Shown: positions 1-64,000 of the stretch, one piece after another
How the letters are laid out: the number at the start of each line of letters is the position of its first letter
How positions within the stretch are numbered: the first letter of the stretch is position 1
NCBI RefSeq assembly: GCF_006716785.1
Contig: NZ_VFPQ01000001.1
Span: forward strand, 1,364,001 to 1,428,000
DNA from: Thermopolyspora flexuosa
Lineage (GTDB): Bacteria > Actinomycetota > Actinomycetes > Streptosporangiales > Streptosporangiaceae
Reading direction: 5' to 3'
DNA: 64,000 nucleotides
Notes under the pieces: generated by a model
Database searches by the model: none
What the model saw: the letters and a program-made list of their open reading frames with translations, nothing else
Told to the model about the DNA's origin: nothing
Program-made: the position numbers and the translations under genes

Positions 1-1
1 C

Positions 2-427
2 CGCTGGCTCGACCGCCCGGTGCAGGAGTCGGTGATCCAGGACGTGGAGATCCCGGTCGAGCGCGGCGCCGACTTCCTCGCCTTCTTCCACGAGAAGGTC
101 GGCATGACGCCGGTGTGGATGTGCCCGCTCAAGGCACAGGAGCACTGGCCGCTCTACCCGATGGAGCCGAACCGGCTGTACGTCAACTTCGGCTTCTGGG
201 GCATGGTCCCGCTGCCCCGCGGGCAATACGACGGGTACTACAACCGCCTGATCGAGAAGGCCGTGCACGATCTCGAGGGCCACAAGTCGCTGTACTCCAC
301 GTCGTTCTACCCCCGCGAGGAGTTCTGGCGCCTCTACAACGGGGACGCCTACTGGCCGGTCAAGCGGGCCTACGACCCCGACGGCAGGCTTCTCGACCTC
401 TACGACAAGTGCGTCCGGGGGCGTTAG
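2..427 (+). CDS. FAD-binding oxidoreductase, C-terminal part (10-methyl fatty acid reductase, TmsA/BfaA-like)
   Basis: This is the last ~141 codons of a gene that starts before the window. The reading frame is open from base 2 to TAG at 425-427. The segment is rich in Trp, Tyr and Pro, as in the C-terminal substrate domain of the DHCR24/FAD-linked oxidoreductase family; the flavin-binding domain would lie outside the window. Only 13 bases separate it from the next ATG, so the two genes form an operon. In actinobacteria, a FAD reductase next to a CFA-type methyltransferase makes 10-methyl branched fatty acids: the methyltransferase forms a 10-methylene acyl chain and the reductase saturates it with NADPH. 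The assignment is family knowledge plus context, since the cofactor motif itself is not visible. Confidence 0.7.
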   Translation, partial: RWLDRPVQESVIQDVEIPVERGADFLAFFHEKVGMTPVWMCPLKAQEHWPLYPMEPNRLYVNFGFWGMVPLPRGQYDGYYNRLIEKAVHDLEGHKSLYSTSFYPREEFWRLYNGDAYWPVKRAYDPDGRLLDLYDKCVRGR

Positions 428-440
428 GAGGTTTCACCGG

Positions 441-1703
441 ATGACCACACTCGCGCGGATCTTCGAGAGGATCGTGGGCGACGACGTCGGGGTCGCGTTC
501 TCGGCCTACGACGGCAGCAAGGCGGGTCCGGACGACGCCGACATCAGGATCGAGGTGAAGTCCCCCATCGCGGTGGCCTACCTCGCCCAGGCGCCGGGCG
601 AGCTGGGCCTCGCCCGGGCGTACGTGTCCGGCCACATCGACGTGCACGGCGACCTGTACACGCTGCTGTCGCGCATGTGGTCGCTCACCCTCAACGACCT
701 GCCGCTGCGCGAGAAGCTCGACGCCATCCGGTCGCTCGGGGTCAAGCCGCTGCTCATGCGGGTGCCCCCGCCGCCGCAGGAGGTACGGCGCAGCGCCCTG
801 GCCCGCCTCGGCAGCCGGCACGCCAAGCAGCGGGACGCCAAGGCGATCAGCCACCACTACGACGTCTCCAACCGGTTCTACGAGTGGGTGCTCGGCCCCT
901 CCATGACCTACACCTGCGCGGTGTTCCCCAAGGAGGACTCCACCCTGGAGGAGGCCCAGTACACCAAGCACGACCTGGTGGCCAGGAAGCTCGGCCTCCG
1001 GCCCGGGATGCGGCTGCTCGACGTCGGCTGCGGCTGGGGCGGCATGGTGATGCACGCGGCCGAGAAGTACGGCGTCAAGGCGCTCGGCGTGACGCTGTCC
1101 CGGCAGCAGGCCGAGTGGGCGCAGAAGGCGATCGCCGAGCGCGGGCTCGGTGACCTCGCCGAGGTCCGGCACATGGACTACCGCGACGTGACCGAGACCG
1201 GCTTCGACGCGATCAGCTCCATCGGCCTCACCGAGCACATCGGCAAGGACAACCTGCCGTTCTACTTCCGCTTCCTCAACTCCAAGCTCAAGCCGGGCGG
1301 GCGGCTGCTCAACCACTGCATCACCCGGCCCACCGGCAAGGAGAAGACGATCAACACCGGCGGGTTCATCAACCGCTACATCTTCCCGGACGGGGAGCTG
1401 GAGTCGGTCGGCTACCTGATCCGGCAGATGGAGGACAACGGCTTCGAGATCCGGCACGAGGAGAACCTGCGCGAGCACTACGCCAAGACGCTGCGGTTCT
1501 GGTGCGCCAACCTCGAGGAGCACTGGGACGAGGCGGTGCAGGAGGTCGGCCGGGCGATCGCCCGGATCTGGCGCCTCTACATGGCCGGGTGCATCGTCGG
1601 CTTCGAGCGCAACAAGGTCCAGCTCCACCAGGTGCTCGCGGTGAAGCTGGAGTCCGACGGCACCTCGCACGTGCCGCTGCGGCCCGCCGTCGACTGGCCC
1701 TGA
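441..1703 (+). CDS. CFA-type SAM-dependent fatty acyl phospholipid methyltransferase (TmsB/BfaB-like)
   Basis: 420 aa, Mycolic_PCS/cyclopropane-fatty-acyl-phospholipid synthase family. An N-terminal domain of about 130 residues precedes a Rossmann methyltransferase fold. The SAM-binding motif LLDVGCGWGG lies at about residues 192-201. The family signature around the bicarbonate/active-site region (HYDVSN, YTCAVF) is also present. ATG 441 is preceded by AGGAGG, which overlaps the stop of the upstream FAD reductase. The enzyme transfers methyl from SAM to the double bond of an unsaturated phospholipid acyl chain at the membrane surface. With the reductase partner upstream, 10-methyl (tuberculostearate-like) products are more likely than cyclopropane rings. 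A perfect GC hairpin follows the stop. Confidence 0.85.
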   Translation: MTTLARIFERIVGDDVGVAFSAYDGSKAGPDDADIRIEVKSPIAVAYLAQAPGELGLARAYVSGHIDVHGDLYTLLSRMWSLTLNDLPLREKLDAIRSLGVKPLLMRVPPPPQEVRRSALARLGSRHAKQRDAKAISHHYDVSNRFYEWVLGPSMTYTCAVFPKEDSTLEEAQYTKHDLVARKLGLRPGMRLLDVGCGWGGMVMHAAEKYGVKALGVTLSRQQAEWAQKAIAERGLGDLAEVRHMDYRDVTETGFDAISSIGLTEHIGKDNLPFYFRFLNSKLKPGGRLLNHCITRPTGKEKTINTGGFINRYIFPDGELESVGYLIRQMEDNGFEIRHEENLREHYAKTLRFWCANLEEHWDEAVQEVGRAIARIWRLYMAGCIVGFERNKVQLHQVLAVKLESDGTSHVPLRPAVDWP

Positions 1704-1719
1704 CCGAGCCTCGGACACG

Positions 1720-1759
1720 GGTACGGCCCGCCTCGGCGACGCGGAAGGCGGGCCGTACC
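1720..1759. terminator. bidirectional hairpin terminator
   Basis: A perfect 13-bp stem (arms 1720-1732 and 1747-1759, left arm GGTACGGCCCGCC) with a 14-nt loop sits between two convergent genes. There is no clear U-tract on either side. Confidence 0.7.
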
Positions 1760-1823
1760 GGGACGGACGCGGATCCGGCCGCGGGCCGGTCCCAGCTCGG
1801 GGTCGGGACCGGGCCGTCGGCCG

Positions 1824-3386
1824 TCAGCCGCGCAGCTCGCGCTTGAGGATCTTGCCGGTGGCGGTCATCGGCAGCGAGTCACGGAACTCGACGATGCGCG
1901 GGTACTTGTAAGCGGCCATGTGCTCCTTGGCCCAGGCGATCAGCTCCTCCTCGGTGATCTTCGCGCCCGGGTTGAGGATCACGTACGCCTTGATCTCCTC
2001 GCCGTGCTCCTCGTGGGGCACGCCGACGACGGCCGCGAGCGAGACCGCCTCGTGGCCCATGAGGACCTCCTCGACCTCCCGCGGGTAGACGTTGAACCCG
2101 CCGCGGATGATCATGTCCTTCGCCCGGTCCACGATCGCGTAGTAGCCGTCGGCGTCCCGGGTGGCGATGTCCCCGGTGCGGAACCAGCCGTCCCGCATCA
2201 CCTCGGCGGTCGCCTCGGGCCGCTTGTAGTAGCCCTTCATCACGTTGTGCCCGCGGATCGCGATCTCGCCCGGGCCCTCGCCCTCGACCGTGTTCCAGTC
2301 GGGGTCGACGAGCTTCATCTCCACGCCCCAGATCGGGGTGCCGATCGTGCCGGGCTTCGCCGGGCGGCCCGGCTGGTTGAAGCTCGCCACCGGCGAGGTC
2401 TCCGACAGGCCGTACCCCTCGAGGATCTGCACGCCGAAGTGCTGCTCGAAGTCCTTGAGCAGCTCCACCGGGAGCGACGCGCCGCCGGAGACGCAGGTCT
2501 GCAGCGAGTCCGGGACCTCGGCGCCCTCGTTCTTCGCCGCCGACACCAGGCCCCAGTACATCGTGGGCACGCCGGCGAAGAACGTCACCTTCTCCTTGCG
2601 CATGAGCTCGAGCGCGGGCTTCGCCTCGAAGCGCGGCATGAGCACGATCGTGCCGCGGCGCAGGAAGCCGGTGTTCATCACCACGGACTGGCCGAACGAG
2701 TGGAACAGCGGCAGCACGCCGAGGTAGACGTCCACCTCGGCCGCCTTCTCGAACATCGTGTTCGAGACCATGGCGTTCATGAGCATGTTCATGTGGGTGA
2801 GCTCGGCGCCCTTGGGGCGGCCGGTGGTGCCGCTGGTGTAGAGGATCACCGCGGTGTCGTCCGGCTCGGTCTGAACCGTTTCGAACTCCCCGGACACGCC
2901 GTCGAGCGCGCCCCAGATCGTGTCGGCGCCCTCGATCGACGAGGTGGTGGCGAGCGCGGTCGCGGGCAGCACGATGAAGTTCTTCGGGTCCACGTCGGAG
3001 CGGGACCGGGCGTGCTCGTCCCACGCCTCCTTGCCGCGCTGCCCGAGCGGGAGCTCCGGGGTGCCCTCGAAGCAGAAGAACACCTTGGAGTCGGAGTCGT
3101 CGAGGTGGTACGCGATCTCACGCGTCTGCAGCAGCACGTTGAGCGGCACCACCGTGGCGCCGGCCTTGAGGATGCCGTAGTAGACGAACGGGAAGTAGGG
3201 CAGGTTCGGGCAGGCGATCGCGACCTTGTCCCCTCTGCCGATGCCGCGGGAGGCGAGCAGGTTCGCCACCTGGTTCGCCACCGTATTGATCATCGAGTAG
3301 GGGAGCCGCATGTCGCCGAAGACGATCGCGGTCCTGTCGGGGGTGACCCGGGCGCTGTCCTCCAGGACGATCGAAAGGTTCAGCAT
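1824..3386 (-). CDS. long-chain fatty acid--CoA ligase (AMP-forming)
   Basis: 520 aa, ANL (acyl/aryl-CoA synthetase) superfamily. The P-loop-like motif YTSGTTGRPKGAE is near residue 182. The glycine-rich adenylate motif GYGLSET and the hinge/A8 region (FNVYPREVEE) follow, and the C-terminal catalytic lysine lies in TGKILKRELR. The enzyme activates fatty acids to acyl-CoA through an acyl-adenylate in the cytosol. The start is placed at the ATG preceded by AAGGAGA. The longer open frame upstream has no ribosome-binding site and reads through the promoter region. A 16-bp imperfect palindrome about 54 bp upstream suggests control by a TetR-type fatty-acid regulator. The gene converges on the lipid methyltransferase, so a role in acyl-chain metabolism fits. 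Substrate length is not determined. Confidence 0.88.
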   Translation of the reverse strand: MLNLSIVLEDSARVTPDRTAIVFGDMRLPYSMINTVANQVANLLASRGIGRGDKVAIACPNLPYFPFVYYGILKAGATVVPLNVLLQTREIAYHLDDSDSKVFFCFEGTPELPLGQRGKEAWDEHARSRSDVDPKNFIVLPATALATTSSIEGADTIWGALDGVSGEFETVQTEPDDTAVILYTSGTTGRPKGAELTHMNMLMNAMVSNTMFEKAAEVDVYLGVLPLFHSFGQSVVMNTGFLRRGTIVLMPRFEAKPALELMRKEKVTFFAGVPTMYWGLVSAAKNEGAEVPDSLQTCVSGGASLPVELLKDFEQHFGVQILEGYGLSETSPVASFNQPGRPAKPGTIGTPIWGVEMKLVDPDWNTVEGEGPGEIAIRGHNVMKGYYKRPEATAEVMRDGWFRTGDIATRDADGYYAIVDRAKDMIIRGGFNVYPREVEEVLMGHEAVSLAAVVGVPHEEHGEEIKAYVILNPGAKITEEELIAWAKEHMAAYKYPRIVEFRDSLPMTATGKILKRELRG

Positions 3387-3858
3387 CGAACTCTCCTTGG
3401 TTCGCCACGTACGGCTGGCGCCATATTCGCATTCCGACATACCTACCGGTACGTAGCGGTTGATTACAGATTGGTACAGGAGCGATATAGAACCGCGGAC
3501 CTGCGCCGGGCTGCTCCCTACCCGGGCGCTGATCAGCGCAATCTCCGGTGGCCGGATCGCGCCGTGGCGGACGGGCGCGCGAGGGCTCGCGGCGCGGCTG
3601 CGCACGCCGGTTCGGGATCGGGACGAGACGTTGACGCTCCGCCGCGCGTTCGTGATCGTGCGTGACGCGCCCGGTCGGCGCGCGTCCGAGCGTGGCGGGG
3701 CGCGATGTGGCGAACCAGGGGAGAGGGCCGCCCGGTACGGCGGGCGGCGGGCGTGGCGGACGGCCGGGATCGTCGGGTACGGCGAAACGGCGGGCCGTGC
3801 CGTACCCGGTCGCGTCGTGGCCCGCCGCGGCGGCGGGCGGGCCGCGGCGGGCCGGAGG
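3387..3858. other. non-coding gap
   Basis: It holds the acyl-CoA ligase leader and the palindrome at 3440-3455. Beyond about 3500 I see only GC-rich sequence with out-of-frame ORFs and one copy of the dispersed 12-mer GCCGTGCCGTAC at 3794-3805. Confidence 0.6.
3440..3455. promoter_or_regulatory. candidate TetR-type operator upstream of acyl-CoA ligase
   Basis: TACCTACCGGTACGTA is a 16-bp palindrome with 7 of 8 pairs matched around a perfect TACCGGTA core. It lies about 54 bp 5' of the ligase start codon in an otherwise non-coding stretch. Size and symmetry suit a TetR/FadR-like repressor; no such regulator gene is in the window. Confidence 0.4.
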
Positions 3859-5421
3859 TCAGGAGCCGGTGATGCGCACCGAGCTGAACACCGTGTTGAT
3901 GTCGGGGCGCAGCTCGCGCCGGGTGTCCGGCACGGACATGTAGACGATCGACGGCAGCTTCCGGCCGGTGTCGATCGCCGCCACCACCATCGTGGTCTTA
4001 CTCTCGCCGGCGGTGACCTGGTACGCCATGAGCTGGCCGTTCCGGCCGCCGATCGTCAGCTTCTGCTGGACGGTCTTCACGACCGTGTTGCCCTTGGGGA
4101 AGAACTTCAGCCGGGCGTGGTAGGCGACCGCGCTCACCACCGGGGTGAGCTTGTCCGGCGAGGTGTACCTCGAGGCGAGCTGCTCCGGCAGCGGGCCGGT
4201 CATCAGCTGGGCGTACTGCGGCTTGCCGGTCGGGTCCTTGCCCGCCGCGACGTACTGGCGCGTGGTGTAGCCGTAGGCGGTGCGGATCCTCTCGCCGCGC
4301 GGGTCCTCCCGCCACAGGCCGCCGAGCCGCGGCACGCTGATCCCCGCCGTCGGGTCGGTGATCGTGCCGTTCACCGGGGAGGCCTGCCCGGTGTACCTGG
4401 GCAGCCGGGTACGGGTCGGGGCCGGCTTGGTGGACGCCGTGGCGTTCGCCGACGGCGTGCTCTGGGCGGCCGCCGCCTCCTCGTCGCCGCCGGACAGCGG
4501 ACCGCCGACGAACGCCCAGACGATCACGCCGACGAGCGCGACGGCCACCGTGCCCGCGAACGCGTACAGCCAGAAGGGACGGCCCTCCTTGGCGAGCTCC
4601 TCCTCGTCGCCGATCGCCTGGTAGTTCTCGCCGAAGACGGTGTTCCACAGCTCCTGCTGGCGCTCCGGCGGCGGCGTCTTCGGGCCGCTGATCTGACCGG
4701 CGGTGACGAACGGCCGGTAGGGGTCGTCGTCCGGCGCGTTGCCCTGCGGACCACCCTGCGGTCCGCCGGGACCCTGCTGGGGACGGCCCTGCGCGGGCCC
4801 CTGGGGGTGGCCCTGCGGCTGGGGACCCTGGGGTCCGCCCTGCGGCCCGCCCGGTGCCTGGCCCTGCGGACCACCCTGCGGCCGGCCCTGGGGTCCGCCG
4901 TGGCCCTGCTGCTCCGGCGGGCGGCCGTGCGGCTGTCCATGCGGGCCACCGGGGCCTTGCCCCTGGGGCGGACGGCCCTGCGGCGGCGGTCCCTGGTGGG
5001 GCTGCGGCCCGCCCTGCGGCCGCGGGCCGGGCGGCTGCGGGCCGTGCTGCTGATGCGGACCGGGCTGCGGCCGACCCTGCTGGTGCGGGCCACCGTGCTG
5101 CTGCGGGGGACCCTGCGGCGGGCGGCCGGGCGGCGGCTGCTGCGGCCGGGGTCCGGGACGGCCTTCGGGATGCGGCCCACGGCCGCGCTCGGCCTCGCCC
5201 TGCCGCGTCCCGGCGTCACCGGCCACCGGGGCGGAGAACGGCTGCGGCGCGGGGCCGGAGGAGTGCGGCGCCGAGGGGTGGCCGCCGCCGTACGGGCCCT
5301 GAGGCTGCGGGCCGGGACGCGGGCCGCCCGGCGCGCCGGGGGCACGGTGCCCGGACTCCTGCCCCGAAGGCGTCTGCGGCCAGGACGGCGTCGGAGGCCG
5401 GTCGCTGTGCTCCGTAGCCAT
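3859..5421 (-). CDS. Pro/Gln/Gly-rich single-pass membrane protein of unknown function
   Basis: 520 aa. The start is the ATG preceded by GGGAGG ten bases upstream. The longer frame 5' of it has no such site. Residues from about 10 to 235 are low-complexity, dominated by Pro, Gly, Gln, His and Arg, with degenerate GGPQGRPQ-like units; this part would be cytoplasmic. A single transmembrane helix sits near residues 281-304 (FWLYAFAGTVAVALVGVIVW). An extracytoplasmic domain of about 200 residues follows, with mixed alpha/beta character and no motif I recognise. Similar proteins occur widely in actinomycetes as hypothetical membrane proteins. A role at the cell envelope, with the disordered N-terminus as interaction platform, is inference only. 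It is transcribed divergently from leuS. Confidence 0.7.
   Translation of the reverse strand: MATEHSDRPPTPSWPQTPSGQESGHRAPGAPGGPRPGPQPQGPYGGGHPSAPHSSGPAPQPFSAPVAGDAGTRQGEAERGRGPHPEGRPGPRPQQPPPGRPPQGPPQQHGGPHQQGRPQPGPHQQHGPQPPGPRPQGGPQPHQGPPPQGRPPQGQGPGGPHGQPHGRPPEQQGHGGPQGRPQGGPQGQAPGGPQGGPQGPQPQGHPQGPAQGRPQQGPGGPQGGPQGNAPDDDPYRPFVTAGQISGPKTPPPERQQELWNTVFGENYQAIGDEEELAKEGRPFWLYAFAGTVAVALVGVIVWAFVGGPLSGGDEEAAAAQSTPSANATASTKPAPTRTRLPRYTGQASPVNGTITDPTAGISVPRLGGLWREDPRGERIRTAYGYTTRQYVAAGKDPTGKPQYAQLMTGPLPEQLASRYTSPDKLTPVVSAVAYHARLKFFPKGNTVVKTVQQKLTIGGRNGQLMAYQVTAGESKTTMVVAAIDTGRKLPSIVYMSVPDTRRELRPDINTVFSSVRITGS
4740..5170. repeat. degenerate repeat encoding Pro/Gln/Gly-rich tract
   Basis: On the + strand the unit CCCTGCGGWCC and variants recur at short intervals, matching the GGPQG-type repeats of the membrane protein encoded on the other strand. 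The copies are imperfect, so this looks like expanded low-complexity coding sequence, not a recent array. Confidence 0.6.
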
Positions 5422-5760
5422 GGCTGGCGTTCCTCCCGCGGTCATGCCCGGTCTTGAAGGCGTCGGCATGATCTCATGCGCGCCCGGGTGTTCCGCAGGC
5501 GAACCGAAGAACGCGTCCCTGAACCGCTGTCCAGAGGGTTCCGTCGGAGGGTCCTGCATCGGCAGGTCCCATTCCGCTGAATTGTGCTCCGGTCCCGGCT
5601 GGACTGAGTTGGCCACGCGACGAGGGTAGTCTAATGGGACATAGGAGGTCACAACGGATCTATCACCATCGGGTATCGCCTTCCCGGCCGTTTCATTGCG
5701 TGATCTCCGGCGGCGACGGCGGGCGAAGGCGATGAATGCCCCTTGCAACCTGCGCTAGTC
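5422..5760. other. intergenic region between divergent membrane protein gene and leuS
   Basis: It contains the 5' leader of the membrane protein and the promoter region of leuS. A possible sigma-A promoter for leuS is TTGCAA at 5743-5748 and CAGTAT at 5764-5769, but the 15-nt spacing is short. I find no gene here. Confidence 0.4.
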
Positions 5761-5790
5761 TTGCAGTATGCGTTCCGCGACCCTTAGCAG

Positions 5791-5831
5791 GCCGCATCGA
5801 CCAAGGTGATGGAGTGACCGGTCGATGCGGC
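5791..5831 (+). promoter_or_regulatory. leuS leader upstream hairpin
   Basis: A perfect 12-bp stem: GCCGCATCGACC at 5791-5802 pairs with its complement at 5820-5831. It can be extended by three pairs (5787-5789 with 5832-5834) past one bulged G. The apical loop carries GGAG at 5811-5814, and the 3' arm carries the start codon of the 6-codon leader peptide. Confidence 0.65.
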
Positions 5832-5845
5832 TGCCCCTCGTGTGA
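5825..5845 (+). CDS. putative leuS leader peptide, MRLPLV
   Basis: A six-codon ORF (ATG CGG CTG CCC CTC GTG TGA) with GGAG ten bases upstream. Two of six codons are leucine. The stop codon falls in the loop of the following terminator-like hairpin, so a ribosome held at either Leu codon would cover the hairpin's 5' arm. This fits ribosome-mediated attenuation by charged tRNA-Leu. The peptide itself need have no function. Confidence 0.5.
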   Translation: MRLPLV

Positions 5846-5861
5846 TCCGGGGGGTTTCTTT
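5834..5861 (+). terminator. leuS leader attenuator hairpin
   Basis: CCCCTCG at 5834-5840 pairs with CGGGGGG at 5848-5854 (7 bp including one G-U) around a 7-nt loop, followed at once by TTTCTTT. There is no gene on this strand upstream to terminate, so the hairpin sits inside the leuS leader and is best read as an attenuator. Confidence 0.6.
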
Positions 5862-5914
5862 GTGGGCTGGATCGGTCGGTCGCCGGCACGGACGTGAAAA
5901 AAGGGAACGACCTC

Positions 5915-8374
5915 ATGAGCGAGCAGTACGACCCGAAGGCGCTGCAGGAGAAGTGGCAGCCACGCTGGGAGGAGCTGGACCCATTCCGCGCCGAGGAGAG
6001 CGCGGACGACCCGCGCCCCCGCAAGTACCTGCTCGACATGTTCCCCTACCCATCGGGTGACCTTCACATGGGTCACGGCGAGGCGTTCGCCATCGCCGAC
6101 GTGCTGGCCCGGTACTGGTTCCACAAGGGCTACAACGTGCTGCACCCGATCGGGTGGGACTCCTTCGGGCTGCCGGCCGAGAACGCCGCGATCAAACGGA
6201 ACGCGCACCCGGCCGAGTGGACGTACTCGAACATCGACACGCAGGCCGCCTCGTTCCGCCGCTACGGCATCTCCTTCGACTGGTCCCGGCGCCTGCACAC
6301 CAGCGACCCCGAGTACTACCGCTGGAACCAGTGGCTGTTCCTGCGCTTCTACGAGCGCGGCCTCGCCTACCGCAAGGACGGCCTGGTCAACTGGTGCCCG
6401 CAGGACCAGACCGTGCTCGCCAACGAGCAGGTGGTGAACGGCCGCTGCGAGCGCTGCGGCACCGAGGTGGTCCGCCGCAAGCTCACCCAGTGGTACTTCA
6501 AGATCACTGAGTACGCGCAGCGGCTGCTCGACGACATGGCCCAGCTCGAGGGCGGCTGGCCGGAGCGCGTGCTCACCATGCAGCGCAACTGGATCGGCCG
6601 GTCCACCGGCGCGGACGTGCAGTTCCGCATCGAGGGCCGGGAGGAGCCGGTCACCGTCTTCACCACGCGCCCGGACACCCTGTACGGCGCGACGTTCTTC
6701 GTGATCGCCGCGGACTCGCCGCTCGCCGAGGAGGTGTGCGCCCCGGACCGGCGGGCCGACCTGGAGGCGTACCGGGCCGAGGTGGCGAAGCTCTCCGACA
6801 TCGAGCGGCTGTCCACCGAGAAGGAGAAGACCGGCGTCTTCCTCGGCACGTACGCGATCAACCCGGTGAACGGCGAGCGCCTCCCGGTGTGGGCGGCCGA
6901 CTACGTGCTCGCCGACTACGGCCACGGCGCGATCATGGCGGTGCCCGCGCACGACCAGCGCGACCTCGACTTCGCCCGCAAGTTCGGGCTGCCGGTGCGG
7001 GTCGTGGTCGACACCGGCGAGCCCGACCCGGCCGAGACCGGCGTCGCCACCCCGGGCGAGGGCACGCTGGTCAACTCCGGCCCGCTCAACGGCCTGAGCA
7101 AGAGCGAGGCGATCGCCAAGATCATCGAGATCCTCGAGGAGCAGGGCACCGGCAAGGCCGCGGTCAACTTCCGGCTGCGCGACTGGCTCGTCTCCCGCCA
7201 GCGGTTCTGGGGCACGCCGATCCCGATCATCCACTGCCCGGACTGCGGCGAGGTCCCGGTGCCGGACGACCAGCTCCCGGTCACCCTGCCCGACCTGCGC
7301 GGCGAGGCGCTCGCGCCGAAGGGCATCTCCCCGCTCGCCGGCGCCACCGACTGGGTGAACGTCGACTGTCCCAAGTGCGGCAACCCCGCCAAGCGGGACA
7401 CCGACACGATGGACACCTTCGTCGACTCCTCCTGGTACTTCCTGCGGTACATCTCGCCGCACCACGAGGAGGGACCGTTCGACGTCGAGCGGGTGCGCAA
7501 GTGGCTGCCGGTCGACCAGTACGTCGGCGGCGTCGAGCACGCCGTGCTGCACCTGCTGTACTCCCGGTTCTTCACCAAGGTCCTGTACGACATGGGCCTG
7601 GTCGACTTCACCGAGCCGTTCACCCGGCTGCTCAACCAGGGCCAGGTGATCAACCAGGGCAAGGCGATGTCGAAGTCGCTCGGCAACGGCGTCGACCTCG
7701 GTGAGCAGATCGACAAGTACGGCGTCGACGCGGTGCGGCTCACCATGGTCTTCGCCGGCCCGCCGGAGGACGACATCGACTGGGCCGACGTCTCGCCGGG
7801 CGCGTCGCAGAAGTACCTCGCCCGCGCGCTGCGGGTGATGACCGAGGCCGGTGCCGCGAGCGAGCCCGGCATCTCGTTCGAGAACGGCGACCTGGAGCTG
7901 CGCCGGATCACCCACCGGACGATCGACGAGGTCACCCGGCTCGTCGAGTCCTACCGGTTCAACGTCGCCGTGGCGCGGATGATGGAGCTCACCTCCGCGA
8001 TCCGCAAGGCGATCGACAGCGGGCCGGGCGCGGCCGACCCGGCGGTGCGCGAGGCCGCCGAGGCGCTGGCGATCATGCTCTCCCTGGTCGCGCCGTACGT
8101 CGCCGAGGAGGGCTGGGAGCGGCTGGGCCACGGGCCGACGATCACCCGCGTGCCCTGGCCGGAGGCCGACCCGGCGCTGCTCGTGGTCGAGTCGGTCACC
8201 TGCGTCGTGCAGGTCGCGGGCAAGGTGCGCGACCGCCTGGAGGTCTCCCCGGACATCTCCGAGTCCGAGCTGCAGGCCCTGGCGCTCGCCTCCCAGAAGG
8301 TGCAGGCCTACCTGTCCGGTGAGCCGCGCAAGGTGATCGTCCGCGCGCCCAAGCTGGTGAACATCGTTCCCTGA
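5915..8374 (+). CDS. leuS: leucyl-tRNA synthetase
   Basis: 819 aa, class Ia aminoacyl-tRNA synthetase of bacterial LeuRS type, cytosolic. The HIGH motif appears as HMGH at residues 51-54 and KMSKS as AMSKS near residue 585. Between them lie the CP1 editing domain and a zinc-binding insertion with CPDCG and CPKCG pairs. The C-terminal tRNA-binding domains are complete. The start is the ATG 9 nt after AAGGG. A GTG seven codons upstream is in frame but less well placed. The enzyme attaches leucine to tRNA-Leu and hydrolyses mischarged products. Expression is probably set by the leader attenuator. A 14-bp hairpin with a U-run ends the transcript. Confidence 0.97.
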
Positions 8375-8387
8375 CGGACCTGACGAA

Positions 8388-8432
8388 CGTACGGCCCGCG
8401 AGCGCGTCCGTCGCGGGCCGTACGGCGTTTTT
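8388..8432 (+). terminator. leuS terminator
   Basis: A perfect 14-bp stem (8388-8401 with 8411-8424, left arm CGTACGGCCCGCGA) and a 9-nt loop, followed by GCGTTTTTC. This is the most canonical intrinsic terminator in the window. Confidence 0.9.
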
Positions 8433-8541
8433 CACGGGGGCGGCGGGGGACCCGCCGCCCGCACGCGTGTGGCCCGGCACGGTCACCTGGCCGTCCGGGC
8501 GGCGATGATCCGGCCGGGGCCTGGCCGGCCGGTCGTCGGGC

Positions 8542-9252
8542 TCAGAGCTTGCGCAGCACGGCCACCACGCGGCCGAGCAGGGTCGCCTCGTCGCCGGGGA
8601 TCGGGTCGTAGGCGGGGTTCTGCGGCACGAGCCAGACGTGGCCGTCCTTGCGCTTGAACGTCTTGACCGTCGCCTCGCCGTCGATCATGGCCGCGACGAT
8701 GTCGCCGTTCTCCGCGACGGGCTGCTGGCGCACCACCACCCAGTCGCCGTCCATGATCGCCGCGTCGATCATGGAGTCACCGGTGACCTGGAGCAGGAAG
8801 AGCGTGCCCTCGCCGACGAGCTGCTTGGGCAGCGCGAAGACGTCCTCGACCCGCTCCTCGGCGAGGATCGGGCCACCGGCGGCGATGCGGCCGACGAGCG
8901 GCACGTAGGCGGCGGCCGGGCGGTTCACGCCCTGCTGCTCCTCGGAACCCGCGTCCGGATCGACCCACAGCGCCGGCTCACCCGGCAGGCGGACCTCCAG
9001 CGCCCGCGGGCGGTGCGGGTCCCGGCGCAGGTACCCCTTGCGCTGCAGCGCGGTGAGCTGGTGCGACACGCTGGAGGTGCTGGTGAGCTGGACCGCCTCG
9101 CCGATCTCCCGCATCGACGGCGGGTAACCGCGCCGCTGCACCGACTCCCGGATCACCTCGAGAATTCTGCGCTGCCGGGGCGTGAGCCCGAGGGCGTCGC
9201 GCCGGCGTACCGCCAAATCGACGGGGGTGCCCGCCTCTTCCTTTTCGCTCAT
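8542..9252 (-). CDS. lexA: LexA SOS-response repressor
   Basis: 236 aa. An N-terminal winged HTH occupies residues ~28-85. After an actinobacterial linker comes the S24 self-cleavage domain: the scissile Ala-Gly is A125-G126 (RIAAGGP), the nucleophile Ser160 (TGDSM) and the general base Lys197 (ATVKTF). LexA represses DNA-damage genes and cleaves itself when RecA filaments form. ATG 9252 is preceded by GAGGAGG. A LexA box lies between this gene and the divergent gene at 9492, so autoregulation and shared SOS control are expected. The lexA–nrdR–nrdJ neighbourhood is typical of actinomycetes. Confidence 0.97.
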
Positions 9253-9357
9253 GAATCCTCCTCGCGGCGCGGCCCGTCGAACCCGGTCACGAGCCGGTCT
9301 TCCGATCCGTGTTCTTCCTGTCGCACATCGCGACCGTACCTCTATTCAAGATCATCA

Positions 9358-9373
9358 TCAAACAATTGTTCGA
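9358..9373. promoter_or_regulatory. LexA box (SOS operator)
   Basis: TCAAACAATTGTTCGA matches the Gram-positive/actinobacterial consensus TCGAAC-N4-GTTCGA at 11 of 12 defined positions. It lies between lexA (start 9252) and the divergent gene (start 9492), where it could control both. Confidence 0.8.
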
Positions 9374-9491
9374 TAGTGTCTCGAAATCGACGGTCGCGTG
9401 GTGTACAACATCGTACGGGAGTTCGATCGATATGGTGTTCGATTCGCGATCTTACTGATCCGTTTTTTCGCGATTCTCGAGGGAGGCGGCG

Positions 9492-10214
9492 ATGCGGATC
9501 GACGTGCCGACGTCCGCGGACGGGTCCTCCGGCGGAGCCTCGGGCGGGGGCTCCGAGCCGCCCGGCGATCCGGCCGCTCGCGGCGGCCTCCCGCGCGGCG
9601 AGCACCTCGCCCCGGTCATCCCGATCTCCGCCGCCAGGCGACGCAGAGCCGCCCGCGGGGCCTCGCCGACCGGCGGAGCCCGGACCCTCGGCCCGCGCGC
9701 CTCCTGGGCCGCGGGCGTGCCCGTCACGGCGGCACGTGAGCACGGGCCGGCCCCGGCCCGTGGCGCGGCACCCCGTGCGGCACGGACCGTCGCGGCGTCG
9801 CCCGCGCGGCGCCCCGATCCGCGCGCCCGGGTACGGCGCGGCGTGCGCCCCGAGGCCGCCGGTGAGGCGGCGGCCGTGGGCGCGACGCCCGGAAGGCGTC
9901 ACCGGGCCACGGGCGGGCGGATGCCCGGCGGGCCGGTGCGGAGGACCGCGCCGCGCCGTCCGGTACGGCTCGCGGCGGGCGGCCGGGCGATGCGGCCGCG
10001 AGGGCGCGGCCCGCGGCGCGGCGAGCGGCCGCGTACGCCTCCGATGCGGCTCACCCGGCGAGGCAGGGTCGTGCTGGTCACCACGGTGCTGGCGCTGCTC
10101 CTCGGCGCATTGTGGCTGGGTACCCGGGTCGCGGCGATCGCCGTCCCGGCCTGTGGCGGGGTCGCCGCCGTGGCGGACCCGCACGCGCCACGGCTCGCCG
10201 TACCGGGCCGGTGA
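9492..10214 (+). CDS. lexA-divergent single-pass membrane protein, LysM-less relative of SOS division inhibitors
   Basis: 240 aa, ATG preceded by GGGAGG with 5-nt spacing. The first ~185 residues are Arg/Pro/Ala/Gly-rich low complexity. Residues ~187-212 hold RLTRRGRVVLVTTVLALLL, a membrane segment typical of the protein encoded between lexA and nrdR in actinomycetes. In those relatives (for example Rv2719c/ChiZ, and DivS by position) the helix is followed by an extracellular LysM domain. Here the frame ends about 25 residues after the helix, with no LysM-like sequence (no GDTLW-type motif) in any frame downstream. It may be degenerate or may act through the membrane helix alone. LexA-controlled expression is expected from the box upstream. 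Confidence 0.55.
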   Translation: MRIDVPTSADGSSGGASGGGSEPPGDPAARGGLPRGEHLAPVIPISAARRRRAARGASPTGGARTLGPRASWAAGVPVTAAREHGPAPARGAAPRAARTVAASPARRPDPRARVRRGVRPEAAGEAAAVGATPGRRHRATGGRMPGGPVRRTAPRRPVRLAAGGRAMRPRGRGPRRGERPRTPPMRLTRRGRVVLVTTVLALLLGALWLGTRVAAIAVPACGGVAAVADPHAPRLAVPGR

Positions 10215-10592
10215 ACCGCGCGGCGGGCCGGCAACGGCGACACGGCTCCGGCGCGGCGGCGACACCGGAAGCGGACGTGCGCCCGACGCCCGCGCCCGTG
10301 AGCGTCCGACACTCTACACCGGTTCTCCTCGCCGTCCGGTGATCGGCCGCCGGGACCCGTGCCGACCGGCGGGTACGGGCCGTTCCGGCCGCGCCTCCGA
10401 AGGGCGGTGCGGCATGCCCCGGTCCGTCCCGTAAGGTGCCCGAGGCATCGCGGGCACGTCTTCTCACCGCCATCCCTGCGGCATCGTGCGACACGCCGGG
10501 AACCCCTGCCACACCGGCCGTTGAGCAGTCTCTTCGCGGTCGGACGCTCTCGCCGACTTGCGCTAGCGGTTGGGCACTCCTAGGGTTGAGCC
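10215..10592. other. non-coding gap upstream of nrdR
   Basis: GC-rich sequence without a credible gene. I looked here for a displaced LysM-coding remnant and found none. The 3' end leads into the nrdR promoter region. Confidence 0.5.
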
Positions 10593-10604
10593 ACAAGATG
10601 TAGT
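10593..10604. promoter_or_regulatory. NrdR box 1
   Basis: ACAAGATGTAGT matches the core of the NrdR consensus aCwAtATaTwGt well. Its centre is exactly 31 bp from the second box, the usual tandem spacing. Confidence 0.7.
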
Positions 10605-10623
10605 AGTTACACCGCTGTACTTC

Positions 10624-10635
10624 ACAACAACTTGT
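10624..10635. promoter_or_regulatory. NrdR box 2
   Basis: ACAACAACTTGT fits the NrdR box with one core mismatch. It lies 31 bp (three helical turns) downstream of box 1, consistent with cooperative binding of NrdR and autorepression of the nrdRJ operon. Confidence 0.65.
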
Positions 10636-10726
10636 GGTTTCTTTGGTGCTCTGTGGTATTTCCGCAGGGCGTGCGTGAGCCTACCCGTGGAGTCGGGCGG
10701 TCCTTGGAGTAAGGGGGAACGGCGCG

Positions 10727-11188
10727 ATGCACTGCCCATTCTGCCGTCACCCGGACACCAGGGTCATCGACAGCCGTTCCACCGAGGACGGCGCGGCGAT
10801 CCGCCGGCGGCGGAGCTGCCCCTCCTGCGGGCGCAGGTTCACCACCCAGGAGACCGTGCTGCTCATGGTGAGCAAGCGCAGCGGGGTGACCGAGCCGTTC
10901 TCCCGGGACAAGGTGATCGCCGGCGTACGGCGGGCCTGCCAGGGGCGGCCGGTGAGCGAGGACTCGCTCGCCCGGCTCGGTCAACAGGTGGAGGAGGCGA
11001 TCCGCGCGACCGGCGTCGCCGAGATCCCTTCGCACGAGGTGGGGCTCGCGATCCTGGGCCCGCTGCGCGAGCTGGACGAGGTGGCGTACCTCAGATTCGC
11101 GTCGGTCTACCGCGGCTTCGAGACGCTCGAGGACTTCGAGGCCGAGATCAAGCAACTGCGTGCGGCTCGCGACGGCCAGCAGGCGTGA
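10727..11188 (+). CDS. nrdR: transcriptional repressor NrdR
   Basis: 153 aa. An N-terminal zinc ribbon uses Cys3, Cys6, Cys31 and Cys34; an ATP-cone domain follows. NrdR senses ATP/dATP and represses ribonucleotide reductase genes by binding paired NrdR boxes, two of which lie 90-130 bp upstream. The start has AAGGGGG in front. It is followed on the same strand by nrdJ after ~150 bp, so it probably regulates its own operon. Confidence 0.97.
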
Positions 11189-11337
11189 GCTCGCGCGAAC
11201 CGGCAAGGCGAGGGAAGTGAACGCGCCGGGGCCCGCCCCGTCGCGCGCACGACGATGTCAGGTGGTTCGGTGCCGGGGCGCACCCGGACCGGCAAGTCCG
11301 ATATCGGGCTCCGGATGAGCCCGGAAGGGGGAGTGTC

Positions 11338-14196
11338 ATGACCGAGACCGCAGAGGCCACCGGCGGCGCGGCGCCGCGCGGAGGCAAGCGGGGGCGCAAG
11401 GGCGGTCTGAAGATGACGCGTATTTTCACCACCCCGGGTGTCCACCCCTACGACGAGGTGGAGTGGGAGCGCCGGGACGTCGTCATGACCAATTGGCGCG
11501 ACGGATCGGTCAGCTTCGAGCAGCGGGGTGTGGAGTTCCCCTCCTTCTGGTCGGTCAACGCCACCAACATCGTGACGTCGAAGTACTTCCGCGGCGCGGT
11601 CGGCACCCCGCAGCGGGAGTGGAGCCTCAAGCAGCTCGTCGACCGCGTGGTCGGCGTGTACGTGAAGACCGGGCGGGAGCACGGCTACTTCGCCACGGAC
11701 GAGGACGCCGAGATCTTCGAGCACGAGCTGAAGTACGCCCTGATCCACCAGATCTTCTCGTTCAACTCGCCGGTCTGGTTCAACGTCGGCACCAAGTCCC
11801 CGCAGCAGGTGTCCGCCTGCTTCATCCTCTCGGTGGACGACACCATGGAGTCGATCCTCGAGTGGTACAAGGAGGAGGGGATCATCTTCAAGGGCGGCTC
11901 CGGCGCCGGCGTGAACCTCTCCCGCATCCGGTCCAGCAAGGAGCTGCTGTCGAGCGGCGGTACGGCGAGCGGCCCGGTGTCGTTCATGCGCGGCGCGGAC
12001 GCCTCGGCCGGCACGATCAAGTCGGGCGGCGCCACCCGGCGCGCGGCGAAGATGGTCGTGCTCGACGTCGACCACCCGGACATCGAGGAGTTCATCGAGT
12101 GCAAGGCGCGCGAGGAGCGTAAGATCCGCGTGCTGCGCGACGCCGGGTTCGACATGGACCTCGGCGGCAAGGACATCGTGTCCGTCCAGTACCAGAACGC
12201 GAACAACTCGGTGCGGGTCTCCGACGAGTTCATGCGCGCGGTGGAGAGCGGCGGCAAGTTCGGCCTGCGCGCCCGGCTCACCGGCGAGGTGATCGAGGAG
12301 GTCGACGCCCGGGAGCTGTTCCGCAAGATGGCCCAGGCCGCCTGGGAGTGCGCCGACCCGGGCATCCAGTACGACGACACGATCAACGACTGGCACACCG
12401 CGCCGGAGACCGGCCGGATCACCGCGAGCAACCCGTGCAGCGAGTACCTGCACCTGGACAACTCGTCCTGCAACCTCGCGTCGATCAACCTGCTCAAGTT
12501 CCTGCGCGACGACGACACGTTCGACGTCGAGCGGTTCGTGAAGCTCGTCGAGCTGGTCATCACCGCGATGGACATCTCCATCACGTTCGCGGACTTCCCG
12601 ACCGAGAAGATCCGCGACGTGACCCGCGCCTACCGCCAGCTCGGCATCGGGTACGCCAACCTCGGCGCCCTGCTCATGGCGACCGGCCACGCCTACGACT
12701 CCGAGGGCGGCCGCGCGCTCGCCGGCGCGATCACCTCGCTCATGACCGCCACCGCGTACCGGCGCAGCGCCGAGCTCGCCGGCATCGTCGGGCCGTACGA
12801 CGGCTACGCGCGCAACGCCGACGCGCACAAGCGGGTGATGCGCAAGCACGCGGACGCGAACGCCAAGCTGCACACCTTCGAGCCGATGGCGCAGGCGATC
12901 CACGCCGAGGCGACCCGCCAGTGGGAGGAGTGCCTGGGCCTGGGCGAGAGGAACGGCTACCGCAACGCGCAGGCGAGCCTGCTCGCGCCCACCGGCACGA
13001 TCGGCCTGATGATGGACTGCGACACCACGGGCATCGAGCCGGACCTCGCCCTGGTGAAGTTCAAGAAGCTCGTCGGCGGCGGGTCGATGCAGATCGTCAA
13101 CCAGACGGTCCCGCGCGCCCTGAAGAAGCTCGGCTACCAGCCGGAGCAGATCGAGGCGATCGTCGAGTACATCGCCGAGCACGGCCACGTGGTCGGCGCG
13201 CCCGGCCTGAAGACCGAGCACTACGAGGTGTTCGACTGCGCCATGGGCGAGCGGGCCATCTCGCCGATGGGCCACGTGCGCATGATGGCCGCGGTCCAGC
13301 CGTTCCTGTCCGGCGGCATCAGCAAGACGGTGAACCTGCCCGAGTCGGCCACGGTGGAGGACATCGAGCAGGTCTACCTGCAGGGCTGGAAGCTCGGCCT
13401 CAAGGCGCTCGCCGTCTACCGCGACAACTGCAAGGTCGGCCAGCCGCTCTCCGCCGCGAAGGGCTCCGACAAGGACAAGGAGAGCAAGGCCGAGGAACAG
13501 GCCGTCAAGGTGATCGAGAAGGTGGTCGAGGTGGAGCGGCCGCGGCGCCGCCGCCTGCCGCACAAGCGGCCGAGCACCACCACCCGGTTCACCGTGGGCG
13601 GGGCCAAGGGCTACATGACCGCCTCGTGCTACCCGGGCGACGGGGTCGGCGAGGTCTTCCTCAAGATGTCCAAGCAGGGCTCCACGCTCGCGGGCGTGAT
13701 GGACGCGTTCTCCATCGCGATCTCGATCGGCCTGCAGTACGGCGTGCCGCTCGAGGTGTTCGTGAGCAAGTTCGTGAACATGCGGTTCGAGCCGGCCGGC
13801 ATGACCGACGACCCGGACATCCGCATGGCCGCCTCGGTGATGGACTACATCTTCCGCCGCCTCGCCCTCGACTACCTGCCGTACGAGGAGCGGGCCGCGC
13901 TCGGCATCTTCAGCGCCGCGGAGCGCGCCGCCCAGGCTCGCGGCGAGGACCCGGCGGCGCTGCACGAGGTCGACCCCGAGGTGCTCGCCCAGTCGGCGCC
14001 GATCGAGGAGGTGCCCAAGCCGGCCGCGCCGAAGCCCGCCGCGAAGCCGGAGCCGCACAGCACGATCGAGGCCCTGGAGAGCCACATGGGCCGCACCGCC
14101 GACGCTCCGCTCTGCATGACCTGCGGGACCAAGATGCGCCCGGCCGGTAGCTGCTACGTCTGCGAGGGCTGCGGCAGCACGAGCGGCTGCAGCTGA
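11338..14196 (+). CDS. nrdJ: adenosylcobalamin-dependent (class II) ribonucleoside-diphosphate reductase
   Basis: 952 aa, vitamin B12-dependent RNR. The redox/active cysteines are visible: Cys161 (QVSACFI), the NPCSE motif with Cys367 and Glu369, and the nearby SSCN. After the catalytic barrel comes a charged linker, then a C-terminal zinc-binding tail with CMTCG and CYVCEGC pairs, the shuttle region typical of actinobacterial NrdJ. It reduces ribonucleotides to deoxyribonucleotides in the cytosol without needing oxygen. ATG 11338 follows AAGGGGGAG. It is co-oriented with nrdR. I see no cobalamin riboswitch in the ~150 bp between them. Confidence 0.96.
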   Translation: MTETAEATGGAAPRGGKRGRKGGLKMTRIFTTPGVHPYDEVEWERRDVVMTNWRDGSVSFEQRGVEFPSFWSVNATNIVTSKYFRGAVGTPQREWSLKQLVDRVVGVYVKTGREHGYFATDEDAEIFEHELKYALIHQIFSFNSPVWFNVGTKSPQQVSACFILSVDDTMESILEWYKEEGIIFKGGSGAGVNLSRIRSSKELLSSGGTASGPVSFMRGADASAGTIKSGGATRRAAKMVVLDVDHPDIEEFIECKAREERKIRVLRDAGFDMDLGGKDIVSVQYQNANNSVRVSDEFMRAVESGGKFGLRARLTGEVIEEVDARELFRKMAQAAWECADPGIQYDDTINDWHTAPETGRITASNPCSEYLHLDNSSCNLASINLLKFLRDDDTFDVERFVKLVELVITAMDISITFADFPTEKIRDVTRAYRQLGIGYANLGALLMATGHAYDSEGGRALAGAITSLMTATAYRRSAELAGIVGPYDGYARNADAHKRVMRKHADANAKLHTFEPMAQAIHAEATRQWEECLGLGERNGYRNAQASLLAPTGTIGLMMDCDTTGIEPDLALVKFKKLVGGGSMQIVNQTVPRALKKLGYQPEQIEAIVEYIAEHGHVVGAPGLKTEHYEVFDCAMGERAISPMGHVRMMAAVQPFLSGGISKTVNLPESATVEDIEQVYLQGWKLGLKALAVYRDNCKVGQPLSAAKGSDKDKESKAEEQAVKVIEKVVEVERPRRRRLPHKRPSTTTRFTVGGAKGYMTASCYPGDGVGEVFLKMSKQGSTLAGVMDAFSIAISIGLQYGVPLEVFVSKFVNMRFEPAGMTDDPDIRMAASVMDYIFRRLALDYLPYEERAALGIFSAAERAAQARGEDPAALHEVDPEVLAQSAPIEEVPKPAAPKPAAKPEPHSTIEALESHMGRTADAPLCMTCGTKMRPAGSCYVCEGCGSTSGCS

Positions 14197-14205
14197 TCGA
14201 GGCGC

Positions 14206-14240
14206 TGGCCGAGGCGGTCTCGTCGCGATCGCCTCGGCCA
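14206..14240 (+). terminator. nrdRJ terminator
   Basis: A perfect 11-bp stem, TGGCCGAGGCG at 14206-14216 with its complement at 14230-14240, and a 13-nt loop, ten bases after the nrdJ stop. No U-tract. Confidence 0.7.
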
Positions 14241-14322
14241 CCGCTCCGCGTGGCCTGCGATACGGCAAGAGCCGTCGTCGCCCAGAGGCGACATACGTTG
14301 CCACCGGCGGTAGCGTGACGGT

Positions 14323-14475
14323 ATGGCGGCGCTCCCATCCGAACCGGTCGGCGATAGAGAAGACGAGACGTCGGGCCTGCTCGCCGAGCTCGCCGAACTG
14401 CTCGAGGCCGAGCACGGCCCGGTCCCGGAGGACCTGCTGGCGGAGGCCGAGGCCGCATGGCCCGATCACGGTTAG
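14323..14475 (+). CDS. small acidic antitoxin-like protein
   Basis: 50 aa (MAALPSEP…AWPDHG), very acidic, with a Leu/Glu/Ala-rich helix ending in EAEAAWPDHG. That ending is typical of short actinomycete antitoxins paired with PIN toxins. The ORF overlaps by 19 bases the start of a decayed PIN-like reading frame (14457), the usual translational coupling of vapBC-type pairs. It appears intact but short, and no N-terminal DNA-binding fold is evident. With its toxin broken it probably no longer forms a working pair. The track-length ORFs here are in other frames. Confidence 0.5.
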   Translation: MAALPSEPVGDREDETSGLLAELAELLEAEHGPVPEDLLAEAEAAWPDHG

Positions 14476-14603
14476 CCGTCGGCGGGACGCTCGTCCTCGA
14501 CAGCGAAGGGACTGGCGAAGCACCAGCGATCCCGATGACCGGGCCACAGGTCGATGAACCGGATCGACCCAAGGACCAGCGGGTCGTCGTGGTCCACGTG
14601 TGA
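14457..14603 (+). pseudogene. internally deleted PIN-domain toxin (VapC-like) remnant
   Basis: The frame opens with GGTLVLDSEG, the first strand and conserved Asp of PIN nucleases. A full-length toxin would be about 130 aa, but this ORF ends after 48 codons. If one G of GGG near 14510 is removed, the frame continues GLAKHQRSR, as expected for a PIN helix, and then stops. Directly after, another frame reads TSDPDDRA, the conserved C-terminal acidic motif of these toxins. The original frame ends with the basic/valine-rich tail VVVVHV. The start and end of the toxin are thus joined by a large internal deletion plus a frameshift. The nuclease cannot be active. Confidence 0.6.
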
Positions 14604-14787
14604 GCACGGGCACCTGGACACGTCCCGACGCGACAGGCGCGGCCGGGCAGGTCACCGAGGTCGGCGGCCGCGTGATCCCGACACCTCGGGAGCGCCCGCC
14701 GTGGTCGGCTCGATGCCGCGGCCGGCCGTACCCGTTCCATAAAGAAGAGAGGTGCGGACGGCCACGGCGGACAGGCACGGAGGTCGC

Positions 14788-15189
14788 ATGGCGGTACGGC
14801 TGCGGGTGACCGAACTGACGATCACGGCTCCGGACCCGCGGGCGCTGGCGCGGTTCTACGCGCGGCTGCTCGGCCGTCCGGTGACCACCGAGGAGGGTCC
14901 GGCGCCCGGCGAGCCGCCGGAGGCCGGGTGGGCGCAGATCAAGGCGCCCGAGGGCAGCGGTGAGATCACGCTCAACTTCGAGTGGGAGCGGCGCTGGCGG
15001 CGGCCGCGGTGGCCGGCCGAGCCCGGCGCCCCGTTCGCCACCCAGCACCTCGACTTCCAGGTCACCGACCTTGACGCGGCGGTCGCGCACGCGCTCGAGG
15101 CGGGGGCGACGCTCGCCCCGGTGCAGCCGCAGGAGAACGTGCGGGTGCTCTTCGACCCGGCGGGCCACCCGTTCTGCCTCTTCCTGTGA
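14788..15189 (+). CDS. VOC-family (glyoxalase/bleomycin resistance-like) protein
   Basis: 133 aa with the paired beta-alpha-beta-beta-beta modules of the vicinal oxygen chelate fold. Typical landmarks are TAPDPRALARFYARLLG near the N-terminus, the central THLDFQV-type strand (here QHLDFQVTD) and the terminal DPAGHPFCLF, the usual ending of this family. The start is the ATG after CGGAGG (14778-14783). An upstream in-frame ATG lacks a ribosome site. VOC proteins bind metals or small ligands for isomerisation, dioxygenation or drug sequestration; the sequence does not say which. It is followed by a convergent MerR-family gene after 9 bp. Confidence 0.85.
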   Translation: MAVRLRVTELTITAPDPRALARFYARLLGRPVTTEEGPAPGEPPEAGWAQIKAPEGSGEITLNFEWERRWRRPRWPAEPGAPFATQHLDFQVTDLDAAVAHALEAGATLAPVQPQENVRVLFDPAGHPFCLFL

Positions 15190-15198
15190 CCGCGGCCG

Positions 15199-15681
15199 CT
15201 ACCTGGGCTCCGCGGCCTCCGGCAGCGGGGCCGGGAGCGGGGGATGGGGCACCGCAGGGCCGATGTGCTCCTTGGCGATCTCGGCCAGGCTCTCGCCCGC
15301 GAGCTGCCGGTCGAGCACCTCGGTGAGCGTCGGGCAGTCCTGCACCGGATCCTCGGCCCGGCACTCCAGCGCGTGGGCGAGGAACATCTGGGTACGGCGG
15401 GCCCGCGCGATCAGCTCGTCGAGGTCGGCGATGCGCCGCCGGATCGCCTCCCGCCACCGCTCGCCCGGCTCGTCGAGCGCCTCACGGATGGCGTCGAGGT
15501 GGAACCCCATCGCCCGGGCCATGTGCACGAAGGCGAGGCGGCGCAGCTCGGCCCTGCCGTACATGCGCCTGCCGTTCACCCGGCAGGCAGGTTTCACCAG
15601 GCCGCGCTCCTCGTAGTAGCGCAGCGCCGAGGCGTTGACGCCGAGCATGCGGGCGGCCTCGCCGATCGGAACGAGCTCCAT
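15199..15681 (-). CDS. MerR-family transcriptional regulator
   Basis: 160 aa. The winged HTH (residues 4-50: IGEAARMLGVNASALRYYEE) is canonical MerR, followed by the long dimerisation helix. Cys107 and Cys116 lie in a C-terminal effector region (ECRAEDPVQDC) that could bind a metal or sense redox change; Cys33 is in the wing. The regulator is transcribed divergently from a methyltransferase 47 bp away, and a perfect inverted repeat fills the gap. It therefore probably controls that gene and itself. The effector is unknown. Confidence 0.9.
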   Translation of the reverse strand: MELVPIGEAARMLGVNASALRYYEERGLVKPACRVNGRRMYGRAELRRLAFVHMARAMGFHLDAIREALDEPGERWREAIRRRIADLDELIARARRTQMFLAHALECRAEDPVQDCPTLTEVLDRQLAGESLAEIAKEHIGPAVPHPPLPAPLPEAAEPR

Positions 15682-15694
15682 GCCTCCAGCTTGA

Positions 15695-15712
15695 CTTCAA
15701 GTCGGCTTGAAG
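15695..15712. promoter_or_regulatory. MerR-type operator between divergent genes
   Basis: CTTCAAG-TCGG-CTTGAAG is a perfect 7+7 inverted repeat with a 4-bp spacer. It overlaps a TTGACT -35-like hexamer at 15691-15696. It lies midway between the MerR gene and the methyltransferase, and its symmetry is typical for MerR dimers. Confidence 0.7.
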
Positions 15713-15728
15713 CGGCACCGTTGGTGGC

Positions 15729-16355
15729 ATGGAGACGAAAGAACTGCCACGTTCCTGGGTGTTCGACAAGCCGGCGAACTCGCCGTTCGCCCACCCGCGC
15801 GGACTGCTGGGCACGCTGGCGGGACGCATCATGCGGCGGACGAACCGGCAGCAGGAGGTCGCCGAGCTGCTCGACGTCCGCCCCGGCCACCACGTCCTCG
15901 AGGTGGGGTACGGCCCCGGCGTGCTGCTCGGCCTGCTCGCCGAGCGGGTCGGCGACGGCCGGGTGTGCGGGGTGGACCCGTCGCCCGAGATGCGGGACCT
16001 CGCCATCCGCGGCAACCGCGCGGCGGTCGAGGCGGGCAGGGTGGAGGTGCGCATCGGCTCGGCCGACGCGACCGGCCTCCCCGACGCCGCGTTCGACCGG
16101 GTCGTGACGGTCAACACGGTCGTGTTCTGGCCGGACCTCGAGGCCGGGCTGCGCGAGCTGCACCGGGTGACCAAGCCGGGCGGGCGGGTGCTGATCGCCT
16201 GGCACGGCGGCTCGAACCCCTCCCGGATGACCCGCATGCACGCCCTGCCCGGCCACGTCCTCGCCCGCATCGAGGGGGCGATGGCCGGCGTGTTCACCGA
16301 CGTCGCCCGGCACGAGCTGAGCACGCTCACCGCGTTCACCGCCACCCGCCCGTGA
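15729..16355 (+). CDS. class I SAM-dependent methyltransferase
   Basis: 208 aa, Methyltransf_11/ubiE-like fold. The SAM motif VLEVGYGPG is at residues 56-64. The acidic ribose-binding position is in CGVDPSPEM, and the post-motif strand is VVTVNTVVFW. The substrate is not predictable. There is no Shine-Dalgarno in the few bases before the ATG, so the mRNA may be leaderless or nearly so. The divergent MerR gene and shared operator suggest it is the regulator's main target, perhaps part of a detoxification response. Confidence 0.85.
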   Translation: METKELPRSWVFDKPANSPFAHPRGLLGTLAGRIMRRTNRQQEVAELLDVRPGHHVLEVGYGPGVLLGLLAERVGDGRVCGVDPSPEMRDLAIRGNRAAVEAGRVEVRIGSADATGLPDAAFDRVVTVNTVVFWPDLEAGLRELHRVTKPGGRVLIAWHGGSNPSRMTRMHALPGHVLARIEGAMAGVFTDVARHELSTLTAFTATRP

Positions 16356-16385
16356 GCGGCGGGCGGCACGACCGAGCCCGCCGCC

Positions 16386-18026
16386 TCACTGCCAGGTGAT
16401 CGACGGGCTCTGCGTACCGCTGAAGGTGTGGTGGTTCCACGCCGGCGGCAGGACGTCCTTCTCCCGCCGGGTGTCCACCGCGGTCGCGTACTCACCGGGC
16501 TTGCGCGGCGTCACCCGGAACGGCCCGCACCGCACGATCGCGTCGTCCTCGACGGTGAGCGTGCAGCTGTTGAGCGTCGACTGGTCCCGGGTCAGATGGA
16601 ATCGCCGGGACTCGATCAGCTCCCGGTCCAGGTTCATCAGCCACACCCAGACCGTGACCTCGCCGGGCGCGTCGGCCGGGTCGACCGCCCTCAGCTCGGC
16701 CCACAGCTCGACCTGGCCGTCGGCCGCGGCGATGCACGGCCGGATCTCCACCGGCACCGGCTGCGGGGCCCACTCGCGGCACAGCCGCCCGACCGACACC
16801 GTGTCCGCGCCCGTCTCGCCGGCCTCCCGGGCCGCCGTCGATCTCGCGATCTGCAGCGCGGCCACGAGCACCGCCGCCACGAGGAGGGTCGCGACGAGGA
16901 ACCGCCGGCGGTGGCCGCGCGCCGGGCGGGCGTCGGCGGCCCCGGTCGCCGCGGTGGGGGAGAGCACGTGGATCTGCGGCGTGTCCGGCACCGCCCGGTC
17001 CGGCTCACCGACTCCCGGAGCCCGGTCCCCGAGGGCGGCGGTGTCCTGCGGGCCGGGCTCGCCCACACCGGGCGACGTTCGCGGCTCGCCGGGGTGCGCG
17101 GGGGCCTGCCCGGCGGGCGCCGGTACGGGCCGGGTCACGGCGTGCGACCCGGCGTCCGCCTGAGCGGGTGGCCGTGCCGGGTGTTCCGGAGCCGAGGGCA
17201 CCGTGGCCTGCCCGGCATGTCCGGGCATGGGCTTCGTCGGGATCCGATCACCGGGCACGGGCTGCGATGTGGCGCGCCGTTCGGCGTCGGCCGGGTGCTC
17301 CGAAGCCTGCGAGGGAGCTTCCGGTACGGCCGGCGCCGAGGCCTCCCGGGTAGGAGCCTTGACATCTGAAGCATCCGAAGCCGTCGCCCGCGGTCCGGCG
17401 TCGGCCCGGATGGGCGACGTCGACGTCTGCCCGGCGGGTTTCGGAACGGCCGGCGCGGGATCCTGTCCTGCGTCCGCCGGTGCGGGCTGCGCCGAGATCC
17501 GCCCGGTCTGCGACTGGCCGGGCGGTGTGTCCGGAGCCTGTGGGCTGGCATCCGCCTGACCGGAAGCCGCCGGCGCACCTCTCAGATCTTCCTGAACGAC
17601 CGGCGTCCGGTCGCGTTCGGCGCGCTCCTGGTCGGCGCGCAGGACGCGGCCCGCCTCCGAACGCCAGCGGGCGGGCCGCGCCGCCATCAGGTCCGCCACC
17701 AGCGTGTCGATCCGCGTCCCGCAGGTGCGCAGCCGTCGTGCGAGCGGCGCGTCCTGCTCCGCGAGCCGCGTGGCCTCGAGGATCCTCTCCACGTCCTCGG
17801 ACGTCACCAGGCGACGGCCCTTGGGATCGAGAAGCTGGCGATGCCCGCGTAACCAGCTCGAGACGTAGGACTTGTCCACCTTGATGCGGCGGGAGAGCGC
17901 GTCCTTGCCCGGCCGGTAGCGCGCCAGCGCCTGTTCGAACAGCCCGGAGAACTCGTCGAGAACCTCGGCGAGCTGCCGGGCCGTCCGCGCGAAGTCCGGC
18001 TCGCCAAGGCCGGAACCACTCGTCAT
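16386..18026 (-). CDS. membrane-tethered HTH protein (putative one-component regulator)
   Basis: 546 aa. The start is the ATG after AAAGGAGG; the longer open frame lacks support. Residues ~15-100 form a helical XRE-like HTH domain, with the putative recognition region SRRIKVDKSYVSSWLRGHR near 45-63. A long Pro/Ala/Gln-rich linker (about 120-365) follows, then one transmembrane helix near residues 371-392. An extracytoplasmic beta-rich domain of ~150 residues with four Cys ends the protein. This order, cytoplasmic DNA-binding domain, linker, helix, outside domain, suits a ToxR/CadC-like membrane one-component regulator, though the HTH is of a different family. The divergent neighbour encodes a secreted DUF2690 protein. 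Function is inferred, not demonstrated. Confidence 0.7.
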   Translation of the reverse strand: MTSGSGLGEPDFARTARQLAEVLDEFSGLFEQALARYRPGKDALSRRIKVDKSYVSSWLRGHRQLLDPKGRRLVTSEDVERILEATRLAEQDAPLARRLRTCGTRIDTLVADLMAARPARWRSEAGRVLRADQERAERDRTPVVQEDLRGAPAASGQADASPQAPDTPPGQSQTGRISAQPAPADAGQDPAPAVPKPAGQTSTSPIRADAGPRATASDASDVKAPTREASAPAVPEAPSQASEHPADAERRATSQPVPGDRIPTKPMPGHAGQATVPSAPEHPARPPAQADAGSHAVTRPVPAPAGQAPAHPGEPRTSPGVGEPGPQDTAALGDRAPGVGEPDRAVPDTPQIHVLSPTAATGAADARPARGHRRRFLVATLLVAAVLVAALQIARSTAAREAGETGADTVSVGRLCREWAPQPVPVEIRPCIAAADGQVELWAELRAVDPADAPGEVTVWVWLMNLDRELIESRRFHLTRDQSTLNSCTLTVEDDAIVRCGPFRVTPRKPGEYATAVDTRREKDVLPPAWNHHTFSGTQSPSITWQ

Positions 18027-18251
18027 GCACACGCCTCCTTTGTTGCGCCGCAACCGGCGTTCGCCCTGGTCTCGGCGATGCGGCTTGCGGCGCGAGCGTT
18101 CACCGGGTTGCGGCTCTGGCGGGGCGGCGGTGGCGTCGGTGAGCCTCGAGATCGCCGGGTCGGCGAGATCCTCCCCAGGCCGCCCGGCGCCGAGGTTCCG
18201 CATCCCCACCCCTCACACAGGCGACATCGTCCGGAACATCCAAGGAGCATC

Positions 18252-18821
18252 ATGAGGCGTTACACGATCACGCGGAAGATCATGGCCGCGTCGCTGCTGT
18301 GCATCCTCGCCGCGGGCACCTCCGCCACCGTGACGGCCCCGGCCCACGCCGCCGCCGGTGCGTCCGCGCCGAGCCAGGTCGCCGCCTCCCCGCGTCCGGC
18401 AAGCCCGGCCGGCGACGGTGCCCGGTCGGCGAGCCCGGCCGGCGGTGGCGGCCGGAGCGCGAGCCCGGGGAGCGCCACCCGCGCCCTCGGCCCCACCTGC
18501 ATCGGCTCCCCCTGCACCGGCAGGGACCCGGTCGCCACCAGGTGCGTGCGGGACGCCCGCACCCACAGCACCTACTACCGCCCCGGCGGCGGCCCGCGGA
18601 TCCGGATCCGCTACTCGTCGCGCTGCCACACCGCCTGGGTGCTGCAGGGCGCGGGCACCCCGGGCCTGCGCGCGGCGATCCAGATCAGGAACGGGGCGAC
18701 GTACGTGGTGCGGTCGAGCGGCCACCGCACGACCCACACCCGCATGGTGTACTCGAGCCTCCCGTACCGCGCCTGCGCCGAGCTGCGCAGCGGCCGCTGG
18801 CTCTGCACCGACTGGATGTAA
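18252..18821 (+). CDS. secreted DUF2690 family protein
   Basis: 189 aa. The start is ATG 18252, preceded by AAGGAG. An N-terminal Sec signal peptide (basic start, hydrophobic AASLLCILAAGTSA, AxA cleavage near residue 33) is followed by a Ser/Pro/Gly-rich stretch and then the DUF2690 domain. In that domain the pattern C-x4-C-TGRDP, then RC and SSRCHTAW, is clear. Six cysteines suggest disulfides outside the cell. In actinomycetes DUF2690 is often fused or adjacent to HTH proteins. Here the divergent gene encodes an HTH membrane protein, so they may work together. Function unknown. Confidence 0.75.
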   Translation: MRRYTITRKIMAASLLCILAAGTSATVTAPAHAAAGASAPSQVAASPRPASPAGDGARSASPAGGGGRSASPGSATRALGPTCIGSPCTGRDPVATRCVRDARTHSTYYRPGGGPRIRIRYSSRCHTAWVLQGAGTPGLRAAIQIRNGATYVVRSSGHRTTHTRMVYSSLPYRACAELRSGRWLCTDWM

Positions 18822-18872
18822 CGGGATCCGCGAGCCGGGCGTGCGCGACCGCACCCGCCTCGCCCGGCACGA

Positions 18873-18909
18873 ACCGGCCCGTACGGCGCTCCCCGCCGTA
18901 CGGGCCGGT
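18873..18909 (+). terminator. hairpin terminator after DUF2690 gene
   Basis: A perfect 16-bp stem (18873-18888 with 18894-18909, left arm ACCGGCCCGTACGGCG) and a 5-nt loop. It is among the most stable hairpins in the window. No U-tract. Confidence 0.75.
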
Positions 18910-18995
18910 GCCGTCGTCACACGACCTCAGGATCAGATCCGTTCCGGCGCACAACGTCACGCCGATGAGGGCGCAGAGAAAGAAGGGATGTCGCT

Positions 18996-19298
18996 GTGGA
19001 AGACACCGTCGCGCACGTACTGCCGGCGGCCATAGGCACCGCGCTCGTGGACGCCGTGACCGGAGACGCCTGGCGGACGGTCAAGGCCAGGATGGTGGCC
19101 CTCTGGCGGCGGTACCGGGAGACCGACCGTACGGCCGGCCGGCCGCGGAAGGACCGGGGCGCGCCGCTCACCGCACGGCCGCAGTGCGGCCGGCGTCCGT
19201 CCCGGCGACCCGGAACGCACACATGCGCGATCCCGCGGCCGACACCGCGGTCCCGCGGGAGCCGCCGGCGCTGCCCGCTGGGAGCGCGCTTACGGTGA
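18996..19298 (+). CDS. short, probably truncated hypothetical protein
   Basis: 100-aa ORF from GTG 18996 with AAGGG upstream. The first ~45 residues (VLPAAIGTALVDAVTGDAW, then KARMVALWRRYRETDR) read like the amphipathic N-terminus of a group of actinomycete hypothetical proteins. After about residue 50 the composition becomes Arg/Pro/Ser-rich and looks like out-of-frame sequence. The gene is probably the 5' remnant of a longer one. No function can be given. Confidence 0.35.
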   Translation: MEDTVAHVLPAAIGTALVDAVTGDAWRTVKARMVALWRRYRETDRTAGRPRKDRGAPLTARPQCGRRPSRRPGTHTCAIPRPTPRSRGSRRRCPLGARLR

Positions 19299-19369
19299 CC
19301 GCGCCGCGACGAGGGGCGGGCGGCCCGGTCGCCCCCGCCGGGCCGTACCGCCCCCACTGCGGACGAATG

Positions 19370-19555
19370 TCACGCTGCCGGGGTGGGACCGCCGGGGCGC
19401 GGGAAGCGGATGACGTTGCGGCCCGTGTAGGCGCGCAGATCGATGACCTTGTCGCGCGCGGCGGACTCGCGGCGGCGCCGGCCGCGTGCGGCGGAGCGGA
19501 TGTCCCGGATCTTGTGCCGTGCGGCACCGGGCGGGACCACCCTCAGTCTGGTCAT
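19370..19555 (-). CDS. small basic protein of unknown function
   Basis: 61 aa, strongly basic, beginning MTRLRVVPPG and ending in Pro/Gly. A GGGGGC stretch six bases before the ATG could serve as ribosome site. It lies 70 bp downstream of another tiny basic ORF on the same strand whose first residues are similar (MRRIRVV). No domain is recognisable. The coding assignment rests on spacing and the ribosome site only. Confidence 0.4.
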   Translation of the reverse strand: MTRLRVVPPGAARHKIRDIRSAARGRRRRESAARDKVIDLRAYTGRNVIRFPRPGGPTPAA

Positions 19556-19625
19556 GTCATGCCCCCGTCCGTGACGAACCCGTTACCCCTTATGTAACGC
19601 GCCTTGGGTAAGGCCGGGATAAAGC

Positions 19626-19727
19626 CTAGTAGGGCAGTACTCGGCGGCCGGAGGGGGTACGCAGGTCCAGGGCCAGACGGTCGAGGCGGGTGCGCCGCCT
19701 GCGTCGGACCACCCGGATTCGCCTCAT
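19626..19727 (-). CDS. 33-aa arginine-rich small protein
   Basis: The ATG is preceded by a near-perfect Shine-Dalgarno, AAAGGAGG at 19734-19741, with 6-nt spacing, one of the best in the window. The product is MRRIRVVRRRRRTR followed by LDRLALDLRT and a short tail ending in Pro-Tyr. A TAAGGT -10-like hexamer lies 32 bp upstream of the start. It could be a small nucleic-acid-binding or ribosome-associated protein, or a leader ORF for the gene at 19370-19555. There is no known family match that I can name. Confidence 0.45.
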   Translation of the reverse strand: MRRIRVVRRRRRTRLDRLALDLRTPSGRRVLPY

Positions 19728-19969
19728 CGTCATCCTCCTTTCGGCCCGTCACCCAGCCACCTTAGGGCCCCGCCCGCTCCGCGTCCGCTGATTTTCCGCG
19801 CGTCGAGGCCGGGTCGCGGGCCGTTCGCCCTGGTCACGGCCTGGTGCCCGGTTTCCCGCCCCCGCCGCAGGGAACGAACGGTGCGCTCGTGACCCCGCCG
19901 CAGGGGAACACGGTGGGCGTCGCTACCGTTGACGATCTCATCGAAGATCTTGACCGGAGGTACCGGACG

Positions 19970-20809
19970 ATGACGAGGCCGAATGTCGGCGAAATCGGGG
20001 TTTGGCTGCGCTACCAGGACTTCACGCCGGAGTTCGCGTCGGCGCTGGAGGAGCTGGGGTACGGCACGCTGTGGCTCGGCGGCTCACCGGACGGTCACCT
20101 GCAGGACGTCGAGCGGGTGCTGAACGCCACCTCGAAGGTGACGGTGGCCACGGGCATCGTGAACATCTGGAAGGACGACGCGGCGACCGTGGCCGCGTCG
20201 TTCCGGCGCATCGAGGCGGCCCACCCGGGCCGGTTCCTCCTCGGCATCGGTGCCGGGCACCGCGAGCAGATCGGCGACCGGTACGTCCGGCCGTACCAGA
20301 AGCTCGTGGAGTACCTCGACGTGCTCGACGCCGAGGGGGTGCCGCAGGACCAGCGGGTGCTCGCCGCGCTCGGACCGCGGGTGCTGCGCCTCGCCGCCGA
20401 GCGGGCGGCCGGGGCGCACCCGTACTTCACCGACCCCGGGCACACCCGCGAGGCCCGCAAGATCCTCGGCGACGGCCCGCTGCTCGCCCCCGAGCAGAAG
20501 GTGATCCTCGTTGAGGAGCCGGCCGAGGCCCGCGCGATCGCCCGCCCCACGCTCGGCTTCTACAAGAGCGCGGTGAACTACGCGAACAACTTCCGGCGCA
20601 TGGGCTACAGCGACGAGGACCTCGCCGGTGAGGGCAGCGACCGCCTGGTCGACGGCCTGTTCGCGTACGGCACGCCGACGGCGGTCGCCGCCCGGGTGCG
20701 CGAGCACCTGTCGGCGGGCGCCGACCACGTGTGCGTGCAGCTGCTCCCCGCGGCCGGGCAGGACCTGCTGTCCGGTTACCGCACCCTCGCCGCCGAGTTC
20801 TTCGGCTGA
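19970..20809 (+). CDS. LLM-class F420-dependent oxidoreductase
   Basis: 279 aa, luciferase-like monooxygenase (TIM-barrel) superfamily, of the TIGR03620-like F420 subgroup. The start is ATG 19970 after CGGAGG. The longer frame upstream is not supported by composition. Characteristic segments are LGYGTLWLGG near the N-terminus, the GRFLLGIGAGH loop that contacts the deazaflavin, and the C-terminal GTPTAVAARVREHLSAGADH barrel end. It would transfer hydride between F420 and an unknown substrate in the cytosol. Such enzymes are abundant in actinomycetes. It stands alone. Confidence 0.88.
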   Translation: MTRPNVGEIGVWLRYQDFTPEFASALEELGYGTLWLGGSPDGHLQDVERVLNATSKVTVATGIVNIWKDDAATVAASFRRIEAAHPGRFLLGIGAGHREQIGDRYVRPYQKLVEYLDVLDAEGVPQDQRVLAALGPRVLRLAAERAAGAHPYFTDPGHTREARKILGDGPLLAPEQKVILVEEPAEARAIARPTLGFYKSAVNYANNFRRMGYSDEDLAGEGSDRLVDGLFAYGTPTAVAARVREHLSAGADHVCVQLLPAAGQDLLSGYRTLAAEFFG

Positions 20810-20810
20810 C

Positions 20811-20839
20811 GCGGGGCGCCCGAGCGCGGCGGCGCCCGC
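20811..20839 (+). terminator. probable hairpin terminator after F420 oxidoreductase
   Basis: GCGGGGCGCC and GGCGCCCGC pair with one bulged G around a 10-nt loop, immediately after the stop codon. No U-tract. Confidence 0.45.
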
Positions 20840-21228
20840 CGCGGCCCAGGGCGGGCCGGTCAGCCGGACTCGCGGACGACCGGTGGGGAGGATGGCCGGG
20901 GCGGGCGCCGTGCCGCGGTCACCGCGCCCGGGGGTGGACCTGCTCACCGGTACGGCCTGCCGGGGCGAGGCCGCGGTGCCGCCTGGCGGAGTGGCGTCGT
21001 GCGCCTCGCCGGGCCGGGCGGCCTGACGTTCCTCGCGGCGTGCGGCGGCCCGGCCGGCGGGAGGCCGGGCCACGCCCGGATCGCAGGGCCACGCGGTCGC
21101 CTGTGGCCACATTTCCGACTTATCGGTGAATCTTCCCGGTGGTGCGCATGGCCGTGTTTTGGGTAGCTGCCGCACGGGGGCGCCGCCGGGCGTCCCCGGA
21201 ACCGATTCCGGACGAACCGGGGGAGCCG
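20840..21228. other. non-coding gap
   Basis: GC-rich sequence with no credible gene or regulatory motif that I can support. Open frames here have no ribosome sites and unbiased composition. Confidence 0.5.
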
Positions 21229-21474
21229 ATGGCACGCTGCGAGGTTTGCGGCAACGACTACGACATGGCCTTCGAGGTGCACGCCCAGGGCCAGGTACAC
21301 GTCTTCGACAGCTTCGAGTGCGCGATCACCAAGATGGCCCCGAACTGCGAGCACTGCGGCTGCCGCATCGTCGGTCACGGCGTGGAGGCCGACGGGCACT
21401 GGTACTGCTGCGCCCACTGCGCGCGGGAGGAGGGCGCCACCGGGATCGTCGACCGGGTGGAGACCCGGGTCTAG
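21229..21474 (+). CDS. small double zinc-ribbon protein
   Basis: 81 aa. The start is at MARCEVCG with GGGGGAG upstream. Cysteines fall at 4, 7, 31, 40, 43, 45, 60, 61 and 64, with His at 42, 57 and 63, giving CxxC pairs that would hold two metal ions. The FDSFECAI segment and second CxxC resemble TRASH/metallothionein-like zinc ribbons seen in actinomycetes. It is likely to be a metal-binding or DNA/protein-interaction module. No partner gene is adjacent, and the gene is probably monocistronic. Confidence 0.75.
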   Translation: MARCEVCGNDYDMAFEVHAQGQVHVFDSFECAITKMAPNCEHCGCRIVGHGVEADGHWYCCAHCAREEGATGIVDRVETRV

Positions 21475-22026
21475 CCCGCCAGGGAAGGCGCTGACGGCGG
21501 GGCCGTCGCCTGCCGCCCGGCTCCGCCGTGCCCACCCCGCTCATCCCTCGCCCCTCCGCCGCGCCACGCCGTGCCGTACCCCCAGCCGGAGTGTCGCGAA
21601 CCCGGGCACGTGACCCCCTTGCTCATGCGCTCCGGCGATCACGTGCGGTCCCGCCGGGTGGTACGTCGCCGTGTGAAACTTTCATCCCCGTTTATCCGGC
21701 TCGTTTGGCCGAATGCCTTGGGTTTCGCACAATCCGCCGTCCGGCCGAGTGCGGTGATCGTTGCCTGTGTGTTTCGTTTTTGCGTTTACCCGGGCATTAC
21801 CCCCATCGTGGGTGGGCCGGTGCGGCGAGCGCCCGGGATGCCCGCCGTACCGGTCGAGTGATCGCGAACCCGCCCTGCACGGCCCCGTCCGCACACAGCA
21901 CACAGAAGAAACGCGCTCCGTGGAAGAAGCTCCGGCGCCGGTGGTGTGTACCGGTCCCCGCCGCACGGGCGGCCGTGCGATCCCCACCTCACCGATCACC
22001 CTGGGTACCGTCGTGAGGAGCGTCGA
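21475..22026. other. non-coding gap upstream of beta-glucosidase
   Basis: I looked for a CebR/CelR operator (TGGGAGCGCTCCCA-like) and did not find one. A copy of the 12-mer GCCGTGCCGTAC is at 21568-21579. The stretch 21670-21790 is less GC-rich and probably contains a promoter, but I cannot define it. Confidence 0.45.
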
Positions 22027-23331
<1,305 letters not shown>

Positions 23332-23351
23332 CCGTCCGGGCATCCCGTCGT

Positions 23352-23377
23352 GCCCCGCGGGCGCGCGCTCGCGGGGC
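23352..23377. terminator. bidirectional terminator
   Basis: GCCCCGCG and CGCGGGGC form an 8-bp stem with a 10-nt loop between the convergent beta-glucosidase and DoxX-like genes. Confidence 0.55.
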
Positions 23378-23414
23378 GGCGGCGCGGCGCGGCCGGGCGT
23401 GCCCTGCCGTACCG

Positions 23415-24197
23415 TCAGCCGGAGGGGTTCTCCTTGCGGCCCGCGACGAGGGTGTCGCCCTTGGCGGTCGTGCCCTTGCCCGCGGTGGTCTTCCCGGTGG
23501 TCTCCGTGCCGCCGTCCTCCTTCTCCGCGCCCTCCGCGGTCCCGGCGTCGGCGCGGCGCTGCCGTCCCTTGCGGGCCCGGATCGGCTGGGTGGCGCCCTC
23601 GGAGGCGCCCTTGTCCTGCGGATCGGCGTCGCCGTCCGCCTTCCGGGTCGCGGACGGGCCGGATTCGGCGGATCCGGTACCGGCCTGCTCCGGACCGGCG
23701 GGGATCTCGCCGGAGGCCTGCCGCGGCCCGCGGAGCGCGGCGAGCACCTCGTCGGCCTCGGCCTCGGGGTCGAGGGCGGGCTCCTCCTCGCGGCCGGTGT
23801 CGCGCCGTTTGATCACCACCATGTGGTCGACCGAGATGCGGCCCGCGCCGACCACGGCGAGCAGGAGCGACCCCGCGCACAGCGCCACCACGAGGTTCGC
23901 GCTCGCGCCGGTGAGCGGCCGGGCCGGATCCCCGGCCGCCAGGGCGAAGACCGCGAGCGCCTCGACGAACAGCAGGATGCCGCAGACCGGTACGGCGAAA
24001 CCGGCGACGACCATCGCCCCGCCGAGCAGCTCGACCAGCATCGTCACCGCCGCCCACGCGTACGGCAGCGGCGCGTCGATCCGGGCGAACTCCTCGGTGG
24101 TCGCGTTGAGCCCCGCCTCCAGCTTCTGCCAGCCGTTGGCGAAGAAGATGCCGCCGATCCCGGCGCGCGCCACCAGGACCGCGGCGTCGTGGAACAT
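23415..24197 (-). CDS. DoxX-family membrane protein with charged C-terminal tail
   Basis: 260 aa. Four hydrophobic helices in the first ~135 residues (beginning AAVLVARAGIGGIFFANGWQ, with NGWQKL typical of DoxX) form the DoxX fold. A hydrophilic C-terminal tail of ~120 residues, rich in Glu, Lys, Gly and Thr, appears disordered. DoxX proteins are quinone-linked or oxidoreductase-associated membrane proteins; in mycobacteria one works with SodA and SseA in thiol stress. The start is uncertain: ATG 24197 lies 12 nt from GGGGAG, and a GTG three codons upstream is too close to it. The long open frame further upstream is not supported. Confidence 0.8.
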   Translation of the reverse strand: MFHDAAVLVARAGIGGIFFANGWQKLEAGLNATTEEFARIDAPLPYAWAAVTMLVELLGGAMVVAGFAVPVCGILLFVEALAVFALAAGDPARPLTGASANLVVALCAGSLLLAVVGAGRISVDHMVVIKRRDTGREEEPALDPEAEADEVLAALRGPRQASGEIPAGPEQAGTGSAESGPSATRKADGDADPQDKGASEGATQPIRARKGRQRRADAGTAEGAEKEDGGTETTGKTTAGKGTTAKGDTLVAGRKENPSG

Positions 24198-24547
24198 CTG
24201 TCGCACGGTCTCCCCAAACGTCGAGTCCGCCGGCCGGGACCGCCGGACGCCCGCCCGGACACCGGCCGCGCCCACCCTGGCGGGCGCACCCTGCCGCCCG
24301 GCGCGGCCGTCGCCCCGCCGTGCCGCGTCCGGGCACGGAGGCCGCCGGGCGCACCCGCGGCCGGTGACCTTGACAGGGCCATTGTGCTCGTTTGCCGGGT
24401 GTCCCGGTTGGGTGTTTGATGTTCTCCCTGGACATTCGTCCCTGTCGGCGCCGCCCGCCCGGTACGGCACGGCGCGGGCTCGCCCAGGGGTCAGAGGTGT
24501 GTTCCCCGCTCTGGCCAAGGCGGGGTCCCTGCCCGACCATTGCGCTC
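24198..24547. other. intergenic region between divergent genes
   Basis: It contains a reverse-orientation copy of the 12-mer at 24462-24473 (GTACGGCACGGC). A less GC-rich patch near 24370-24430 may hold promoters for both neighbours. No gene is supported. Confidence 0.4.
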
Positions 24548-26479
24548 GTGGGAAGCGCAGGCGAGGGGCCCGAACCGTGCACCGGGGAGCCCTTCGTCCC
24601 ACCCCCGAGCGACCGTGACGACCCCCGGGCCTGGTGCATGGTCGCCGCCGCCCGGCTCGCCCACGACCAGCCCGATCCCGCGCTCGACGCGGCCCGCCGG
24701 GCGATGAGCATCACCCCCGAGGCCGACTGGAGCCACCGGCTCGCCAGCCTCGCCCTGGAACGCCTCGGCCGCCACGACGAGGCGGTCGCCGCGGCCGAGG
24801 ACGCCGTCCAGCTCGCCCCCGGCTCCTGGGCCGCGCGGCTGCGGCTCGCCGCCGCGCTCCGCCGTACCCCGGGCGGGTGGCGGGAGGCCTGGGCCGAGGC
24901 CGGGCTCGCCTCCCGGTTCGCGCCCGACCGGCCCGGCCCGCACCTGCTGCTGGGCGACCTGTGCCTGCTGCGCGGCGACCACGAGCAGGCGATCCGGTCC
25001 TACCGCAGGGCGCTGCGCCGCGACGGCGGCCACGCCGAGACCACGGCCGCGCGGGTCAACCTCGGCCTCGCCCGGCTGCGCTGGGAGCCGCCCGCCGCCT
25101 ACCACGACCCCGCCTGGCCGGTCGACCCCTGCGACACGGCCCGCTCCCGCGACGCGCTGGTCGCCTGGTCGCGGCAGGTGCGGCTGCTGCTCGCGCTCGC
25201 GGTCGCCGCCCTCACCGCGCTCACCGTGGCCATCGGCGCGCACGAGTGGGCCCGGCCGCTCGGCGTGCTGCCGCTGATCCCGGTGGCGCTGCTCACCCTG
25301 CGCCACGCCCGCCGGGTGCGCACCTGGGCGTACCTGCCCGCGATGTTCGACCGGGACCCGTGGCTCGGCATGTCGGTCTGGGTCACCGTGGCGGTGGCGC
25401 TCGCCTACGCGGTGGCGGTCGCGGCCGGTGGGCCCGCCGACGGCATCGACGGGGCGCTCTGGGCGGCCGTGGTCGGCCTCGCGCTGTTCAGCGGCGTCGC
25501 CATGGCCGTGCTGCGGGCGCTCGTGCAGATCTGGCGCGGCCGCCCGCTCGCCGCGCTCGCCGAGTTCGCCGCCGCCGACGCCCATCCGACCGCGCGCCGC
25601 GCCGCCGAGGTGAGCCTGTGGCTCGTCGCCGGACGGCTGTGGTGCCTCGCCGCCGCGCCGCTGCTCGCGGTGCACGTCACCGGCGACCCGCGGGCGGGAC
25701 TCGCGGCGCTGCTCGTGCCGATCGCGTTCGGGTACGCGCGGCTGTGCGCCGGCGGGTACGGCCGGGCCGTGGCGGCCCGGGACCGCGGCCTGCTCCTGGC
25801 CTTCGGCGCGGTGCTGTTCGCCGCCGCCGCGCTCGTCGGGGCCTCCCTGTTCACCACAGGCGGCGCCGCCCCGGCCGCGGGCGTCGTCGAGGCGCGGCTC
25901 GCCGCCGGAAGCGATGGCGCGGCGACGGTGGCCGCGCCCGAGGAGACGGCCCTGTCCGGCCCGGTCACCGCGGCGCTCTGGTCGGCCGCCGCCGCGCTCG
26001 CGGCCGTCCCGCTCGCGTACGCGGTTCGCGTCGCCACCGCCCGGTGGCACGGCGACCCGGGCGCGACCCGCGCCACGCTCACCCTCGTCGAGCCGCGCGG
26101 CCGTCCGCTCCCCGAGGACGTGATGCCCTCGCCGGACCTCGACGAGCAGGTGCGCCACGCCTTCACGCTGTCCCGCGGGGTGGTGCTCGTGTACGTCGAC
26201 GAGAGCGGCCCGCGCGCGCTCCCGGTCGACGCGGTCGCCGGGGTGACCGACACCGGGGAGATCCGCCTCACCGTCGCCGACGAGGCCCGCCAAGCGGCCG
26301 AACGGGACCCGCGGGTCACCGTCCACGTCACCGACCCGGCGGGCGGCCGCCTGTGGGCCGAGGTGCGCGGGGTGGCCTTCGCGGACGGGGAGGAGGCGGT
26401 CCTCCGCGTCACCCCGACGCAGGTGACCGTGGGCGAGTATCCCGGCCGTCACCAGGAGCGGGCGGCGATCCGGGGCTGA
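24548..26479 (+). CDS. TPR / polytopic membrane protein with C-terminal PNPOx-like domain
   Basis: About 643 aa; the start is uncertain (GTG 24548 chosen by composition, without a good ribosome site). Residues ~30-190 are tetratricopeptide-like helical repeats (ARLAHDQPDPALDAARRAM, LASLALERLGRHDEAVAAAE). Six to eight hydrophobic helices follow between about 210 and 495. The last ~110 residues look like a split-barrel flavin/PNPOx-type fold (GVVLVYVDESGPRALPVDAV, then VTVHVTDPAGGRLWAEVRG, then VLRVTPTQV). I can name no close family with this combination. The TPR region may bind partners on the cytoplasmic face. Gene neighbours give no hint of function. Confidence 0.65.
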   Translation: MGSAGEGPEPCTGEPFVPPPSDRDDPRAWCMVAAARLAHDQPDPALDAARRAMSITPEADWSHRLASLALERLGRHDEAVAAAEDAVQLAPGSWAARLRLAAALRRTPGGWREAWAEAGLASRFAPDRPGPHLLLGDLCLLRGDHEQAIRSYRRALRRDGGHAETTAARVNLGLARLRWEPPAAYHDPAWPVDPCDTARSRDALVAWSRQVRLLLALAVAALTALTVAIGAHEWARPLGVLPLIPVALLTLRHARRVRTWAYLPAMFDRDPWLGMSVWVTVAVALAYAVAVAAGGPADGIDGALWAAVVGLALFSGVAMAVLRALVQIWRGRPLAALAEFAAADAHPTARRAAEVSLWLVAGRLWCLAAAPLLAVHVTGDPRAGLAALLVPIAFGYARLCAGGYGRAVAARDRGLLLAFGAVLFAAAALVGASLFTTGGAAPAAGVVEARLAAGSDGAATVAAPEETALSGPVTAALWSAAAALAAVPLAYAVRVATARWHGDPGATRATLTLVEPRGRPLPEDVMPSPDLDEQVRHAFTLSRGVVLVYVDESGPRALPVDAVAGVTDTGEIRLTVADEARQAAERDPRVTVHVTDPAGGRLWAEVRGVAFADGEEAVLRVTPTQVTVGEYPGRHQERAAIRG

Positions 26480-27085
26480 CCTCGCGTCCGCCGCTGTGCG
26501 GAGCGGCCGTGCGGCGCTCACGCTCGCCATGCCGGTCACCGGCCACATCGGCATGGTCGCGAGGCGGGGTCGGACTTGCCGGTTGTGTCCGCATCGTCGG
26601 CCGGACGATGGCCGCGTCCGGCCGAAGTGCCCGGGGTCGTCCCCGGCGACAGGACCTCCGGCGATCGCCGGGAGCGGGTGGTTGTCAGGGATGACCTCGT
26701 CTACGGCCGCGTCTTCCGGCCAGGCTGACGGCCTCGGTCACGCCCGCCCTGCCGTACCGGGGAGGCCGGGATCGTCTGACCACGATCAGGCGCCCGCACG
26801 AGCCGATGGCGTCCGGGCGAGGGTGGGGCGGGACGCGGGGAGCCGGCCGTGCTCCCGCGGCATGCTGTGGCCTGCCACCGGTCGTCGGCCGTCCCGAAAG
26901 TTTCGGCCGATGCGCCGCCCCGGGCGAGGCACGTGCGGCTTCGCCGTGCCCGTTACCGCGTGGCCTCGGCGGTGCCGCGGACGGCGCGTCTTCGTTGCGT
27001 TCCGGCGACTTACCCGACACGTTTGCCGCAAAGGCCTAGGAGTTGTTTGGTTGCGGTATAACCGGGGGACGACCGGGGAGGCGTG
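26480..27085. other. long non-coding gap upstream of AAA+ gene
   Basis: GC-rich and without credible genes. The variant CCTGCCGTACC of the dispersed motif is near 26750. TATAAC at 27057-27062 could be a -10 box for the AAA+ gene 24 bp downstream, but no matching -35 is clear. Confidence 0.4.
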
Positions 27086-29434
27086 ATGCGGGACTCCGAC
27101 AGGACCCGGCCGGCGGGACGAGCCATGGCACGGCGGCTCTTCGAGCAGGTCCGCTCCCACTATTTCGGGCTGCCGTCGGCCGCCCGGCGGGCGATCGGCG
27201 TGGGCGTGCTGCTCGGGGCGCTCGCCCTGGCCCTCGCGTTCGGCTGGTCGCCGTTCACCACCCTCATCGTCACCGTGCTGCTGCTCGGCTACGGCGCGCT
27301 GGCGATGCGGTTCCCCCGCGGTGCCGCGACCGTGCTCGTGGTGGCCGCCTGGACGTGGCTCGTGCTCGCCATGGTGTGGACGACCGCCGAGCCGCCCGCG
27401 CTCGCCGGGCTGCTGCTGCTCGGCCCGCTCGCCGGGTGCGTCGCCCACCTGATCCGCTGGGTGCCGCCGTGGGCGACCACGCTCGTCGCCCTGCTGCCCG
27501 GCGCCCTGCTCACCGTGGCCGCCGGGGTCGGGCTGCTCGCCGCCACCGTGGCCCTGTGGGGCGCCTGCGGCTCGGCCGCCGTGGCCCTGGCGTACCGGTT
27601 CATGAAGGCCCGCGACGTGCGCGCGGTGCTCGCGGCCCGGGAGCGGCCCGAGCCGGTCCGGGTGCGCGCCCGTGAGGCGGTGCCGCAGCGCCCCGGGCAG
27701 GCCGACGGCGGCGCCCCGCCGAAGATCACGGTGGAGGAGGCGCTCGCCGAGCTCGAGGGCATGATCGGCCTGGAGCCGGTGAAGGAGCAGGTGCGGTCGA
27801 TCGCCGCCTCGATCGAGGCGTCCCGGCTGCGCGCCGAGGCCGGGTACGCCACCGAGCCGCCGATGCGGCACTTCGTGTTCGTCGGCCCGCCGGGCACCGG
27901 AAAGACGACCGTGGCCCGCACCCTGGCCAAGATATTCTACGCGTTCGGCCTGCTGCGCACCCCGCAGGTGGTGGAGGCGCAGCGCGCCGACCTGGTCGGC
28001 GAGTTCCTCGGCGCCACCGCGATCAAGACGAACGAGCTGATCGACCGGGCGCTCGGCGGCGTGCTGTTCATCGACGAGGCGTACTCCCTGATCAACTCCG
28101 GGGACGGCCAGCCCGACCGGTTCGGCGCCGAGGCGGTGCAGACCCTGCTCAAGCGCGCCGAGGACGACCGCGACCGGCTCATCATCATCCTCGCCGGCTA
28201 CGAGAAGGAGATGTCGGCGTTCCTCGCCTCCAACCCCGGCCTGTCCTCCCGGTTCGCCACCCGGGTGCGGTTCCCCACGTACACGCCCGAGGAGCTGCTG
28301 GCGATCACCGAGGTGCTGCAGGCGCGGCGCGGCGACGTGCTCGCCCCGGACGCCCGGCCCGCGCTGCTCGCCCGGTACGAGGACGTGCACCGCCGCGGCC
28401 TCGTCGACGAGCTGGGCAACGCCCGGTTCGTGCGCACCCTGGTCGAGGCCGCGGCGCAGGCCCGGGACGTGCGCGTGGTGAGCGCGGGCGGCACCCCGAC
28501 CCGCGAGGAGCTGGTCACCACCACGGTCGAGGACGTCGCCAAGGCGTTCGACGAGATCACCGCCCGGTTCCGCGGCTACCGGCGCATCCCCTCGCTGGAG
28601 GAGGCGCTCGCCGACCTCGACCGCATGGCCGGGCTGGAGCCGGTGAAGCGGCAGGTGCACGCGATCACCGCCCAGCTCCGGGTGGCCCGGATGCGCGAGG
28701 AGCAGGGCCTGCCGGTGCAGACCCAGATGCGGCACTTCGTGTTCACCGGCCCGCCGGGCACCGGCAAGACCACGGTGGCCCGCATCCTCGGCCGCATCTT
28801 CGCCGCGCTCGGCCTGCTCGCCCGCCCCGACGTGGTCGAGGCGCAGCGCGCCGACCTCGTCGGCCAGCACCTCGGCGCCACCGCGATCAAGACGAACGAG
28901 CTGATCGACCGCGCGCTCGGCGGGGTGCTGTTCATCGACGAGGCCTACAGCCTGGTCAACACCGGGTACACCGGCGGCGACGCGTTCGGCACCGAGGCGG
29001 TGCAGACCCTGCTCAAGCGGGCCGAGGACGACCGCGACCGGCTCGTCATCATCCTCGCCGGGTACGAGCGCGAGATGGACCGGTTCCTCGCCACCAACCC
29101 CGGCCTCGCCTCCCGGTTCAACCAGCGCATCGCGTTCCCCTCGTACACGCCCGAGGAGCTCACCGCCATCGCCGAGCTGCTCGCCGAGCAGGCCGGGGAC
29201 CGGTTCGACGAGCAGGCCCGCCGCGACCTCGCCGAGGTGTTCACCTGGGTGTGCGCCGAGGGCCTGATCGACGGGCTCGGCAACGGCCGGTTCGCCCGCT
29301 CGCTGTTCGAGCGCGCCGCGATGCGCCGCGACGTACGGCTCGCCGCGCAGGACACCCCGGCCACCCCGGCCGAGCTCACCACGATCACCAGCGCGGACGT
29401 GCGCGGCGCGGTGGAGGAGCTCGCCGGCCGCTGA
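27086..29434 (+). CDS. membrane-anchored tandem AAA+ ATPase (CbbX/EccA-like)
   Basis: 782 aa. ATG 27086 lies 4 nt after GGGGAGG. Residues ~35-172 contain several hydrophobic helices. Two CbbX-type AAA+ modules follow. The first has Walker A GPPGTGKTT near 267 and Walker B VLFIDEAYSL near 327; the second has them near 555 and 613. Arg-finger and sensor regions are present in both. Such modules remodel or disassemble protein complexes (rubisco activase CbbX; EccA of type VII secretion). No rubisco or ESX genes are nearby. The two modules are almost identical at DNA level over long stretches, pointing to recent duplication or gene conversion. The membrane anchor plus two modules is an unusual arrangement. 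Confidence 0.85.
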   Translation: MRDSDRTRPAGRAMARRLFEQVRSHYFGLPSAARRAIGVGVLLGALALALAFGWSPFTTLIVTVLLLGYGALAMRFPRGAATVLVVAAWTWLVLAMVWTTAEPPALAGLLLLGPLAGCVAHLIRWVPPWATTLVALLPGALLTVAAGVGLLAATVALWGACGSAAVALAYRFMKARDVRAVLAARERPEPVRVRAREAVPQRPGQADGGAPPKITVEEALAELEGMIGLEPVKEQVRSIAASIEASRLRAEAGYATEPPMRHFVFVGPPGTGKTTVARTLAKIFYAFGLLRTPQVVEAQRADLVGEFLGATAIKTNELIDRALGGVLFIDEAYSLINSGDGQPDRFGAEAVQTLLKRAEDDRDRLIIILAGYEKEMSAFLASNPGLSSRFATRVRFPTYTPEELLAITEVLQARRGDVLAPDARPALLARYEDVHRRGLVDELGNARFVRTLVEAAAQARDVRVVSAGGTPTREELVTTTVEDVAKAFDEITARFRGYRRIPSLEEALADLDRMAGLEPVKRQVHAITAQLRVARMREEQGLPVQTQMRHFVFTGPPGTGKTTVARILGRIFAALGLLARPDVVEAQRADLVGQHLGATAIKTNELIDRALGGVLFIDEAYSLVNTGYTGGDAFGTEAVQTLLKRAEDDRDRLVIILAGYEREMDRFLATNPGLASRFNQRIAFPSYTPEELTAIAELLAEQAGDRFDEQARRDLAEVFTWVCAEGLIDGLGNGRFARSLFERAAMRRDVRLAAQDTPATPAELTTITSADVRGAVEELAGR

Positions 29435-29437
29435 CCG

Positions 29438-30697
29438 TCAGCGCGGGGCGGCGCGGAGGAACGGCGGCGGCGGGGTCGCCTGGTGCGCCACCGGCGGCGG
29501 CCGGTGGTGCGGGTCGCGGTCCGGCATCTCGGTGGCGAGCGTGTGGATGAGCGCGGCGGCGAGCGCCGTGCGCTCCACCATGCCCTCGATGCTGATGTGC
29601 TCGCGCCGGGAGTGCGCGCCGTCGCCCACCGCGCCGAACCCGTCGAGCACCGGGATGCCCGCGGCGGCCGCGAAGTTGCCGTCGCTCGCCCCGCCCACCG
29701 AGCACTCCCGCAGCTCCACGCCCATCTGCGCGGCGAGGTCCCGGGCCATGGCGAACAGCCGCGCGGTGGCCGGGCTGCGCTCCATCACCGGCCGGTTCCA
29801 CCCGCCGGTGACCCGCAGCGTGGCCCGGGAGTTCCGCGGCCGCAGCCCGGCGAGCGCGGCGTCGATCCGGGCCGCCTCCTGCCAGGTGCGCACTCGCACG
29901 TCGACCACGGCCCGCGCGGATCCGGCGATCACGTTCGCCCGGGTGCCGCCGGTCACCGTGCCGACGTTCACGCTCGTCCCGGCGGCGAGGTCGGTGAGCC
30001 GGTGCAGCGCGAGCACCGCGTGCGCGAGCTCCTCCACCGCGCTCACCCCCTTCTCCGGGTCGAGCCCGGCGTGCGCCTCCACCCCGGTGATCTCCACGCT
30101 GAACACGCCGACGCCCTTGCGCTCGGTCTTCAGCGCGCCGCCCGCGCTCGCCTCGAACACCAGCGCCACCGACGCCCGCCGCGCCTCGGCCTCGATCACC
30201 GGGCGGGAGAACGGGCTGCCCAGCTCCTCGTCCCCGTTGAGCAGCAGCCGCACCGGCGGCCGGGCGAGCCCCGCCGCGTCCAGCGCGCGCAGCGCCCAGA
30301 TCGCCTGCACCAGCCCGGCCTTCATGTCGAACACGCCCGGGCCGGTGGCGCGGTCCCCGTCCACCCGGAACGGCCAGGTGGCCAGCGTCCCGGCGGGCCA
30401 GACCGTGTCGTAGTGGCACAGCAGCAGCACCGGCGCCGTCTCCGGCACGCCGCCGCCGGCGTTCGGCCGGCCCGGATAGTCGTGCAGCCGCACGTCCCCG
30501 TGCTCCCCGCCCGGCACGGTACGGCTCGCCGCGGGGGCGCCGAGGCGCGCGTGGAGGAGCTCGTCCAGCCACGCCAGCCCGGCCTCGAGCAGGGCCCGGT
30601 CGGTGGAGGGCGTCTCGATGCCGACGAACGCGGCGAGATCGTCGAGCATCTCGGCGCGATGGGCGCTCACCCAGGAGCGCAGCTCCGGCACGTTCAC
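29438..30697 (-). CDS. M20-family metallopeptidase (ArgE/DapE/CPG2-like)
   Basis: 419 aa. Zinc-binding and catalytic residues are visible: His95 and Asp97 in LLLCHYDTVWP, Asp124 in GVFDMKAG, and Glu157/Glu158 in LLNGDEELGSP. The lid dimerisation domain includes GVEAHAGLDPEKG, and the C-terminal ASDGNFAAA and GAHSRREH complete the fold. The pattern is closest to glutamate carboxypeptidase/carboxypeptidase G2-type members, which cut acyl-amino acids or peptides. The start is GTG after GGAGG at 8 nt. There is no signal peptide, so it acts in the cytosol. It converges on the AAA+ gene with only 3 bp between them. Confidence 0.88.
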   Translation of the reverse strand: MNVPELRSWVSAHRAEMLDDLAAFVGIETPSTDRALLEAGLAWLDELLHARLGAPAASRTVPGGEHGDVRLHDYPGRPNAGGGVPETAPVLLLCHYDTVWPAGTLATWPFRVDGDRATGPGVFDMKAGLVQAIWALRALDAAGLARPPVRLLLNGDEELGSPFSRPVIEAEARRASVALVFEASAGGALKTERKGVGVFSVEITGVEAHAGLDPEKGVSAVEELAHAVLALHRLTDLAAGTSVNVGTVTGGTRANVIAGSARAVVDVRVRTWQEAARIDAALAGLRPRNSRATLRVTGGWNRPVMERSPATARLFAMARDLAAQMGVELRECSVGGASDGNFAAAAGIPVLDGFGAVGDGAHSRREHISIEGMVERTALAAALIHTLATEMPDRDPHHRPPPVAHQATPPPPFLRAAPR

Positions 30698-31039
30698 CGG
30701 GGGCGTCCTCCGTTCCTGCGTGGGGGTGGCGCTGGACGGCGGCGACGAAGCGCCGCCGCAAGGCCGCCGGGCCGGGCGAGGCGGCGGCACACCTGAATGA
30801 TCCCCCATCTGGGCATACGGCGCACCAGGTGTGGTCAGGGTAGGGCAGACCGGACTCGGCCTCCTCGGCCGCCCCGGCCGTCCGTCCCGCGCCGCCGCCC
30901 ACCCGCCGTCAGGCACGCCACGGCACGCCGTACGGGAGCGAAGCCGTACATCGCCCGGTTTCGGACGCTCGGTGGTCGGGTGATAACGCTCTGTAGCAGG
31001 ATTGGAGCGCCTGTCCGCTCGAGAAAGGCTGACCATCAC
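30698..31039. other. divergent intergenic region
   Basis: It lies between the M20 peptidase and the solute-binding lipoprotein. GATAAC at 30982-30987 with TTTCGG 17 bp upstream is a weak promoter candidate for the lipoprotein gene. No gene is supported. Confidence 0.35.
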
Positions 31040-32791
31040 ATGCACGCGCAGATATTCGCCCGGCCGGGCCGGGCCGTCCGGCGCTCCGGCGCCCCGGCGG
31101 CGCGCCCCGCCTCCCGGGCGCTCCTGATCGTCCTCGCCGCGGTGCTCGCCGCGTCGGGCTGCGGGAGCGGCGGCGGGGGAGAGGAGGCGGGCGACTCCGC
31201 CTCGGTGAACGGCCTGGTGGCCTACGACATCAACCCGATGCCGCGGGAGAAGGTCAAGGAGGGCGGCACCCTGCGGTGGGGGCTCACCGAGCTGCCCAGC
31301 CAGTGGAACCAGAACCACGTCGACGGCAACCTCGCCGTGGTGGAGAAGGTGATCAGCGCGGTCATGCCACGGCCGTTCCTCTCCGACCACCGCGGTGAGA
31401 TCACCAACAACCCCGACTACGTCACCGCGGCCGAGGTCACCGAGACCGAGCCGCGCCAGGTGGTCACGCTCACCCTCAACCCCAAGGCGAAGTGGTCCGA
31501 CGGCACGCCCATCACCTGGCGCGACTACCAGGCCCAGTGGCAGGCGATGAACGGCCGCAACACCGCCTACCGCGCCGCCTCCACCGTCGGGTACGCCGAC
31601 ATCGAGAAGGTGGCGCGCGGCGAGAACGACCACCAGGTGGTGATCACCTTCGCCACGCCGTTCACCGACTGGCGCTCGCTGTTCACCCCGCTCTACCCGA
31701 GCTCGACCAACAGCAGCCCGGACGCGTTCAACAACGCCTGGCTGAACGCGATCCCGGTCACCGCGGGCCCGTTCAAGCTCGGCGGGTTCGACCGCGCGGC
31801 CCGGTCGGTCACGCTGGTCCGCGACACCAACTGGTGGGGCGCCGAGGCCCGGCTCGACCGGATCGTGTTCCGCGGGCTCGACGGCGGCCGCCTGGTGAGC
31901 GCGGCCACCGCGGGCGAGCTCGACGTCGCCGAGCTCGGCCCGGCCGTCGCCGACCACCAGCGGGTCAAGAGCGCGCCGAACATGGTGGTCCGCCAGGCCG
32001 CGGGCACCGACTACCGCCAGCTCACCCTCAACGGCGAGAGCCCCGCACTCGCCGACGTGAAGGTGCGCCAGGCGATCGCGCTGGGCGTGAACCGGGAGGC
32101 GCTCGCCCAGTCCGGCCTGCAGGGCCTCGACTGGCCGGCCGTGCTGCTCAACAACCACTTCTTCCTCGCCACCCAGGCCGGCTACCGCGACGGCGCGGGC
32201 GAGCTGGGCACCTACGACCCGGCGAAGGCCGAGAAGCTGCTCGACGAGGCGGGCTGGGCGAAGAAGGGCGACGTGCGCGTCAAGGACGGCAGGCAGCTGC
32301 GGCTGCGCTACGTGGTGCCGTCCGGGCTGCAGCTCGCCCGGTCCGAGGCCGAGCTGGTCAGGCGCGCGCTCCAGCAGATCGGCATCCAGGTCGACGTGAA
32401 GACCGTGCCGAGCGACGAGTTCTTCACCGGCTACGTCATCCCCGGCAAATTCGACCTCGCGTCGTTCTCGTACGTCGGCACGCCGTTCCCGATCAGCCGG
32501 GTGCACGGCCAGTACGCCAACGCGGCCGAGGGCGACCGGCAGTGGAACGCCAACCTCGGCCGCATCGGCAGCGCGGAGATCGACGCGGAGATGCGCAAGG
32601 CGCTCACCGCGCTCGACCCGGTCGACGCGCGCGCCCACGCCAACGCCGCCGACCGGCTCATCTGGCAGGCGGTGAACGTGCTCCCGCTCTACCAGCGCCC
32701 GCAGAGCGTGGCGGTGCGCACCACCGTCGCCAACGTCGGCGCCCGCGGCCTGTACGACCTGCGCTACCAGGACATCGGGTTCACCGAGTGA
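31040..32791 (+). CDS. solute-binding lipoprotein, family 5 (oligopeptide/dipeptide ABC transporter type)
   Basis: 583 aa. The signal peptide ends in a lipobox, LAASGC, with lipidated Cys41. The mature protein is a cluster C (OppA/DppA) binding protein: GGTLRWGLTELPSQWNQ opens lobe I, WSDGTPITWRDY is the conserved SBP_bac_5 motif, and VKVRQAIALGVNRE follows in lobe II. It is anchored outside the membrane and would hand peptides or similar solutes to an ABC permease. No permease or ATPase genes are adjacent, so it is an orphan. Its neighbours, a peptidase and the 5-oxoprolinase operon, make a peptide or amino-acid ligand plausible, but this is inference. Confidence 0.9.
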   Translation: MHAQIFARPGRAVRRSGAPAARPASRALLIVLAAVLAASGCGSGGGGEEAGDSASVNGLVAYDINPMPREKVKEGGTLRWGLTELPSQWNQNHVDGNLAVVEKVISAVMPRPFLSDHRGEITNNPDYVTAAEVTETEPRQVVTLTLNPKAKWSDGTPITWRDYQAQWQAMNGRNTAYRAASTVGYADIEKVARGENDHQVVITFATPFTDWRSLFTPLYPSSTNSSPDAFNNAWLNAIPVTAGPFKLGGFDRAARSVTLVRDTNWWGAEARLDRIVFRGLDGGRLVSAATAGELDVAELGPAVADHQRVKSAPNMVVRQAAGTDYRQLTLNGESPALADVKVRQAIALGVNREALAQSGLQGLDWPAVLLNNHFFLATQAGYRDGAGELGTYDPAKAEKLLDEAGWAKKGDVRVKDGRQLRLRYVVPSGLQLARSEAELVRRALQQIGIQVDVKTVPSDEFFTGYVIPGKFDLASFSYVGTPFPISRVHGQYANAAEGDRQWNANLGRIGSAEIDAEMRKALTALDPVDARAHANAADRLIWQAVNVLPLYQRPQSVAVRTTVANVGARGLYDLRYQDIGFTE

Positions 32792-32819
32792 TCCTTCCGG
32801 GCGGCCGGGGCCGCGGGCC

Positions 32820-33716
32820 TCACCGCACCAGGGTGAACCGCACCCGGTCGCCGGGGCGCAGCTGGGCCACGGCCGGCAGGTCCGCGGACGCGACCACGCC
32901 GATCACCGGGTAGCCGCCGGTCGGGGGATGGTCGGCGAGGAACACGATCGGGAGGCCGTCCGGCGGCACCTGGATCGCCCCGCCGACCATGCCCTCGCTC
33001 GGCAGCTCGCCGTCCCGCGCCCGGCGCAGCGCCGCGCCGCGCAGCCGTACCCCGACCCGGTTGCTGTCCGGGCTCACCGTGTACGGCCCGGCGCACAGCG
33101 CGGCGAGCGCGTCGGGCGCGAACCAGTCGTCCCGCGGCCCGGGCAGCACCCGCAGCACCGGCTCGGCCGGCACCGGCCGCGGCGGCACCTGGTCGACCGC
33201 GATCGGGCCCAGCGGCCCGTCCCGCCCGATCGGCAGCACCGAGCCCGCGGCGAGCGGCGCCGGGCCGAGCCCGGAGAGCGAGTCGCTCGCCCGGCTGCCG
33301 AGCACCGGCTCGACCGCGATGCCGCCCCGCACCGCGAGATAGGTGCGCAGCCCGCGCCACGGCATGCCGATCCGCACGTGGTGCCCGGCGGGCACCCACA
33401 ACGGCGCGTACATGCCCGCGGGCCGCCACCGGCCGCCGTCCCCCACCTCGACCGGGCACGGCGCCCCGGTCACCGCGATCCACGCCCCGCAGGAGAACCG
33501 CAGCACCGCGCCGCCGAAGGTGAACTCGATGCCCGCGTGCCCCTCCGGGTTGCCGACGAGCCGGTTGGCGAGCCGCAGCGCGGGCCCGTCGGCCGCCCCG
33601 GACCGCGGCACCCCCAGGTGCGCGTACCCCGGCCGCCCCAGGTCCTGCACGGTCGCGTACGGGCCGGGGACCACCACCTCGAGCACGCCCCTGATCTCGT
33701 CCATGGAGGTGTCCAC
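32820..33716 (-). CDS. pxpC: 5-oxoprolinase subunit C (biotin-dependent carboxyltransferase-like)
   Basis: 298 aa, KipA/PxpC family. The N-terminus VVVPGPYATVQDLGRPGYAHLGVPRSGA is diagnostic. SNRVGVRLRG and the later IVFLADHPPTGGYPVIG segment are further hallmarks. With PxpA and PxpB it forms the prokaryotic ATP-dependent 5-oxoprolinase that opens pyroglutamate to glutamate. The GTG start directly abuts the TGA of pxpB, so translation is coupled. An alternative ATG lies four codons downstream. It is the last gene of the pxpABC operon. Confidence 0.92.
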   Translation of the reverse strand: MDTSMDEIRGVLEVVVPGPYATVQDLGRPGYAHLGVPRSGAADGPALRLANRLVGNPEGHAGIEFTFGGAVLRFSCGAWIAVTGAPCPVEVGDGGRWRPAGMYAPLWVPAGHHVRIGMPWRGLRTYLAVRGGIAVEPVLGSRASDSLSGLGPAPLAAGSVLPIGRDGPLGPIAVDQVPPRPVPAEPVLRVLPGPRDDWFAPDALAALCAGPYTVSPDSNRVGVRLRGAALRRARDGELPSEGMVGGAIQVPPDGLPIVFLADHPPTGGYPVIGVVASADLPAVAQLRPGDRVRFTLVR

Positions 33717-34361
33717 TCACGCCGCCTCGAACCGCACCCGGGTGCCCGGCCGCAGCACCGACGGCGGGTCGGCGGCGGGGTCCCACACGCGCATCTCGGT
33801 ACGGCCGAGCAGCCGCCAGCCGCCCGGCGAGGCCGACGGGTAGACCGCGGTGTACGGCCCGGCGACCGCCACCGACCCGGCGGGCACGCAGGTGCGCGGC
33901 GTCGGCAGCCGCGGCACCCGCAGCGCCGGGTCGAGCCCGGTGAGGTAGGCGAACCCGGGCGCGAAGCCCAGCCAGCCCACCACCAGCTCGCTCGCGGTGT
34001 GCCGGGCGATCACCTCGTCCACGGTGAGCCCGGCGAGCTCGGCCACCTCGGCGAGGTCCGCGCCGTCGTACACCACCGGGATCACGACCACCTCGCCGTC
34101 GCCGCCCGCGTCGTCGTCCGGCCGCTCCCGCGCCTCGGCGACCAGGTCCGCCAGCAGCGCGGCGAGCCGGCCCAGGTCGCCGCCCGGCGCGACGACGAGC
34201 AGCGTCTCCGGGCCGGGCACGATCTCGGTCACCTCGGGCGGCCGCCGGGAGCGCAGCAGCCCGTCGAGCCGGTGCGACAGCCGCAGCGAGCCGGTCTCCA
34301 CGAGCAGCGCGTGCTCGCCGGTCCTGCGGATGCCCGCGCCCTCGCGCATCTTCGCCCTCAC
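33717..34361 (-). CDS. pxpB: 5-oxoprolinase subunit B
   Basis: 214 aa, KipI/PxpB (allophanate hydrolase subunit 1 fold). The segment ELVVGWLGFAPGFAYLTGLDP and the following RLPTPRTCVPAGSVAVAG are the conserved core. The C-terminal GWRLLGRTEMRVWDP is also typical. It forms the catalytic pair with PxpC. The GTG start begins 10 bp after the pxpA stop. Start choice is uncertain because a Met is five codons in. Operon partner genes lie on both sides. Confidence 0.93.
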   Translation of the reverse strand: MRAKMREGAGIRRTGEHALLVETGSLRLSHRLDGLLRSRRPPEVTEIVPGPETLLVVAPGGDLGRLAALLADLVAEARERPDDDAGGDGEVVVIPVVYDGADLAEVAELAGLTVDEVIARHTASELVVGWLGFAPGFAYLTGLDPALRVPRLPTPRTCVPAGSVAVAGPYTAVYPSASPGGWRLLGRTEMRVWDPAADPPSVLRPGTRVRFEAA

Positions 34362-34371
34362 ACGTTCGTCC

Positions 34372-35127
34372 TCACACGAACGCCCGCAACGTGACCCCGG
34401 CCGCGAGCAGCGACTCGCGCACCGCCCGCGCGAGCCGTACCGCGCCGGGGGTGTCGCCGTGCACGCAGATCGACCGCGCGTCCACCCGGACCCGGCTGCC
34501 GTCCACCGCGACCACCTCGCCGGTGGTGGCCATGCGCACCGCCCGCTCGGCCACCTCGTCCGGGTCGTGCAGCACCGCGCCCGGCTCGCGGCGGGAGACG
34601 AGCGTGCCCTCGGGGGTGTAGGCGCGGTCGGCGAAGCACTCGGCGACCGTGGTCACGCCGTGCCGCTCGCCCACCTTGTGCACCACCGACCCGGGCAGGG
34701 TGAGCACCGGCAGGCTGGAGCGGTACTCGGCCACCGCGGTGACCAGCGCCTCGGCCTGCTCGGCGTCCCGGCACACCCGGTTGTACAGCGCGCCGTGCGG
34801 CTTGACGTAGGCGACCTCGCCGCCCATCGCCCGCGCGATGCCGTCCACCGCCGCGAGCTGGTAGAGGATCTCCGCGCGCAGCTCCTCGGGGTCGACGTCC
34901 ATCTCCCGCCGCCCGAACCCGGCCAGGTCGCGGTAGGACACCTGGGCCCCGATCGCCACCCCCCGCTCCAGGGCGGCGGCGCAGGTGCGCCGGATGGTGA
35001 GCGGGTCGCCCGCGTGGAACCCGCAGGCGATGTTCGCGCTCGTCACCACGTCGAGCAGGGCCTCGTCGTCGCCGAGACGCCAGATCCCGTACCCCTCGCC
35101 GAGATCGGCGTTCAGATCAATGATCAT
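34372..35127 (-). CDS. pxpA: 5-oxoprolinase subunit A (LamB/YcsF family)
   Basis: 251 aa. It starts MIIDLNADLGEGYG, and SANIACGFHAGDP and YVKPHGALYN are the family's catalytic and structural motifs. PxpA carries the pyroglutamate-binding TIM-like barrel and acts with PxpBC to convert 5-oxoproline to glutamate using ATP, removing a toxic by-product of Gln/Glu cyclisation. The ATG is preceded by GGAG at 9 nt. It is the first gene of a compact operon reading away from the 35 kb hypothetical protein gene on the same strand. Confidence 0.95.
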   Translation of the reverse strand: MIIDLNADLGEGYGIWRLGDDEALLDVVTSANIACGFHAGDPLTIRRTCAAALERGVAIGAQVSYRDLAGFGRREMDVDPEELRAEILYQLAAVDGIARAMGGEVAYVKPHGALYNRVCRDAEQAEALVTAVAEYRSSLPVLTLPGSVVHKVGERHGVTTVAECFADRAYTPEGTLVSRREPGAVLHDPDEVAERAVRMATTGEVVAVDGSRVRVDARSICVHGDTPGAVRLARAVRESLLAAGVTLRAFV

Positions 35128-35282
35128 TGGGCTTCACTCCGGATCGGTTCGCCTCGGCCGCTGCGGGCGCGCGCGGCACCCTCAATCCTAGGAAGCCCTC
35201 CGGGGGCGCGTCCCCTTGCCGGGAGCGTTCCAATGCGCGAACCCCAGGGCCTCGCGTGCCGCAGGCGGTGCCGTACCGCGAT

Positions 35283-36884
35283 CTAGAGGGGCGGGTCGGG
35301 CAGGTCGGCGATCTCGTCGAGCGCGGCGATCAGCTCGTCCGGGTGGTCGCCGATCCGCTCGGCGATCTCGATGAGCACGTGCAGCACGTCGTGCCGGTCG
35401 TGGCCGAGGTCGAGCAGCCGCTGCGCGGCGTCCCACAGCTGCGGCGGCTCGCCGTCCCACAGCCGCTTGGCGATCTCCTCGTGCCAGGCGAGGTGCTCGT
35501 GCAGGTCGGGGCGGTGCCGCTCCTCGAGGTGGTCGAGCTCGATGAGGATGCGCCGGTCGGCCTCGTCCGCCGGGTTGAGCCGGTCGAGGATCACCGTGCC
35601 GCGCACGCCCTCCAGGTACGGGAACGCGAAGGCGCGGCGGGCGAGCGCGGACAGGTCCTTGTCCGGCAGCAGGCGCTGCACCAGGGAACGGTCGAGGCCG
35701 AACGTGGTCGGGTCCCGGTACGCCTCGGTGAACTTCGCCGTCGCCTCCCACACCGCGTCCAGGGTGGCCCGGACCGCGTGCTCGGGCAGGCCCATGCGGG
35801 GCGCGGCGAACCGCACCCACGCGGCGAGCACGTGCGGCATCGCCTCCTGCTCGGCCGGGCTGAGCAGCACCTTGCGCGGCAGCCAGTCGAGCAGGAACGT
35901 CTCGCACTTGGTCGGGCTCACCCGCAGCGGCCGCCCGAAGTCCTGGTCGCAGCCGTAGTCGATGATGTGGTCGGCGCACCGGGAGGCCGCCGACGGGTCG
36001 GACAGCTGCTCGGCCGCGTCCGAGGCGAGGAACTCGGCGGCGAGCATCGCCCGCCGCTCCCGGTTGTACGGGGCCTCGCTGTACAGCGGCGCGGGCCGCT
36101 TGCGCCCCGGCGGCAGCGCCTTGACCCGGGCCCGGGCGAACGCGTGGTAGGTGCGGTAGCTGTCGCTCACCGGGTACGGCCGGCCCCGGCCGCCCGACTC
36201 CCGGGTGGCCTTCATCGCGACCTCGAGCAGCGCCCGCGCCTGCTGCGGCTCGAGCGGCTCGAACCGCAGCATCGGGTTCGCCTCGGCCTCCGCGCGGGCC
36301 TGCTCCAGCAGCTTGTCCACCTGCGAGGAGACCCAGGCGTCGCGGGCCATGCCGCGCAGGTTGTAGTCGACCACCACCACGAGGGCGTGCGGGTCCTCGG
36401 TCGGCGGGGTGTTCGGGTCGCTCAGCGCGTCCTCGCCCCGGTAGGCGAAGGTGCACACCACCGTGTCCTGGTCGCCGTAGGCGTCCCGGGAGACGAAGCA
36501 CTCCACGGGCTTGACCGCGCCCACCCGCTCGACCCAGCGCGGCCGGGCGACCTTGGACTCCATGAGCGCCAGCGCCGCGCCCTCCGCCTTCGCCGCCTGC
36601 CGGGAGGTGCCGAGGTAGGCGATCGTGATCAACAGGGTGAGCGCCGCCGGGGTGCCCGCCTTGGCCGCGTAGTCCACCAGCCCCTCGCCGAGCACCTGCT
36701 CCACGTCGCCGCCGCGCACCCGCTGCCCCCACCACGCGCCGAGCATGTCGGAGACCATCAGCTCGGCGTCGAGCGGACTGCGTACGGCGAGCAGCTCGCG
36801 GGCCGCGACCAGCATCTCGGCGAACACCGCTTCGGGCGACTCGGGCCCCGGTGCCCGGTACCGATGCCGATGCGGGTCGCTCAC
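35283..36884 (-). CDS. conserved actinobacterial hypothetical protein
   Basis: 533 aa, soluble, with no signal or membrane segment. The start is GTG preceded by GGGAGG at 4 nt. The protein is largely helical. Notable features are a central region with TCAHIID-like Cys/His residues (CADHIIDYGCDQDFGRP), a SPTKCETFLLDWLPRKV segment, and a C-terminal helical domain (RHRPDLHEHLAWHEEIAKRL). This is a pattern I know only from hypothetical proteins of high-GC Gram-positives. I cannot assign a function. It lies 155 bp upstream of pxpA on the same strand but is probably a separate transcription unit. Confidence 0.75.
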   Translation of the reverse strand: MSDPHRHRYRAPGPESPEAVFAEMLVAARELLAVRSPLDAELMVSDMLGAWWGQRVRGGDVEQVLGEGLVDYAAKAGTPAALTLLITIAYLGTSRQAAKAEGAALALMESKVARPRWVERVGAVKPVECFVSRDAYGDQDTVVCTFAYRGEDALSDPNTPPTEDPHALVVVVDYNLRGMARDAWVSSQVDKLLEQARAEAEANPMLRFEPLEPQQARALLEVAMKATRESGGRGRPYPVSDSYRTYHAFARARVKALPPGRKRPAPLYSEAPYNRERRAMLAAEFLASDAAEQLSDPSAASRCADHIIDYGCDQDFGRPLRVSPTKCETFLLDWLPRKVLLSPAEQEAMPHVLAAWVRFAAPRMGLPEHAVRATLDAVWEATAKFTEAYRDPTTFGLDRSLVQRLLPDKDLSALARRAFAFPYLEGVRGTVILDRLNPADEADRRILIELDHLEERHRPDLHEHLAWHEEIAKRLWDGEPPQLWDAAQRLLDLGHDRHDVLHVLIEIAERIGDHPDELIAALDEIADLPDPPL

Positions 36885-37264
36885 GAGACCTCCCGCTCCG
36901 TCGACCGCTGTGCGTTGGCTCGCTCGCTCACCCGTCCACCTTCTCGCATTCCGGCCGCGAGTGCCGCGCGGAACGCGGGACGGTAACCGTTACGAAATGA
37001 GATCGGATAGCGGAACATGTCTGACGGCCGGGTCCGGCCGCCTCGCCGCGCCCCGCGCCGGGGCGCCCGGCCCGCCGTCCGGTCCGTGCGACGCCGAGAG
37101 GGCAGGCCGCCCCATTCAAACACGCGCCCGGGCGGCGCCGGAGGCGATCGCGCCGGCGGGGCCGCCCGGCCGCCGGGCGCGTGCCGCGGCTCCGCGAGGT
37201 ATTCGTTCCATGACTTTCCGCGCGGCTGGCGACCCTCGCCGCCCGGACGTGCGAAGCTGGTCCC
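36885..37264. other. divergent intergenic region
   Basis: It contains a small perfect inverted repeat, GTAAC-C-GTTAC, at 36983-36993, which could be an operator for either neighbour. Otherwise I see nothing. Confidence 0.35.
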
Positions 37265-37843
37265 ATGCGCATCCAGGTCGCCCAGCAGCCCGAGGCCGAC
37301 GACCTGCTCGGCCGCGATCCGTTGGCGCTGCTCATCGGCATGCTCCTCGACCAGCAGGTTCCCATGGAGAGGGCGTTCTCCGGACCGTACACGATCGCCG
37401 TACGCCTAGGTCGCGATCATATCTCTGGGCTGGACTCGCACGAGATCGCCGCATACGATCCGGAGGCATTCGCCGAGCTGCTCGCGCGCAAGCCCGCGGT
37501 GCACCGGTACCCCAAGGCGATGGCGCAGCGGATCCAGCGGCTGGCCGCGTACATCGTCGACCACTACGGCGGCAAGGCGGAGGCGATCTGGGCGGACGCG
37601 GCCGACGGCGGCGAGCTGCTGCGCCGCCTGGAGGCGCTGCCGGGCTTCGGCAGGCAGAAGGCCCAGATCTTCGTGGCGCTGCTGGGCAAGCGGCTGGGCG
37701 TCGGCCCGCCCGGCTGGCGTGAGGCGGCCGGGCCGTACGGGGAGGAGGGTGTGTATCGGTCGGTGGCCGACGTGGTCGACGCCGAGAGCCTGGCGAAGGT
37801 TCGTCAGGCCAAGCGGGAGGCCAAGCAGGCCATCAGGAAGTAG
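37265..37843 (+). CDS. HhH-GPD-type DNA glycosylase-like protein
   Basis: 192 aa. The N-terminus (DPLALLIGMLLDQQVPMERAF) and the helix-hairpin-helix LEALPGFGRQKAQIFVALLG mark the TIGR03252-type HhH-GPD family. Endonuclease III relatives carry a catalytic Asp and Lys near the hairpin and an Fe-S cluster. The Fe-S cysteines are absent here, and I do not see the usual catalytic Lys in the hairpin, so activity may differ from Nth. It probably takes part in base-excision repair, but no substrate is predicted. No strong ribosome site precedes the ATG. Confidence 0.85.
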   Translation: MRIQVAQQPEADDLLGRDPLALLIGMLLDQQVPMERAFSGPYTIAVRLGRDHISGLDSHEIAAYDPEAFAELLARKPAVHRYPKAMAQRIQRLAAYIVDHYGGKAEAIWADAADGGELLRRLEALPGFGRQKAQIFVALLGKRLGVGPPGWREAAGPYGEEGVYRSVADVVDAESLAKVRQAKREAKQAIRK

Positions 37844-38034
37844 GCTGATCTTGCGGCGTACGGCGGGCGTGATTCTGACGCGACCTGACAGGATGCGTTG
37901 ACCGCATGGCGGCCGGGACTTCCGTCCGCGTATGCCCATCGCCGATGATGTAGGGCAGGTCCAACCCTGCCAAGAACCACAGTTATGGAGATGTGCCTCG
38001 TGGGAGACCCTGGCACGCGACGGAGGTGCCGACC

Positions 38035-40119
38035 ATGAGTGCGGAGACCTCCGTTCCCCCTCCCGAGTCGGGTGTGGACATCTCGGATTCCGCTCTGCTG
38101 AGGGGCATCACGGCGGAGGCCCCCTTCGCCTTCGCCGTCTTCGACGTCGAGGGCCGTTTCCAGCGTGTGAACGAGGCCTTCACCGACCTCACCGGACTGC
38201 CCGTGGACCGGCACATCGGGCGGCTGCCCGAGGAGTTCCTGCCGGCGGACCTCGCGGCGGTGATGTCCGGTGCGGTGCGCAGGGTGGTCGAGGAGGACCG
38301 CCCGGTGACCGACGGTGACGTCCGCACGCGCCTGAGCGGCGGGGAGACCCGGCACTGGTCGCTGGTTTTCTTCCCGGCCCGGGACGAGGGCCGGCTGATC
38401 GGCGTGGGCATGTTCGGCTCGGACGTCACCGAGCGGCAGCGGCAGGAGGACGAGCTGCGCCGCAACGAGGAGCGCTACCGCTCCCTGGTGGAGTCCCAGC
38501 AGCAGCTCGTGTGGATCACCAAGCCCAGCGGCGCGGTGGAGGAGGACGCCCCGCAGTGGCGGGCGGTCACCGGGCAGGGTCTGGAGGAGTACTTCGCCCA
38601 CGGCTGGCTCGGCGCGGTGCATCCGGAGGACCGGCCGGGCACCGAGGAGGCGTGGCGCGAGGCGCTGCGCGGCCGCACGATGTTCGAGTGGAGCTACCGG
38701 GTGCGCACCCGGGCGAGCGGCTACCGCTACTTCGAGGTGCGCGCGGTGCCGATCGTGCGGCACGGCAGGGTCGTCGAGTGGGTGGGCGCCAACACCGACG
38801 TGACCGCGCAGCGCGAGGCCGAGGAGATGCGCGGCAGGCTCACCGACCAGCTCGGCGCGGCGGCGCTGCGCACCGCCCGGCTGCAGGGCGCGACCGCGAT
38901 GCTCGCCGAGGCGCTCACCGTCGAGCAGGTCGTCCAGGTGATCATCGACGTGGGCCGTACCGCGCTCGCCGCCGACCGGTCGGCGGTCGCGCTGCTCGAC
39001 CCCGACCGCACCACGCTGCGGCTGATCAGCGGCGGCGGCATCCCCGACCTGCAGGGCATCTCCGGTGACGAGATCCCGCTCGACCACACGAACGTGCTGA
39101 CCATGGCGGTGAACAGCCGCCGCCCGGTGTTCGCCGAGTCGCCGGAGCACCTGCGCCAGCAGCTCGCCGACGCCGGCGCCGACGAGAGCGTGATCAAGGC
39201 GGTGCTCTCCAGCGACGAGCGCGCCTGGGTGGGCCTGCCGCTGCTCGCCGCGGGACGGGCGCTGGGCGCGCTGCGGTTCTCGTTCACCCGGACCCAGAAG
39301 ATCTCCCCGGAGGACGGGGTCTTCCTCGAGGCGCTCGCCGGTCAGTGCGCCCTCGCGGTGGAGCGGGCGACGCTGTTCGAGCGCGAGCACTCCACCGCCG
39401 AGACGCTGCAGCGCAGCCTGCTGCCCGACCGCCTGCCGGTGGTCAACGGCCTGGTGCTCGCGCAGCGGTTCCGCTCCGGCAGCCGCCACGTGCAGGTCGG
39501 CGGCGACTGGTACGACGCGTTCGTGCTGCAGGACGGCCGGGTGGCGGCCGTCGTCGGCGACGTGATGGGCAAGGGCGTGAAGGCCGCCGCGGGCATGGGC
39601 CGGATCCGCAACGCGGTGTGCGCCCTCGCGCTGACCAACCCGCCGCCCGCCGCGGTGCTCACCGGCCTGGACCGGGTGTTCGAGGCGACCGAGGAGGAAG
39701 AGCAGGTCACCACCCTCGCCTACATGATCGTCGAGCCGGGCACCGGGGAGGGCACGCTCGCCCTCGCCGGGCACCCGCCGCCGCTGCTCGTGTCCCCGCA
39801 GGGCACGCCGATGCTGTGCGACGCGGAGGCGGGCACCCCGCTGGGGTTCCCGACGAGCCGTCGCCAGTTCCGGTTCTCGGTGCCGCCGGGGCACACCGCG
39901 GTGCTCTACTCGGACGGGCTCGTGGAGAACCGCAAGCGCGGCTTGGACGCGGGTCTGGCGGAACTTTGCTCAGTTGTGACCGAGGCGCCACCCGAGGTTG
40001 TCACCAGCCCGCACATGCTGCTCGACTTCCTGGTGGATCGCATGCTGGCGGGGTATGAACAGGACGATGATGTAACTGTGTTGGCCGTCCATGTCCCTCC
40101 GACCACGAAGAGTGACTGA
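38035..40119 (+). CDS. PAS-PAS-GAF-SpoIIE serine/threonine phosphatase
   Basis: 694 aa. The start is the ATG after GGAGG at 8 nt. Two PAS domains come first: about residues 20-125 (FAVFDVEGRFQRVNEAFTD) and 130-260, the latter with a PAC-like motif. A GAF domain (about 275-430) follows, then a PPM/SpoIIE phosphatase domain from about 445. Its metal-binding Asps are in GGDWYDAF and VGDVMGKG, with the C-terminal YSDGLVE and DDDVTVLAV. Such proteins dephosphorylate anti-sigma factor antagonists in partner-switching pathways, with PAS/GAF sensing signals in the cytosol. The gene lies ~200 bp upstream of the principal sigma gene but is likely to act on an alternative sigma cascade elsewhere. Confidence 0.93.
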   Translation: MSAETSVPPPESGVDISDSALLRGITAEAPFAFAVFDVEGRFQRVNEAFTDLTGLPVDRHIGRLPEEFLPADLAAVMSGAVRRVVEEDRPVTDGDVRTRLSGGETRHWSLVFFPARDEGRLIGVGMFGSDVTERQRQEDELRRNEERYRSLVESQQQLVWITKPSGAVEEDAPQWRAVTGQGLEEYFAHGWLGAVHPEDRPGTEEAWREALRGRTMFEWSYRVRTRASGYRYFEVRAVPIVRHGRVVEWVGANTDVTAQREAEEMRGRLTDQLGAAALRTARLQGATAMLAEALTVEQVVQVIIDVGRTALAADRSAVALLDPDRTTLRLISGGGIPDLQGISGDEIPLDHTNVLTMAVNSRRPVFAESPEHLRQQLADAGADESVIKAVLSSDERAWVGLPLLAAGRALGALRFSFTRTQKISPEDGVFLEALAGQCALAVERATLFEREHSTAETLQRSLLPDRLPVVNGLVLAQRFRSGSRHVQVGGDWYDAFVLQDGRVAAVVGDVMGKGVKAAAGMGRIRNAVCALALTNPPPAAVLTGLDRVFEATEEEEQVTTLAYMIVEPGTGEGTLALAGHPPPLLVSPQGTPMLCDAEAGTPLGFPTSRRQFRFSVPPGHTAVLYSDGLVENRKRGLDAGLAELCSVVTEAPPEVVTSPHMLLDFLVDRMLAGYEQDDDVTVLAVHVPPTTKSD

Positions 40120-40326
40120 ATGAAACAGTCATAACGGTTGCTTTCGGGTATCGGTGACCCGGTTGCGTACGCACTACTGCCTCCGTCGGCCTAGGGTGGA
40201 TGACAACCGACGGGAGGCGGCCGTGCCACGCGGGGTGTCGTGCCAGAATGCTGAGCAGGTGCGTCGCGGTTCGAGCGGCCTCACCACCTGGGTCCATCTT
40301 CGCCATGCGTTGTTCGAGAGGTGTTC

Positions 40327-42060
40327 GTGTCGCCTGCAAGTTCGACTCGCTCGAAGCCAACAGAGCTGAACGAGCCCGTCATTCAGCGACTGATCGAGCG
40401 TGGGCGCTCGCAGGGTTTCCTCGAGTCTGAGGATGTTCGTAAGGCCTTCGAGGAGGCGGACATCCCGCTGTCGCACGCCGCTCAGTTCCTCCGCAACCTC
40501 AGCAAGGAGGGTGTGACCGTCGTGGTGACCGCCGCCGACGCCGCCGCGCCCAAGCGGTCGCGGAGCTCGAGCAAGCGTCGGTCCACCACGTCCACGCGGT
40601 CCACCACGACCACGAGGCGGTCGAAGACCGCCGCGGCGGCCGCCAAGGAGCAGCCCGACACGGTCACCGCGGTGGTGAGCGACGCGGATTCCGCCTCCGG
40701 CACCAAGTCGGCGGCGAAGTCCACCGCCAAGTCGACGAGGTCCACGGCGAAGTCGACCACGAAGTCGAGCGCGAAATCGACCACCAAGTCGGCGGCGAAG
40801 TCCACCGCGAAGAAGGAGACCGCGAAGAAGACGGCCGAGAAGCCGGCGACCAAGTCGACCCGGAAGAAGGCCGAGACCACGCCGGCGGCCGCGAAGATCG
40901 ACGCCAAGACCTCGCTCGACCTGCCCGAGGACGAGGTCGATCTCGACCTCGACGCCGACCTCGAGGCGGACCTCGACCTCGACCTGGACGACGTGGTCGA
41001 GGACGTCGACGTCGACCTCGACCTGGAGGACGAGGACGAGGACGACGAGCCGAAGTCGTCGAAGCCGGACGAGGACGTCGACGAGGAGGTCCTCATCCTG
41101 TCCGACGACGATGACGACGCGCCCTCCGCCCAGGTCGCCGCGGCCGGCGCCACCGCCGACCCGGTGAAGGACTACCTCAAGCAGATCGGCAAGGTCCCGC
41201 TGCTCAACGCCGAGCAGGAGGTCGAGCTCGCCAAGCGGATCGAGGCCGGCCTGTTCGCCGAGGAGCAGCTCAACAAGGAGGGCGACAAGCTCCCGCCCGA
41301 CGTACGCGCCGAGCTGGAGTGGATCGCCGAGGACGGCCGGCGGGCCAAGAACCACCTGCTGGAGGCGAACCTCCGCCTCGTGGTGTCGCTCGCCAAGCGG
41401 TACACGGGCCGCGGCATGCTCTTCCTCGACCTGATCCAGGAGGGCAACCTCGGCCTCATCCGCGCGGTGGAGAAGTTCGACTACACCAAGGGCTACAAGT
41501 TCTCCACGTACGCCACCTGGTGGATCCGGCAGGCGATCACCCGGGCCATGGCCGACCAGGCGCGCACCATCCGCATCCCGGTGCACATGGTCGAGGTGAT
41601 CAACAAGCTCGCCCGGGTGCAGCGGCAGATGCTGCAGGACCTCGGCCGCGAGCCGACCCCGGAGGAGCTGGCCAAGGAGCTCGACATGACCCCCGAGAAG
41701 GTCGTCGAGGTCCAGAAGTACGGCCGCGAGCCGATCTCGCTGCACACCCCGCTCGGCGAGGAGGGCGACAGCGAGTTCGGCGACCTCATCGAGGACTCCG
41801 AGGCGATCGTCCCGGCGGACGCGGTCAGCTTCACGCTGCTGCAGGAGCAGCTCCACTCGGTGCTCGACACGCTGTCGGAGCGCGAGGCGGGCGTGGTCTC
41901 GATGCGGTTCGGCCTCACCGACGGCCAGCCCAAGACGCTGGACGAGATCGGCAAGGTCTACGGCGTGACCCGCGAGCGCATCCGGCAGATCGAGTCGAAG
42001 ACCATGTCGAAGCTGCGCCACCCGTCGCGGTCGCAGGTGCTGCGCGACTACCTCGACTGA
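40327..42060 (+). CDS. rpoD: principal RNA polymerase sigma factor (HrdB/SigA type)
   Basis: 577 aa. GTG 40327 is preceded by GAGAGG at 5 nt. A short region 1.1-like segment (residues ~10-60) is followed by a long Lys/Ser/Thr/Ala-rich tract (about 68-185, repeated AKST units) and then an Asp/Glu-rich tract (about 195-270). Regions 1.2 ([16 protein letters not shown], about 277) through 4.2 are fully conserved: [31 protein letters not shown] and the [15 protein letters not shown]. It directs housekeeping transcription. The basic-then-acidic N-terminal insertion is a group feature of actinomycete HrdB, but here it is strikingly histone H1-like. A 13-bp hairpin follows. Confidence 0.97.
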
Positions 42061-42072
42061 TCTTGCGACGTC

Positions 42073-42109
42073 CCGGCTCGGCACCCGCCACGGCGCGGTG
42101 CCGGGCCGG
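42073..42109 (+). terminator. rpoD terminator
   Basis: A 13-bp stem (CCGGCTCGGCACC at 42073-42085 with 42097-42109, one G-U pair) and an 11-nt loop start 12 bases after the stop. No U-tract. Confidence 0.65.
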
Positions 42110-42940
42110 CCGTGCTCGCTCGCCTTCCCGCGCCGTCCGGCGCGGTGCCCGTCGCGTGCCGCTCACGCGGCCGTGCCCGCCGGTGCCGCGCTTGCGGTAT
42201 GAGGTCACGCTGCGCACCCGATCGGTAACCGTGTCGCCTCGGCGCCCAGGCGTGCCCACGCGAAAGCCTCGCCGGGCAGGCGAGTCACCGTGGTCGCGCC
42301 GGGCGGCCCCGGGCTCGTCCTTCGCCGGTGGCCTCCAGGCCTGTGCGGCGGCGATGGAACGGTCGAATACGGGACGCCGTGCCGTACCGGGTGCCTCCGG
42401 CCGGTTGCGGGCATCGTGCCCGCTTCCGGGAGGTCCTGCGGGGGCCGCAGGGGATGGGCGTGCTGGGCCGCGAAGGGCCTCGGGGCGGGCCCGCTCGGCC
42501 GGCGCGGAAGGACGACATGTCCGCCTCGCCGAGGAGCCACCTCGGCATGCCTTCGGACGGTCGCAGAGGCCGGGTACGGGCGTGCGACCGGAAAAGGGGA
42601 TACCCGGGGGAGAGCCCGGGCGGCCCGCCGCGCCTACGGGCCCGCTGAACGGCCCTCAGCGTGCGTGACCCGGCCGGGGGACGGGGAAGGCGTCCCCGCC
42701 CTCGCGTACGCGCACCGCAGGCGGCTCTGGGCCGCGTACGGACGCGTGCGCCGCGGAGCGGGGGACCGGCCGGGGTGGTTCCGGTGTCCGGGAACGCCCG
42801 CGAGAGCCGCCGGGCAACGCCCATCGGCCCTCGTCGGGAAACACGCTCCGCGCCCCGCTCACGTCGGAGTGCACCGGACGCGAAGCGTCATGTTCAGGAC
42901 GGGCGGCCGGGCGCCGGCCCGACCGCGCCGTCGGGTTCGC
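42110..42940. other. 830-bp gap without recognisable genes
   Basis: ORFs here are long only because of high GC, lack ribosome sites and have no protein-like composition. One 12-mer GCCGTGCCGTAC copy is at 42376-42387. I find no RNA gene. Confidence 0.5.
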
Positions 42941-43168
42941 TCAGCGCTTGCCGCTTGCGGACGGCGACGTCTCGTGAAGCCGGGCCGACTCGTCCTGGAT
43001 CTCGGCGCCCTTGGCGCGGAGCGCCGCAACGTGCTGACGTCCGTGGTGAGCGCAGAACAGCAGCTCCCCGCCGACCGGCAGGATCGCGCGAATGTAGGCC
43101 TGGGCGCCGCAACGGTCGCACCGGTCAAGCGCCGTCAGCGGCTTGGTGGGGGCAAGAGCTCCAGTCAC
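42941..43168 (-). CDS. DUF7455 family small zinc-ribbon protein
   Basis: 75 aa from a GTG start preceded by AAAGGCG. The motif CDRCGAQAYIRA followed by LLFCAHHGRQH supplies Cys17, Cys20, Cys39 and adjacent His residues, a likely zinc site. This family sits next to the principal sigma gene in many actinobacteria. Its function is unknown; an RNA polymerase or ribosome association is only a guess from position. It is divergent from parE. Confidence 0.85.
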   Translation of the reverse strand: MTGALAPTKPLTALDRCDRCGAQAYIRAILPVGGELLFCAHHGRQHVAALRAKGAEIQDESARLHETSPSASGKR

Positions 43169-43472
43169 GTATCGCCTTTCGGGTCATTCCCCACTGCCGT
43201 GGGGGACTCGGCGTCAGTCACTTGCAACAACATCTAACCGCGCCGGGACGTTCCCAATCACGCCCGCGCTACGCCCAGAGCGGAATGCGGTGAAAAGTGA
43301 CGAGGAACGCTCCCCGGATCACGCGTTTCCGTGGTCTGCTGGCAAGCTTGTACGCGGCGAGACGACAACAACGCTAAGCTACGCACAAATGTTCGATGCC
43401 GGGTACGGCGGTGAACGCGGCCCTCGGAGGCGGCCGCGAGGGCGGCGTCCCGGCCACGGAGTGGGAGTGGGT
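43169..43472. other. intergenic region between DUF7455 gene and parE
   Basis: It holds two divergent promoters. TAAGCT near 43374 is a -10 candidate for parE, but the nearest -35-like TTGTAC is 21 bp away, which is too far. The open frame extending parE upstream through here is not coding by composition. Confidence 0.4.
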
Positions 43473-45566
<2,094 letters not shown>

Positions 45567-45670
45567 CCCACCCTTGCCCGAGATCGGGCGAACAGTGGTC
45601 ATCTGGGCGATTGGTCCAATCCTGTCGGGGTAGCTCACTCACCGTGAGACAACCGTGACAGGGGGGAACG

Positions 45671-46390
45671 ATGTCTCAACATCGGGGGCGGAAGCTGTTC
45701 GCCGCACTCGCGCTCGCCGCGCTGGCGACCGGGTGCGGGGGCGGCTCCCAGCAGCTGGAGAACGTCGCGGCGACCGAGACGCCCGGCATGGACACCGCGT
45801 CCCCGGGGATGACGCCCGGGGCGACGCCACCGGGCACGGAGTCCCCGGGCACGGCGACCCCTGAGGGGCTGGCGGACATCGAGCGGGTGGGCCAGGCCGC
45901 GACGGAGGCCGTGCCGGGAGGCACCATCATCGAGATGGACGCCGAAGAGGACGGCAAGGTCTGGGACGTGACCGCCGTCGGCGAGGACGGCACGGCGCAG
46001 GCCATGAAGATCGACGCCGAGACCGCGAAGGTGACGGCATCGCCCTCCCCGAAGCCGGACGTCGACAAGGCCAAGGCCCAGGAGCTCGTCGAGGCCGCCA
46101 AGATCGACTACAAGCAGGCGGCCGAGAAGATCCTTGGTGAGGTGCCCGGCGGCCGGCTCACCAAGCTCGCGCTCGAGACCGAGGAGGAGAGCGGGAAGGC
46201 CGTCTGGACGGGCGAGGTGACCGACGAGCAGGGCGAGACCCGGGAGGTCACGGTCGACGCCGAGACCGGCGACGTGATGCCCGCGCCCGACCAGACCCCG
46301 GGCGGCGAGGAGAGCCCGACGAGCCCGGAGGCCACGCCCGAGGAGACCATGGAGCCGGGTCCGGAGGGTCCCGAGGCGAGCCCGTCGTGA
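45671..46390 (+). CDS. PepSY-domain lipoprotein
   Basis: 239 aa. ATG 45671 follows GGGGGGAA. The signal peptide ends in a lipobox, LATGC, with Cys22. A Thr/Pro/Gly-rich linker precedes two PepSY-like units: TIIEMDAEEDGKVWDVTAV ending IDAETAKV, and RLTKLALETEEESGKAVWTG ending VDAETGDV. An acidic Pro/Glu tail follows. PepSY domains are thought to inhibit peptidases or sense small molecules at the cell surface. It sits between parE and the redoxin gene, with its own ribosome site. Function is not known. Confidence 0.85.
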   Translation: MSQHRGRKLFAALALAALATGCGGGSQQLENVAATETPGMDTASPGMTPGATPPGTESPGTATPEGLADIERVGQAATEAVPGGTIIEMDAEEDGKVWDVTAVGEDGTAQAMKIDAETAKVTASPSPKPDVDKAKAQELVEAAKIDYKQAAEKILGEVPGGRLTKLALETEEESGKAVWTGEVTDEQGETREVTVDAETGDVMPAPDQTPGGEESPTSPEATPEETMEPGPEGPEASPS

Positions 46391-46411
46391 CGCACGTCGC
46401 GCATCGACGGC

Positions 46412-46441
46412 GGGTGGGCCTCCACCACCGGAGGCCCACCC
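46412..46441. terminator. bidirectional terminator
   Basis: A perfect 12-bp stem (GGGTGGGCCTCC with its complement) and a 6-nt loop between convergent genes. Confidence 0.75.
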
Positions 46442-46510
46442 CCACCCGGCCGCCCCGTCCGCGCGTACGCCGCGGCGGGCGGCCGCATCATGTACGGCCC
46501 GGGCCGCCGG

Positions 46511-47074
46511 TCACTCCGGCTCGTTGCCCGGCCGCCACTTGATGCTGCAGCCCACGCTCGGGTACTGCGGGTCGATCGGCGGCCGTCCCGCGAGCACGGC
46601 GTCGGCCGCGGCCCGCAGCGAGGCGCCGGTGACCGGCAGGTCGTTGCCGGGCCGCGCGTCGTCGAGCTGCCCCCGGTACACCAGGCGCAGATCCCGGTCG
46701 TAGAGGAAGAAGTCCGGCGTGCACGCCGCCCGGTAGGCCTTGGCGACCTCCTGGGTCTCGTCCACCAGGTAGGGGAAGGTGAACCCGGCCCGCTTGGCCT
46801 GCTCGGCGAGGTGGGACGCGTCGTCGTCGGGATAGTTGGTCACGTCGTTGCTGCAGATGGCCACCGTCGCCACCCGCCCCTGGTAGTCCCGGGCGAACGC
46901 GGCGATGCCCTGCTCCACGCGGCGCACGTAGGGGCAGTGGTTCGACAGGAACATCACCAGGACGGCGGACGCGCCCTTGAGGTCGGAGAGCGCGACCCGG
47001 CCACCGTCGATCGAGGGCAGGTCGAAGTCCGGCGCGGGGGTACCCAGCGGCACCATGAACGAGTTGACGGCCAT
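46511..47074 (-). CDS. redoxin / AhpC-TSA-like thioredoxin-fold protein
   Basis: 187 aa. The start is taken at MAVNSFMVPLG, ~9-11 nt after GGAAG. The segment APDFDLPSIDGGRVALSD and MFLSNHCPYVRRVEQG mark the redoxin family. The active-site-like Cys is in NHCPYV; the second position of a CxxC is Val, so there is no classical disulfide pair. A further Cys is in CTPDFFLYD. It is possibly a single-Cys peroxidase-like or substrate-binding thioredoxin fold. It has no signal peptide, hence cytosolic. It lies between the PepSY lipoprotein and parC, oriented like parC. Confidence 0.85.
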   Translation of the reverse strand: MAVNSFMVPLGTPAPDFDLPSIDGGRVALSDLKGASAVLVMFLSNHCPYVRRVEQGIAAFARDYQGRVATVAICSNDVTNYPDDDASHLAEQAKRAGFTFPYLVDETQEVAKAYRAACTPDFFLYDRDLRLVYRGQLDDARPGNDLPVTGASLRAAADAVLAGRPPIDPQYPSVGCSIKWRPGNEPE

Positions 47075-47242
47075 GCCGCCCATTCTTCCAACCGAAGGCG
47101 CCGGGGACGCGGATTTCCACGCAGGCTCCGGTCCGGCACGGGCGACGCCCCGGCCGGTCTCCCGCCCGTACGCCACCGCGGCGCCGTACGGCCGGCGGCA
47201 CCGGCCTGGCGGTCGCGGCCGTGGCCGCCGCCGGCGGCGCCG

Positions 47243-49768
47243 TCAGGCGGACGCGCCGTCCCCCTCGCCTCCGGCGGCCCCGCCCGCGGAGGACCCGCCC
47301 TCGGGCGGCGTGAACGGTGTCGTGCCGATGGCGCCGCCGATCGCCGCGATCGGCCGCGACACGGCCGTACCGGAGCCGTCGCGGCGGCCGAGCTCGGCCG
47401 GGAGCTCGACGGGATCGCCGTCCGCGGTGACCGCCTTCACCGGGGCGGGCCCGGCCCAGGCGAGCACCAGCACGTCCTCGCCCTTGAGGAAGCGCTGGGC
47501 GCGCACCCCGCCGGTGGCGCGGCCCTTCGGCGGGAAGTCGGCGTAGTCGGACACCTTCACCCCGCCGTGCGGGGTCCCGGGCAGGGCGTCGGCGGACCCG
47601 GCGACGGTGACGACCCGCGCCTCCTGGGACGGGTCCACGGCGCCGAACCAGATCACCTTCGCCCCGGGGTCGAGGCGGATGCCCGCCACACCGCCGGCCG
47701 GGCGGCCCTGCGGGCGGACCAGGGACGCGGGGAAGCGCAGCAGCTGGGCGTTGGAGGTGATGAAGACGAGGTCGTGGTCCTCGGAGGGGAGCGCCACGGC
47801 GCCCACCACCGAGTCGCCCTCCTTCAGGCCGATCACCTCGAACTCGTCCCGGTTCGCCGGGTAGTCGGGCACCACCCGTTTCACCACGCCCTGCGCGGTG
47901 GCGAGCGCGAGCCCCGGGCCGTCCGGGCTCAGCGAGCCCAGGCCCACCACCCTCTCGCCGGGCTCCAGCGAGACGTACTCGGCGATCGGGTGGCCGCCCG
48001 CGAGCGACGGCGGGCCGTCGGTCTGCGGCAGCTCGGCCAGGTCGAGCACGGGCACCCGCAGCGCCCGTCCCGCCGAGGTGATCAGCGCCACCTCGCCGCG
48101 CGCCGTCGCCGGGACCACCGCGGCGAGCACGTCGTGTGGGACCCGCTCCGCGGAGTGGACGAGCGGCGTGGCGTCCTTGGTCCGGGCGAGCAGGCCGTCG
48201 GAGGACAGCAGCACCAGGCACGGGTCGTCGGCGACCTCGAGCGGGATCGCGCCCGCCGCGGTCACCCCGGACGACTCCAGCAGCACGGTACGGCGCGGCG
48301 TGCCGTACTTCTTCGCGACCTCGCCGAGCTCCTTCGACACCACCTGGCGCAGCTTCCGCTCCGAGGAGAGGATCTCGGTGAGCTCGGCGATCTCCCGGGT
48401 GAGCCGCTCCTTCTCCTGCTCGAGCTCGAGCCGGTCGTACCGGGTGAGCCGGCGCAGCGGCGTGTCGAGGATGTAGACCGCCTGGGCCTCGCTCAGGCCG
48501 AAGGTCTCCATGAGGCGGGTGCGCGCCTGCGCCGAGTCGTCCGACCCGCGGATCACCCGGATCACGTCGTCGATGTTGAGCAGCGCGATGATGAGGCCGT
48601 CGACGAGGTGCAGCCGCTCCTCGCGCCGCCTGCGGCGGTACTCCGAGCGGCGCCGTACCACGTCGATGCGGTGGTCGATGTAGACCTGGAGCAGCTCGCG
48701 CAGCCCGAGCGTGCGGGGCTCGCCGTCGACGAGGGCGACGTTGTTGATACCGAACGTCTCCTCCATCGGCGTGAGCCGGTAGAGCTCCTCCAGCACCGCC
48801 TCGGGGTTGAACCCGTTCTTGACCTCGATCACCAGCCGCAGGCCCTTGTGGCGGTCGGTGAGGTCCTTCAGGTCGGCGATGCCCTGCAGCTTCTTCGCCT
48901 GGACGAGCTCCTTGATCTTCGCCATCACCCGCTCCGGCCCGACGTTGAACGGGAGCTCGGTGACGACGATGCCCTTGCGCCGCGCGGTGATGTTCTCGAT
49001 CACCGCCTTGGCCCGCATGCGGAAGGTGCCCCGCCCGCGCTCGTACGCGTCGCGGATGCCCTCCAGGCCGATGATGATGCCGCCGGTCGGCAGGTCCGGG
49101 CCCGGGACGAACCGCATCAGGTCGTCGAGGGTGGCGTCCGGATGCTTGAGCAGGTGCCGGGCCGCGGCGATGACCTCGCCGAGGTTGTGCGGCGCCATGT
49201 TCGTCGCCATGCCGACCGCGATGCCGGTGGCGCCGTTGACGAGCAGGTTGGGGAACGCCGACGGGAGGACCTCGGGCTCCACCTCCTGCCCGTCGTAGTT
49301 CGGCCGGAAGTCGACCGTCTCCTCGTCGATCGACTCCACCATGAGCATGGCGGCCGGGGCGAGCCGGGCCTCGGTGTACCGCATCGCGGCGGGCGCGTCG
49401 TCCGGCGAGCCGAAGTTGCCGTGCCCGTCGACGAGCGGCAGCCGCATGGAGAAGCCCTGCGCCATGCGGACCAGGGCGTCGTAGATCGCCGAGTCGCCGT
49501 GCGGGTGGAGCTTGCCCATCACCTCGCCGACCACCCGGGAGGACTTGACATGACCGCGGTCGGGCCGCAGGTTCATGTCGTTCATCGCGTACAGGATGCG
49601 CCGCTGCACCGGCTTGAGCCCGTCGCGGGCGTCGGGCAGGGCGCGCTGGTAGATCACCGAGTACGCGTACTCGAGGAAGCTGGTGCGCATCTCCGCCGAC
49701 ACGTCGACGTCGACGATGCGCTCCTCGAAGTCCTCGTCGGGCGGCGGGGTGGTGGTTCGTCGGGCCAT
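47243..49768 (-). CDS. parC: DNA topoisomerase IV subunit A
   Basis: 841 aa. The N-terminal breakage-reunion domain has the helix [20 protein letters not shown] and the catalytic Tyr near residue 131 in RYTEARLAP. The coiled coil and C-terminal beta-pinwheel follow; the exact GyrA-box of gyrase is not seen, which supports ParC. An ~30-residue Gly/Ala/Ser-rich tail ends the protein. It pairs with ParE encoded ~2 kb away. The start at [13 protein letters not shown] is chosen by similarity, as no good ribosome site is visible. An alternative Met is three codons upstream. Confidence 0.92.
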
Positions 49769-49936
49769 GTCGAACATTCTGCCGTGTTCACGGCCCGGTC
49801 CGCGCCGCACTCAGTGCCTTCCCACCCGCCCTTTCGCACACGGTGTCCGGGTACGCGCTCACATCCGGCGGCGGGCACGCGGGCACACTCGCCTCGGCCG
49901 GCCGACCGGCGCCGCCGCCCCGGCGAAGACACACGA

Positions 49937-49961
49937 CGCTCCGGGCCGTTCGCCCGGAGCG
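49937..49961 (-). terminator. terminator downstream of PfkB kinase gene
   Basis: A 10-bp perfect stem (CGCTCCGGGC with its complement) and a 5-nt loop, 10 bp beyond the kinase stop codon on the minus strand. Confidence 0.65.
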
Positions 49962-49970
49962 CGCGGCGGG

Positions 49971-50864
49971 TCAGAGCCTCGGGCGGGCGCCCAGGATGCC
50001 GAGCGCCTTGGCGGCGAGCCGGTTGCCCGCGGCGAGCGCCTCGGCCGGCGGCTTGCCCGCCAGCCACGGCGGCAGGAAACCGGCGGTGAACGCGTCGCCC
50101 GCGCCGGTGCCGTCCACCACGCGCTCGATCGGCTCGGCCGGGACCTTGACCGGCTCGGACCGGTTCCCGCCGTACCAGAGCGAGCCGTCCTTGCCGAGCT
50201 TGATCACGACCTGCGGGAACCACGCGGTGAGCACCTTCACCGCGGCCTCGGGGTCCTCCCGGCCGGTGAGCACCCGCGCCTGGTCGGCGTTGGCGAACAG
50301 CAGCTTGGCGCCGTGGGTCCACTCCAGGAACGGCTCGGCGCCGGTACGCTCCAGCGGCGCGGCCGAGGCGCAGTCCACCGAGATGGTCATCTGGGCGCGC
50401 CGGGCGATGTCGAGGGCGGCGAGGCCCGCCTTGCGGGAGCCCTCGTTGAGCAGCGTGTAGCCGGACAGGTGGAGGTGCGCGCCGGGGGTGAACAGGTCAC
50501 GGGGCAGGTCCTCGGGGGAGAGGGCGGCGTTCGCCCCGGGGTCGGAGAGCATGGTGCGCTCGCCCTTGTGCGTGACGAGCACCACGCAGGTACCGGTGGG
50601 GCGATCGGGGTCCATGACGAGCCGGGCGTCCACGCCGTACCCCATCAGCTCCATGTCCCGGTTCCGGCCCGTGATGTCGGCGCCGCGGCGGCCCACGAAC
50701 GCCACCTCGGTGCCCTCGGCCGCGAGCCAGGAGGCGATGTTCGCCCCGGAACCACCTCCGTGCATCGTGACGACGGCGGGGGTGTCGCTGGCCCGTGCCA
50801 GTGGGTAGCGCGCCCGAGCGACCGCATCGGTCATCAGATCGCCCACCACCACCACCCGAGTCAT
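49971..50864 (-). CDS. PfkB/ribokinase-family carbohydrate kinase
   Basis: 297 aa. The family signature DGTGAGDAF is at residues 251-259, with catalytic Asp257, and the N-terminal HGGGSGANIASWLA binds the sugar. It phosphorylates a sugar or nucleoside with ATP in the cytosol; the substrate is unknown, since adenosine kinase and ribokinase share this pattern. Conserved near parC in actinomycetes. The start is ATG, with a weak AAGGTGG upstream. It is divergent from the GNAT/acyl-CoA synthetase gene. Confidence 0.9.
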   Translation of the reverse strand: MTRVVVVGDLMTDAVARARYPLARASDTPAVVTMHGGGSGANIASWLAAEGTEVAFVGRRGADITGRNRDMELMGYGVDARLVMDPDRPTGTCVVLVTHKGERTMLSDPGANAALSPEDLPRDLFTPGAHLHLSGYTLLNEGSRKAGLAALDIARRAQMTISVDCASAAPLERTGAEPFLEWTHGAKLLFANADQARVLTGREDPEAAVKVLTAWFPQVVIKLGKDGSLWYGGNRSEPVKVPAEPIERVVDGTGAGDAFTAGFLPPWLAGKPPAEALAAGNRLAAKALGILGARPRL

Positions 50865-50879
50865 GATGTCACCACCTTG

Positions 50880-50909
50880 TGTGCCTGCGTGGAGTGTGCC
50901 TGCGTGGAG
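50880..50909. repeat. 15-bp tandem duplication
   Basis: TGTGCCTGCGTGGAG occurs twice in direct tandem, perfectly, between the divergent kinase and GNAT genes. Confidence 0.9.
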
Positions 50910-51047
50910 GAGAAGGCTGACGTCGAAAACCTAACAGTTTCCGGCCACGATGTGGGGCCGAGAGCCGATGCGGCTGGGCTTCGATGCACAAGCGTTGTCC
51001 AACCCGATCAATCTGGGCAACAGACAGGAAAAGTGGTCACAACTAGC

Positions 51048-53714
51048 ATGTCGCGTGTGGCTCACGAGTATCCCGCCCACTGGGAGGCCGACGTCGTCCT
51101 CGCCGATGGCGGGACGGCGCACATCCGGCCGATCCGGCCCGACGACGCCGACCTGTTGCGCGCGTTCTACTCCCGGCTGTCGGAGCAGTCGATCTACTTC
51201 CGGTTCTTCGGGCCGCGGCCGCGGCTGACGGACCGCGAGGTGCACTTCTTCACGCACGTCGACTACGACGACCGGGTCGCCCTGATCGCCACGATCGGGA
51301 CTGAGATGGTGGGCGTCACCCGTTACGACCGGATCAGCGACGAGGGCGAGGACGCCAAGGGGGACACCGCGGAGGTGGCCTTCCTCGTGGAGGACGCCCA
51401 CCAGGGCCGCGGCGTCGGCTCGGTCCTGCTCGAGCACCTCGGGGCCGCCGCCCGGGAGCGCGGCATCAGCCGGTTCATCGCCGACGTGCTGCCCGCGAAC
51501 CACCGCATGCTCGCGGTGTTCCGCCAGGCCGGGTACACCGCGGAGAGCACGTTCTCCGACGGCGTGGTGCGCATGACGCTCGATCTGAGCCTCACCGAGA
51601 CCGCCCGCGAGGTGATCGCCGCCCGCGAGCACGTCGCCGAGTCGCGGTCGATCAAGCGGCTGCTCACCCCCGAGTCGGTGGCGGTGATCGGCGCGGGCCG
51701 CGAGCCGGGCGGGGTCGGCCAGACCGTGCTGCGCAACCTGCTCGCCGCCGACTTCACCGGGCCGGTCTACCCGGTGCACCGGCACGTGCGCGCGGTCGCC
51801 GGGGTGCGGGCGTACCGCAGCGTCTCCGAGATCGACGAGAAGGTGGACCTCGCGGTGCTCGCCGTACCGGCGGAGAGCGTGCTCGAGCTCGTCGAGGAGT
51901 GCGCGCGCAAGGGCGTGCACGGGCTCGTCGTGGTCTCCTCCGGGTTCGGCGAGACCGGGCCGGAGGGCCGGGCCCGGCAGGACGAGCTGGTGCGCATCGC
52001 CCGCGCCAACGGCATGCGCGTGGTCGGCCCCAACTGCCTCGGCATCGCCAACACCGACCCCGCGGTACGGCTCAACGCCACCCTCGCCGCCACCATGCCG
52101 GGCCGCGGCCGGGTGGGCTTCTTCAGCCAGTCCGGCGCCCTCGGCACCGCGCTGCTGCAGCGGGTGGCCCAGCGCGGCATGGGCATCTCCACGTTCGTCT
52201 CCGCGGGCAACCGGGCCGACGTGTCCGGCAACGACCTGCTGCAGTACTGGGAGGAGGACCCGGCGACCGAGGTGATCCTCCTCTACCTGGAGTCGCTGGG
52301 CAACCCGCGGAAGTTCGCCCGGCTCGCCCGCCGGATCTCCCGCAGCAAGCCGATCGTGCTGGTGAAGAGCGGCATGGGCGGGGTGCCCGCCGGGCACGCC
52401 GCGCCCGCGCTGAGCCTGCCCGACACCGCGCTGAGCTCGCTGTTCGAGCACGCCGGGGTGATCCGCGTCGGCGACCTGAGCCAGCTGTTCGACGTGGCCC
52501 AGTTGCTCGCCCACCAGCCGCTGCCCGCCGGGCCGCGGGTGGGCGTGGTGAGCAACTCCGACGCGCTCTCCCGGCTCGCCGTGGACGCCTGCACCGCCGC
52601 CGGGCTCGAGCCGCGGCCGCCGGTCAACCTCGGCGCGATGGCCGGCGCGGACGCGTACCGAGACGCGCTGCCCGGCCTGCTCGCCGAGGTCGACGCGCTG
52701 GTGGCGATCTACATGCCGCCGATCCCCGGCGACGACGAGGCGGTGGCGGCGGTGCTGCGGGACGCGGCCCGTGACTCGGGCAAGCCGGTGCTCGCCACCT
52801 TCCGCGGCGAGCTGGGCATGCCCGCCCCGCTGCGCGCCGAGCCCGGTGACCCGCAGCGGGGTGCCGCCGACCCGGGCCGGGGCTCGATCCCGTCCTACCC
52901 GGCGCCGGAGGAGGCGGTGCGGGCGCTCGCCCACGTGGTCCGGTACGCCCGGTGGCGCGAGCAGCCGCCCGGCCGCATCCCCGACCTCGGCGGCATCGAC
53001 GTGGCCGGGGCCCGGGAGGTGATCGAGCGCGAGCTCGCCGGGCGGGACGAGGCCGAGTTCGACGGCGCCGCACTGCTCGCCCGGTACGGCATCGAGGTGT
53101 GGCCGGTGACCGAGGTGCGCTCGCCGGAGGAGGCGGTCGCCGCCGCCGAGCGCCACGGCTGGCCGGTCGTGCTCAAGTCCGCCGACCCCGAGGACGCCCG
53201 CCGGATGGGCACGGTGCGGGTGGGGCTCGTCACCCCCGACGCGGTGCGGGCCGCCTACGCCGACCTGTCCGGGCGGCTCGGGGCGGACCGCACGCTCGTG
53301 GTCCAGCACATGGCCCCGCATCCCGCGCTCGCCACCGTGGTCCGCGTGATCGACGACCCCGCGTTCGGCTCGGTGGTGAGCTTCGGGCTGGGCGAGGTCA
53401 CCGCGCGGCTCATCGGCGACGAGGCGTACCGGCTCGCCCCGCTCACCGCGGAGGACGCGGCCGCGATGGTCCGGTCGCTGCGCGCGGCACCGCTGCTGCT
53501 CGGCGGGTACGGGTACCCGCCGATGGCCGTGGCCGAGCTGGAGGAGCTGCTCGTCCGCGTCGGGCTGCTCGCCGACGAGTTCCCCGAGGTCGCCCGGCTC
53601 GACCTCGACCCGGTGCTGGTGGGCGAGTCCGGGGTGGCCGTGCTCGGGGCGCGCGGCGTGCTGCGCCGCCCGGTCGGCCCGCGGCCCGACCACGGCCCGC
53701 GCCGCCTGCGCTGA
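51048..53714 (+). CDS. GNAT acetyltransferase / NDP-forming acyl-CoA synthetase fusion (Pat-like)
   Basis: 888 aa. An N-terminal GNAT domain covers residues ~15-185, with the acetyl-CoA loop QGRGVGS near 119-125. A CoA-binding domain (VAVIGAGREPGGVGQTVLR, about 210), the succinyl-CoA ligase-like domains (GVHGLVVVSSGFGE, FFSQSGALG) and a C-terminal ATP-grasp domain follow. Such fusions are protein lysine acetyltransferases that inactivate acyl-CoA synthetases, sometimes with their own ligase-like domain acting as sensor. The start is ATG 51048; a GTG three codons downstream is also possible. The neighbourhood (parC, PfkB, this gene) is conserved in actinomycetes. The usual cAMP-binding domain of mycobacterial Pat is absent. 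Confidence 0.9.
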   Translation: MSRVAHEYPAHWEADVVLADGGTAHIRPIRPDDADLLRAFYSRLSEQSIYFRFFGPRPRLTDREVHFFTHVDYDDRVALIATIGTEMVGVTRYDRISDEGEDAKGDTAEVAFLVEDAHQGRGVGSVLLEHLGAAARERGISRFIADVLPANHRMLAVFRQAGYTAESTFSDGVVRMTLDLSLTETAREVIAAREHVAESRSIKRLLTPESVAVIGAGREPGGVGQTVLRNLLAADFTGPVYPVHRHVRAVAGVRAYRSVSEIDEKVDLAVLAVPAESVLELVEECARKGVHGLVVVSSGFGETGPEGRARQDELVRIARANGMRVVGPNCLGIANTDPAVRLNATLAATMPGRGRVGFFSQSGALGTALLQRVAQRGMGISTFVSAGNRADVSGNDLLQYWEEDPATEVILLYLESLGNPRKFARLARRISRSKPIVLVKSGMGGVPAGHAAPALSLPDTALSSLFEHAGVIRVGDLSQLFDVAQLLAHQPLPAGPRVGVVSNSDALSRLAVDACTAAGLEPRPPVNLGAMAGADAYRDALPGLLAEVDALVAIYMPPIPGDDEAVAAVLRDAARDSGKPVLATFRGELGMPAPLRAEPGDPQRGAADPGRGSIPSYPAPEEAVRALAHVVRYARWREQPPGRIPDLGGIDVAGAREVIERELAGRDEAEFDGAALLARYGIEVWPVTEVRSPEEAVAAAERHGWPVVLKSADPEDARRMGTVRVGLVTPDAVRAAYADLSGRLGADRTLVVQHMAPHPALATVVRVIDDPAFGSVVSFGLGEVTARLIGDEAYRLAPLTAEDAAAMVRSLRAAPLLLGGYGYPPMAVAELEELLVRVGLLADEFPEVARLDLDPVLVGESGVAVLGARGVLRRPVGPRPDHGPRRLR

Positions 53715-53718
53715 CCTG

Positions 53719-53751
53719 CGGCGGATCCGCGTCGCGCGGGCGGATCCGCCG
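53719..53751 (+). terminator. terminator after GNAT/acyl-CoA synthetase gene
   Basis: A perfect 12-bp stem (CGGCGGATCCGC with its complement) and a 9-nt loop directly after the stop. No U-tract. Confidence 0.65.
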
Positions 53752-53836
53752 GCCGGCGGCGGCCGCCGCGGCACGGCCGTCCACAACCGCGGCGCCGAGG
53801 TGAAAGAGCCCCGTGGTACAGGGCAGGATGGATGCC

Positions 53837-54427
53837 ATGAGGGAAACCCGAGTCTCGGCCGCGGGGCTGCGCGAGGCCATCGAGCACAGCGGCTACTATC
53901 CCGACCTCGTCGCCGACGCCGTCGAGTCCGCGCTGGGCAAGGAACCGGTCGTCTCCTACGTGGTGCACCACGAGGCGACCTTCGATCCGGCCATGGAGGT
54001 GCGCAGGCACATCACCGTGGTCGTGCTCTCGCCCACGCGGCTGCTGGTCTGTCACACCGACGAGCATCCGCCGGCCGAGGGCGTGCCGACCCCGCACGCG
54101 TCCACGACCACCGAGGCGATCCCGCTCAGCCGCATCCGGTCGGTGGCGGTAACCCGGCTCGTCCCCGACCCGGCGGCGTACGTTCCCGGGGTTCCGCCCT
54201 CGGAGGTGACGCTGTCGATCGGCTGGGGTGCCATCTCGCACATCGACCTGGAGCCGGCCACCTGCGGTGACGACAACTGCGAGGCCGACCACGGATACAC
54301 CGGCGCGATCACCTGCGACGACCTGCAGCTCCGGGTGAGCGAGGCGGCGGACGGGCCGGAGGCGGTGGCCCAGGTGCTCAACTTCGCCAAGGCGCTGTCG
54401 GAGGCGACCGCACCCGCCGTGCCGTAG
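53837..54427 (+). CDS. DUF5998 family protein
   Basis: 196 aa, cytosolic. LREAIEHSGYYPDLVADAV at the N-terminus and SYVVHHEATFDPAMEVRRH identify the actinobacterial DUF5998 family. Cys residues (TCGDDNCEADHGYTG) in the C-terminal half could bind metal. Function unknown. Met codons at 53828 and 53837 are both possible; the latter has AGGA at 8 nt. It lies nine bp upstream of the AlkP-type gene and is probably co-transcribed with it and the rhodanese gene. Confidence 0.8.
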   Translation: MRETRVSAAGLREAIEHSGYYPDLVADAVESALGKEPVVSYVVHHEATFDPAMEVRRHITVVVLSPTRLLVCHTDEHPPAEGVPTPHASTTTEAIPLSRIRSVAVTRLVPDPAAYVPGVPPSEVTLSIGWGAISHIDLEPATCGDDNCEADHGYTGAITCDDLQLRVSEAADGPEAVAQVLNFAKALSEATAPAVP

Positions 54428-54436
54428 TCTCGCGTC

Positions 54437-55579
54437 ATGGTTCCCCCGAACGGCGACGAGACCGTCCCCCTGATTCCCGCGTACGGCGAGGCGTCGCTCG
54501 CCGACCTGCCGGTGTCCGCCCTGGCGGCACTCGGTGCCGGCGGGCCGAACCCGCTGGGGCTCGCCCCGGCCCGGCGGATCTGCGTGTTCCTCGTCGACGG
54601 GCTGGGCGAGCGGCTGCTGCGTGCCCACGCCGACCTCGCACCGTTCCTGTCGGCGCATCTGGACCGCGTGCTCACCGCCGGGTTCCCCGCCACCACCTCG
54701 ACCAGCCTCGGCACCCTGGGCACCGGCATGGCGCCCGGCGAGCACGGCATGCTCGGCCTGCGCATCGCCGTGCCCGGCGAGGGGCGCATGCTGCACAGCC
54801 TGCGCTGGACCACCACGGACGGGCCGGAGATCGCCCCGGAGGACTGGCAGCCCGCGGCGACCGTCTACCAGCGGGCCGAGGCCGCCGGGATCACGCCGGT
54901 CTACATCGGACCGTCCATGTTCGAGAACAGCGGGCTCACCCGCGCGGTGTACCGCGGCGTGCGCTACGCCGGCGCGGACACCGTCGACGACCTGGTCGCC
55001 GCGGCCCGGCGCGAGCTCGCCGCCGACCGCGCCTACGTCGTGGTCTACTACGACGAGCTCGACGTGCAGGGCCACCTGGCCGGGGTGGACTCCCCCCAGT
55101 GGCGCGACCGGCTCGCCGTCGTCGACCGCATCGCCGAGCGGCTCGCCGAGGCGCTGCCCGGCGGCTCGGCGCTGTACGTCACCGCCGACCACGGCATGGT
55201 GAACGTCACCGACCGGGTCGACTTCGACCTCGTGCCCGAGCTGCAGGAGGGCGTGGCGATGCTCGGCGGGGACGCCCGGGCCCGCCAGCTGTACACCGAG
55301 CCGGGCGCGGCCCAGGCGGTGCTGGAGACCTGGCGGGCCAAGCTCGCCGGCCGGGCCTGGGTGGTCACCCGCGAGGAGGCGATCGAGTCCGGGTGGTTCG
55401 GCCCGGCGGTGCGCGGGGAATGGCTCGGGCGGATCGGCGACGTGATCGCCGTGCCGTACGGGAACTGCGCGGTGATCGCCTCCCAGCGGGAGCCGCGGGA
55501 GTCCGCGCTCGTCGGCATGCACGGCTCACTCACCGCCGACGATCAGAACATCCCGCTGGTGGAGGTGAGCACGAGATGA
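54437..55579 (+). CDS. alkaline phosphatase superfamily phosphodiesterase/nucleotide pyrophosphatase
   Basis: 380 aa. The metal-binding Asp is in FLVDGLG near residue 54, the nucleophile region in TTSTSLGTLGTGMAPGEHG, and the second metal site in YYDELDVQGH and TADHGMVNV. This places it in the type I phosphodiesterase/nucleotide pyrophosphatase family. There is no signal peptide, so it appears to be cytosolic. The substrate is unknown. Its stop overlaps the start of the rhodanese gene (ATGA), so the two are translationally coupled. Confidence 0.88.
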   Translation: MVPPNGDETVPLIPAYGEASLADLPVSALAALGAGGPNPLGLAPARRICVFLVDGLGERLLRAHADLAPFLSAHLDRVLTAGFPATTSTSLGTLGTGMAPGEHGMLGLRIAVPGEGRMLHSLRWTTTDGPEIAPEDWQPAATVYQRAEAAGITPVYIGPSMFENSGLTRAVYRGVRYAGADTVDDLVAAARRELAADRAYVVVYYDELDVQGHLAGVDSPQWRDRLAVVDRIAERLAEALPGGSALYVTADHGMVNVTDRVDFDLVPELQEGVAMLGGDARARQLYTEPGAAQAVLETWRAKLAGRAWVVTREEAIESGWFGPAVRGEWLGRIGDVIAVPYGNCAVIASQREPRESALVGMHGSLTADDQNIPLVEVSTR

Positions 55580-56388
55580 GCACCCTGATCACGCCCGCGG
55601 AGCTCGACGCCGCGCTCGGCGAGGTGACCGTGCTGGACGTGCGGTGGCGGCTCGGCGGCCCGCCGGGGGCCGAGGCGTACGCCGCGGGGCACATCCCCGG
55701 GGCGGTCTTCTGCGACATGGACCGGGATCTCGCCGCGCCGCCCGGAAAGGGCGGGCGGCACCCGCTGCCCACGGCGGAGGCGTTCCAGGAGGCGATGCGC
55801 CGTCTCGGGGTGCGCGGGTCGCGGCCGGTGGTCGTGTACGACGAGGCCGACTCGATGGCCGCGGCGCGCGCCTGGTGGACGCTGCGCTACTTCGGGCACC
55901 CCGACGTGCGGGTGCTCGACGGCGGGCTGCGCGCGTGGACCGAGGCGGGCCTGCCGGTCACCACCGAGGTGCCGCGGGTCGAGCCCGGCGACTTCACCGC
56001 GGTGCCCGGCGGCATGCCGATGCTCGACGCGGACGGCGCGGCCACGACGAAGGTCCTGCTCGACGCCCGCGCGCCCGAGCGGTACCGCGGGGAGACCGAG
56101 CCGATCGACCCGGTCGCGGGCCACATCCCCGGCGCCCGCTGCGCCCCCGCCACCGGCAACGTGGACGCCACCGGCCGCTTCCTGCCGCCGGAGGAGCTGC
56201 GCAGGCGGTTCGCGGCGTTCGGCGCGGTTCCGGGCGCGGACGTGGGCGCCTACTGCGGATCCGGGATCACCGCCGCCCACCAGGTGCTCGCGCTCCACCT
56301 CGCCGGGGTGGACGCCGCGCTGTACGTCGGGTCGTGGTCCGAGTGGATCACCGACCCGTCCCGGCCGGTCGCCACCGGCGACGAGTGA
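55576..56388 (+). CDS. sulfurtransferase (two-domain rhodanese / 3-mercaptopyruvate type)
   Basis: 270 aa with two rhodanese domains. The C-terminal catalytic loop is CGSGITA with Cys227, as in 3-mercaptopyruvate sulfurtransferases (thiosulfate enzymes have CRKGV). The conserved AGHIPGA motif occurs in each half. It moves sulfane sulfur to thiophilic acceptors in the cytosol. ATG overlaps the upstream stop; GGAGG lies within the end of the previous gene. Confidence 0.92.
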   Translation: MSTLITPAELDAALGEVTVLDVRWRLGGPPGAEAYAAGHIPGAVFCDMDRDLAAPPGKGGRHPLPTAEAFQEAMRRLGVRGSRPVVVYDEADSMAAARAWWTLRYFGHPDVRVLDGGLRAWTEAGLPVTTEVPRVEPGDFTAVPGGMPMLDADGAATTKVLLDARAPERYRGETEPIDPVAGHIPGARCAPATGNVDATGRFLPPEELRRRFAAFGAVPGADVGAYCGSGITAAHQVLALHLAGVDAALYVGSWSEWITDPSRPVATGDE

Positions 56389-56409
56389 CCCCGCCGTGGC
56401 GGGCGGGCG

Positions 56410-59139
56410 TCATCCGGCGCCCGCCTCCGCCTCCGGGGTGACGGGCCAGCCCGCGCCGAGGCAGACGAAGCCCGCCACGCCCGTGGCCCCGGCCGCGGCG
56501 GCGAGCGCGGCCGCCGGGGCCGTGCCCGCGGCGAGCAGCCGGTGGAAGGCGGTCATGAGGGCGAGCGCGTCCTCGTCGCGCACCGGCACCAGGCCCGCCA
56601 CCACGCAGGCGGCGCCACGGTCGAGGAAGGTCCCGGCGAGGCCGAGCGGGGCGCCGTCCGCCGGGGCGTGCGCCAACCCGGAGTCGCAGGCCGAGAGCAC
56701 CACGAGGGCGGGGACCCGGTCGAGCCGCAGCAGGTCGTAGGCGAGCAGCGGGCCGTCGTCGAGGGCGATGCTCGACAGCAGCGGGCTGTGCGCGCAGAAC
56801 ATGCCGTGCGCGGCGATGTGCGCGACGTCCGCGGCGGCCAGCGCCTCGAGCACCGCGCCGGTGCGGGCCGGCACACGCGCCGCGCCCGGGTGGGCGCCGA
56901 GCACCGCCGCCACCTCCGCCTCGGCGTGCGCCAGGCCCGGCCCGGCGACCGCGATGACCGTGGCGGACCGGGCGGCGCCGGACGTTCCGTGCGCCGCGCA
57001 CCCGGTACGGCCGGGCACCGTGCCGTGCGCATGCCCGGCCAGGCCCGGCGCGGCGATCCCTGCACGCCCGGCTGGGCCGGACACCATGCCGTCTGCGTGC
57101 CCGGGAGGGCCGGGGACCGTGCTGTCCGCGCGTCCGGCGGCAGGGCCGGGCGCTGTGGTGTCCGGACGCCCGACCCTGTCGGGCGGCGTGTCGCCTGCGT
57201 GCCGGGCAGGGCATGGCACGGTGTTCCCGATGCGGCCGAGCGGGCCGTACGCCGCCGTGGCGGCGGAGAGCCAGGCGGCCGCGCTGGGCGCGACGCAGAC
57301 CGGGCGGCCGCGCAGCGGCGGCAGCACCGGCCAGGGCACCGTGTGCAGCGCACCTGTGGGCACGATCACCACCGGGCCGCCGGAGAGATCGAGGCCGAGC
57401 GGATCGAGCAGCAGGGCGGCGAGGGCCGCCGACTCCCGGGCGATGCCGTCCGGCGCCCCGGCGTCGTCGCGCAACGCCCTCCGGCGCAGGCAGTAGCGCA
57501 GCCGTACGGTCGCCTCCACCGCGTCCCGGTAGGAGCCGAGCCCGCGCATCGTGCAGCCGTCCCCGGTGACCACGACGGCGGCGAGGGCGTCGCCGTGCCG
57601 TACCAGCTCGACGAGGACGGCGTCGCCGAGCGCCCGGCGCAGCCGGTCGGCGGGGAACGCGCCGGGCGGTTCGCCGCGTACGCAGGCCCGCCACCGCTCC
57701 GCGCACCCGAGCACGGCCGCGGCGTCGCCGGTGTGCAGCGCCAGCTCCAGCCCGAGCGCGGCGAGCTCCTCCGCGGGGCGGGCGGCGTGCGCGCGGATCG
57801 GCGCCGGCACGTCGCGCCCGTCGACCTCGCGCAGCCCGGCGGCGACCGCGGCGAGCGCCCCGGCACGGTCACCCGCGAGGGCGCGGCGCAGCGCGACCGC
57901 GTGGTGCACGGCCAGCGCGTGCGTGCGGCCGAGCCCCGGCCGCCGTGTGGCGATCACCTCGTCGAGCAGCCGCCCGGCGGTCCGGTGGTCGCCGAGCTCG
58001 GCGGCGAGTTCGGCGGCGGTACGGCGCAGCGCGGCGTCGGCCGTGGCCCAGCCCGCGGCCCGCAGCGCGTCGGCGCAGCCGAGCACGTCGGCGAGCAGGC
58101 CGGGCGTGGCGGGCTCGAGCGCCAGCCGGGCGCGCACGATCACGTCGTCGGCGAGCGGCGTCCACGCGTGCCGTCCCTGCCCGGCGAGCTCGGCGCGGGC
58201 GAGCCGCACGGTCTGCGACGCCTGGTGCGGGTCGCCGGTGAGCAGCTCGGCCTGGGCGAGGAGGAGCCGCGCCTCGGCGAGCCGGACGAGCGCGCCCGCC
58301 GCCTCGAGCTCGGGCACGGCCGCGAGCAGCAGCGCCCGCGCCTCCCCGGGCAGCCGGGCCGCGACGAGGGCCTCGGCGAAGTCGCAGCGCAGCGCGGCGA
58401 GCCGGTCCGGACGGCCGGCCAGGCCGCGCTCGGCGGCGGCGTGGTGCGCGAACGCGGCGGGGATGTCGCCGCGCCGGGCGGCGTTGAACGACAGGCCCGC
58501 CTCGGCGAGCGCGGCGAGGTGGCCGAGCCCGGCCGCGGTGGCGAGCCGCAGGCACCCGGCGAGATCCTCCGCCCCGGCGGCGTGCTCCCCGAGGTAGGTG
58601 CGGGCCAGCCCGCGGTGGAGCAGCGCCGCGCAGCGCAGCCGCGGGTCGGCGTCCGCCCCCGGCGCGGCGAGCGCCCGGTCGCACAGCCGCGCCGCCTCGC
58701 CGTGACGGCCGAGCCGTACCAGGGCGATCGCCCGCTGTACGGCGAGCGCGGCCCGGTCCTCGGGCGGCAGGTCCCGCTCGGCCTGCCGGGCGACGCGCAG
58801 CGCCCCGGCCGGGTCGCCGAGCTCGGTGCGCACCCCTACCAGCGACATGCGCGCCTGGGCGAGCCGCCGCGGCACGCCCGCCCCCGCCCGGATCGCCCGG
58901 TGCAGGTGGCTCTCCGCCAGCCGCAGGTCGCCGAGCTCCCGCGCCGCGAGCGCCAGCGCCCGCAACGCCACGCACGCGGCCTCGGCGTTCCCCCGGGCGA
59001 GCGCCGCCTCCAGCACCCGGCGCGCCCTCCGCCGGGCGCGCCACGGGTCCGCGCCGGACTCCCGGATCGCCGCCTCCGCCGCCCGGACGAGCCCGTCGGA
59101 CGTGCCCGGCGGGGCCGGGGCGACGTGCTCGGCGACCAT
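56410..59139 (-). CDS. TPR-CHAT protease-like protein
   Basis: 909 aa. The start is the ATG after GGAGG at 6 nt. Residues ~25-500 are tetratricopeptide-type helical repeats. The CHAT (caspase HetF associated with TPRs) peptidase domain follows. The dyad is intact: His778 in HIAAHGMF and Cys818 in LSACDSGLA, 40 residues apart as usual. Between the first CHAT strands and the His lies a ~70-residue low-complexity insert of PG, GHADG and AGRAG units. CHAT proteins are caspase-like cysteine proteases that cut partner proteins when their TPR part receives a signal, as Csx29 in type III-E CRISPR systems does. It is the last of a three-gene operon with an ECF-like sigma factor and a small protein, so the sigma pathway is the likely target. 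It has no signal peptide. Confidence 0.88.
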   Translation of the reverse strand: MVAEHVAPAPPGTSDGLVRAAEAAIRESGADPWRARRRARRVLEAALARGNAEAACVALRALALAARELGDLRLAESHLHRAIRAGAGVPRRLAQARMSLVGVRTELGDPAGALRVARQAERDLPPEDRAALAVQRAIALVRLGRHGEAARLCDRALAAPGADADPRLRCAALLHRGLARTYLGEHAAGAEDLAGCLRLATAAGLGHLAALAEAGLSFNAARRGDIPAAFAHHAAAERGLAGRPDRLAALRCDFAEALVAARLPGEARALLLAAVPELEAAGALVRLAEARLLLAQAELLTGDPHQASQTVRLARAELAGQGRHAWTPLADDVIVRARLALEPATPGLLADVLGCADALRAAGWATADAALRRTAAELAAELGDHRTAGRLLDEVIATRRPGLGRTHALAVHHAVALRRALAGDRAGALAAVAAGLREVDGRDVPAPIRAHAARPAEELAALGLELALHTGDAAAVLGCAERWRACVRGEPPGAFPADRLRRALGDAVLVELVRHGDALAAVVVTGDGCTMRGLGSYRDAVEATVRLRYCLRRRALRDDAGAPDGIARESAALAALLLDPLGLDLSGGPVVIVPTGALHTVPWPVLPPLRGRPVCVAPSAAAWLSAATAAYGPLGRIGNTVPCPARHAGDTPPDRVGRPDTTAPGPAAGRADSTVPGPPGHADGMVSGPAGRAGIAAPGLAGHAHGTVPGRTGCAAHGTSGAARSATVIAVAGPGLAHAEAEVAAVLGAHPGAARVPARTGAVLEALAAADVAHIAAHGMFCAHSPLLSSIALDDGPLLAYDLLRLDRVPALVVLSACDSGLAHAPADGAPLGLAGTFLDRGAACVVAGLVPVRDEDALALMTAFHRLLAAGTAPAAALAAAAGATGVAGFVCLGAGWPVTPEAEAGAG
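56990..57240. repeat. degenerate repeat inside CHAT gene
   Basis: GC-rich units containing GTGCC and CCGGGC recur at irregular intervals and encode the low-complexity insert of the CHAT domain. The copies are divergent. Confidence 0.5.
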
Positions 59140-59219
59140 CGTGTGCCTCCAGGGGAACTTCCCGCGACGCGCCGCTCCGTGGCCCGGGCGGCCGTGCCGT
59201 ACGGCCCGGCGGCGCGCGC

Positions 59220-59693
59220 TCAGTCGTCGGCGTCGAGGCGGCGGGTGTTGATCCAGCGGGTGGCGACCACGGGCAGCCCGGTGCGGTACCAGACGACGCT
59301 GAGCCAGCCGACGGGCAGGCCGGTCGCGGCGAAGTGCCCGGTCTCGGTGGGGAAGCGGACCCACCGGTCGTGCAGGGTGCGGATCTCGACGCGGCCGGGA
59401 CCCTCGTCCCACGACCCGCCCGTCACCTGCCCGGCCACGTCGACGCGGCCCTCGGCGTGGGTGAGCTCGACGTCGATGGTGACCCCCGGCGCCTGGAACC
59501 GGTGCAGCCGGGGCTCGGCGGGGGACCGGGCGCCGACCGGGCGGGGCACGGGCACGGGATCCGCGGTGACGGCACCGGGCAGGCGCAGCGCGAACGCGGC
59601 GCGGGCCGCGGCGGACACCGCGAGCGGGGCCGGGTCCACGCCGGCGCCGAGGCGGAGCGCGGCGAGCAGGTAGGCCTCGTCGATCTCGCTCAT
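59220..59693 (-). CDS. small beta-rich protein between sigma factor and CHAT protease (candidate CHAT substrate or anti-sigma)
   Basis: 157 aa. Its ATG overlaps the stop of the sigma gene by four bases (ATGA), showing translational coupling. The N-terminal ~40 residues (EIDEAYLLAALRLGAGVDP, then AAARAAFALRLPG) are helical. The rest looks like a beta-sandwich (FQAPGVTIDVELTH, VDVAGQVTGGSW, VEIRTLHDRWVRFPT), like the carboxypeptidase-regulatory-type domains found in this position in other actinomycetes. It has no membrane helix or zinc motif of classical anti-sigmas. By position it could be bound by the sigma factor and cut by the CHAT protease. That is inference; no family function is established. 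Confidence 0.6.
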   Translation of the reverse strand: MSEIDEAYLLAALRLGAGVDPAPLAVSAAARAAFALRLPGAVTADPVPVPRPVGARSPAEPRLHRFQAPGVTIDVELTHAEGRVDVAGQVTGGSWDEGPGRVEIRTLHDRWVRFPTETGHFAATGLPVGWLSVVWYRTGLPVVATRWINTRRLDADD

Positions 59694-60223
59694 CGGTCGG
59701 CCTCCACGAGCTTGCGCAGGCGGTTCAGGCACCGGCCCCGCATCGGCCCCACGCTGCCGATCGGCATGCCGAGCCGCGCGGCGATCCTCGCGTAGCCGCT
59801 CTCGGGCGCGGTGACGAGCAGGCGCAGCAGGCTGCGGCACGGCTCGTCGAGCGCGTCGACGGCCTGCCACAGCCGCCGGGCCTCGTCGGCGGAGAGCACC
59901 GCCAGCGCCGGGTCGTCCGTGTCGGCCCGCTCGGGCTCGGGCGGGGTGTGGGTCGGGGTCACCGCGCGGCCCTTACGGCACAGCAGCAGCGCCTCGTTGC
60001 GGGTGGTGGTGACGAGCCACGCGCCGATCCGCGCGGGGTCGCGGATGCGGTCGAGGCGCTCGACGAGCCGGAGCCACGCGGCCTGGACCGCGTCGGCGGC
60101 GTCGGCCGCGCTGAGCCCGAAGGCCCGGGCGACCGCCCACATGCGGGGGCCGAACGTGGCCTCGAGCTCGTTCCACTCCGCCTGGTCGACGGGGAGCCGG
60201 GGGAGCGTGTCGTTTTCGATCAT
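59690..60223 (-). CDS. ECF-like sigma-70 family RNA polymerase sigma factor
   Basis: 177 aa. Region 2 (MWAVARAFGLSAADAADAVQ, ending IGAWLVTTTRNEAL) and region 4 (LDEPCRSLLRLL, YARIAARLGMPIGSVGPMRG) are both present, joined by a ~35-residue linker, the typical ECF length. It would redirect RNA polymerase in response to a signal. There is no adjacent classical anti-sigma with a membrane helix; the next gene in the operon is a small soluble protein, followed by a CHAT protease. The ATG has no strong ribosome site. It is divergent from the DUF3145 gene. Confidence 0.88.
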   Translation of the reverse strand: MIENDTLPRLPVDQAEWNELEATFGPRMWAVARAFGLSAADAADAVQAAWLRLVERLDRIRDPARIGAWLVTTTRNEALLLCRKGRAVTPTHTPPEPERADTDDPALAVLSADEARRLWQAVDALDEPCRSLLRLLVTAPESGYARIAARLGMPIGSVGPMRGRCLNRLRKLVEADR

Positions 60224-60551
60224 TTGTCACGGAGCGAGGTGGGAGGAAGACGCAGGGTGAACGTCGATTGAGCACTGTACCGCGACGGATTCGCCCCGGC
60301 CTCCCGTTCGGAGAATCCGTGGTTGCGCACGGTTTTCCCCGCTCACATATGGGTTGTGCTGGAATAACGCGCTTCGTATGTGACGTTTACCGACCGCTGT
60401 TGTGTCGAACTCGACACTTGTCAATTGCGATTCGATATGAACTTGGTCTGGTGCCCGCCCGCCGACGGACGGTAGTCTCTGTTCAGTCACTTGTGATCAT
60501 CTCGTGGCGAGGACGTTGGGGAAGGCGAACCTCGTCGAATCGGGAGGTCCG
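60224..60551. other. divergent regulatory region with palindromes
   Basis: This stretch is clearly less GC-rich than its surroundings. It holds TCACATATG (60343-60351) inversely repeated as CGTATGTGA (60375-60383) and the palindrome at 60402-60417. Possible -10/-35 pairs are TTGTGC (60354) with TATGTG (60377) at 17-bp spacing. TAGTCT at 60473-60478 may be a -10 box for DUF3145. Confidence 0.45.
60402..60417. promoter_or_regulatory. 16-bp palindrome, candidate operator of sigma/CHAT operon or DUF3145
   Basis: GTGTCGA-AC-TCGACAC has perfect 7-bp arms around two bases, in the AT-richer region between the divergent sigma and DUF3145 genes. It is not a LexA box (the arms do not give TCGAAC-N4-GTTCGA). 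Confidence 0.45.
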
Positions 60552-61046
60552 GTGTCTGCTCGTGGCGTGCTGTATGTCCACTCGGCCCAGCCCGCGCTGT
60601 GTCCGCATATCGAATGGGCGGTGGCGGGTGTCCTTGGCGTGCCCGTCGACCTGACGTGGACTCCTCAGCCTGCCGCGCCCGGATGCGTGCGGACCCAGGC
60701 CGAGTGGGTGGGCAAACCGGGTACGGCCGCCAGGATCACGTCATCGCTCATGGGCTGGCAACGTATCCGCTTTGAGATCACCGAGGACGCCTCACCCGGC
60801 GTGGACGGCACGAGGCATGCCTACACGCCGTCTCTCGGGCCCTTCACCGCGACCATCGGCGCGAACGGCGACATCCTGGTGCCGGAGGACCGCCTGCGCA
60901 CCACGCTGATGAGGGCCGCACAGGGGCGGGTGGTGCTGGAAAAGGAGCTCGAGCGGCTCCTCGGCAAGCCCTGGGACGAGGAGCTGGAGCCGTTCCGCTA
61001 CGCGGGCGACGGCGCTCCCGTGCGCTGGCTGCACGCGGCCGGGTAG
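60552..61046 (+). CDS. DUF3145 family protein
   Basis: 164 aa, the usual length. GTG 60552 is preceded by GGGAGG at 4 nt, and GVLYVHSAQPALCPHIEWA is the family's N-terminus. It is conserved in actinobacteria, commonly beside the fatty acid synthase genes fabD-fabH-acpP-fabF, as here. Function unknown. Cysteines in LCPHIEW and PGCVRTQ are conserved-looking. A 6-bp hairpin with a 3-nt loop (61067-61081) followed by TTCT may end the transcript. Confidence 0.9.
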   Translation: MSARGVLYVHSAQPALCPHIEWAVAGVLGVPVDLTWTPQPAAPGCVRTQAEWVGKPGTAARITSSLMGWQRIRFEITEDASPGVDGTRHAYTPSLGPFTATIGANGDILVPEDRLRTTLMRAAQGRVVLEKELERLLGKPWDEELEPFRYAGDGAPVRWLHAAG

Positions 61047-61066
61047 CCGCGCACGGCGCCTGAAGC

Positions 61067-61081
61067 GGCCCCTCCGGGGCC
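61067..61081 (+). terminator. short hairpin after DUF3145 gene
   Basis: GGCCCC-TCC-GGGGCC followed by TTCT; a small but plausible terminator. Confidence 0.4.
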
Positions 61082-61150
61082 TTCTCACGCCCGCGCCCGC
61101 CTGCCGGGTGGCCCGGTATCGCCGTCGGCCTCCCGGGTAGGGGGCGTTTT

Positions 61151-61474
61151 GTGCACTCTGAGAACGAGGACGCGCGCGTCCGGGCGTACCGGGGCCCGGC
61201 AGCGGCAGGGGACCCCGCCGATGTCCCGGCCGGTGATGTGCCGGCCGGGGGCGCCGGGGCCGGTGCCGAGCCCGAGGAGGACCCCCACGCGCGCCTGGAA
61301 GAGATCGACAGGCGGCTGGCCGAGCTGCGCGACCTGCTGGAGAACCGGCCCGACGGGCCGGGGGACCAGGTGGACGCCGCCTCCACCCTCACCCTGCAGA
61401 ACGAGATCACGGTCATGGTGGAGACGCTGGAGAACGAGCGGCGCAGGCTGCTCGAGCGGCTCGGGGAGGGCTAG
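61151..61474 (+). CDS. small coiled-coil protein of unknown function
   Basis: 107 aa from GTG 61151, ~10 nt after a run of G. The N-terminal half is Ala/Gly/Pro/Glu-rich and probably disordered. Residues ~45-105 form two amphipathic helices with heptad-like spacing (ARLEEIDRRLAELRDLLE, then ENERRRLLERL), suggesting a coiled coil or helical hairpin. No motif or family is recognised. It sits between the DUF3145 gene and accD6, reading away from the former. Confidence 0.65.
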   Translation: MHSENEDARVRAYRGPAAAGDPADVPAGDVPAGGAGAGAEPEEDPHARLEEIDRRLAELRDLLENRPDGPGDQVDAASTLTLQNEITVMVETLENERRRLLERLGEG

Positions 61475-61513
61475 CCGCCCCGGTACGGCCGCGCGGGAGC
61501 GGCCGGAAACGCG

Positions 61514-61551
61514 TGCGGGACGCCCGCCCGCGACAGGGGCGGCGTCCCGCA
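61514..61551. terminator. bidirectional terminator
   Basis: A perfect 11-bp stem (TGCGGGACGCC with its complement) between convergent genes. Confidence 0.65.
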
Positions 61552-61575
61552 TCACCGAGTCTTTCGAGCGCGCCG

Positions 61576-63009
61576 TCAGAGCGGAATGTTGCCGTGGCTG
61601 CCGCGGGCCGGGGTGGCCGTGGCGAGCACCCGGGCGACGGCGCTGCGGGTCGCGGCCGGGTCGATGACCTCGTCGACGACCCCGAGCTTGACGGCCTTCT
61701 CCAGGCCGCCGGCCTCCTTCTGGTGGCGCTCGGCGAGCTCCTGCTCGAGCGCGGGCCGCTGGTCCTCGGGGACCGCGGCGAGCTCGCGGCGGTGCAGCAC
61801 GCGCACCGCGGCGACCGCGCCCATCACGGCCACCTCGGTGGTGGGCCAGGCCAGCACCCGGGTGGCGCCGAGCGCGCGGGAGTTCATCGCGATGTACGCT
61901 CCGCCGTACGCCTTGCGGATGATCACGGTGACCCGGGGCACCGAGGCCTCGGCGAAGGCGTGCAGCAGCTTGGCGCCGCGGCGCACCACGCCGCCGTGCT
62001 CCTGGCCGACGCCGGGCAGGTAGCCGGGCACGTCCACGAGCACCACGAGCGGCACCCCGAACGCGTCACACATGCGGACGAACCGGGCGGCCTTCTCGGC
62101 GGAGGCGGAGTCGAGGCAGCCGCCGAGCCGCAGCGGGTTGTTCGCGAGCACGCCCACGGTGCGCCCGCCCAGCCGGCCGAGCACGGTGACCATGTTCGGC
62201 GCCCACTTGGGGTGCAGCTCGACCGAGGCGGCGAGGCCGCCGTCGAGCAGGCCGTCGACGATCGGGTGCACGTCGTAGGCGCGGCGGGGCGACTCGGGCA
62301 GCAGCGCGCCGAGGTCGGTGTCGCGGATGTCGTCGAGGCGCACCCGGCCCTGGTGGCCGAGGAGCACGGCGAGCCGGCGCGCCTGCAGCAGCGCCTCGGC
62401 GTCGGTGGGGGTCACCACGTGGACCACGCCGGACTTCTTCGCGTGCGGCTCGGGCCCGCCCAGCCCGGCCATGTCGATCTTCTCGCCGGTGACCGACTCC
62501 ACCACCTGGGGGCCGGTGACGAAGATCCGGCCCTGCTCGGAGAGGATGACGATGTCGGTGAGCGCCGGGCCGTAGGCGGCGCCGCCCGCGGCCGGGCCCA
62601 GCACCACCGAGATCTGCGGCACCACGCCGCTCGCCCGGGTCATCGCGGCGAACACGGTGCCCACCGCGTGCAGCGAGGCGACCCCCTCGGCGAGGCGGGC
62701 GCCGCCGGAGTGCCAGATGCCGATGATCGGCAGGCGCTCCCGGACCGCGGTGTCGTAGGCGGCCACGATGTGCTCGCAGCCCTTGCTGCCCATCGCTCCG
62801 CCCTGCACGCGGGGGTCGGAGCAGAAGGCCGCGACCGGCACCCCCTCGATCCGGCCCAGCGCGGCCTGCACGCCACTGTCGTCTGCCGGCGCCAGCAGCC
62901 GCATCGAGCCCTCGTCGAACAACGCCGACAGCCGGACCACGGGATCACGCGGATCGGCGACCTCCGGATCCGAAGTGGGCGTCACCACCCCGGTGTCGAG
63001 AATCGTCAC
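61576..63009 (-). CDS. accD6: acyl-CoA carboxylase carboxyltransferase beta subunit (AccD6-like)
   Basis: 477 aa, crotonase-fold carboxyltransferase. The N-terminal half carries the acyl-CoA oxyanion loop (SGGARLAEGV) and the C-terminal half the biotin/carboxybiotin site (GVVRRGAKLLHAFAEASVP, KAYGGAYIAMN). It transfers CO2 from carboxybiotin to acetyl-CoA to make malonyl-CoA for FAS II. The symbol is by analogy with mycobacterial accD6, which lies beside the kas/fab genes, as this one lies beside fabF. The start is GTG after AAGGAG. The biotinylated alpha subunit is encoded elsewhere. Confidence 0.88.
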   Translation of the reverse strand: MTILDTGVVTPTSDPEVADPRDPVVRLSALFDEGSMRLLAPADDSGVQAALGRIEGVPVAAFCSDPRVQGGAMGSKGCEHIVAAYDTAVRERLPIIGIWHSGGARLAEGVASLHAVGTVFAAMTRASGVVPQISVVLGPAAGGAAYGPALTDIVILSEQGRIFVTGPQVVESVTGEKIDMAGLGGPEPHAKKSGVVHVVTPTDAEALLQARRLAVLLGHQGRVRLDDIRDTDLGALLPESPRRAYDVHPIVDGLLDGGLAASVELHPKWAPNMVTVLGRLGGRTVGVLANNPLRLGGCLDSASAEKAARFVRMCDAFGVPLVVLVDVPGYLPGVGQEHGGVVRRGAKLLHAFAEASVPRVTVIIRKAYGGAYIAMNSRALGATRVLAWPTTEVAVMGAVAAVRVLHRRELAAVPEDQRPALEQELAERHQKEAGGLEKAVKLGVVDEVIDPAATRSAVARVLATATPARGSHGNIPL

Positions 63010-63190
63010 GGTCGCTCCTTCTCAGATGGTGGCCTCACTTGGTGGCCTGCGGTGATGGCTCGGACGGTGGCACCTGTCAGGTGGCCCCGAGAGTGGCCGA
63101 CAGGCGGCGGTCCGCGACGGCGGCCCCGCGGAACCGGCCGGTGTGGACGGGTGCGCGGCGAGCGGCCGCGCACCTCGCACGGACGCGGAT

Positions 63191-64000
63191 CTAGAGGGTG
63201 ACGAAGGCGACGGCGACGTTGTGGCCGCCGAAGCCGAACGAGTTGTTGACCGCGGCGATCCGGCCCTGGGGCAGCTCGCGCGGCTCGCCGTACACGATGT
63301 CCACCTTGATGCCGTCGTCGAGGTCGTCCACGTTCGCGGTGGCCGGGACGACGCGCTCGTGCAGCGCCTTCACGGTGAACACGGTCTCGATGCCGCCGGC
63401 GCCGCCGAGCAGGTGGCCGGTGAGCGACTTGGTCGAGGTGACCAGCGGGTGCGGGCCGATCGTCTCGGCGATGGCGATCGTCTCCACCACGTCGCCGGCC
63501 GGGGTCGAGGTGGCGTGCGCGTTGACGTGCTTGATGTCCTCGCCGGACAGGCCGCTGTCGGCGAGCATGCGCCGGGTGGCCTTCTTGATGCCCTCACCGG
63601 TCGGCTCGGGCTGGGCGATGTGGTGCGCGTCGGCGGAGTAGCCGACGCCGGCCGCCTCCGCGTAGATGCGGGCGCCGCGGGCCTTCGCGTGCTCGTAGGA
63701 CTCCAGCACGAGGATGCCCGCGCCCTCGCCGAGCACGAAGCCGTCGCGGTTCTTGTCGAACGGGCGCGAGGCCCGCTCCGGCTCGTCGTTGCGGGTGGAC
63801 ATCGCGCGCATCGCCGCGAACGACGCGATGTTGAGCGGGTGGATCGCCGCCTCGGTGCCGCCCGCGATCACCACGTCGGCCCGCCCCGAGCGGATCATGT
63901 CGATGGCGTACCCGATCGCCTCCGCGCCGGTGGCGCAGGCGCTCACCGTGGCGTGCACGCCGGCGGTGGCGCCGAACTCCAGGCCGATCCAGCCGGCCGG
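63191..64000 (-). CDS. fabF: beta-ketoacyl-ACP synthase II, C-terminal part
   Basis: The gene runs off the right end of the window: its 5' part is missing and 270 codons are seen. The catalytic Cys is in SACATGAEAIG, and the two His are in NAHATSTPAGD and NNSFGFGGHN, giving the Cys-His-His triad of KAS I/II. The enzyme condenses malonyl-ACP with acyl-ACP in chain elongation. Its neighbour accD6 supplies malonyl-CoA and DUF3145 follows, the normal actinomycete FAS II cluster end. The GTG seen at 63958 is an internal valine, not a start. Confidence 0.95.
   Translation of the reverse strand, partial: PAGWIGLEFGATAGVHATVSACATGAEAIGYAIDMIRSGRADVVIAGGTEAAIHPLNIASFAAMRAMSTRNDEPERASRPFDKNRDGFVLGEGAGILVLESYEHAKARGARIYAEAAGVGYSADAHHIAQPEPTGEGIKKATRRMLADSGLSGEDIKHVNAHATSTPAGDVVETIAIAETIGPHPLVTSTKSLTGHLLGGAGGIETVFTVKALHERVVPATANVDDLDDGIKVDIVYGEPRELPQGRIAAVNNSFGFGGHNVAVAFVTL

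Follow-up and report, generated by a model that had tools for sequence, protein, structure and literature searches.

How might an ECF-type sigma factor be controlled when its immediate neighbours are a small soluble-looking protein and a protease-like one? The question is raised by a locus of Thermopolyspora flexuosa, lying in a stretch of 64,000 nucleotides (contig NZ_VFPQ01000001.1, positions 1,364,001 to 1,428,000; hereafter the window). An earlier note, made from the letters alone, had described three coupled minus-strand genes there and proposed a stand-alone protease-triggered sigma switch, possibly a stress or defence response, resembling the Csx29/Csx30/RpoE pathway of type III-E CRISPR systems. 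The genes, with the two markers that flank them, are the following.

59690..60223, minus strand: ECF-type sigma factor P0001, 177 aa (TIGR02937 and Sigma70_r2 matches)
59220..59693, minus strand: MID (P0002), a partner protein of 157 aa, directly 3' of the sigma gene
56410..59139, minus strand: TPR-CHAT protease-like protein P0003, 909 aa (PF12770 match)
60504..61046, plus strand: flanking divergent DUF3145 gene, a locus marker outside the system (PF11343, 1.6e-71; synteny)
55576..56388, plus strand: flanking rhodanese-type sulfurtransferase gene, a locus marker (PF00581, 4.2e-30; synteny)

Coordinates, order and strand are as that note had them, down to the 4-base ATGA overlap shared by the sigma and MID genes; the P0003 gene starts at the ATG at 59139, which GGAGG precedes. 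The sigma factor is indeed ECF-like, matching TIGR02937 (sigma70-ECF) over residues 17-171 with 63.2 bits (cut-off 42.9) and Sigma70_r2 with 43.8 bits (cut-off 24, E 2.3e-11), its region 4 staying under the Pfam cut-off (12.4 vs 25.7 bits). In a simple hydropathy scan, where 1.9 is the threshold for a membrane segment, the maxima are 0.93 for the sigma factor, 1.33 for MID and 1.87 for P0003, so that none of the three has an evident membrane segment by this measure.

The claim that no classical membrane anti-sigma factor accompanies the sigma gene also stands. MID looks soluble; P0002 alone has no match in Pfam or NCBIfam at E up to 1 and no homologue by sequence in the PDB at E up to 10, and no relation to an anti-sigma factor, be it of the classical membrane or zinc type, appears by sequence in these three collections. 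The predicted structure comprises helices at residues 3-16 and 28-35 (low confidence), then an Ig/FN3-like beta-sandwich at about 42-145. As only common beta-sandwiches are matched by this fold (Foldseek best E 0.01; VIA-align best Z 7.2), no function is read from it. A match to CarboxypepD_reg is found in 15 of 20 aligned MID members (best E 1.8e-5), and none in P0002 itself. In an alignment of 111 MIDs, not de-duplicated (L008 equals L004), one residue stands out.

59526..59528, minus strand: codon of MID Arg56, an invariant arginine (111/111 aligned MIDs) in a hypervariable loop

The Arg56 column has zero entropy, the other columns of the loop (46-63) lying at 1.4-3.1 bits, and with three other aligner settings the residue is kept in 111, 99 and 111 of the 111 MIDs. 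Because these loops contain from one to eight arginines (a single one in 13/111), the aligner had some choice at this column. Arg56 is also kept in the MID of G635, a draft genome without a detected CHAT gene, and it could be structural.

The third protein is a CHAT protein by its Pfam score (97.2 bits against PF12770, cut-off 24) together with a His/Cys dyad, and its gene can be divided as follows.

57676..59100, minus strand: TPR solenoid, residues about 14-488 (secondary structure of the model; profile TPR matches)
56494..57432, minus strand: CHAT domain by Pfam, residues 570-882 (PF12770)
56806..56808, minus strand: codon of catalytic His778 (kept in 67/67 ungapped of 71 aligned CHAT proteins)
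56686..56688, minus strand: codon of catalytic Cys818 (kept in 67/67 ungapped of the same 71)
56575..56577, minus strand: codon of invariant Asp855 (67/67 ungapped of 71; 35/35 in another alignment)
56977..57228, minus strand: disordered CHAT-region insert peculiar to the window protein, residues 638-721 (pLDDT under 50)

The intact dyad reported earlier is confirmed, with numbering from the ATG in agreement. Between positions 630 and 726 P0003 has 97 residues, against 5-35 in 34 other aligned sequences, and a 33-bp repeat lies at 57065-57149 inside the stretch coding for this insert. The AlphaFold model (mean pLDDT 85.7) retrieves separase (Foldseek E 1.5e-13), DdvA (4.2e-11) and Csx29 (3.6e-10), the full-length fits of these top rows being loose (TM by query 0.34-0.53). 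Separase, the eukaryotic cohesin protease, has like P0003 helical repeats ahead of a caspase-like domain; its protease domain (5fby) superposes with Z 26.9 and rmsd 3.1 over 308 aligned residues, a Z value of a size that plain TPR proteins also reach. Hydropathy exceeds 1.9 in 12 of 71 CHAT homologues; the peaks fall in the final third of the sequence, and we take them for strands buried in the CHAT core.

Is this gene set more than a chance neighbourhood? Of 250 genomes in the host's taxonomic family, 173 contain a MID match; stretches were retrieved for 60 matches. The sigma gene lies directly upstream of MID in 79 of 82 examined cases, overlapping it in 58 of 77 called pairs: sigma and MID form a near-constant pair. 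At three loci (L066, L067 and L077) the MID-like gene has no sigma gene beside it, and these three may be spurious; no natural sigma-MID fusion was noticed on reading through the loci. A CHAT gene is found at most three genes from MID in 71/82, and in these 71 sets it sits downstream on the same strand 63 times and on the opposite strand six times. Gene calls in the relatives come from our own script and include some incorrect starts and genes drawn too long; L059 (CHAT only) and L108 have no called MID, while the 30 loci L007-L036, which served for linkage and, minus L007, for the MID alignment, stand outside the counts over 84 stretches. In a sample of the phylum, CHAT is present in 18 of 19 MID-bearing genomes and in 63 of 377 others (Fisher p 1.2e-12, shared ancestry ignored). 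In seven genomes of other classes, no CHAT gene lies up to three genes away from the sigma-MID pair. Three of these (G367, G335 and G566; loci L157-L159) have a divergent pair of neighbouring CHAT and S8 genes at another place in the genome. Of the remaining four, G635 has neither gene, G485 a CHAT gene without adjacent S8, G432 a CHAT gene close by and no recognised S8, and G557 CHAT and S8 genes at the ends of different contigs. The neighbourhood survey that the earlier note had called for thus finds the surroundings of MID kept across relatives, and this conserved linkage places the gene set beyond chance.

The same survey disposes of the idea of a new three-part system, since relatives usually carry a fourth gene. 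A subtilase (S8) gene without evident membrane segment precedes sigma in 49/82 cases; a subtilase is present in 53 of the 84 stretches and absent from 11 of the 49 that have the markers of both flanks. The window lineage lacks it at the locus, and tblastn finds no remnant upstream of sigma, the best E values being 0.40 (window) and 0.32 (L004). The genome has a paralogous S8-sigma-MID cluster with a divergent CHAT gene at a distance of about 314 kb; beside this S8, it has two weaker subtilase matches. Such a context had already been published: as given in the ECF54 section of a review (PMC8999054), ECF54 sigma factors are surrounded by genes for carboxypeptidase, subtilase and CHAT proteins, with no anti-sigma factor, and their proteolytic control has been proposed from gene context, that section not naming a small protein as inhibitor or substrate. 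The window locus shares with this neighbourhood a sigma factor with a CHAT gene in its context. The reviewed carboxypeptidase may correspond to the CarboxypepD_reg match of MID relatives. Because the window locus, unlike the ECF54 neighbourhood, has no subtilase, we call it ECF54-like and make no claim of membership. The window set is then a subtilase-less form of the kind of four-part module already noted around ECF54. A sigma-factor deletion study in Streptomyces lividans (PMC6295645) contains no mention of ECF54 or tetratricopeptide, the matches to "chat" being to the author Chater.

The region upstream of the operon was inspected for signs of autoregulation and yielded no ECF-type motif from which a regulon could be predicted. 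A block GACTACCGTC...CACCAG, common to most of 43 group-A upstream regions, was considered as an autoregulatory promoter; it lies towards DUF3145 and more probably represents the control region of that gene. Operon-proximal sites resembling TTGAC/GTGAC...GATAC occur in some relatives, not uniformly, and a search of the window for this type of pattern gave no match.

Our preferred reading, held tentatively, is that MID holds the sigma factor and that the CHAT protease releases it by cutting MID, in a reduced ECF54-like module. The full module would comprise subtilase, sigma factor, a small CarboxypepD_reg/Ig-like protein and the TPR-CHAT protein, all apparently cytosolic, the window copy doing without the subtilase. 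Sigma and MID would be produced together from their overlapping genes, and the flexible N-terminal helices of MID would bind sigma, keeping it off promoters. On sensing a putative internal signal, the TPR solenoid would unleash the separase-like CHAT protease, which would cut MID and free the sigma factor for its regulon. A natural place for the cut would be the loop with invariant Arg56. This residue is attractive as a separase-type cut site on the substrate side. In separase, according to a passage of PMC9729208, D2151 reads the P1 arginine, and one TPR-CHAT protein has K670 there; the corresponding position of P0003, placed by an ungapped HMMER alignment to the Sb TPR-CHAT chain, is Leu859. 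Because this position is acidic in 0/35 homologues, unlike the Arg-reading Asp of separase, arginine-directed cutting is unsupported on the enzyme side.

The precedent for such a release is the type III-E CASP (Craspase) system, Csx29-Csx30-CASP-sigma/RpoE, in which, in the account excerpted from PMC10028731, Csx29 cuts the sigma inhibitor Csx30. It shares with the window a TPR-CHAT protease, an ECF sigma factor and a third protein, and Csx29 and P0003 have a similar overall protease fold with the His/Cys dyad in both. The proposed likeness to Csx29 survives as a predicted fold, one that also resembles separases, while a special kinship is not supported: P0003 scores 16.4 bits against the Csx29 model (cut-off 300), a different CHAT protein encoded in this genome scores higher (37.1 bits), and among solved structures DdvA (PDB 8rot/8rw5, 8.6e-12) is the one closest to the CHAT region by sequence profile. 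Nor is the third protein evidently Csx30. MID has 157 aa, whereas residues of Csx30 are named up to 565 in the passages at hand (PMC10028731, PMC9729208); MID shows no Csx30 similarity in searches of PDB sequences and of NCBIfam, which may lack a Csx30 model, and Csx30 was not seen among its fold matches, which is no evidence of absence. The statement that Cas genes are lacking holds for the RAMP family (Cas7-11 type), in contrast to type III-E: PF03787, the sole cas family searched, has 0 matches in the host genome.

Other arrangements of the same parts have to be weighed. That MID is an activator or adaptor, carrying sigma or aiding polymerase binding until CHAT ends the response by destroying MID or sigma, seems doubtful to us. 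To be sure, the near-constant pairing implies a partner, not specifically an inhibitor, and a classical anti-sigma domain is longer than a two-helix N-terminus; but sigma/anti-sigma pairs are usually arranged in just this way, with the sigma gene followed by an overlapping partner. While ECF42-type sigma factors, as summarized in PMC8999054, need a TPR extension for activity, the middle protein of the CASP precedent is an inhibitor (PMC10028731, in the part cited). The CHAT protein might also control sigma by binding, with proteolysis playing a minor part or none, which may be the case for DdvA. The entries 8rot/8rw5 are titled transmembrane anti-sigma factor, and in Myxococcus xanthus DdvS is active once DdvA is inactivated (PMC4374960, as excerpted), so that there a CHAT-bearing protein controls an ECF sigma factor; the profile and fold matches to DdvA speak in the same sense. 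Yet P0003, its hydropathy just below the threshold for a membrane helix, shows no evident membrane segment, the window sigma has a separate small protein as companion, the dyad is strictly kept, and CHAT, unlike the sigma-MID pair, may sit on the opposite strand or elsewhere in the genome. We hold this improbable, and hardly less so a set of linked genes with independent mechanisms, CHAT acting on other targets and sigma and MID regulating together: the occasional distance between CHAT and the pair would suit it, but the co-occurrence of CHAT with MID and its prevailing same-strand downstream position go against it.

A defence or cell-death module, where CHAT would sense infection and cut several host proteins while sigma turns on defence genes, appears to us the most improbable of these alternatives. 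It could invoke Csx29 and the EACC2-caspase-ECF sigma-TPR neighbourhoods of conflict systems, whose sigma factor has been proposed as output; by the description in the part of PMC8195603 concerned, these differ in having EACC2, variable sensor domains and a DUF1822 TPR protein. The PADLOC models "BovA" and "subtilase" match the window CHAT (5.1e-6) and the S8 of the paralogous cluster (5.7e-8), but sigma and MID have no PADLOC match at E up to 0.01. Moreover, since the marker genes of both flanks are common to 49 of the 84 stretches, chromosomal neighbours being kept in many relatives, the locus looks vertically inherited rather than a defence island. No MID relative was found in phage records or viral contigs, and the sole match in a plasmid collection lies inside an 11.85-Mb record. 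The suggested defence role is therefore disfavoured, and the earlier interpretation as a whole retains its part types, dyad and linkage, while novelty as a three-part system, a defence role and a special Csx29 kinship find no support.

We return to the release of sigma by cutting of MID. A bolder extension, which we think unlikely, is that actinobacteria keep among their ordinary chromosomal genes a forerunner or analogue of Csx29/Csx30/RpoE that needs no CRISPR: a cytosolic separase-like protease would cut a soluble Ig-fold sigma inhibitor at an invariant arginine and so start a transcription programme. Type III-E systems would then have taken over a caspase-sigma switch that existed before them, and sigma factors of the ECF54 class would depend on regulated cleavage with no membrane step. 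The window locus is a minimal, three-gene case, with one suspect substrate, one suspect residue (Arg56) and one suspect active site (Cys818), so that the question of proteolytic control is directly testable here. If true, the preferred reading would mean that sigma is released by a soluble mechanism of caspase/separase type, a CRISPR-free counterpart to the CASP pathway.

Three minus-strand genes of the window (G000:C1:1364001-1428000) make up the operon, placed and overlapping as the earlier note had read them:

59690-60223, minus strand: ECF-type sigma factor (matches to the ECF model and Sigma70_r2)
59220-59693, minus strand: MID, a partner protein of 157 aa, its ATG overlapping the sigma stop as ATGA
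56410-59139, minus strand: TPR-CHAT protein of 909 aa (CHAT domain match)

The sigma protein scores 63.2 bits on the ECF model (cut-off 42.9) and also passes Sigma70_r2, while its region 4 stays under the Pfam cut-off; the CHAT domain reaches 97.2 bits (Pfam cut-off 24). The His778/Cys818 dyad is intact, as had been said: these two residues and Asp855 are each conserved in 67/67 ungapped sequences among 71 aligned CHAT homologues. With a hydropathy threshold of 1.9 as the criterion for a membrane helix, none of the three proteins qualifies, the CHAT protein falling narrowly under (1.87); 12 of the 71 homologues exceed it, with peaks in the last third of the protein.

The grouping is conserved in related genomes. 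Of 250 genomes in the window's taxonomic family, 173 have a MID match, covering 54 of 68 genera, as do 19 of the 396 genomes of a phylum-wide sample. Sigma was found at all of the initial 30 genome loci and CHAT at 29, the exception (L032) lying at a contig end. Another 84 stretches (60 from the family search, 18 from the phylum sample, two from the window's own genome, three from another search, and the window) yielded 82 called MID genes; for 79 of these the gene immediately upstream, in the same orientation, is sigma, and the two genes overlap in 58 of 77 called pairs. CHAT lies at most three genes from MID in 71 of these 82 sets, on the same strand downstream in 63 cases and on the opposite strand in 6. 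Within the phylum sample it occurs in 18/19 MID-bearing genomes versus 63/377 others (Fisher p 1.2e-12, shared ancestry being ignored), G635 alone having MID without it. Seven genomes of other classes (G367, G485, G335, G566, G432, G557 and G635) carry sigma-MID with no CHAT within three genes; G291, where the sigma match is not of the partner type, is excluded from this count. Three of the seven have adjoining divergent CHAT and S8 (subtilase) genes elsewhere in the genome: L158 in G335, L159 in G566, and L157 in G367, the last resting on an antisense S8 match inside an over-extended gene call. In G557 both genes are present, each at the end of a separate contig; in G485 CHAT occurs without an adjoining S8, in G432 it lies some 3 kb past sigma and no S8 was recognised, and neither gene was found in G635. 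Judged by this linkage, these split arrangements and the joint occurrence of CHAT and MID, sigma-MID behaves as a single near-constant pair which CHAT, often together with S8, accompanies.

The subtilase immediately precedes sigma, in the same orientation, in 49/82 sets (43/63 among those of the window's family), the common arrangement there thus being S8-sigma-MID-CHAT; it lies at another place in three further sets, and tblastn finds it anywhere in the stretch in 53/84. Pfam confirmed S8 in L091 (3.2e-27) and L058 (1e-17), simple patterns found all three catalytic motifs intact in 40 of 52 S8 proteins, and none of the 52 exceeded the hydropathy threshold. Neither the window nor its closest relative, L004, has an S8 gene or remnant. 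Adjoining divergent S8 and TPR-CHAT genes were seen in other actinobacterial classes (L158, L159, L165 and L166): in L166 (G528) the pair adjoins sigma-MID, and in L165 (G438) it shares a contig with a MID lacking an adjacent sigma gene. Such adjacency suggests two cytosolic proteases working as a pair. The window genome itself holds a second cluster (L058, G000:C1:1731000-1747000, genes at 1737-1743 kb), ordered S8-sigma-MID, in which a protein kinase gene follows MID and the TPR-CHAT gene is divergent. A third CHAT protein, of 1228 aa (L059, 4799-8485; G000:C1 at about 5095-5098 kb), has no called partner-type sigma neighbour.

MID was modelled with AlphaFold from a 20-row alignment (mean pLDDT 76): two helices, 3-16 and 28-35, are predicted weakly and the beta-sandwich after them confidently, and the fold matches are generic Ig/FN3-like sandwiches. 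Arg56 is invariant (72/72 and 39/39 aligned MIDs) within an otherwise variable stretch, 16-63 residues long; realignment with three other aligner settings retains it in 111, 99 and 111 of the 111 sequences. It could serve as a cut site or a contact, or belong to a structural salt bridge. The enzyme side offers no support for Arg-directed cutting, and so counts against the first of these: as described in PMC9729208, separase reads the P1 arginine with D2151, replaced by K670 in one TPR-CHAT protein, and this position, which falls on window Leu859 in the printed alignment, is acidic in 0/35 homologues.

The CHAT model (35 rows, mean pLDDT 85.7) shows a TPR solenoid with a caspase-like domain on its C-terminal side. 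Foldseek places separases at the top (1.5e-13), then DdvA (4.2e-11) and Csx29 (3.6e-10), full-length fits being loose. VIA-align gives Z 28.9 with the Craspase TPR-CHAT (rmsd 9.4, 534 aligned) and Z 26.9 with Chaetomium separase 5fby (rmsd 3.1, 308 aligned); since some plain TPR proteins likewise attain Z 27-28, more weight goes to the match of the protease domain with 5fby. By sequence profile, the best solved relative of the CHAT part is DdvA (8.6e-12), with Csx29 next (2.4e-5). The window protein also carries a disordered, partly 33-bp-repetitive insert (56977-57228), 97 residues long between positions 630 and 726, versus 5-35 in the 34 other aligned homologues and 9 in the closest relative.

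A role in defence, which the earlier note had entertained, would find some company in the caspase/ECF sigma neighbourhoods that PMC8195603 places in conflict systems. The surroundings argue otherwise. Both flanks are represented by one or more marker genes (fatty-acid-synthesis/carboxylase/DUF3145 on one side, rhodanese/phosphodiesterase/DUF5998 on the other) in 49/84 stretches, as in the window, and no MID relative was found in phage records or viral contigs; hence the locus looks like a vertically inherited regulator rather than a defence island. The single MID match in the plasmid collection lies in an 11.85-Mb Nonomuraea record (NZ_LT559118.1), from its size a chromosome. The reported lack of Cas genes stands for the RAMP family, the one searched, with no member in the window genome. 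Upstream of the operon, a strongly conserved noncoding block (60330-60520) recurs in most of the relatives among the 43 upstream regions compared, and probably serves to control the divergent DUF3145 gene.

Resemblance to Csx29/Csx30/RpoE, where, according to PMC10028731, Csx29 cleaves the sigma inhibitor Csx30 within a flexible loop, holds for fold and parts and stops short of membership: the window CHAT protein scores only 16.4 bits on the Csx29 model, versus 37.1 for that of L059. ECF54 is a further comparison. The review PMC8999054, citing Casas-Pastor 2021 and Huang 2015, relates that proteolytic control in the absence of an anti-sigma factor has been proposed for it on the strength of a conserved carboxypeptidase, subtilase and CHAT context, with which the relatives found here agree. 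MID would be the 'carboxypeptidase' of that review, because CarboxypepD_reg matches occur among MIDs (15 of 20 aligned members, best 1.8e-5, the window protein itself having none). A protease-run sigma switch is plausible, and one has already been proposed for this kind of locus; no experimental study of the actinobacterial set was recognised by title in the open-licence literature. DdvS, according to PMC4374960, turns active once its anti-sigma DdvA is inactivated. What the parts are is far more certain than how they work: that MID holds sigma until the CHAT protease cuts MID is a tentative reading, with chances slightly short of even.

These results add the near-constant sigma-MID pair, the invariance of Arg56 and the relation to DdvA, and they show that CHAT co-occurs with MID and that S8 is paired with CHAT in some distant genomes. 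In addition, 11 of the 49 stretches with markers of both flanks lack S8 while occupying the same chromosomal site, which makes the window a minimal form.
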